Shown here piece after piece: positions 1 through 23,691 of a DNA stretch of 23,691 nucleotides. The stretch is from a virus: the IMG/VR virus record IMGVR_UViG_3300000553_000340, positions 1 to 23,691 of that record. The stretch is one strand, 5' to 3'. How positions within the stretch are numbered: position 1 is the stretch's first letter; the number at the start of each line of letters is the position of its first letter. The position numbers and the translations under genes are program-made. A model generated the notes under the pieces. That model saw nothing but the letters and a program-made list of their open reading frames with translations, was not told where the DNA came from and searched no databases.

Positions 1-16
1 GTTAATTATTATCTCA

Positions 17-112
17 ATGAAAAAACTCATTAGAGTAATTAAGAATTATTGTGTCTTTAAATTAGCTATAGGTTGTTGTTTATTGCACAACTGTAAATGC
101 AAAGATGATTAA
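17..112 (+). CDS. Possible 31-aa Cys-rich lysis-associated peptide
   Basis: This short frame begins with MKKLIRVIKNY, a basic N-terminus followed by a hydrophobic stretch and four cysteines (FKLAIGCCLLHNCKC). It could be a signal-peptide or lipoprotein-like micropeptide, since LAIGC loosely resembles a lipobox. Its stop overlaps the start of the glucosaminidase gene by 8 bp, which suggests translational coupling and possibly a lysis role. No clear ribosome binding site is visible because the window starts just upstream. It may be only a chance frame; the identification is weak. Confidence 0.3.
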   Translation: MKKLIRVIKNYCVFKLAIGCCLLHNCKCKDD

Positions 113-719
113 AAGATTCATGCAATATCTTATTGCTGTGTTTATAATTGGATTTAGTATAGGAACGTTTTTTCCTAATGCCTATATACAACATAAAAAC
201 GATCATAAGATTATTGCATGGGCTAGAACCTTAGGATTCGGACCCCCCAAATTTGAGTATACTAATAATAGAGAATATTTAAATTCTATAAAAAAATGTA
301 TTTCTTATATAAACTTTGACCTTCCTCCTTCCCAACAAATAAACACAGAACTAATAATAGCCCAATCAGTAGTAGAATCTGATTATGGTAGGTCTCGTTT
401 TTCTAGAGAGGGTAATAACTTATTTGGAATTAGAATATGGAGTAAAAATGGTATATTACCTTATGGACAATCTTATAGTGTAGAATGGAGAATAAAAACA
501 TATAAAAACAAATGTGAATCAGTTCAAGATTATATTTATTTACTTAATACTAAACGAGTGTATGCAGAATTTAGACGTGTTAGACATGACTCTTGGGTAC
601 AAGATCCTTTAAAATTAGCTAAAACTCTTAATAACTTCTCAACTAATAAACAATATGAACAAAAAATAGTTGAAGTAATACATATTTTAAGAAATAGTAA
701 ACAATATGAAAAACTTTAG
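105..719 (+). CDS. Membrane-anchored glucosaminidase (Bax/FlgJ-like endolysin)
   Basis: This 204-aa protein probably cleaves peptidoglycan glycan strands during lysis or entry. Residues about 6-26 form a hydrophobic segment after the basic start MIKR, so it is exported or anchored in the inner membrane, as in signal-anchor endolysins. The core around residues 82-110 carries the glucosaminidase signature: AQSVVESDYGRSRF, with E91 the likely catalytic acid, followed by NNLFGI. This matches the GH73-like family of Bax and FlgJ. An alternative start is the Met at codon 6, which would shorten the basic end. The gene overlaps the next one by 14 bp, showing compact coupling. The only evident holin-like gene of known family lies far away at 17817. 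The domain call is good; the lysis role is inferred. Confidence 0.75.
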   Translation: MIKRFMQYLIAVFIIGFSIGTFFPNAYIQHKNDHKIIAWARTLGFGPPKFEYTNNREYLNSIKKCISYINFDLPPSQQINTELIIAQSVVESDYGRSRFSREGNNLFGIRIWSKNGILPYGQSYSVEWRIKTYKNKCESVQDYIYLLNTKRVYAEFRRVRHDSWVQDPLKLAKTLNNFSTNKQYEQKIVEVIHILRNSKQYEKL

Positions 720-906
720 TATTGATTCTTTAATCGTACATGGTATTTGCCCAACTTGTAAAGAATTAACAGCTTTAGTATCTATCTTAGATAATATCTA
801 TAAATGTACATCATGTGGCGAGGAGCTTGAACAATATGTTAATGGTGTTATAAAGTATTTACCAATGAATAATAAAGTAGGTCGAAAGTTAGCATATAAA
901 AAATAA
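706..906 (+). CDS. Small zinc-ribbon protein
   Basis: This 66-aa protein contains two CxxC knuckles, C15/C18 and C34/C37, separated by 15 residues. That spacing fits a zinc ribbon like those in small nucleic-acid-binding phage proteins. The C-terminus is basic (KVGRKLAYKK). It starts inside the glucosaminidase gene and ends in a TAATG junction with the next gene. The 12-mer GTGGCGAGGAGC at 815-826 lies over the second knuckle and recurs exactly at 3159-3170. The function is unknown; nucleic-acid or protein binding is inferred from the fold. Confidence 0.72.
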   Translation: MKNFSIDSLIVHGICPTCKELTALVSILDNIYKCTSCGEELEQYVNGVIKYLPMNNKVGRKLAYKK

Positions 907-1037
907 TGGCTCGTAAAGTTCAAACCGGTACAGGTGGTTTCATTAAACATACAAATAAAAAAAGACCAGGTAGACATTCCAAAAGACCTAATAAGAAAAA
1001 CACGCATAAAGTGTATAAAGGTCAAGGTCGAATATAG
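906..1037 (+). CDS. 43-aa strongly basic protein
   Basis: This 43-aa protein starts MARKVQTGTGGF, continues through KRPGRHSKRPNKKN and ends YKGQGRI. About a third of the residues are Lys, Arg or His. I recall similar RPGRH-type basic peptides from marine phage contigs, but none with a known function. Its ATG overlaps the previous stop by one base (TAATG), which strongly supports translation. The stop lies six bases before the promoter at 1043, so this gene probably ends the preceding transcript. Binding to DNA or RNA is the obvious guess from charge alone. Confidence 0.7.
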   Translation: MARKVQTGTGGFIKHTNKKRPGRHSKRPNKKNTHKVYKGQGRI

Positions 1038-1042
1038 TTGAC

Positions 1043-1071
1043 TTGACATTATTAATATATTATCCTATAAA
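1043..1071 (+). promoter_or_regulatory. Sigma70-type promoter of the early operon
   Basis: A perfect -35 box, TTGACA (1043-1048), is followed by a 17-bp spacer and a -10 box TATAAA (1066-1071). This is the best promoter in the window and needs no phage-specific factor. It lies between the 43-aa basic protein and the ribbon-helix-helix gene, and should drive the operon from 1098 to about 5257. The -10 sits inside a 14-mer (1056-1069) that recurs at 11229-11242. Confidence 0.75.
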
Positions 1072-1074
1072 TTA

Positions 1075-1096
1075 ATAAACAACTAAAGAAAGGTAA
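1075..1096 (+). repeat. 22-bp leader repeat, copy 1
   Basis: These 22 bases are identical to 20141-20162. Both copies sit directly upstream of a start codon and contain the ribosome binding site AGAAAGG (here 1087-1093, 4 nt before the ATG at 1098). Here the copy lies just downstream of the -10 box, so it would form the start of the mRNA leader. Confidence 0.8.
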
Positions 1097-1097
1097 C

Positions 1098-1265
1098 ATG
1101 ACTGACATAAGTAAATATAAAAACGTAACTTTAGCAAAAGAAGTTTATGCTAAGTTAGAAAAAATAAGAAGAGTAATTGTGCCAGATGCTATTGTAAGCA
1201 GATCACAAACTGTGTCTATATTAGTTAACGAGAAAGCTAGACAATTAAATGGAAAACTTAAATAG
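1098..1265 (+). CDS. Ribbon-helix-helix-like DNA-binding protein
   Basis: This 55-aa protein fits the Arc/CopG/MetJ fold. A short N-terminal strand (KNVTLAKEVY) is followed by helix A (AKLEKIRRVI), a turn with SRSQTV, and helix B (SILVNEKARQL). Such proteins bind DNA as dimers through the paired N-terminal strands. It is the first gene behind the strong promoter and has a good AGAAAGG site 4 nt upstream, so it should be made early and well. A role in repressing early transcription, possibly its own, is inferred from position. It overlaps the next gene by 17 bp. Confidence 0.7.
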   Translation: MTDISKYKNVTLAKEVYAKLEKIRRVIVPDAIVSRSQTVSILVNEKARQLNGKLK

Positions 1266-1575
1266 ATATCAAACAGAACAAGATAAATATTCAAGAAGTC
1301 CAGAACAAAGACTATGGAAAGCTATACTTGCACAAGCTGTGTATGATGCTTTATTTGAAAGAGAAATAACAAAGAAAGGCGAGAGACGAGATGCAAGAGA
1401 TTGGTTTTTATTTAAGACAAAATCTTTTTATGAAACTTGTCGTAACGCAGGCTTTGATCCAAATTATGTTTATGAAAAAATGAAAAAGAAAATTTTAAAT
1501 CAAAAAATGATTTGGAAAATGCAAAAACATGGTCAACGTAAAAGTGCTATACTAGGAGTTAAAATACATGACTAA
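1249..1575 (+). CDS. Conserved hypothetical phage protein (108 aa)
   Basis: I do not recognise a characterised family. Recognisable stretches are RSPEQRLWKAILAQAVYDAL and, further on, ARDWFLF, followed by SFYETCRNAGFDPNYVYEKM. This pattern looks familiar from small early proteins of other phages. It is probably mostly helical, with a very basic C-terminus. The start at 1249 lies inside the preceding gene, and the end overlaps the next small frame by 8 bp. The N-terminal part resembles an HTH-like helical bundle, but no function is assigned. Confidence 0.75.
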   Translation: MENLNRYQTEQDKYSRSPEQRLWKAILAQAVYDALFEREITKKGERRDARDWFLFKTKSFYETCRNAGFDPNYVYEKMKKKILNQKMIWKMQKHGQRKSAILGVKIHD

Positions 1576-1639
1576 TTTAATAATAGAAGCAGTTGTATTA
1601 ATAGCTTTAATTGTAATAACTATGGAGATAATGCGATGA
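1568..1639 (+). CDS. 23-aa membrane micropeptide
   Basis: The frame encodes MTNLIIEAVVLIALIVITMEIMR, essentially one transmembrane helix with a terminal Arg. It overlaps the upstream gene by 8 bp and the downstream gene by 4 bp (ATGA). Because it fits the coupled overlap pattern of the operon so precisely, I treat it as probably translated. The function is unknown; phage membrane micropeptides often modulate host membrane proteins or lysis. Confidence 0.45.
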   Translation: MTNLIIEAVVLIALIVITMEIMR

Positions 1640-1854
1640 TGTCAAACAACAAAGTAATTTGCCCTGAATGTAAAGGTAATGGTTTTGTTATGCGATATCT
1701 ATATGATGCTAAACCATCTTACCATGATTGCCCTAAATGTCGTAATCAAGGTGAACTGAGAGAAAGTGATTTAAATCCTTATCACATTTACAATTATCAA
1801 AAAACTTGGTGGAGTGAACTAGTTTATAAAATATCAAGGTTGTTAGGACTATGA
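1636..1854 (+). CDS. Small zinc-finger protein (DnaJ-type CxxC pairs)
   Basis: This 72-aa protein has CPECKGNGF (C9, C12) and DCPKCRNQGE (C32, C35). The CxxCxGxG style resembles one half of the DnaJ central zinc domain, which binds zinc and often contacts unfolded protein. The C-terminal part is aromatic and amphipathic (YQKTWWSELVYKISRLLGL) and may associate with a membrane or partner protein. ATG at 1636 overlaps the preceding stop (ATGATG), with an alternative second Met one codon later. The specific role is unknown. Confidence 0.68.
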   Translation: MMSNNKVICPECKGNGFVMRYLYDAKPSYHDCPKCRNQGELRESDLNPYHIYNYQKTWWSELVYKISRLLGL

Positions 1855-1991
1855 ATAAAAAAATAACAATTAACCAAGCTGTGATTGCAACAAAATTGGG
1901 TGTTCCTTTTAAGGAATTAAAAAATAAATTATATAAATTGTTTGTAAATAAACAAGATATAAAATATTTAAAAAGTTTAGGTAAAAAATGA
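1851..1991 (+). CDS. 46-aa hypothetical, possibly helix-turn-helix
   Basis: The sequence begins MNKKITINQAVIATKLGVPF, continues KELKNKLYKLF and ends YLKSLGKK. The segment TINQAVIATKLGVPFKELKN resembles a helix-turn-helix of the excisionase/MerR type, which would make it a small DNA-binding protein. It overlaps both neighbours by 4 bp (ATGA at each end), good evidence that it is a real link in the operon. Its small size and high lysine content fit, but the fold is only suggested by pattern. Confidence 0.58.
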   Translation: MNKKITINQAVIATKLGVPFKELKNKLYKLFVNKQDIKYLKSLGKK

Positions 1992-2239
1992 CTTGTAAAT
2001 GTAAAGGCAACTGTAGTTGTAAAGGACCAAACGATCTAGACGCTATCATCGAACGACAAGCGGCAAGGATCGAGCGACTGGAAAAACAAATAGATATTTT
2101 AAATGAGGAATTACAGGCAATGACTATTAAACATAGTCAAGAAATAGCTTATTTAACTCCAGAACAAGAAACTAATTTATTAATGAAAGAAAGAGAAAAG
2201 TGGGATCAAAAAAATGACAAAGATAACAAAGATAAATAA
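1988..2239 (+). CDS. Cys-rich N-terminus plus coiled-coil protein
   Basis: This 83-aa protein starts MTCKCKGNCSCKG, with four cysteines at 3, 5, 9 and 11 that could bind a metal. Residues about 18-50 form a strong coiled coil (IIERQAARIERLEKQIDIL). The tail is highly charged and lysine/aspartate rich. I have seen similar Cys-rich starts followed by coiled coils in other phage early proteins of unknown function. The DNA at 2027-2078 is more GC-rich than its surroundings and includes CGAGCGACT, a word that recurs at 5451. Confidence 0.66.
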   Translation: MTCKCKGNCSCKGPNDLDAIIERQAARIERLEKQIDILNEELQAMTIKHSQEIAYLTPEQETNLLMKEREKWDQKNDKDNKDK

Positions 2240-2363
2240 ACAAATAAAACAATCCATGCTCATTGAAGATAATGCAAAGAAAACTAAATTTTTTGATAAA
2301 AAGAAAGAACTAATTGGTTATTATGGCGATGGAAAAAAATTGCATACAATTTATGAAAAGTAA
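2214..2363 (+). CDS. 49-aa basic hypothetical protein
   Basis: The frame begins MTKITKINKQIKQSMLIEDN and ends with LHTIYEK. It overlaps the coiled-coil gene by 26 bp and the following gene by 11 bp. It is lysine-rich and has no recognisable domain. The competing frame entered from TTG at 2314 covers part of the same DNA but lacks a good start, so this frame explains 2240-2352 better. Support comes only from operon continuity and a plausible protein composition. Confidence 0.48.
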   Translation: MTKITKINKQIKQSMLIEDNAKKTKFFDKKKELIGYYGDGKKLHTIYEK

Positions 2364-2673
2364 AAGAAAAGTTAATATTAAAATAAATATTAAAAGATTT
2401 TTAAAAATGAGAATGAAACATAAAGAAAGATCTCCTATGATTTTTCCTGGTGAAGATCCCTCACAACATGTGTACGATGAATTTTATGAAATTATGATGA
2501 AACATCTTATTAAAAATGTACCACAACAAGAGTTAGCAGCTATTATGTTAGCTATTGCAGTTAGATTATATAGAACTGTACTTACAGATCAGGCTTTCAA
2601 TGAATTGATACAAGATATTAATGATACAGCTATTAATGTTAGACCATTCTTTGATGATAGGACAATAAACTAA
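2353..2673 (+). CDS. Conserved hypothetical protein (107 aa)
   Basis: I chose ATG 2353, which gives MKSKRKVNIKINIKRFLKMR at the start. A later Met at 2407 and an upstream TTG at 2314 are alternatives. The core, DEFYEIMMKHLIKNVPQQEL followed by AAIMLAIAVRLYRTVL, is a helical domain that looks conserved in marine phage proteins as I recall them, and the C-terminus is acidic with Asn and Asp. The basic N-terminal extension may not be translated. The gene ends in a TAATG junction with the next micropeptide. The function is unknown. Confidence 0.68.
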   Translation: MKSKRKVNIKINIKRFLKMRMKHKERSPMIFPGEDPSQHVYDEFYEIMMKHLIKNVPQQELAAIMLAIAVRLYRTVLTDQAFNELIQDINDTAINVRPFFDDRTIN

Positions 2674-2735
2674 TGATGAGTTGGATAATATTACTATTAA
2701 TCATATATATTATTGTGAAGATAGATAGTCTATGA
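2673..2735 (+). CDS. 20-aa membrane micropeptide
   Basis: MMSWIILLLIIYIIVKIDSL is one hydrophobic helix. The ATG overlaps the previous stop by one base (TAATG), and its TGA overlaps the next ATG (ATGA). This fits the coupling seen throughout the operon. At this length a chance frame cannot be excluded. Confidence 0.4.
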   Translation: MMSWIILLLIIYIIVKIDSL

Positions 2736-2875
2736 TACGTTCTGTAATGATCCAATACTTCTTTATGATAGTCTTAGCGTTTCTACTTGCTGAAACATTA
2801 AGAAAAGAATTGCCACTATGGCAAAAGATATCGTTATTAGCGATATTAATATTTGGATTCATTATCAATGCATAA
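2732..2875 (+). CDS. 47-aa two-helix membrane protein (holin-like)
   Basis: Two hydrophobic segments, about residues 6-20 (MIQYFFMIVLAFLLA) and 33-46, are separated by a short charged turn, ETLRKELPLWQK. This hairpin topology is that of small class II holins, although many phage membrane proteins look the same. It overlaps its neighbours by 4 bp and 8 bp. No lysis enzyme is adjacent, so a holin role is only one option. Alternatives are a superinfection-exclusion or host-membrane modulator. Confidence 0.55.
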   Translation: MIRSVMIQYFFMIVLAFLLAETLRKELPLWQKISLLAILIFGFIINA

Positions 2876-3557
2876 ATGGAACAAGCAGTTTAATTATCCA
2901 ACTTCAAGCAGAAGTTTAATTAATAACGAACGTCACTATGCTATAGGCGATACTAAATTACCATCGGTTACAACCATATTATCCGCTACTCAATCTGAGG
3001 AAAAGAAAGCTTCATTAGAGAAATGGAAAGCAAGAGTCGGGCAACAAGAAGCTGATAATATCAAAAATCAAGCTGCAACTAGAGGTACAAACATGCATAG
3101 CCATTTAGAATACCATTTAAACGGTCAAGGATTGCTAGATTTGAGTGACGAGGGACGAGTGGCGAGGAGCATGGCTCAAACCATAATAGACAAAGGATTA
3201 GGGGATTTAGAGGAGATTTGGGGTAATGAGGTTACACTATATTATCCAGATTTATATGCAGGTCAAGCTGATTTAATAGGTATTTATCAAGGGCGCGAAA
3301 GTATAATAGACTTTAAGACTTCAAACAAGCCTAAAAGAGATGAATGGATAACAGATTATTACTTGCAGGGAGCGGCGTATGCTTCTAGTCATGATTGTAT
3401 TTATAACACAAAAATTGAACAAACGGTGATTTTAATATGTACACCTGATTTATTTTTTCAAAAATTTATAATTAATGGATCTAGATTTAGGCAATATAAA
3501 TGGGAGTGGTTGCAACGAGTTGATCAATATTATAATATGCAGAAAGAAATGAAATAA
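2868..3557 (+). CDS. PD-(D/E)XK nuclease (RecB/Cas4-like exonuclease)
   Basis: This 229-aa protein (start ATG 2868; TTG 2853 would add five residues) carries the usual order of phage RecB-like nucleases. GTNMHSHLE lies at about residues 73-81, a conserved Glu at 121, AGQADLIG with the metal-binding D135, then IDFKTSNK with D148 and K150, and a Q167/Y171 helix. Such enzymes degrade or process DNA ends in phage recombination and replication. It overlaps the upstream membrane gene by 8 bp. Residues about 93-102 (SDEGRVARSM) are encoded by a GC-rich patch at 3147-3172 containing the repeated 12-mer. That patch lies between motifs, so activity is probably intact. Confidence 0.85.
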   Translation: MHKWNKQFNYPTSSRSLINNERHYAIGDTKLPSVTTILSATQSEEKKASLEKWKARVGQQEADNIKNQAATRGTNMHSHLEYHLNGQGLLDLSDEGRVARSMAQTIIDKGLGDLEEIWGNEVTLYYPDLYAGQADLIGIYQGRESIIDFKTSNKPKRDEWITDYYLQGAAYASSHDCIYNTKIEQTVILICTPDLFFQKFIINGSRFRQYKWEWLQRVDQYYNMQKEMK

Positions 3558-3576
3558 TACCTAATACAGAAAGACA

Positions 3577-4284
3577 ATGACCAAAAATAAACAATCTGTT
3601 AAAAATAAACAATCTGTTAAAAATAAACAATGCGTTAAATGTAAAAAAGTTTTAACTTTAAACGATTTTCATAAAAACCGTAATGAAAAAGATGGATTAC
3701 AACGTCGATGCAAAGAATGTAAAAAAAATAATCCAGAAACTACAAAATTATATAGAATAAAAAATTTTGAAAAAAGAAAGATAGAATTAAGAAAATGGAG
3801 ACAAGAAAATAAACAAAAATATAATCAATGGACTAGATTATATAATAAAAAACCTGAAGTTAAAGAAAAAAGAAACATTTATCTTAAAAAAAGATTTAAT
3901 ACAGATTTCAGTTTTAAAATATTACACATGCTAAGAACTAGAATAAGACATGTTTTAAAAACTTCAGGTTCATCAAAAAGCGCTACCACTATTAAATTAG
4001 TTGGAATATCTGTTAAAGAATTAAAAAAATATTTAGAAAGTAAATTTAAAACTGGGATGACTTGGGAAAATTATGGTACTTATGGTTGGCATATTGATCA
4101 TATTATTCCATGTGCTAGTTTTGATTTAAATAAACCCTCAGAACAACGTAAATGCTTTCATTATACCAATTTACAGCCTTTATGGTGGTACGAGAACCTA
4201 GCTAAAGGTTCTAAGATGCCTGGTGAGTATAAGGGAGTAAGGAGTGAATATAAGGGAGTAAGGAGCGGCGAGGAGCGAGTATGA
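3577..4284 (+). CDS. HNH endonuclease with N-terminal zinc finger
   Basis: This 235-aa protein combines a zinc finger (C19xxC22 and C45xxC48) with a basic helical linker of about residues 60-130 and a C-terminal HNH domain. The HNH motifs are WHIDHIIP (H172, D174, H175), YTNLQPLW (N198) and WYENLAKG (N207). Such enzymes nick or cut DNA, and many are selfish homing endonucleases in phages. Both ends carry in-frame repeats: three 18-bp units at the start and two 21-bp units at the end. The gene overlaps the methyltransferase by 4 bp. Whether it is an independent homing gene or paired with the methyltransferase is open. Confidence 0.85.
   Translation: MTKNKQSVKNKQSVKNKQCVKCKKVLTLNDFHKNRNEKDGLQRRCKECKKNNPETTKLYRIKNFEKRKIELRKWRQENKQKYNQWTRLYNKKPEVKEKRNIYLKKRFNTDFSFKILHMLRTRIRHVLKTSGSSKSATTIKLVGISVKELKKYLESKFKTGMTWENYGTYGWHIDHIIPCASFDLNKPSEQRKCFHYTNLQPLWWYENLAKGSKMPGEYKGVRSEYKGVRSGEERV
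3583..3636 (+). repeat. Three tandem 18-bp repeats in the HNH gene 5' end
   Basis: Units at 3583-3600, 3601-3618 and 3619-3636 are in frame and encode KNKQSV, KNKQSV and KNKQCV. The third unit differs by two adjacent bases (TC to GC context around the Ser/Cys codon). The repeats extend the protein just before its first zinc-binding Cys, and look like slippage duplications. Confidence 0.85.
4225..4266 (+). repeat. Two tandem 21-bp repeats plus GC word in the HNH gene 3' end
   Basis: Units 4225-4245 and 4246-4266 differ at two bases and encode EYKGVRS twice. They run directly into GCGGCGAGGAGC (4265-4276), which matches 11 of 12 bases of the word at 815-826 and 3159-3170. The repeats lie after the HNH motifs and add a tail that domain homologues would not need. 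Confidence 0.8.
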
Positions 4285-5024
4285 GATTAATCAATGACGA
4301 TTGCTTAAAAGCAATGCAAGACATACCAGATCAAAGTATTGATTTGGTTTTAACTGATCCACCTTATGGAACTACTGCTTGTAAGTGGGATTCAGTTATA
4401 CCTTTTGAACCTATGTGGAAAGAACTTAAAAGAATAATAAAAGATAATTCAGCAATAATATTTACAGCATCTCAACCTTTTACAAGTGCTTTAGTTATGA
4501 GTAATACAGAAATGTTCAAATATGAATGGATATGGCAAAAAGCTGTTGGAAGTAATTTTGCAACATTAAAATATCAACCTATGAAGGAACATGAAAATAT
4601 AATAGTTTTTAGTAAAAAGACGCATAAATATTTTCCAATCAAAGAAAAAAGAAAAGGTTCTGGTTCTGCAAGAATGAATTATGGACATAGTGGTTCTATT
4701 ACAGGTGAAGCTAATGGAACACAAAAATTTGAAGGTTGGGAAGTTGGTAAGTATGATAAAGAATTAAGAAATCCTTCAAGCGTACAATATTTTAATAATA
4801 GAGAATCTACTAGAGGATTTCACCCAACACAAAAGCCAATAGCTTTATTAGAGTATCTTATTAAAACATATACTAATGAGAACGATACAGTATTAGACTT
4901 TACTATGGGTTCTGGTAGCACAGGTGTTGCAGCTAAAAACACTAATAGACAGTTTATAGGTATAGAATTAGATAAAAATTATTTTGATATTGCTAAACAA
5001 AGAATAGATGGAAATTTAATATAA
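4281..5024 (+). CDS. DNA methyltransferase, beta class (N6-adenine or N4-cytosine)
   Basis: This 247-aa enzyme transfers a methyl group from S-adenosylmethionine to an exocyclic amino group in DNA. The catalytic motif IV, DPPYG, lies at residues 26-30. The SAM-binding motif I, FTMGSGSTG, lies at 207-215, followed by IGIELDKNYFDIAKQRI. Catalytic-before-SAM order with a target region between defines the beta class. DPPY leaves adenine N6 more likely than cytosine N4. The ATG overlaps the HNH stop (ATGA). It may protect phage DNA from host restriction or regulate transcription. No cognate restriction enzyme is obvious, unless the adjacent HNH protein acts as one. Confidence 0.9.
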   Translation: MRLINDDCLKAMQDIPDQSIDLVLTDPPYGTTACKWDSVIPFEPMWKELKRIIKDNSAIIFTASQPFTSALVMSNTEMFKYEWIWQKAVGSNFATLKYQPMKEHENIIVFSKKTHKYFPIKEKRKGSGSARMNYGHSGSITGEANGTQKFEGWEVGKYDKELRNPSSVQYFNNRESTRGFHPTQKPIALLEYLIKTYTNENDTVLDFTMGSGSTGVAAKNTNRQFIGIELDKNYFDIAKQRIDGNLI

Positions 5025-5257
5025 TGAACCTAACTATTTATAAATGGATCGCTGCAAGTATTAGTATTACTTGTTCTATAATACAAGCAAGTGCCATTAT
5101 TCATTTACAATGGATAGCTTGGGTATTTTTAATGACATCTGTTTTAATGTGGACTTATGTTTCTTACATTGAAGGAGATAAAGCAAGATTAACACAACAG
5201 ATAGTATTTATATTATTAAGTTTTGTTGCAATATATAATTGGTTTCAGCATAGATAA
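5024..5257 (+). CDS. 77-aa membrane protein with three helices
   Basis: Hydrophobic segments lie at about residues 8-26, 30-48 and 59-73, with a charged loop EGDKARL between the second and third. The ATG overlaps the methyltransferase stop by one base (TAATG). It ends the operon; a 470-bp non-coding region follows. It resembles small phage membrane proteins of unknown function and could be a holin or antiholin, but nothing specific supports that. Confidence 0.62.
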   Translation: MNLTIYKWIAASISITCSIIQASAIIHLQWIAWVFLMTSVLMWTYVSYIEGDKARLTQQIVFILLSFVAIYNWFQHR

Positions 5258-5318
5258 TAAGTAGTAATAAGTAGTAACAACACAACTATACGTTGTAAGT
5301 TATAAGCAAGACACATTG

Positions 5319-5351
5319 TTAGCACAATCTTGCCACAATGTTGCCACAATT
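5319..5351 (+). repeat. Three tandem 11-bp repeats (TTRSCACAAT)
   Basis: The copies are TTAGCACAATC (5319-5329), TTGCCACAATG (5330-5340) and TTGCCACAATT (5341-5351). The period of 11 bp is close to one helical turn, so a protein bound to each copy would line up on one DNA face. A related TTGCCATAAG lies at 5473. Confidence 0.75.
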
Positions 5352-5508
5352 ACATCACGAGTTTTTAAAGTAAAATTGGCGTAAAATGCATAGTTTTACT
5401 AAATTTGACTAGCATCTAGCCACTAGAAAATGGCTATTTGTAACGAGAAACGAGCGACTAGGACAGGAATGTTGCCATAAGTATGGGATTTTATGATATC
5501 CTACATTT

Positions 5509-5584
5509 AGGGTACAAATGTGCAAATGCAAAAAATACAATTATATCAATGGGTTATTTTGAAGGTTACAAATATTTGTACCCT
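5509..5584. promoter_or_regulatory. ACAAAT palindromes, candidate operators
   Basis: A perfect 14-bp palindrome TACAAATATTTGTA lies at 5567-5580. An 11-bp inverted repeat AGGGTACAAAT (5509-5519) pairs with ATTTGTACCCT (5574-5584), sharing part of the palindrome. Further half-sites are TGCAAATG (5521) and ACAAATATTTTTGT (5586-5599). Clustered dyads of one hexamer are typical of repressor operators; which regulator binds is unknown. Confidence 0.5.
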
Positions 5585-5728
5585 GACAAATATTTTTGTA
5601 ACTCTACTTCCATTGGTATATATAGCGAATATACATATTTCTACAATTCTACAAAAATTTTCAACTTTTAAAGAGGTAAGTTAGTAAAATATCTATATAA
5701 CCACTATAAGGTAAATAAAATTAAAAAT

Positions 5729-6004
5729 ATGAATAAAACGTTTAAATATCAATTATATAAGATCGAATGGGAAGATATTTGCTCGGATTCTGCATGGGCA
5801 ACGGACACAGAATTTGACAAAATGCAGATAAGTAACTGTGTGTCAATAGGGTATATTTACAAAAACAACAAAAAATATGTTTGGATATTTGCTTCTTATG
5901 AAGTAAATGATTTAGGCGAAATAACTTTTGGTGAAAGAACTGTTATTCCCGCAGCTAACATAATAAAAATGGATAAAATATGGCTAAAAAACCTAAAACA
6001 ATAG
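5729..6004 (+). CDS. Hypothetical protein (91 aa)
   Basis: I do not recognise this family. The N-terminal half includes YKIEWEDICSDSAWATDTEF and looks beta-rich. It continues with a central aromatic strand region and ends VIPAANIIKMDKIWLKN. No catalytic or metal motif and no transmembrane segment is apparent. The upstream leader has GGTAAATAAA but no strong ribosome site. It overlaps the acidic gene that follows by 25 bp, so the two are probably co-translated. It is the first gene after the regulatory gap and is likely expressed from it. Confidence 0.65.
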   Translation: MNKTFKYQLYKIEWEDICSDSAWATDTEFDKMQISNCVSIGYIYKNNKKYVWIFASYEVNDLGEITFGERTVIPAANIIKMDKIWLKNLKQ

Positions 6005-6141
6005 AAGATCTAATCGAACACATTCGTGACGATTTAGATAATTTAGAAGATCTTGTTAATGAACTTCAAGATAATCAATCTGATGAAGATGATTTTGATT
6101 CATCTGTAGATGATGATTCAGATGATGATTCTGAAGAATAG
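5980..6141 (+). CDS. 53-aa highly acidic protein
   Basis: The N-terminus is MAKKPKTIEDLIEHIRDDLD, followed by an amphipathic helix, then an Asp/Ser tail of about twenty residues encoded by GATGAT-type repeats. The final 67 bp lie on the opposite strand of the terminase small subunit gene, whose Ser-rich tail uses the same DNA. The protein could be a DNA mimic or a chaperone for a basic partner, but this is only suggested by charge. The overlap with the preceding frame and the good N-terminus support it as a real gene. Confidence 0.58.
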   Translation: MAKKPKTIEDLIEHIRDDLDNLEDLVNELQDNQSDEDDFDSSVDDDSDDDSEE

Positions 6142-6698
6142 TTAACTAATACTACATCCTTCTTTTTGGGTGGTCGAGGCTTCCCGCTTCTCAATTCTTT
6201 CTGTCGGGATTTAACATCTTCCTCAAGTTCGTTGACCTCGACACCCTCTAAGAGTGGTTTATATTCTTCCATTATTTCTTTTAATCTAGCTTCTAATTCA
6301 TCTGCTGATAAATCATCAATCTTACCTGTTCTAATAATCTTTTGTTCAACATATAAGCCTGCAGCCTTGCCTCTAGCTACTTCTGCATTGATTGCAGCGG
6401 ACCAAGCACCTTTTCCCCTAGCTTCTTCTCTAAGTTTTGCTAATTCTGTTATGTGTGATCCAAAAGTTACATTAAATTGTTTTTGATATTCTTCTCTTAA
6501 CTCGCCAATATATTTTACAACTAATGGATATAGTCTTGGATTTTGTAATTCAGAAGCTCTAATACGAGCAAATTCTTTTTCATAGCCAGCAGCAATAGCA
6601 CATTGAGTTGCTGTTTTTCTGCCATAATTGCTAACCAATTCATTAGCAAATATCATTTGTTTTTCTGTCAATCTTTTAGGTAAACCCATTATTGACAA
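6075..6698 (-). CDS. terS: Terminase small subunit
   Basis: This 207-aa protein probably recognises viral DNA and loads it onto the large terminase subunit. The N-terminal region RLTEKQMIFANELVSNYGRK with TATQCAIAAGYEKEFARIRA is the helix-turn-helix of the Terminase_2 (PF03592-like) family. The central ELAKLREEARGKGAWSAAI and LYVEQKIIRTGKIDD are also typical. The last 20 residues are Ser/Glu/Asp low complexity. It is unusual in lying on the minus strand, about 5.6 kb from the large subunit, which is on plus. Start choices are MSIMG (6698) or the internal Met three codons later. Its promoter should be in 6699-6838. Confidence 0.8.
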   Translation of the reverse strand: MSIMGLPKRLTEKQMIFANELVSNYGRKTATQCAIAAGYEKEFARIRASELQNPRLYPLVVKYIGELREEYQKQFNVTFGSHITELAKLREEARGKGAWSAAINAEVARGKAAGLYVEQKIIRTGKIDDLSADELEARLKEIMEEYKPLLEGVEVNELEEDVKSRQKELRSGKPRPPKKKDVVLVNYSSESSSESSSTDESKSSSSD

Positions 6699-6838
6699 CT
6701 ACCATAACATCAAGTACAAATCAATCTAAGTTAATTATTTTATTTGTTAGTTAATTAATTTCCTAGCCATTTACCTCCATAATTGGCTAGGATTAAAATA
6801 TTTAGAAAGTTATATGTTTATATATTTGTATAATTATT
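6699..6838. promoter_or_regulatory. Divergent control region between terS and the helicase
   Basis: Both flanking genes start here and run apart. A perfect 9-bp inverted repeat, TCCTAGCCA (6761-6769) and TGGCTAGGA (6784-6792), sits near the middle with a 14-nt loop, well placed to control both directions. A TATAAT box at 6829-6834 lies only 5 bp before the helicase ATG, which would give a nearly leaderless message; no good -35 pairs with it. No clear ribosome binding site precedes either gene. Confidence 0.5.
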
Positions 6839-8278
6839 ATGATTGAGAATTATAAGTTTAAAACTAAACCTTTTGACCATCAGTTAAAAGCTTTAGAAAT
6901 GTCTTGGGACAAAAAAGTATTTGCATACTTTATGGAAATGGGCGTTGGTAAATCTAAAGTTCTTATTGATAATATTGCTATGCTTTATGACAAAGGCAAT
7001 ATCAATGGAGTTTTAATTGTAGCACCAAAAGGGGTTTATAAAAATTGGTTTGATTCTGAAATTCCTACACATATACCTGATCACGTTGAAAAGAAAATGG
7101 TATTATGGCAGTCTAATATAACCGCAAGTAAACAAAAAGAATTAGATGTATTATTTAAAACAGATGAAGATTTACATGTTTTAATAATGAATGTTGAAGC
7201 ATTCTCTACTAAAAAAGGAACTCAATTTGCAAAAAAGTTTTTATCTTGTCATACAACATTAATGGCAATAGATGAATCAACTACTATTAAATCACCAACA
7301 GCTAATAGAACTAAATCAATTATAGATTTAGGTCGTGATGTTAAATATAAAAGAATACTTACAGGATCACCAGTGACTAAATCTCCATTAGATTTGTTTA
7401 CACAATGTTATTTTTTAGATCCTTGGTTACTAGAGCAACAATCATATTATAGTTTTAAAACAAGATATGCTATTTTTAAAAAGATATATGTTGGTGGTAG
7501 ATCAGTTGACATTGTTGCAGGATATAAAAATTTAGCAGAACTCTCTGATAAAATTAAATCATTTTCTTATAGAGTATTAAAAGATGATTGTTTAGATTTA
7601 CCTGAAAAAACATATATGAAACGAATTGTAAGACTAACAGAAGAGCAAGAGGAAGTTTATAATCAAATGAAAAAGTTAGCTCTTGCTGAATTAAATGGTA
7701 AGTTAGTCACAACAGCTTCAGTTTTAACGCAGTTAATGCGTCTACATCAAATTACTTGTGGACATTTTGTTTCTAATGACGGAACTACACAAAAACTTCA
7801 TAATGAAAGATTAGATGAATTATTAAATGTATTAAACGAAATAGAAGGTAAGGTTATTATTTGGGCTCATTACAGATATGATATAAAAATTATTGTTGAT
7901 ACTTTAATTAAAGAATATGGTGAAAATTCAGTAGTTACATATTATGGTGATACTACACAGGATGAAAGACAAGATGCTATTAAAAAAATACAAGATCCAG
8001 AAAGTTCAACAAGGTTTCTTGTTGGAACCCCTCAAACAGGTGGTTATGGTATTACATTAACAGGTGCATCAACTATGATTTATTATTCTAATGGTTATGA
8101 TCTTGAAAAACGTCAGCAATCTGAAGCTCGTATTGATCGTATTGGACAAACTAAAAATATGACATATATTGACATAATAGCAGAAAAAACAGTAGATGAA
8201 AAAATAGTTCAGGCTTTGAGAAAAAAAGTAAACATAGCTTCTCAAATAATGGGCGAAGAGTTAAAAGATTGGATATAA
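6839..8278 (+). CDS. SNF2-family superfamily 2 helicase/ATPase
   Basis: This 479-aa protein is a DNA-dependent ATPase that probably translocates on or remodels DNA in replication or recombination. Motif Q-like FDHQLKALEM precedes Walker A MGVGKS (34-39). Motif II is IDEST (144-148, a DEAH variant), motif III LTGSPVT (174-180), and motif VI QSEARIDRIGQ (427-437). ARIDRIGQ is diagnostic of the SNF2/RapA group. Two RecA-like domains and no accessory domain make it compact, as in other phages. It starts right at the divergent control region and leads the run of genes to 10948. Confidence 0.88.
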   Translation: MIENYKFKTKPFDHQLKALEMSWDKKVFAYFMEMGVGKSKVLIDNIAMLYDKGNINGVLIVAPKGVYKNWFDSEIPTHIPDHVEKKMVLWQSNITASKQKELDVLFKTDEDLHVLIMNVEAFSTKKGTQFAKKFLSCHTTLMAIDESTTIKSPTANRTKSIIDLGRDVKYKRILTGSPVTKSPLDLFTQCYFLDPWLLEQQSYYSFKTRYAIFKKIYVGGRSVDIVAGYKNLAELSDKIKSFSYRVLKDDCLDLPEKTYMKRIVRLTEEQEEVYNQMKKLALAELNGKLVTTASVLTQLMRLHQITCGHFVSNDGTTQKLHNERLDELLNVLNEIEGKVIIWAHYRYDIKIIVDTLIKEYGENSVVTYYGDTTQDERQDAIKKIQDPESSTRFLVGTPQTGGYGITLTGASTMIYYSNGYDLEKRQQSEARIDRIGQTKNMTYIDIIAEKTVDEKIVQALRKKVNIASQIMGEELKDWI

Positions 8279-8286
8279 ATATATAA

Positions 8287-8982
8287 ATGTTAGAGAGAGA
8301 ATTTAATAGATCATATTATTTTAGCACGCCAATATATACTATTGAGAAACCAGAATGGTTATCTCAATTAGATAATGCTTCTAATAAATATATTAAAGCT
8401 TCTAAAAAACATCATGAAAAAGATTTAAATTTAAGAAGTATAAAATATAAAAAAAATATAGGCGATCTTGGATTTTCATTTAATTCAACATCTTTAATAA
8501 ATGATCCAGATTTTAAAGTATTACAAGATTATGTCGGTGTACATTCTTGGCAAATGCTTAATGAAATGGGTTTTGATATGCTTGCTTATGAATTATATTG
8601 GACAGAATTTTGGGTTCAACAGTTTGGTAAAAATGGAGGTGGACACCATGAAGGTCATATTCATTACGACAACCATGTTTCTGGATTTTATTTTTTAAGA
8701 TGTTCTGAGAATACAAGCTATCCTGTGTTCCACGATCCTAGATATGCAAAACATATGAATAATATGCCTTTACATAAAGATGCTAAAGCTACATCTCCGG
8801 CAGCTGATAAGGTTATGTATAAACCAAAGCCAGGTACTTTAATATTCTTCCCTGCTTATGTAGAACATCAATATATAGTTGATGACGGTATAGATGATTT
8901 TAGATTTATACATTTTAATTTACAAGCAATTAGAAAGTCTATTGCAAACACTATAAGATTTTTAGATAAAAATAAAAAATGA
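8287..8982 (+). CDS. 2OG-Fe(II) oxygenase-like protein
   Basis: This 231-aa protein resembles the putative 2OG-Fe(II) oxygenase family common in marine phages. The segment HHEGHIHYDNHVSGFYFL holds the first iron ligands (candidates H124, H126, D128). The distal ligand is H194 in PAYVEHQY, and R206 in DFRFIHFN would bind 2-oxoglutarate. KPGTLIFFP precedes the distal His as expected. The substrate is unknown: a modified nucleobase, a protein side chain or a virion component are all possible. It lies 8 bp after the helicase and overlaps the next gene by 4 bp, so it belongs to this transcript. Confidence 0.82.
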   Translation: MLEREFNRSYYFSTPIYTIEKPEWLSQLDNASNKYIKASKKHHEKDLNLRSIKYKKNIGDLGFSFNSTSLINDPDFKVLQDYVGVHSWQMLNEMGFDMLAYELYWTEFWVQQFGKNGGGHHEGHIHYDNHVSGFYFLRCSENTSYPVFHDPRYAKHMNNMPLHKDAKATSPAADKVMYKPKPGTLIFFPAYVEHQYIVDDGIDDFRFIHFNLQAIRKSIANTIRFLDKNKK

Positions 8983-9170
8983 GAGTATGCGATTTAATAG
9001 AAATATTAGAGAAGTTTAGAAAGGGTTCTAATCTTGGTGATTGTAATGTAAGAATTGTTCATCCTCATGATAAAAATAAACAATATAAAATTAAAGAAAT
9101 GGCTTTTGCTCCAAATCGTATAATTGGAGCTGCTGAAAAGTGGCGTTTGGTTATATATTTAGAGGAATAA
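8979..9170 (+). CDS. Small hypothetical protein (63 aa)
   Basis: It begins MRVCDLIEILEKFRKGSNLG and has NVRIVHPHDKN, then a strand ending WRLVIYLEE. The pattern of a helix LIEILEKF followed by a strand VRIV recalls small phage proteins with the start DLIELLEKFPPDAEV, of unknown function. The ATG overlaps the oxygenase stop (ATGA). The gap after it contains the next regulatory region. No function is proposed. Confidence 0.68.
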   Translation: MRVCDLIEILEKFRKGSNLGDCNVRIVHPHDKNKQYKIKEMAFAPNRIIGAAEKWRLVIYLEE

Positions 9171-9271
9171 AAATAATCATTTAAAATCATATACATACTA
9201 TTTTTGCTAAAAATAGATATTGAATTAGTATAAATCCTATAATATACGAGATATTAGAAAGGATGTTAAGA
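9171..9271 (+). promoter_or_regulatory. Probable promoter and leader before 9272
   Basis: A TATAAT box lies at 9238-9243 within AATCCTATAATATACG. The same ATCCTATAA core surrounds the -10 of the early promoter. No -35 at 17 bp is convincing; TTGCTA (9204-9209) with TATAAA (9229-9234) at 19 bp is an alternative. AGAAAGG (9256-9262) is the ribosome site. Confidence 0.5.
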
Positions 9272-9493
9272 ATGAATAAACCTAAATTTAATATAGTTTA
9301 TACGCCTGATAATATTGACGGCAAAATAAACACAGAAAACAAAAGCATTGTTCGTGTAGGCGTTTTAGATGATAAGTCTAGACTATTTACTACTACAAAA
9401 GGGGAAATAGCTTTTACTTATTTTGATGTTGATAGAAATGGTTACAGAACAGCAAAAAACAAATGGACGATTAACTATATAGGAGCAAAATAA
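9272..9493 (+). CDS. Hypothetical protein (73 aa)
   Basis: I chose ATG 9272 because AGAAAGG ends 9 nt upstream. The ATG at 9263 lies directly on that site and would be unusable. The product starts MNKPKFNIVYTPDNIDGK and appears to be mostly beta strands, ending WTINYIGAK. It includes VRVGVLDDKSRLF and FTYFDVDRNGYRTAKN. No known domain is recognised. A TAATG overlap couples it to the next gene. Confidence 0.68.
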   Translation: MNKPKFNIVYTPDNIDGKINTENKSIVRVGVLDDKSRLFTTTKGEIAFTYFDVDRNGYRTAKNKWTINYIGAK

Positions 9494-9837
9494 TGATTAA
9501 TGACGATATAAAAATGTATCCTAGTTATGATGGTGACGAGGATGGAGCATGGGCTACTTGGTTTATTGAACCAGCTACAGAAAAAGGTAAAGCTGCGCTA
9601 GACCAATTAGTTAAAGAAGAGATGGCAACAGTTGATAATGGAACTTATAATATAAATGGAAGTGATTTTGATGCTGGTTTATATTTTTTAGCTGACGAAG
9701 GTATTAAATTATCTGGAGTTTATGATGATCATAAGTTTGATAAAATACATCTTTTCTCTGATGGTACAGGCATGAGTGAATATGGAATACCTTACGGAGA
9801 ATATCATGAAATATTAGACGCATTTTACAAAAAATGA
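9493..9837 (+). CDS. Hypothetical acidic protein (114 aa)
   Basis: The N-terminus MINDDIKMYPSYDGDEDGAW is acidic. Later segments AALDQLVKEEMATVDNG and YGIPYGEYHEILDAFYKK look like helices flanking a beta region. No catalytic motif, cysteine cluster or membrane segment is present. It starts one base inside the previous stop and overlaps the following micropeptide by 4 bp, so it is firmly part of a coupled set. I do not recognise it. Its acidity and small size resemble host-targeting phage early proteins, but that is only a guess. Confidence 0.65.
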   Translation: MINDDIKMYPSYDGDEDGAWATWFIEPATEKGKAALDQLVKEEMATVDNGTYNINGSDFDAGLYFLADEGIKLSGVYDDHKFDKIHLFSDGTGMSEYGIPYGEYHEILDAFYKK

Positions 9838-9914
9838 AGGATATATTAATATTTATTATTGGCATAATATTGTTGACTTGTTTAATAGCAGTATTATATG
9901 TTTTACTTAACTAG
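9834..9914 (+). CDS. 26-aa membrane micropeptide
   Basis: The frame begins MKDILIFIIGIILLTCLIAV and ends LYVLLN. It is one long hydrophobic helix with a Lys at residue 2. It overlaps the previous gene by 4 bp (ATGA). The next gene's AGAAAGG site begins at its TAG stop, leaving no wasted space, which suggests that the frame is real. Confidence 0.45.
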   Translation: MKDILIFIIGIILLTCLIAVLYVLLN

Positions 9915-9924
9915 AAAGGATAAT

Positions 9925-10125
9925 ATGAAAAACACAAAAGACGTAATAGCGTGGTTAGAAGAGGAAATAGAACATTGTAAAGATTATATTAATATTAAAT
10001 ATAGTTATCTTGAAGATGTTCAAGGCAGGTATGAAATGGCGTGTGAGCTTTTAAATTGGATTAAAGAAACTCCAAAAGATCAACGCATTATACCATTTAA
10101 ATTAATAACTAAGAAAGTAGGTTAA
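9925..10125 (+). CDS. Hypothetical helical protein (66 aa)
   Basis: ATG 9925 is preceded by AGAAAGG with a 5-nt spacer. An upstream ATG at 9898 lies inside the micropeptide and lacks such a site. The protein begins MKNTKDVIAWLEEEIEHCKD, followed by YINIKYSYLEDVQGRYEMA. It is almost entirely helical and probably a coiled coil or helical hairpin, ending KLITKKVG. No known domain is recognised. It is one base from the next gene, so the two are probably translated together. Confidence 0.68.
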   Translation: MKNTKDVIAWLEEEIEHCKDYINIKYSYLEDVQGRYEMACELLNWIKETPKDQRIIPFKLITKKVG

Positions 10126-10126
10126 T

Positions 10127-10414
10127 ATGGAATTTAAACCTAAAACATTAGAAGAGTTATCGGACCGTTTGTTAGATGAATGGAAAGACGGCAATTATAC
10201 TTTTGCACATAGTGACTACGATGCTTTAGCAACTGGCTCAATGATGCATGATTTATTCTTAAACAAAGTTAAAGAATATTTTCCAGCAGAAGAAAAAGCC
10301 GGAGTAATGTGGTATGCAGATCAAATAGAAGAGTTTGTGGATGAAGAGATACAGCATCTATCTTCTAAATATGCAGATTATCACGAAGTCCTTGAAGATC
10401 CGGACGAGGAATAA
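10127..10414 (+). CDS. Hypothetical acidic protein (95 aa)
   Basis: The sequence begins MEFKPKTLEELSDRLLDEWK and ends VLEDPDEE. It is helical and acidic, with the central segment DYDALATGSMMHDLFLNKVK. Nothing identifies a function. It follows the previous gene by one base and precedes the next membrane peptide by one base (TAATATG), consistent with one transcript. Confidence 0.66.
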   Translation: MEFKPKTLEELSDRLLDEWKDGNYTFAHSDYDALATGSMMHDLFLNKVKEYFPAEEKAGVMWYADQIEEFVDEEIQHLSSKYADYHEVLEDPDEE

Positions 10415-10415
10415 T

Positions 10416-10538
10416 ATGCTAGGTTATATATTCGCATTCATGTTATTTGTTTTTATATTTGTTATTGTTTATAACGTTAATAAATATAAAAAAGACGATG
10501 ATTTTGATACTAAATACAGAAACTCGCGCCGCAAGTAA
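10416..10538 (+). CDS. 40-aa single-helix membrane protein
   Basis: A hydrophobic helix, MLGYIFAFMLFVFIFVIVYN, is followed by a charged tail, VNKYKKDDDFDTKYRNSRRK. The positive tail suggests that the C-terminus is cytoplasmic. The ATG at 10416 was chosen because it follows the previous stop by one base. A longer reading from a TTG or ATG upstream overlaps the preceding gene and has a poor N-terminus. The function is unknown. Confidence 0.55.
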   Translation: MLGYIFAFMLFVFIFVIVYNVNKYKKDDDFDTKYRNSRRK

Positions 10539-10576
10539 TTGCTTTGATTGTTTAAATATAGTACGACCAACGTACT

Positions 10577-10948
10577 GTGAAACATGAGAGCAAATTTTGG
10601 CAAGAAGTTAAAGCAAAACTATCACCGCATTTAATATTAAACAGAATAGAAACATCAACCCTTTTTGGCTTTCCAGATGTAATTGCTTATACAAAACAAC
10701 ATTCATTTATAACTATAGAGCTTAAAGTATCTCAAAGTAATTCTGTTAAACTATCTCCGCATCAAATAGGTTTCCATATCTTACGACCTATTAATACGTA
10801 TATCCTCGTTAAGCATCTCGCTGCTCCCTCCTCGTCTCCAAAACTTTACAAAGGTTCTAGCGTCCAGGAACTCGCTACTCGTGGCGTGCAGCTCGAGCCA
10901 TTCTTAACCGGCTGGGAAGTGATTGTTCAGTATTTGGCTAGTCGCTAG
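10577..10948 (+). CDS. VRR-NUC domain nuclease (PD-(D/E)XK)
   Basis: This 123-aa protein is a compact VRR-NUC nuclease, related to Holliday-junction or flap-cleaving enzymes. Motifs are FGFPDVIAY (D34), FITIELKV (E48, K50) and SPHQIGF (Q63). I took GTG 10577 as the start because no in-frame ATG lies nearby. Residues about 83-107 are encoded in a GC-rich region of CTAG/CGAG words, yet KLYKGSSVQELATRGVQL still fits the family's C-terminal pattern, so the gene may be intact. Only APSSS looks like an insert. The stop lies inside the repeated word CTAGTCGCTAG (10938-10948). Confidence 0.8.
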   Translation: MKHESKFWQEVKAKLSPHLILNRIETSTLFGFPDVIAYTKQHSFITIELKVSQSNSVKLSPHQIGFHILRPINTYILVKHLAAPSSSPKLYKGSSVQELATRGVQLEPFLTGWEVIVQYLASR

Positions 10949-11116
10949 CTACACGCCACGAGCTGCTAGCTACGAGCTGCACGCTACTGGGTCCTAGCGT
11001 CAGGTCCTGGCGCCTGCCTTATTTTCGCCACATTTACATGAGGCGCAGGGGGTATGCTTCTCTCTCATATTTAGAGACATGCGACTTGATCCGAGCTACT
11101 AGCGACTAGTGGCTAG
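10857..11116. repeat. GC-rich CTAG/CGAG word cluster spanning a gene end
   Basis: Within an AT-rich genome this stretch repeats a small set of words in both orientations. CTCGTGGCGTGCAGCT (10878-10893) pairs with 15 of 16 bases of AGCTACACGCCACGAG (10947-10962). GCGTGCAGCTCG (10884-10895) is the exact inverse of CGAGCTGCACGC (10973-10984). CTAGTCGCTAG (10938-10948) is the inverse of CTAGCGACTAG (11099-11109). GGTCCTAGCGTC (10990-11001) and GGTCCTGGCGCC (11003-11014) are direct near-copies, and CTAGCGTC also lies at 10857-10864. Confidence 0.7.
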
Positions 11117-11202
11117 TAGAATAGTATTAGAACTGCTAGATCAGTTAAGAATACTGCTACTGATACTAACGCTAACCATCTCATACATTTGTCTGCGTCC
11201 AT
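11113..11202 (-). CDS. 29-aa membrane micropeptide on the minus strand
   Basis: Read on the minus strand, an excellent ribosome site (AGAAAGGAG, 11211-11219) lies 8 nt before an ATG. The frame encodes MDADKCMRWLALVSVAVFLT and then DLAVLILFY, ending in TAG inside the word CTAGTGGCTAG. One hydrophobic helix, about residues 9-28, is evident. The site is as strong as those of the best genes here, which argues against chance. It is one of only two minus-strand genes and lies in the otherwise non-coding gap upstream of the packaging genes. The function is unknown; a regulator of lysis or of membrane proteins is conceivable. Confidence 0.55.
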   Translation of the reverse strand: MDADKCMRWLALVSVAVFLTDLAVLILFY

Positions 11203-11228
11203 ATTATTTCTCCTTTCTAATTACATCC

Positions 11229-11242
11229 TATATTATCCTATA
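11229..11242 (+). promoter_or_regulatory. 14-mer shared with the early promoter
   Basis: TATATTATCCTATA here is identical to 1056-1069, where it covers the spacer end and -10 box. A second ATCCTATA lies just upstream (11225-11232). No good -35 is seen on the plus strand, so activity here is uncertain. The site is also about 30 bp upstream of the minus-strand micropeptide ATG. Confidence 0.5.
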
Positions 11243-11305
11243 CATAAGTAAATAACTTTATAGTTGTATTATTAAATAGTTCTCGAGTGTTGCATCTATG
11301 TCACG

Positions 11306-11423
11306 CGCCGCTAGCGCGGCGATGCGAGCTTCTCGTGGCGCTGCTCCAGCAGCGCGATATACTCATCACACTCGCACGCTGTTGCGTGCTCGTTAAAGCC
11401 CTCTTGTCACGCCTGGCGGCGTG
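11306..11423. repeat. Array of four phased tetraloop hairpins
   Basis: Four perfect short inverted repeats each enclose a 4-nt loop: CGCCGC-TAGC-GCGGCG (11306-11321), GCGCTGC-TCCA-GCAGCGC (11338-11355), GCACGC-TGTT-GCGTGC (11374-11389) and CACGCC-TGGC-GGCGTG (11408-11423). Their centres are 33, 35 and 34 bp apart. A hand count gives 99 G or C in the 150 bases from 11301 to 11450. No translated frame with a start codon explains this. A structured RNA, a packaging or replication site, or a terminator cluster are possible readings. Confidence 0.65.
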
Positions 11424-11467
11424 CAGCGGGCAGCGGGCACGGAGTGGCTAGGTACTACAATCAAATA

Positions 11468-11528
11468 GAATGCTTATGAATAAGAATGCTTGTCTATTAT
11501 ATCTCACGAATGCTTTCAACGAATGCTT
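11468..11528 (+). repeat. Four GAATGCTT iterons
   Basis: Exact copies of GAATGCTT start at 11468, 11484, 11508 and 11521. The last two are preceded by AC (ACGAATGCTT), and the first and last are followed by AT. An inverted partial copy, AGCATT, lies at 11544-11549. The iterons sit between the hairpin array and an AT-rich stretch, a layout common at origins and at sites bound by initiator or terminase proteins. Confidence 0.65.
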
Positions 11529-11697
11529 ATCTTAAATATTATTAGCATTAATAACAATTGCCAAAGCTAAATCTCGGAAACCTTTTCAAATTACTTAGGA
11601 TTTCTTTAACTCAATACCCCCTTTTTATTTAGGGACTCCGCAATTTTTTTCTACGCGCTAGTTTTAGACAGTCATAGCAGTAAAAATCGTTTTAGAC

Positions 11698-11726
11698 TTG
11701 CTTTTTTAGTATTAACCCCATAAAAT
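11698..11726 (+). promoter_or_regulatory. Candidate promoter for the packaging operon
   Basis: TTGCTT (11698-11703) is followed after 17 bp by TAAAAT (11721-11726), with an overlapping TATAAT at 11726-11731. The -35 matches the consensus at three positions only. A GTTTTAGAC pair (11661-11669, 11689-11697) lies just upstream and could bind an activator. It precedes the HNH and terminase genes. Confidence 0.38.
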
Positions 11727-11751
11727 ATAATTTTCATCCAATAGTGATGCC

Positions 11752-11775
11752 AAAAAATTTTGCGCAAAAATTTTT
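11752..11775. promoter_or_regulatory. 24-bp near-perfect AT palindrome at the HNH start
   Basis: A-tract and T-tract arms flank a GCGC centre (11762-11765), and nine of ten arm positions pair. The palindrome ends directly at the ATG (11776), leaving no room for an ordinary ribosome binding site. It could be an operator or an mRNA hairpin that limits translation of the HNH gene. Confidence 0.5.
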
Positions 11776-12258
11776 ATGAATGATACTTATTATAAAAGAT
11801 TAGATAATAATAAAAAAAAGAGAATTAAAGAATTAGCAACTAATAGACTTTCAGAAGAAATTTTTTATATGAAAGCTAAATATGATGCAATTTCTCATAG
11901 AGAAAAATCTAAAGAAAAAGATAGATCCTATATGAAATCAAAAGATAAATATAAATGTTATTTTTCTTGGGAAGAATTTTTAAAAATATGGGAAGAACAT
12001 AAAAAGACATATGGTGGTTTAATATGTGCAATAACAGGAGAAACAATGACTCATATTGGATTAAACCCCAAAGGAACAAAAAAATATTCAAGGAATTGGA
12101 ATAATATTAGTATAGATAAATTAAATCCAGACAAACCATATACTTTAGAAAATATTATATTTGTTACATGGAAAATTAATAAAGCAAAAAATGATCTACC
12201 TATAAAATATTTAAAAAGAATATTAGAATTATATAATGAAAAATTTAAATTAAATTAA
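11776..12258 (+). CDS. HNH endonuclease next to the terminase
   Basis: This 160-aa protein has a lysine-rich helical N-terminal half and a C-terminal HNH-type motif set: ICAITGETM (C84), ISIDKLNPDKPYTLENIIFV (D114, N126) and WKINKAKNDL (N135, D140). I recall this CxITG...SID(R/K)...Y..EN...W..N..K arrangement from phage HNH proteins encoded beside terminases, where an HNH enzyme helps the large subunit cut or mature DNA. It ends one base before terL. The second His of the classic motif is not obvious, so it is a divergent member. A homing role is the alternative. Confidence 0.72.
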   Translation: MNDTYYKRLDNNKKKRIKELATNRLSEEIFYMKAKYDAISHREKSKEKDRSYMKSKDKYKCYFSWEEFLKIWEEHKKTYGGLICAITGETMTHIGLNPKGTKKYSRNWNNISIDKLNPDKPYTLENIIFVTWKINKAKNDLPIKYLKRILELYNEKFKLN

Positions 12259-12259
12259 A

Positions 12260-13732
12260 ATGAAAATTGATATAGAGAAGTTAAGAAATTTACCACCTGA
12301 TATTAGGAAGGATGCTTTAAAACTATATATTCAATCTATACAAAAAAAGAAAGAAGAAACAGCTCATTCAGATTTCCTTTCTTTTGTTAAACATGTATGG
12401 CCAGAATTTATTGAAGGCTATCATCATAAAAAGATTGCAAAGAAATTTAATGAACTAGCTAAAGGTAAAATAAAAAGGCTTATTGTTAATATGCCACCAA
12501 GACATACAAAGTCTGAGTTCGCTTCGTTCTTGTTTCCCGCTTGGATGATTGGGCAACGACCTAACTTGAAGATTATTCAAACGACCCACACAGGCGAACT
12601 GGCTGTTAGATTTGGTCGTAAGACTAAAACATTAATTGATAGTGAAGATTATCAAAAGATATTTAAAACAAAACTAAGAGAAGATTCACAAGCAGCGGGC
12701 AGATGGGAAACAGAACAAGGTGGCGAGTATTTCGCAGCGGGTGTTGGTGGAGCTATTACTGGTCGAGGTGCTGATTTATTAATTATTGACGATCCACATT
12801 CTGAACAAGATGCATTAAGTTTACCTGCATTAGAACGTGCATATGAATGGTATACCTCTGGTCCTCGTCAACGTTTACAACCAGGTGGAATGATTGTGGT
12901 TGTTATGACCAGATGGAATACAAAAGATTTAACTGGAATGTTATTACAATCATCAGGAGATGCTAAAGCTGATAAATGGGAACTTGTAGAATTTCCTGCA
13001 ATCTTACCTTCAAATAAACCTGTATGGCCACAGTATTGGAAGTTAGAAGAATTAGAAGCTGTTAAAGCTTCTGTAAGTATTCAAAAATGGAATGCACAAT
13101 GGATGCAAAATCCAACATCAGAAGAAGGTGCAATTATAAAACGAGAGTGGTGGCGTAAATGGGAATATGAACAGATTCCACCTTTAGAACATGTAATACA
13201 ATCTTATGATACGGCATTCATGAAAAAAGAAACAGCCGACTATTCTGCTATCACAACATGGGGAATATTTTATGCTGATGAAGATTCTGGTCCACAATTA
13301 ATATTGCTTGATGCACATAAAGGTAGATACGAGTTTCCAGAACTAAGACGTATTGCATATGAACAGTTTATATATTGGAATCCTGAAACAGTTTTAATTG
13401 AAGGTAAAGCTTCTGGATTACCTTTAACTTATGAATTACGTAAAATGGGAATACCAGTTATCAACTTTACACCAAGCAAAGGAAATGATAAGCATGCAAG
13501 AGTTAACAGTGTTGCACCTCTATTTGAGAGCGGTTGCATATGGGCGCCCACTCATAAAGAATTTGCTCAAAAGGTAATAGAGGAATGCGCAGCTTTCCCT
13601 TATGGGGAAAACGATGACTTGGTAGATTCTACGACGCAAGCTCTTATGAGATTTCGTCAAGGTGGATTTATTGAACATCCTGAAGATTATCGAGATGAGC
13701 CATTACCTCATATCGAAAGAAACTATTATTAA
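12260..13732 (+). CDS. terL: Terminase large subunit
   Basis: This 490-aa motor drives DNA into the procapsid and cuts the concatemer. The N-terminal ATPase has a Walker A variant MPPRHTKS (78-85), Walker B LLIIDD (173-178) with DP following, and the coupling motif VVMTRW (T217). The RNase H-like nuclease carries SYDTAF (D317), VLIEGKASG (E381) and an acidic NDDLVD cluster (451-456). The length is normal and all motifs are intact. It follows the HNH gene by one base. The small subunit is distant and on the other strand, which is unusual. Which packaging mode is used (cos, pac or terminal repeats) cannot be told from sequence alone. Confidence 0.93.
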   Translation: MKIDIEKLRNLPPDIRKDALKLYIQSIQKKKEETAHSDFLSFVKHVWPEFIEGYHHKKIAKKFNELAKGKIKRLIVNMPPRHTKSEFASFLFPAWMIGQRPNLKIIQTTHTGELAVRFGRKTKTLIDSEDYQKIFKTKLREDSQAAGRWETEQGGEYFAAGVGGAITGRGADLLIIDDPHSEQDALSLPALERAYEWYTSGPRQRLQPGGMIVVVMTRWNTKDLTGMLLQSSGDAKADKWELVEFPAILPSNKPVWPQYWKLEELEAVKASVSIQKWNAQWMQNPTSEEGAIIKREWWRKWEYEQIPPLEHVIQSYDTAFMKKETADYSAITTWGIFYADEDSGPQLILLDAHKGRYEFPELRRIAYEQFIYWNPETVLIEGKASGLPLTYELRKMGIPVINFTPSKGNDKHARVNSVAPLFESGCIWAPTHKEFAQKVIEECAAFPYGENDDLVDSTTQALMRFRQGGFIEHPEDYRDEPLPHIERNYY

Positions 13733-13755
13733 TTATTAGTTACGAATTATAAAAT

Positions 13756-14652
13756 ATGAAATACGATAAAGATTTTTTAAAACAATTATTCAATCCAATT
13801 CATTTAAGTACAACACCTTCTACTGTTGCAATGAGTAAAGAAGAAATTAAAAGAAAAAGAAAAAATTTTAATCTTAATAAAGAAATTAAAAATAAAGATC
13901 TTAGAAATTTTTTAGGATTATCTAATCAACCTTTGGATAGTAAAAAACCTATATCCACTGATTCTAAAAATGCTGATAAAGATGCCATGAATTATATGGA
14001 ACCTAAACAATATATTTCTACTTTATCTCATGGAAGTAAAGTTCAATCTGCACCACTTGATAAAGTTATGAAAGATTATACTAATACAAAATTTCCAACT
14101 AAAGTTATTAATCCACATATTGTTTTAAATAAAGTTCACAATATGCCAGATTGGATTCAAGAATTAGTAAACAAACTTCATAAAGATGGAATTAATCACA
14201 CAGGCAAAGTCCCTAGCTCCCCGAATACCGTCGTTAAAAAAACAGTATTAGGAAATGAAACTTTATTTTATCACGTGCTTCCAGATGGAACTATTAGAAT
14301 TGATGTTCAAAGTCCTTATGCAGCTTATCCAAATAAAATTTCTAAAATGGGAGTATACAGTATGACTTATACTCCTCCAGCAACTCATACAGATCCAAAA
14401 ACAAATATTATTATGACAACTCCTGCTGAGTTTAAATTTTTTGAAAGTAGACATCAAATAGATGGAAGTCTTAAAGAAAAAGAAGTACATTTTAATAATC
14501 GCATTAGTGATACTACTCCACTTGAAAGTAAAATTACAAAAGTACCATTACATATTTTAAGAAGAGAACAAGGTGTTAAACCAGGTAGAAATATTAACCC
14601 AGATGTATTAGCTGATTTACATAGTCAAACATACACTATAAATCATAAATAA
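13756..14652 (+). CDS. Hypothetical protein between terL and portal (298 aa)
   Basis: I do not recognise this protein. The N-terminal 100 residues are basic and low in hydrophobicity, with MSKEEIKRKRKNFNLNKEIK near the start. Residues about 110-220 contain HNMPDWIQELVNKLHKDGIN and then a beta-rich segment with VLGNETLFYHVLPDGTIRID and PYAAYPNKISKMGVYSMTYT. The C-terminus is basic. Its location between the motor and the portal suggests a head or packaging accessory, but that is positional inference. Lysine and asparagine content matches the rest of the phage, so it is not an obvious import. Confidence 0.65.
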   Translation: MKYDKDFLKQLFNPIHLSTTPSTVAMSKEEIKRKRKNFNLNKEIKNKDLRNFLGLSNQPLDSKKPISTDSKNADKDAMNYMEPKQYISTLSHGSKVQSAPLDKVMKDYTNTKFPTKVINPHIVLNKVHNMPDWIQELVNKLHKDGINHTGKVPSSPNTVVKKTVLGNETLFYHVLPDGTIRIDVQSPYAAYPNKISKMGVYSMTYTPPATHTDPKTNIIMTTPAEFKFFESRHQIDGSLKEKEVHFNNRISDTTPLESKITKVPLHILRREQGVKPGRNINPDVLADLHSQTYTINHK

Positions 14653-14653
14653 C

Positions 14654-14797
14654 ATGGATAACAAAATGGTTAAGCCTAAAAAGCTTACAAGAACCATACC
14701 GCCTTTAAGAGGACCATGCCCACAAGGCTTGAATATCCCAGATAAAAAGGTTAAGGTAGCAAATCCGGAGAAAAACAATAATGGCAACAATAGATAA
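14654..14797 (+). CDS. 47-aa small conserved protein upstream of portal
   Basis: The frame begins MDNKMVKPKKLTRTIPPLRG and continues PCPQGLNIPDKKVK. I recall a similar KLTxxIPPKRGPxxQGLN pattern in small phage proteins encoded just before portal genes, without known function. The last 17 bp overlap the portal start. Strong overlap coupling and the recognised motif support translation. It is probably largely disordered and may contact the portal or scaffold. Confidence 0.65.
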   Translation: MDNKMVKPKKLTRTIPPLRGPCPQGLNIPDKKVKVANPEKNNNGNNR

Positions 14798-17270
14798 ATC
14801 ATTACCCAACATTACACCAGGTGATGGATTAACAGTTCCAACTGCTATTGATTTAAATCAACCATCAACCACAATTTCACAATCAGGACCAGTTGATGTA
14901 ACTGAAAATGAAGATGGTAGTGCTGATGTTAATATAGGACCAGAAGTTGCTCCTCAACAACAATCACAAAATCATTTTGATAATTTAGCTGAATTATTAG
15001 ATGATAAAGTATTAGGTCCTATTGGATCAGAACTTACAGATGATTTTGAACAATATAAAACATCACGTCAAGATTGGGAAAAGGCTTATACCGATGGATT
15101 AGATTTATTAGGATTTAAATATGAAAAAAGAACTGAACCTTTTAAAGGTGCATCGGGTGCAACTCACCCAGTATTAGCAGAAGCTGTTACACAATTCCAA
15201 GCACAAGCGTATAAAGAATTATTACCAGCAGAAGGACCAGTTAGAACTCAGATTATAGGAGCGGTCAACACGCAACGAGAACAAGAAGCTGGTCGTGTTA
15301 AAGAATTTATGAATTATCAAATTATGGATGTCATGAAAGAATATGAACCAGAGTTTGATCAAATGTTATTTTATTTACCATTATCAGGATCAACATTTAA
15401 AAAAGTTTACTATGATGAATTATTAGGAAGACCTGTTTCTAAATTTGTACCAGCAGAAGAACTTGTAGTTCCTTATTCTGCAACTTCATTAGAAGACGCT
15501 GAAGCAGTTGTTCACATTATTAAAATTTCTGAGAATGATTTGCGCAAACAACAAGTATCTGGATTTTATAGAGATGTAGATTTATCAGGACCACCAGAAG
15601 GAACAGAAACAGATTTACAAAAAAAACAAAATGAAATTGAAGGTATAAGAAAAACTACAGGCAATAATATGTATACTCTATTAGAGTTTCATACATATTT
15701 AGATATTGAAGGTTTTGAAGATAAAGATCAAAATGGTGAGCCTACTGAAATTAAATTACCATACATTGTAACTATCGAGGAAGATTCAAGAGAAGTATTA
15801 TCTATTAGACGTAACTGGCAACCAGATGATGTTAAAAAAGAAAAGATACAATACTTTGTTCATTTTAAATTTTTACCAGGATTAGGTTTTTATGGATTTG
15901 GTTTAATTCATATGATTGGTGGATTATCACGTACAGCTACATCTGCTTTAAGACAATTACTCGACGCTGGAACCTTAGCTAACTTACCAGCGGGATTCAA
16001 GCAACGAGGAATTAGAGTTAGAGATGATGCACAACCAATTCAACCAGGTGAATTTAGAGATGTAGATGCACCTAATGGAAATATTAAAGATTCATTTATG
16101 ATGTTACCATTTAAAGAACCTTCTCAAACATTATTATCATTAATGGGAACTGTTGTACAAGCGGGTCAAAGATTTGCTTCAATTGCTGATATGCAAGTTG
16201 GAGATGCTAATCAACAAGCTCCAGTTGGAACAACTGTTGCATTATTGGAACGAGGATCAAGAGTTATGTCTTCAATCCATAAAAGAATATATGCAGCTTT
16301 GAAACAAGAGTTTAATGCATTAGCTAGATTATTTAGAATTTATTTACCACCAGTATATCCTTATGACGTGGTTGGAGGAGCGAGACAAATTAAACAAGCT
16401 GACTTTAATGATAATGTTGCAGTCATTCCAGTTGCTGATCCAAATATATTTAGTCAGACTCAAAGAATATCTTTAGCACAAACTGAAATGCAACTTGCAG
16501 CATCTAACCCAGCTATGCATAACCAATATCAAGTTTATAGAAATATGTATGAAGCATTAGGAGTTAAAGATATTGATAAAATATTAATTCAGCCACAACC
16601 CCCACAACCAAAGGATCCTGCTTTAGAACATATTGCGGCTTTAGCAGGACAGCAATTTCAAGCTTTTCCAAATCAAGATCATAGAGCACACATTACTGCT
16701 CATTTAAATTTTATGGCAACTAATATTGCTAAGAATGCACCAATCGTTACTGCATCATTAGAAAAAAATATATTTGAACATATTTCTTTAATGGCTCAAG
16801 AACATACACAATTAGAATTTGCTAGAGAATTACAACAAATGAAAATGTTACAACAACAACTTCAACAAATGCAAACTTCTGGTCAAATAAATCCACAAGT
16901 AATTCAACAAGTACAATCTCAAGTAAATAGTTTAAGTATGACTATTGAATCTAGGAAAGCACATATCATTGCTGATGCTATGGAAGAATTTGCTAAAGAG
17001 GAACAAAAAATAGCAGGTCAGTTTGGTAATGATCCAATAGCTCAACTTAAAGCTAGAGAATTAGATTTAATGGCTCAAGAAAATGATAGAAAACGAACAG
17101 AAGGCGAGCAATCTCATAATTTAAATAAAATGAAGGTGCTTATGAATCAAAAAGTACATGACGAAAAACTAGACCAAAATGAGCATTTAGCTAAGATGAG
17201 AGCCGATACTTCTATTGAAAAGACTGTATTAAGTAAGGTATTAAATCCTAAGGTTGAAAAACATCAATAA
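14781..17270 (+). CDS. Portal (head-tail connector) protein
   Basis: This 829-aa protein would form the dodecameric ring through which DNA enters and leaves the head. The N-terminal 60 residues are variable and acidic; the core begins around YKTSRQDWEKAYTDGLDLLG. The wing and stem region includes PLSGSTFKKVYYDELLGRPV and LPGLGFYGFGLIHMIGGLSR, hallmarks of large portals seen in podovirus-like and related marine phages. A Gln-rich helical barrel and coiled coil (about residues 660-770) follows, as in P22-type portals. Length is well above the roughly 500 residues of lambda or HK97 portals. It follows terL by one gene, as expected. The family subtype is uncertain. Confidence 0.88.
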   Translation: MATIDKSLPNITPGDGLTVPTAIDLNQPSTTISQSGPVDVTENEDGSADVNIGPEVAPQQQSQNHFDNLAELLDDKVLGPIGSELTDDFEQYKTSRQDWEKAYTDGLDLLGFKYEKRTEPFKGASGATHPVLAEAVTQFQAQAYKELLPAEGPVRTQIIGAVNTQREQEAGRVKEFMNYQIMDVMKEYEPEFDQMLFYLPLSGSTFKKVYYDELLGRPVSKFVPAEELVVPYSATSLEDAEAVVHIIKISENDLRKQQVSGFYRDVDLSGPPEGTETDLQKKQNEIEGIRKTTGNNMYTLLEFHTYLDIEGFEDKDQNGEPTEIKLPYIVTIEEDSREVLSIRRNWQPDDVKKEKIQYFVHFKFLPGLGFYGFGLIHMIGGLSRTATSALRQLLDAGTLANLPAGFKQRGIRVRDDAQPIQPGEFRDVDAPNGNIKDSFMMLPFKEPSQTLLSLMGTVVQAGQRFASIADMQVGDANQQAPVGTTVALLERGSRVMSSIHKRIYAALKQEFNALARLFRIYLPPVYPYDVVGGARQIKQADFNDNVAVIPVADPNIFSQTQRISLAQTEMQLAASNPAMHNQYQVYRNMYEALGVKDIDKILIQPQPPQPKDPALEHIAALAGQQFQAFPNQDHRAHITAHLNFMATNIAKNAPIVTASLEKNIFEHISLMAQEHTQLEFARELQQMKMLQQQLQQMQTSGQINPQVIQQVQSQVNSLSMTIESRKAHIIADAMEEFAKEEQKIAGQFGNDPIAQLKARELDLMAQENDRKRTEGEQSHNLNKMKVLMNQKVHDEKLDQNEHLAKMRADTSIEKTVLSKVLNPKVEKHQ

Positions 17271-17287
17271 ACAAGGTATAAAAAACT

Positions 17288-17440
17288 ATGGATAAAAAAC
17301 AAGCTAAAATTAAAACAGTAATGAAAGAGTTTAAAGCTGGTAAATTGCATTCAGGTAAATCTAAAAAGATTGTAAAAAATCCTAAACAAGCAATTGCTAT
17401 AGCAATCTCTGAAAGCAAAAAATCAAGCAAAAGGAAATAA
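17288..17440 (+). CDS. DUF6496-like small basic protein (50 aa)
   Basis: The sequence has VMKEFKAGKLHSGKSKK then NPKQAIAIAISESKK, which I recall as the DUF6496 signature found in many bacteria and phages. It is highly basic with one helix. No function is established. It lies 17 bp after the portal and one base before the next gene, within the head operon. A role in DNA binding during packaging or early infection would fit the charge, but is not shown. Confidence 0.75.
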   Translation: MDKKQAKIKTVMKEFKAGKLHSGKSKKIVKNPKQAIAIAISESKKSSKRK

Positions 17441-17441
17441 T

Positions 17442-17813
17442 ATGTCTAATCCAAAAGGAAATGAAAAAATAAGATCAGTAGCACAAAAACATAAAAATAA
17501 AAAAATGCCAGAAGCAATTGGAATGGCAAGAAAATTTTTAGAAGATCCAGCTAAACATATTGGTGTTGCAATAGCTGAAGGTAAAAGAACTAAAGGATAT
17601 GGTGTTGAAGGTGAAAAAACTTATTCTAAAAATAATTCATTAAGAGATCCTAATTCTCATGAAGTAGATTTTTCTGAATTTACAAATGAAGATGGACACT
17701 TAAAAGGTGGTATCGATGTTGAAATGACTGGACCACAAGAAACAGCTGAAGAAAAAGTTCGTGGTCAAGGACGAATGTTACCTGAGAAAAGAAAAACTGC
17801 GAAATGGTTCTAA
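17442..17813 (+). CDS. Conserved hypothetical head-module protein (123 aa)
   Basis: It starts MSNPKGNEKIRSVAQKHKNK with a basic N-terminal third and an acidic middle including SHEVDFSEFTNEDGH. The end carries GQGRMLPEKRKTAKWF. I do not recognise a domain, although the N-terminal RSVAQKHKNKKMPEAIGMAR resembles other small marine-phage proteins next to the DUF6496-like gene. No transmembrane segment is visible. It precedes the holin gene by 3 bp and probably shares its transcript. Confidence 0.66.
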   Translation: MSNPKGNEKIRSVAQKHKNKKMPEAIGMARKFLEDPAKHIGVAIAEGKRTKGYGVEGEKTYSKNNSLRDPNSHEVDFSEFTNEDGHLKGGIDVEMTGPQETAEEKVRGQGRMLPEKRKTAKWF

Positions 17814-17816
17814 ACC

Positions 17817-18269
17817 ATGTTCGGAGCTTTAGCACCAATAGCTAACATATTATTCTCAACTATTGAGAAATGTGTTCCTGATAAAGATTTACAAACTAAA
17901 TTAAAATTTGAAATTCAACAGCAGATGTTACAATCTCATGCTGAAGAATTTAAAGCAGCTGCTTCTATCGTAGAAGCTGAAGCAAAAGCTGGTCCTTTTA
18001 CATCAAGCTGGAGACCTTTATTGATGTATGTATTAATCTTTATAATAGTGTGGAATTACGTATTAGGACCAATTATTAAGATATTCACAGGTAGTGTAAT
18101 AAGCTTTGAATTACCTGGTGATGTATGGACTTTATTACAAATTGGCTTAGGTGGCTATGTTGTAGGTAGGTCTGGAGAATCTATTGCAAGAACTATTGCC
18201 AATAGACCAACAAACAACTATACTAACAACACTAATAATGCTAATAATAATATTAGTGATAATAAATAG
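17817..18269 (+). CDS. Holin of the 3TM gene-transfer-release type
   Basis: This 150-aa protein matches the GTA_holin_3TM family (PF11351 as I recall). An N-terminal amphipathic segment GALAPIANILFSTIEKCVPD is followed by a helical region, then SSWRPLLMYVLIFIIVWNYV and a second membrane segment WTLLQIGLGGYVVGRSGES. Such holins permeabilise the inner membrane so that the lysin or particles are released. The C-terminal tail is Asn/Thr-rich and low complexity (encoded near 18210-18260). It is embedded in the head module, distant from the glucosaminidase at 105, which is an unusual split of lysis functions. Confidence 0.78.
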   Translation: MFGALAPIANILFSTIEKCVPDKDLQTKLKFEIQQQMLQSHAEEFKAAASIVEAEAKAGPFTSSWRPLLMYVLIFIIVWNYVLGPIIKIFTGSVISFELPGDVWTLLQIGLGGYVVGRSGESIARTIANRPTNNYTNNTNNANNNISDNK

Positions 18270-18277
18270 GAGATATT

Positions 18278-18631
18278 ATGAGAAACGATTTTAAAATGAG
18301 AAACCATTTAAGAGGTGGTGGAATTGCTAAAAGAGGATTAGGTGCCGCGCTTAGAGGCGGTGGAATCGCGAAACGAGGAATGGGCGTTGCATTAAAAGAT
18401 GGTGGTGACGTTGCACAAGATAAAGCATTAATTAAAAAAGCATTTAAGATGCATGATATGCAAGAGCATAAAGGTGAACACACTAAATTAGATAAATTAA
18501 AAAAAGGTGGAATGGCAAAAGAAGAATCTAAAATGCATGAAGCCAAAGAATCTAAGAAAAAAGAAATGATGGAAGAATCTAAAATGAAAAAAGGTGGAAG
18601 AGTTAAAAAGAAATACGGCGGTAAGTGCTAA
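18278..18631 (+). CDS. Gly/Lys-rich repeat protein 1 (117 aa)
   Basis: The N-terminus contains two RGGGIAKRG repeats followed by LKKGGMAKEE and ends KMKKGGRVKKKYGGKC with a terminal Cys. It is extremely Lys/Met/Gly-rich and probably unstructured. AGGAG at 18268-18272 gives a good 5-nt ribosome spacing. It is the first of four consecutive genes sharing RG[SG]G and KKGG[MRK] motifs. The function is unknown. An internal DNA-condensing head protein or a nucleoid-binding early effector fits the charge. The final TAA overlaps the next ATG. Confidence 0.74.
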   Translation: MRNDFKMRNHLRGGGIAKRGLGAALRGGGIAKRGMGVALKDGGDVAQDKALIKKAFKMHDMQEHKGEHTKLDKLKKGGMAKEESKMHEAKESKKKEMMEESKMKKGGRVKKKYGGKC

Positions 18632-19164
18632 TGGCTAAACTTGGGATACATAAAAGAGGATCAGGCGTAGAAAAATTATTTGGTCAAGGTGTGTCTCATC
18701 ATAAAGCAACTGATTTACATATGGGAGATCAAATGGATCAACATCCAATGACTTCTCCAATTCATCCTGATTTATCTTCTATGGCAGGAGGACCAAGTGC
18801 ACCATCTTCTACAGATGCAGCTAATGCTTCTATTCCTTCAAGTGGTGGAATGGGTGGAATGCCAGGTTTAAAAAAAGGTGGAATGGTAAAAAGAAAACAT
18901 TATGCTAAAGGTGGTTTATCTCCAATTGATAATTTAAAACTTCCAAGAAAAATTAGAAGTGGTTTAGATATGTTAAAAGATGGTGGCTCTCCAAAAAATT
19001 GGATTAAAGGTGCTATCAAACATCCAGGTTCTTTAAGAAAATCTTTACATGTTAAAGAAGGTCAAAAAATCCCAGCTAAAAAATTAGCAGCAGCTGCTAA
19101 GAAACCAGGCATTATGGGAAAACGTGCAAGACTTGCAGAGACTTTAAAAAAACTTAGAGGTTAA
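18631..19164 (+). CDS. Gly/Lys-rich repeat protein 2 (177 aa)
   Basis: I chose ATG 18631, overlapping the previous TAA by one base. The GTG at 18625 would add two residues but break the alignment with the sister proteins, which also start M-A/S-x-x-G. It begins MAKLGIHKRGSGVEKLFGQG, has a His/Met/Pro/Ser-rich middle, LKKGGMVKRKHYAKGG near residue 88, and a basic C-terminal half (AKKLAAAAKKPGIMGKRARL). The RGSG and KKGG motifs are shared with the neighbours. The role is unknown. Confidence 0.72.
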   Translation: MAKLGIHKRGSGVEKLFGQGVSHHKATDLHMGDQMDQHPMTSPIHPDLSSMAGGPSAPSSTDAANASIPSSGGMGGMPGLKKGGMVKRKHYAKGGLSPIDNLKLPRKIRSGLDMLKDGGSPKNWIKGAIKHPGSLRKSLHVKEGQKIPAKKLAAAAKKPGIMGKRARLAETLKKLRG

Positions 19165-19169
19165 TTACA

Positions 19170-19721
19170 ATGGCTGGCATTGGTAAACAATTGCGTGGCT
19201 CAGGATTAGCTAAAATAATAAATAAATCTATTCAAACTAAAAGAAAAGGTTTTGATGCTGGTGGAATGGCAACAGCTGATTTACCAAACAATGTTATATC
19301 AAATAATATTTTAACAGGGCAACCTATGCAACCTAGACCAATTGCTCCAATAGCAGGATATAAAAAAGGTGGAAGAGTTAAAAGAGCAAGTGGATCTGGA
19401 TCAAGTGGAGAAATGATAGAAAATTGGGATCAATTAATTACTCCTTATGAAATAAAACAATATAATAAAAAATATTTTAAAGAACATCCAGAAGAAACAG
19501 ATGAGTATAAAGCAAAACAATTAAAAAATTTAGAAGATAGCAATTATAATACTAATGCTATGGGTGATAAATATAAAAAAGGTGGAAAAGTTAAATCAGC
19601 TAAAAAAGGTCTTTGGTATAATATTAACAAAAGAAAAAAATTAGGTATAAGTCGTCCTAAATCTAAATCAACTATATCAGCTAAAGCATATAAAAATATG
19701 AAAGCTGGATTTCCTAAATAA
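19170..19721 (+). CDS. Gly/Lys-rich repeat protein 3 (183 aa)
   Basis: The start MAGIGKQLRGSGLAKIINKS aligns with proteins 2 and 4. KKGGRVKRASGSG and KKGGKVKSAKKG appear at about residues 68-80 and 136-147. Between them lies a folded-looking acidic section, NWDQLITPYEIKQYNKKYF. The C-terminus is basic (RKKLGISRPKSKSTISAKAY). It follows protein 2 by 5 bp. The two KKGG motifs flank the only segment with ordinary composition, as if they were linkers or processing signals. The function is unknown. Confidence 0.72.
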   Translation: MAGIGKQLRGSGLAKIINKSIQTKRKGFDAGGMATADLPNNVISNNILTGQPMQPRPIAPIAGYKKGGRVKRASGSGSSGEMIENWDQLITPYEIKQYNKKYFKEHPEETDEYKAKQLKNLEDSNYNTNAMGDKYKKGGKVKSAKKGLWYNINKRKKLGISRPKSKSTISAKAYKNMKAGFPK

Positions 19722-19722
19722 T

Positions 19723-20139
19723 ATGTCTGGTCTTGGTATTCAAACAAGAGGTTCTGGAATTGCTAGAATTAATAAATCAATAGGTGGTAAAGTTAAAAAA
19801 CATTACGAAGATAATCCTCAAGATTTTAAAGAAGAATCTAATACAGATACTTTTGCTGACGGTGGTACACCGGCTTGGCAACGTAAAGAAGGTAAAAATC
19901 CAGAAGGTGGTTTAAATAAAAAAGGTATTGCATCTTACAGACGTGAACATCCAGGATCTCATTTATCATTAGCAGTTACAACTAAACCTAGTAAGTTGAA
20001 GAAAGGTTCTAAATCTGCTAAAAGACGTAAATCATTCTGTAGCAGAATGAAAGGGATGAAGGCTAAATTAACATCAGCTAAAACAGCCAGAGACCCTAAT
20101 TCAAGAATTAATAAGTCCCTTAGAAAGTGGAATTGTTAA
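19723..20139 (+). CDS. Gly/Lys-rich repeat protein 4, DUF6321-like (138 aa)
   Basis: It begins MSGLGIQTRGSGIARINKSI, the shared N-terminal motif, followed by GGKVKKHYEDNP. The C-terminal half, SKLKKGSKSAKRRKSFCSRM then GMKAKLTSAKTARDPNSRIN and ending SLRKWNC, matches what I recall as DUF6321, widespread in phages. This fuses the array motif to a known, although uncharacterised, domain. It ends in Cys like protein 1. It is strongly basic, so nucleic-acid contact is likely. It is the last member of the array, before the repeated 22-bp leader. Confidence 0.75.
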   Translation: MSGLGIQTRGSGIARINKSIGGKVKKHYEDNPQDFKEESNTDTFADGGTPAWQRKEGKNPEGGLNKKGIASYRREHPGSHLSLAVTTKPSKLKKGSKSAKRRKSFCSRMKGMKAKLTSAKTARDPNSRINKSLRKWNC

Positions 20140-20140
20140 T

Positions 20141-20162
20141 ATAAACAACTAAAGAAAGGTAA
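20141..20162 (+). repeat. 22-bp leader repeat, copy 2
   Basis: This stretch is identical to 1075-1096, 19 kb away in the early promoter leader. It contains AGAAAGG (20153-20159), 10 nt before the ATG at 20170. No matching -35 and -10 pair is evident here, although TATAAA (20140-20145) overlaps its left end. Confidence 0.8.
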
Positions 20163-20169
20163 ATAAAAT

Positions 20170-20388
20170 ATGGAAGATGTAGATGTAGCTTATAAACTAC
20201 AACGATTTATGAAATCGCAATTAGAAAATTTAACTTTAGCTCTAACCTCTGGTGTTGACAGTATGGAAAAATACCAATATATCTTAGGTCAAATTCGTAC
20301 ATACGAATATATCTTACAGGAGATCTCTAACCTGCTAAACAAAAAGGAGCTAAAAGATGACGAAGGAAACATTGTTAAACTCGACTGA
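20170..20388 (+). CDS. Small helical head-module protein (72 aa)
   Basis: The protein is helical: VAYKLQRFMKSQLENLTLAL, then a second helix MEKYQYILGQIRTYEYILQE and an acidic tail. This two-helix layout recurs in phage genes near head assembly, as I recall, without assigned function. It lies behind the repeated 22-bp leader and overlaps the GroES-like gene by 32 bp, which suggests coupled translation. A small assembly factor is possible. Confidence 0.7.
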   Translation: MEDVDVAYKLQRFMKSQLENLTLALTSGVDSMEKYQYILGQIRTYEYILQEISNLLNKKELKDDEGNIVKLD

Positions 20389-20836
20389 TGACCAGTCAAC
20401 AAGTAATAAAGAAATACCTAAAACTATTTTAGGTTTAGAAGAAAAATATCAACAACAAGATGCTAAAATTGTTAGAGCTGAAAATATTACAGAATCTCTA
20501 ATTGACAATCTACCTAACCCAAGTGGTTGGAGAATTTTAGTATTACCATTTACACCTAAAGATAAAACTAAAGGTGGAATTATATTCTCACAAGAATCTT
20601 TGGATAAATTAAGAATAGGAACTAATTGTGGTTATGTTCTTAAAATGGGTCCATTAGCTTATGCTGATAAGGAACGATATCCAACAGGTGCTTGGTGTAA
20701 AGAAAAAGATTGGGTTATCTTTGCTCGCTATGCGGGTTCAAGATTACCAATAGAAGGTGGAGAAGTCCGCCTTTTAAACGATGACGAAGTCTTAGGAACA
20801 ATTAAAAATCCAGAAGACGTTCTGCATCATATATAA
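20357..20836 (+). CDS. Phage GroES-like co-chaperonin (159 aa)
   Basis: The C-terminal two-thirds are a Cpn10 domain. It begins PSGWRILVLPFTPKDKTKGG (about 55-74), has the mobile-loop-like IIFSQESLD, then GYVLKMGPLAYAD, DWVIFARYAGSRLPIEGGEV and DDEVLGTI. This follows the order of GroES. The N-terminal 50 residues are an acidic extension absent from host GroES. Like T4 gp31, it may cap host GroEL to fold the capsid protein, whose gene lies 2.1 kb downstream. AAGGAGC at 20344-20350 supplies a ribosome site inside the upstream gene. The chaperonin assignment is good; the capsid substrate is inferred. Confidence 0.82.
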   Translation: MTKETLLNSTDDQSTSNKEIPKTILGLEEKYQQQDAKIVRAENITESLIDNLPNPSGWRILVLPFTPKDKTKGGIIFSQESLDKLRIGTNCGYVLKMGPLAYADKERYPTGAWCKEKDWVIFARYAGSRLPIEGGEVRLLNDDEVLGTIKNPEDVLHHI

Positions 20837-20850
20837 ACATAGGAGAAACT

Positions 20851-21867
20851 ATGCCAGAAGAAACGAAACAAGAAAAGATGGTGGACATAGATAATTCAGG
20901 TCCTTCTGTTGATGTCGAGTTAAAAGACGATTCAATAAAAGAAGGAATTGAAGCTATTGAATCTATTGATAATACCCCATCCGCAGAAGAATCTGCCTCA
21001 GTTCCCGCTGCTGAGAAAAAAGAAGCGAGCGACAAGAAGCTAGAAGCTAATAAAGAAAAAAAAGAAGACAGAAATGAGTCAGAGAAAGAGATTGATGATT
21101 ATAGTGAAGGTGTGCAAAGAAGAATTGCTAAACTAACTAAAAAAATGCGAGAGGCAGAGCGTCAAAAAGATGAAGCTTTGCGTTGGGCTCAAACTGTTAA
21201 GGCTGAGCAAGACAACTTGAAGCAAAAATATAGTAATTTAGAAACTTCTAGTATTAAAGAACGTGAAGCTAAAATATCTGCTGCTTTACAAGCTGCTAAA
21301 GGCAAGATGCAAGCAGCAAGGGAGCAAGGTGATATTGGAGCTGAAATAGAAGTCTCTAAAGAGATTGCTAAACTTGGATACGAAGAAGCACGTCTTCAAG
21401 AGTTTAAAAATCAAAATCAATCTTTGGTTAGACAGCAACCTGTTGCTCCTCAAATACAACCTCAAACTCAACCTCAGTTTCCGAATATTCCACAGGATAT
21501 TCCAACTGATGCTAAAGCCGAGGAATGGGCATCGAGGAACAAGTGGTTTGGTGCAGATAAAGCTATGACTTATACTGCATTTGATTTACATAAAACATTA
21601 GTGGATGATGAGGGTTATGACCCAAAATCCGATGATTATTATAAGGAAATTGATAAAAGGATAAGACTTGAATTTCCTAATAAATTTGATACAACTGATG
21701 TTAAGGAATCGACTAAACCTACACAAACAGTAGCTGGAGCAAAGCGAAGTGTTAATACTAGTCGCAAAACTGTGAGACTCACGCCGTCTCAAGTTACTAT
21801 TGCTCGAAAATTAGGTGTGCCATTAGAAGAATATGCGAAACAACTAAATATCACGAAGGAGGTATAG
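20851..21867 (+). CDS. Probable scaffolding protein (338 aa)
   Basis: An acidic, disordered N-terminal 85 residues (AEESASVPAAEKKEASDKKL) is followed by a long coiled coil, about residues 90-195, then Gln/Pro-rich sequence and a small C-terminal region with LTPSQVTIARKLGVPLEEYA. This composition and its position two genes upstream of the capsid genes fit internal scaffolds. ATG 20851 has AGGAG (20841-20845) five bases upstream. The C-terminal RLTPSQVTIARKLG segment probably binds the capsid protein, as in many scaffolds. No protease domain was seen, so it is not a fused protease-scaffold. Confidence 0.75.
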   Translation: MPEETKQEKMVDIDNSGPSVDVELKDDSIKEGIEAIESIDNTPSAEESASVPAAEKKEASDKKLEANKEKKEDRNESEKEIDDYSEGVQRRIAKLTKKMREAERQKDEALRWAQTVKAEQDNLKQKYSNLETSSIKEREAKISAALQAAKGKMQAAREQGDIGAEIEVSKEIAKLGYEEARLQEFKNQNQSLVRQQPVAPQIQPQTQPQFPNIPQDIPTDAKAEEWASRNKWFGADKAMTYTAFDLHKTLVDDEGYDPKSDDYYKEIDKRIRLEFPNKFDTTDVKESTKPTQTVAGAKRSVNTSRKTVRLTPSQVTIARKLGVPLEEYAKQLNITKEV

Positions 21868-21871
21868 GCAT

Positions 21872-22333
21872 ATGGAAAACGAAAAAAACATGAAGACCCC
21901 ACGTGCGAGCGAAACTAGAGCGAAAACAAATAGACCTCAAGTTTGGACTCCACCATCATCTTTAGATGCACCACCTGCGCCACAAGGTTATAGACACCGA
22001 TGGTTAAGGGCTGAGTCTTTAGGCTTTGACGATACTAAAAATATCGCTGGAAGTTTAAGATCAGGATACGAACTCGTAAGAGGAGATGCGTACCCAGATG
22101 GACAATATCCAGTAGTTAAAGACGGCAAATACGCAGGAGTGATTGGAGTTGGTGGCCTATTGCTGGCTAGGATACCAGAAGAGATCGCAAAGTCTCGAGA
22201 AGAGTACTTCGCTAAAAGAACTCGTGAGAGAACTGAAGCGGCTGAAAACGATCCTCTGAAGGAACAGCATCCAAGTATGCCCGTCTCAAAAGACAGGCAA
22301 ACTCGTGTAACTTTTGGTGGTACGAAGAAGTAA
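21872..22333 (+). CDS. Conserved hypothetical head-module protein (153 aa)
   Basis: The start was taken at 21872 (MENEKNMKTPRASETRAKTN), although Met 7 is possible. The core APQGYRHRWLRAESLGFDDT with NIAGSLRSGYELVRGDAYPD and GVIGVGGLLLARIPEEIAKS looks conserved in marine phages just upstream of capsid genes, in my memory, with no established function. It ends basic (DRQTRVTFGGTKK). GGAGG at 21859-21863 lies 8 nt before the ATG. It may be a scaffold partner or minor head protein. The gap after it (22334-22395) has no gene. Confidence 0.7.
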   Translation: MENEKNMKTPRASETRAKTNRPQVWTPPSSLDAPPAPQGYRHRWLRAESLGFDDTKNIAGSLRSGYELVRGDAYPDGQYPVVKDGKYAGVIGVGGLLLARIPEEIAKSREEYFAKRTRERTEAAENDPLKEQHPSMPVSKDRQTRVTFGGTKK

Positions 22334-22395
22334 CTAATTTTTAGTGATTCTAAATTCCAACAAGGTTTTTAAAAATATAAACAAGGAGAAAAAAA

Positions 22396-22962
22396 ATGGC
22401 TAACTCAACAGGCGCTTACGGTCTTAGACCAGTAGGTAAATTTGGAAGTAATCCATCAGCTGGCGGACAAAGCCAATATCAAATCTCTAATAATTACTCT
22501 TCGAGTATTTATCAAGGAGATCTAGTAACTGTTAGTTCAACTGGAGTTCTAAACCCAGTTCAATCTAGCGCTACTGGTAGCATATTGGGAGTGTTCAACG
22601 GTGTATTGATAGAATACAATCCAAGCACTAAAAAGCCGAAATGGCAAAACTATTACTCGCAAACAAATGTTACTCAAGGTAATATTGATGCGTATGTAAT
22701 AGATGATCCAAATCAGCTTTACTTAGTTAAATCAACAGGAACTGCTTTAGGAAATTCTGCAGTAGGATCTCAATTTACAATTATTTATAATGCTGGTAGC
22801 ACTATAAATGGTTTATCTGGAACTTACTTAAACGAAGCTTCTCAAAGTCAATCCACTGGTCAACTATTAGTTCAAAGCGTATCATTCGCTGTGGACAATA
22901 TTCCAGCAACGACAAACGAAGATTTCGTAGTAAAAGTGAAATCTAGTGCGTCAATAGCATAA
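22396..22962 (+). CDS. Probable capsid decoration protein (188 aa)
   Basis: The sequence MANSTGAYGLRPVGKFGSNP is typical of small proteins encoded immediately upstream of marine phage capsid genes. The remainder is Ser/Gly/Thr-rich and beta-like, with a GDLVTVSSTGVLNPV segment and IDAYVIDDPNQLYLVKSTG. That composition fits a capsid surface or decoration protein. AAGGAG (22383-22388) lies 7 nt upstream of the ATG, so it is likely expressed strongly. Codon use is more GC-rich than in early genes, consistent with high expression. The assignment rests mainly on context. Confidence 0.68.
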   Translation: MANSTGAYGLRPVGKFGSNPSAGGQSQYQISNNYSSSIYQGDLVTVSSTGVLNPVQSSATGSILGVFNGVLIEYNPSTKKPKWQNYYSQTNVTQGNIDAYVIDDPNQLYLVKSTGTALGNSAVGSQFTIIYNAGSTINGLSGTYLNEASQSQSTGQLLVQSVSFAVDNIPATTNEDFVVKVKSSASIA

Positions 22963-22976
22963 GGAGATAACTAACT

Positions 22977-23691
22977 ATGGCTATATCACGATCACAGCTA
23001 GTTAAAGAACTAGAACCAGGTTTGAACGCATTGTTCGGACTTGAATATAAACGTTATGAAAACGAGCACGAAGAAATCTTCGATAAAGAAACTTCTGAAA
23101 GAGCATTTGAAGAAGAAGTTATGTTATCAGGTTTTGGTAATGCTTCGGTAAAAGCTGAAGGATCTGGCGTATCATACGATACAGCACAAGAAACTTTCAC
23201 TGCTAGATACACGCATAATACTATAGCTCTTGCATTCGCAATCACTGAAGAAGCGATTGAGGATAACTTGTATGACAGACTAGCGTCTAGATATACAAAA
23301 GCATTGGCTAGATCTATGGCGAACACTAAGCAGATTACAGCTGCTAACGTTATAAATAATGGATTCAGCTCTACTTATCCAGGTGGAGACGGAGTTGCAT
23401 TATTTTCAACAGCTCACCCAACTATTGCTGGAACATTCCAGAATACGTTGACTACGCAAGCTGACTTAAACGAAACATCTTTAGAGCAAGCATTAATTGA
23501 TATTGCTAACTTGACAGATGAAAGAGGCTTAAAAATTGCTGCACAAGGAGAAAAATTAATTATTCCTACTGCTCTGCAATTCACAGCTGATCGTTTAATG
23601 AAATCTGCAGGTAGAGTTGGTACATCTGATAACGATATCAACGCAATTAGAAACATGGGAATGGTGCCACAAGGTTATGTTGTGAACCACT
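22977..23691 (+). CDS. Major capsid protein, 3' end beyond window
   Basis: An open frame of 238 codons runs off the end. It begins MAISRSQLVKELEPGLNALF and continues EEVMLSGFGNASVKAEG, YDTAQETFTARYTHNTIALA, then FSTAHPTIAG and KIAAQGEKLIIPTALQFTAD. I recognise this as a HK97-fold major head protein of the Mu gpT-like type common in environmental phages. AAGGAG (22961-22966) precedes the start by 10 nt. The sequence up to the edge has no interruption; the C-terminal domain is missing only because the window stops. It is probably the client of the phage GroES at 20357. Confidence 0.9.
   Translation, partial: MAISRSQLVKELEPGLNALFGLEYKRYENEHEEIFDKETSERAFEEEVMLSGFGNASVKAEGSGVSYDTAQETFTARYTHNTIALAFAITEEAIEDNLYDRLASRYTKALARSMANTKQITAANVINNGFSSTYPGGDGVALFSTAHPTIAGTFQNTLTTQADLNETSLEQALIDIANLTDERGLKIAAQGEKLIIPTALQFTADRLMKSAGRVGTSDNDINAIRNMGMVPQGYVVNH

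Follow-up and report, generated by a model that had tools for sequence, protein, structure and literature searches.

The window, by which we mean the whole stretch of DNA analysed here, is a linear virus record of 23,691 bp (IMGVR_UViG_3300000553_000340) with a GC content of 32%. Besides a SNF2 helicase, a portal and a major capsid protein, it encodes TerS (6075-6698, minus strand), a short nuclease-like gene ("VRR-like", 10577-10948, rightward) that matches only phrog_2165 and, weakly, Hjc, a free-standing HNH gene (11776-12258), and the terminase large subunit TerL (12260-13732, plus strand), which served as the anchor for all comparisons. The TerL protein shares 72.7% identity with that of Pelagibacter phage HTVC027P and about 60% with those of HTVC023P and the lake phage DSL-LC04. 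Judged from these identities, the window phage is a relative of HTVC023P-type phages, and a freshwater relative of SAR11-infecting phages. No DNA similarity of the window to phage records was found, nor did a search by sequence yield a solved structure for TerL. For comparison, 80 terL loci and further related contigs were taken from IMG/VR, and isolates from GenBank.

Four perfect hairpins lie upstream of the HNH and terL genes, namely hairpin 1 (11306-11321, CGCCGC-TAGC-GCGGCG), hairpin 2 (11338-11355, GCGCTGC-TCCA-GCAGCGC), hairpin 3 (11374-11389, GCACGC-TGTT-GCGTGC) and hairpin 4 (11408-11423, CACGCC-TGGC-GGCGTG). They had been proposed from the letters of the DNA as four perfect hairpins in a GC-rich island, and both parts of this description hold, with stems of 6, 7, 6 and 6 bp and a GC content of 66% in 11301-11450 compared to 32% in the window. 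Hairpin 4 is further enclosed by an outer stem (11398-11431), in which GCCC at 11398-11401 pairs with GGGC at 11428-11431 (GCCGG/CCGGC in L004-L007), and DNA folding adds a weaker fifth stem-loop at 11324-11336 (GCGAG-CTT-CTCGT). Within the 23.7 kb, clustered GC-rich perfect hairpins occur only at 11306-11423. Among 3000 dinucleotide shuffles of 11301-11450, 2225 contained no hairpin, 699 one, 74 two, 2 three and none four, and if only 4-nt loops were counted no shuffle exceeded two. Also when folded as RNA, the region 11280-11460 is more stable than shuffled controls, as had been anticipated (z -3.05 on the plus and -2.45 on the minus strand), and in single-stranded DNA folding of 11295-11435 (z -2.32 and -2.85, respectively) the four hairpins appear separately.

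The HNH gene sits exactly before the terL start codon. It is absent in L004-L008, and the same position upstream of terL is occupied in L037. From this distribution it is most readily read as a mobile endonuclease gene that was inserted exactly before terL in two lineages, and we rejected it, as an insertion missing in the former and present in the latter, as a part of the hairpin element.

To the left of the hairpins, the last rightward gene ends at 10948 and has a terminator-like site of its own at 11001-11025. It is followed by a leftward ORF of 29 amino acids (MDADKCMRWLALVSVAVFLTDLAVLILFY, 11113-11202, minus strand) that carries an AGGAG ribosome-binding site and is identical in L006, and by a putative leftward promoter (TAGGATAATATAGGAT on the minus strand, 11222-11243), which is conserved in relatives and was left unscored by a consensus scan. 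Directly before hairpin 1 stands the motif GTGTTGCA-NNN-ATGTCAC (11287-11304, plus strand). To the right, box 1 (AGGTACTACA, 11450-11459), the counterpart of the family's AGAGGTCCCA, the box 2 region (CCCCCTTTTTATTTAGGGACTCC, 11615-11639), the counterpart of CCCCTTTTTTAAAAAGGGGTCCC, and two late-promoter-like repeats (TTTTAGAC...TAAAAAT and TTTTAGAC...CCATAAAAT, 11662-11726), the motif of which is found family-wide, all lie on the plus strand. Four AATGCTT repeats (11469-11528, starting at 11469, 11485, 11509 and 11522, plus strand) also adjoin the island in L004, L005, L007 and L010, i.e. in the window clade only; they are at most suggestive of origin-like iterons or an operator.

Distribution and covariation of the hairpin islands

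All 1.54 Mb of mostly related contigs were scanned for at least three GC-rich perfect hairpins spaced by less than 120 nt. Apart from one in L091, a distant GC-rich contig, every cluster lies immediately upstream of terL or, where a contig ends, at the corresponding position. The carriers are the window, L004-L008, L010, L085, L099, L103, L104 and their duplicates, and they fall into two phage clades, that of the window and that of L085/L099/L103/L104. Most relatives have no island and carry a single hairpin instead. The folding z-scores are weak for some islands (L037, L050, L094).

In nearly all islands with enough flanking DNA, the left-hand gene or promoter-like sequence points to the left (L005 keeps only the promoter-like sequence), and the island therefore sits between divergent transcription units. 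The promoters in question were inferred from repeated motifs, namely TAGGATAATATAGGAT leftward and TTTAGAC...TAAAAT rightward; the consensus promoter scan remained at chance level and gave no match above chance reading into the island. A dyad, GTGCGACATNATGTCGCAGGC or close variants of it, adjoins the leftward promoter-like sequence in L004 (1459-1479), L007 (926-946), L016, L037, L041, L050 and L099.

The window, L004, L005 and L007 can be aligned throughout the island. The homologues of hairpin 1 in L005 and L007 have the loop TAAC; the stem of hairpin 2 is identical in L004, L005 and L007, where its loop is TGGA, the reverse complement of TCCA; and hairpin 3 reads GCGC-TGTT-GCGC in the relatives, a paired 2-bp difference (insertion) in both arms. 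Hairpin 4 occurs with four stems (CACGCC, CAACGC and CGCCGC, and GGCGCGC in the other clade) in five sequence types, in which 31 of 31 cells are paired and five of seven pairs are changed on both sides with no G-U cell (0/500 shuffles), counts that lean toward structure because the five sequences were picked for being hairpins and aligned on their loops. The compensatory changes that an alignment of relatives was expected to reveal are hence present.

The spacing behaved differently. A constant distance of about 34 bp had been claimed, and the centre distances in the window are indeed 33, 35 and 34 bp, but they are not conserved. In L005 and L007 they are 33, 24 and 33, L004 lacks hairpin 1, and the distances in L006 are irregular. 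Since close relatives have 33/24/33, the regularity in the window is, by this comparison, a coincidence, and we rejected it as a functional feature.

From our point of view, the claim that it is the structure rather than the sequence that is kept is supported: the paired stem changes, the strict location at terL and the one-sided loop class described below speak for it. We add two reservations, namely that the spacing varies and that template switching can also make paired changes without any selection. The latter process leads to a different explanation of the islands altogether, namely that quasi-palindromes in GC-rich non-coding DNA are perfected and swapped by strand-specific template switching and that the hairpins are functionless. 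Since stable hairpins on one of the strands are favoured in template switching, the process would also yield one-sided GNA/GNNA loops and near-perfect pairing (quasi-palindrome correction). Such a neutral turnover would accommodate the fast change in hairpin number (3-8 per island), the paired 2-bp differences in hairpin 3, the inverted loops TCCA/TGGA and the duplicate hairpins held by L006. It does not readily explain why the islands keep strictly to terL in two clades, why a GC content of 66% is maintained in genomes of 32% GC, and why hairpins repeatedly abut the same two motifs, and we regard it as rather unlikely. The abutting motifs are GTGTTGCA-NNN-ATGTCAC, which runs straight into a hairpin in seven cases, and AGGTTGTGC, which does so in eight, each time with different stems; in L032, L037, L085, L099 and L104 the former is directly followed by a hairpin with a differing stem.

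With an A/T-rich centre, GTGTTGCA-WWW-ATGTCAC is found repeatedly close to terL in several phage groups that are unrelated, and also at other places in their genomes (L026, L032, L037, L041, L050, L060, L082, L083, L085-L087, L091-L093, L096, L099, L104-L106 and others). In bacterial genomes it is matched no more often than by chance, and the centres of these matches are random. As a host site, the motif GTGTTGCANNNATGTCACGC was rejected, since bacterial and archaeal genomes totalling 257 Gb gave 17 matches, compared to about 30 estimated by chance, which argues against a host-wide element.

Loop class and strand of the island hairpins

Across the islands, 36 hairpins have loops of 3-4 nt, and 23 of them have a C(GNA)G or C(GNNA)G loop when read on the minus strand, i.e. 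the strand opposite terL, compared to none of 36 on the plus strand and to 6.8% (minus) and 5.4% (plus) in shuffled islands, although counts across loci are non-independent owing to common descent. A C-G pair closes the loop in 34 of the 36, and six of the 12 distinct loop types belong to this class (p 4e-5). In the window, only hairpins 1 and 4 have such loops, C(GCTA)G and C(GCCA)G on the minus strand, and hairpins 2 and 3 are not of the GNNA type. In RNA tetraloops, GNRA would be expected; the four GNNA types found (GCTA, GCCA, GTTA and GTCA) all have a pyrimidine as third base, and none equals an RNA GNRA loop. The island stems further contain hardly any wobbles (2 G-T vs 2 A-C).

GNA and GNNA loops closed by G-C pairs are known as extraordinarily stable DNA mini-hairpins (PMC4686876), and in the early promoters of phage N4 a C:G closing pair together with a loop 5'G and 3'A is needed for supercoil-driven extrusion, while the stem is partly free (PMC4496689). 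Because the loop class is restricted to the minus strand, GNRA loops are missing and the stems are nearly free of G-U pairs, the sequences of the islands point to a DNA structure, with the reservation that an identical mark would be left, in the absence of any function, by strand-specific template switching.

The possibility raised originally, that the hairpins belong to a small structured non-coding RNA that titrates a protein, is by comparison very improbable for this island. Its multi-stem fold does beat shuffled sequences on both strands. Against it stand the lack of any promoter-like match above chance into the island, the unconserved number and spacing of the stems, the absence of G-U pairs, the DNA-type tetraloops and the promoter-like DNA on both sides, and in a search of Rfam 15 neither the window nor the terL-upstream regions of 11 relatives gave a match above the gathering score. 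In HTVC027P, Rfam matched a Flavobacterium-1 RNA (RF02976, L117 3280-3400 minus, 90 bits, E 7e-16).

We prefer, tentatively, to see the island as a cis-acting array of DNA mini-hairpins between divergent transcription units. Several small hairpins would form on one strand, the one complementary to terL, when the DNA between the leftward unit and the rightward late (terL) unit becomes underwound through divergent transcription or replication. In the cell, the hairpins might extrude, or form in exposed single strands, and a protein might then read them for a local control of the locus, be it replication start, packaging or late transcription. What counts against such a DNA array is that islands are absent in most relatives, the single hairpin of which behaves as RNA.

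The single hairpin of relatives and the frame upstream of terL

In most relatives (76-81% TerL identity), a rightward gene lies upstream, and one hairpin separates the stop codon of this gene from box 1 (AGAGGTCCC). In 24 of these single-hairpin relatives, an 11-bp stem directly follows the upstream stop codon, with 96.6% of the cells paired and 34 two-sided cells compared to 11.6 in shuffles (0/500). RNAalifold recovers this helix unprompted, and the wobbles on the terL strand, counted from the pair tables, amount to 21 G-U versus 0 A-C cells in 7 columns. Covariation together with a tolerance of sense-strand G-U is thus seen in the single-hairpin relatives, whereas the islands covary without G-U. 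Because it covaries and tolerates only sense-strand G-U, it is well supported by these alignments that the single hairpin acts as RNA and that its pairing is kept in the sense RNA. A T-run follows the hairpin in L018, L054 and L080, and in L019 a terminator lies just behind box 1. The family hence does carry an RNA terminator-like hairpin at this place, of which the island might be an expansion.

These observations lend themselves to an RNA-level reading of the island as well: as an expanded terminator-like hairpin it would act as an insulator, the hairpins of which stop, slow or trim rightward transcripts before the late terL promoter. The covariation in the 24 relatives, the sense-RNA wobbles, the T-runs and the terminator just mentioned and a box 1 that in most single-hairpin relatives keeps a near-constant position at -168 to -175 from terL would all fit. 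The island itself fits less well, as its hairpins have no T-tract on either strand and no downstream excess of T (p 0.58), lie between divergent promoter-like sequences, show almost no wobbles and have DNA-type loops, and as the upstream rightward gene already has its own terminator-like site. We consider an insulator the main rival of the DNA array, possible but doubtful. Intrinsic terminators within the island were rejected for lack of T-tracts, the only such site nearby being at 11001-11016.

From HTVC027P to the freshwater group, box 1 is followed upstream of terL by 60-80 nt of AT-rich DNA containing CCCCTTTTTTAAAA, then by box 2 (GGGGTCCC) and by TTGATTTAGAC...TAAAAT, the latter being a putative late promoter. 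HTVC027P lacks a gene for an RNA polymerase and relies on the enzyme of its host (PMC12753301). In all terL loci, two GGTCCC-like boxes flank the AT-rich stretch at a near-fixed distance of about -170 and -110 from terL. Together with the TTGATTTAGAC...TAAAAT motif, the boxes are a candidate late control or packaging site.

Degenerate heptad units (GCTTGNN), in runs of about 10-25, cover the 3' end of the VRR-like gene and continue into the DNA that follows. A period of 7 was found in 289 of 26,800 windows of 120 nt at S > 4.5, compared to 0-9 for any other period that is not a multiple of 3. The copy in our window lies at 10861-11041, and others are found in L046 (661-961), L026 (3211-3511), L038 (331-601), L117 (1981-2221) and further contigs. 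In the complete HTVC027P, such arrays are restricted to two stretches of the terS-terL interval, 16441-16720 and 17321-17480; they are missing from HTVC023P, and 023Pt_psg01 has no more than a weak one. DSL-LC04 has a GC-rich heptad version before terL (L120 5611-5821). A 7-nt period also occurs in the gene at 3577-4284, which ends (4220-4284) in a 21-nt tandem repeat (7 aa, EYKGVRS). The ParB(omega) sites of plasmid pSM19035 consist of 7-bp repeats without spacers (PMC9499535), and the heptad arrays bear a resemblance only to these sites. It seems unlikely, although conceivable, that the strand-specific C(GNA)G/C(GNNA)G arrays and the (GCTTGNN)n arrays of the same terS-terL interval constitute a new type of structure-read DNA signal for replication, packaging or late-gene control in what is an abundant family of relatives of SAR11 phages.

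One could also imagine that hairpins, boxes 1 and 2 and heptad arrays are parts of a packaging-initiation region (pac or cos) bound by the small terminase. The position between TerS and TerL, the two GGGWCCC-like boxes, the distance of which from terL hardly varies within the family, the restriction of the heptad arrays in HTVC027P to the terS-terL interval and the similarity of TerS to the SPP1/SF6 type (E 0.0033), in which the pac region holds direct repeats (PMC4737164), are in line with this idea. However, the ends of IMG/VR contigs are scattered over -220 to -440 with no fixed point, so that a physical genome end at the island was rejected, and the pac site of SPP1 overlaps the start of terS (PMC4737164), which is 5.5 kb away here. 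Packaging initiation is, from our point of view, a very unlikely function of the region. We know of no pac site of which hairpins are a part. GC skew likewise gave no indication of an origin, the complete relatives HTVC027P, HTVC023P and 023Pt_psg01 showing no switch at terL. Because most relatives have no island and keep one hairpin, we can further conclude that the island in its present form does not serve as an essential origin or packaging site.

Relation to known hairpin systems

Few cases are known in which a protein reads DNA hairpins inside a double-stranded phage genome, the N4 promoters being the foremost, in which the transcription start lies at a distance of about 11 nt from the loop. 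The early promoters of the N4 vRNAP (PMC4496689) resemble the island in their short GC-rich hairpins with a partly free stem, a 5'G/3'A loop closed by C:G, and the restriction to one strand; if the loop strand served as template, transcription would run toward terL. On that strand, 23 of the 36 island hairpins have the N4-type closing pair and loop. The island differs from N4 in its tandem hairpins, the mixture of tri- and tetraloops, the location before the terminase gene rather than at the genome end and the lack of a conserved start site. A search with PF00940, which need not detect N4 vRNAP, matched neither the window nor any of 7 relatives, but it did not match the control genomes either, and the long virion proteins had no polymerase match. 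The likeness would thus lie in the fold and the loop rule, and we do not claim that the island is such a promoter.

The GNA/GNNA mini-hairpins described by Hirao and Yoshizawa (PMC4686876) have the same loop class with G-C pairs, yet they represent a biophysical class and not a genomic element, whereas the island is an array biased to one strand. The intrinsic (rho-independent) terminators found in phage operons are similar as GC-rich hairpins at a transcription-unit boundary, and several relatives have true ones, but the island has no U-tract and lies between divergent units. REP/BIME elements are comparable in that they, too, are short GC-rich palindromes with an orientation, lie in non-coding DNA, turn over quickly and occur as module-like copies. 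Unlike these elements, which are dispersed over many intergenic spaces, the island is confined to one locus, with clusters only upstream of terL (bar L091), and no RAYT/tyrosine transposase was found among the window proteins examined. The pac region of SPP1/SF6, finally, is comparable as non-coding DNA near terminase genes with direct repeats and an SPP1-like TerS, but it overlaps terS and has no hairpin array.

Overall, RNA-level selection, as seen in the single-hairpin relatives, and DNA-level structure, as seen in the islands, seem to share one place in one phage family. A fast-evolving array in which one strand keeps to one loop rule, found in relatives of SAR11 phages that are in culture, would allow a test of whether control by extruded DNA hairpins is more widespread.
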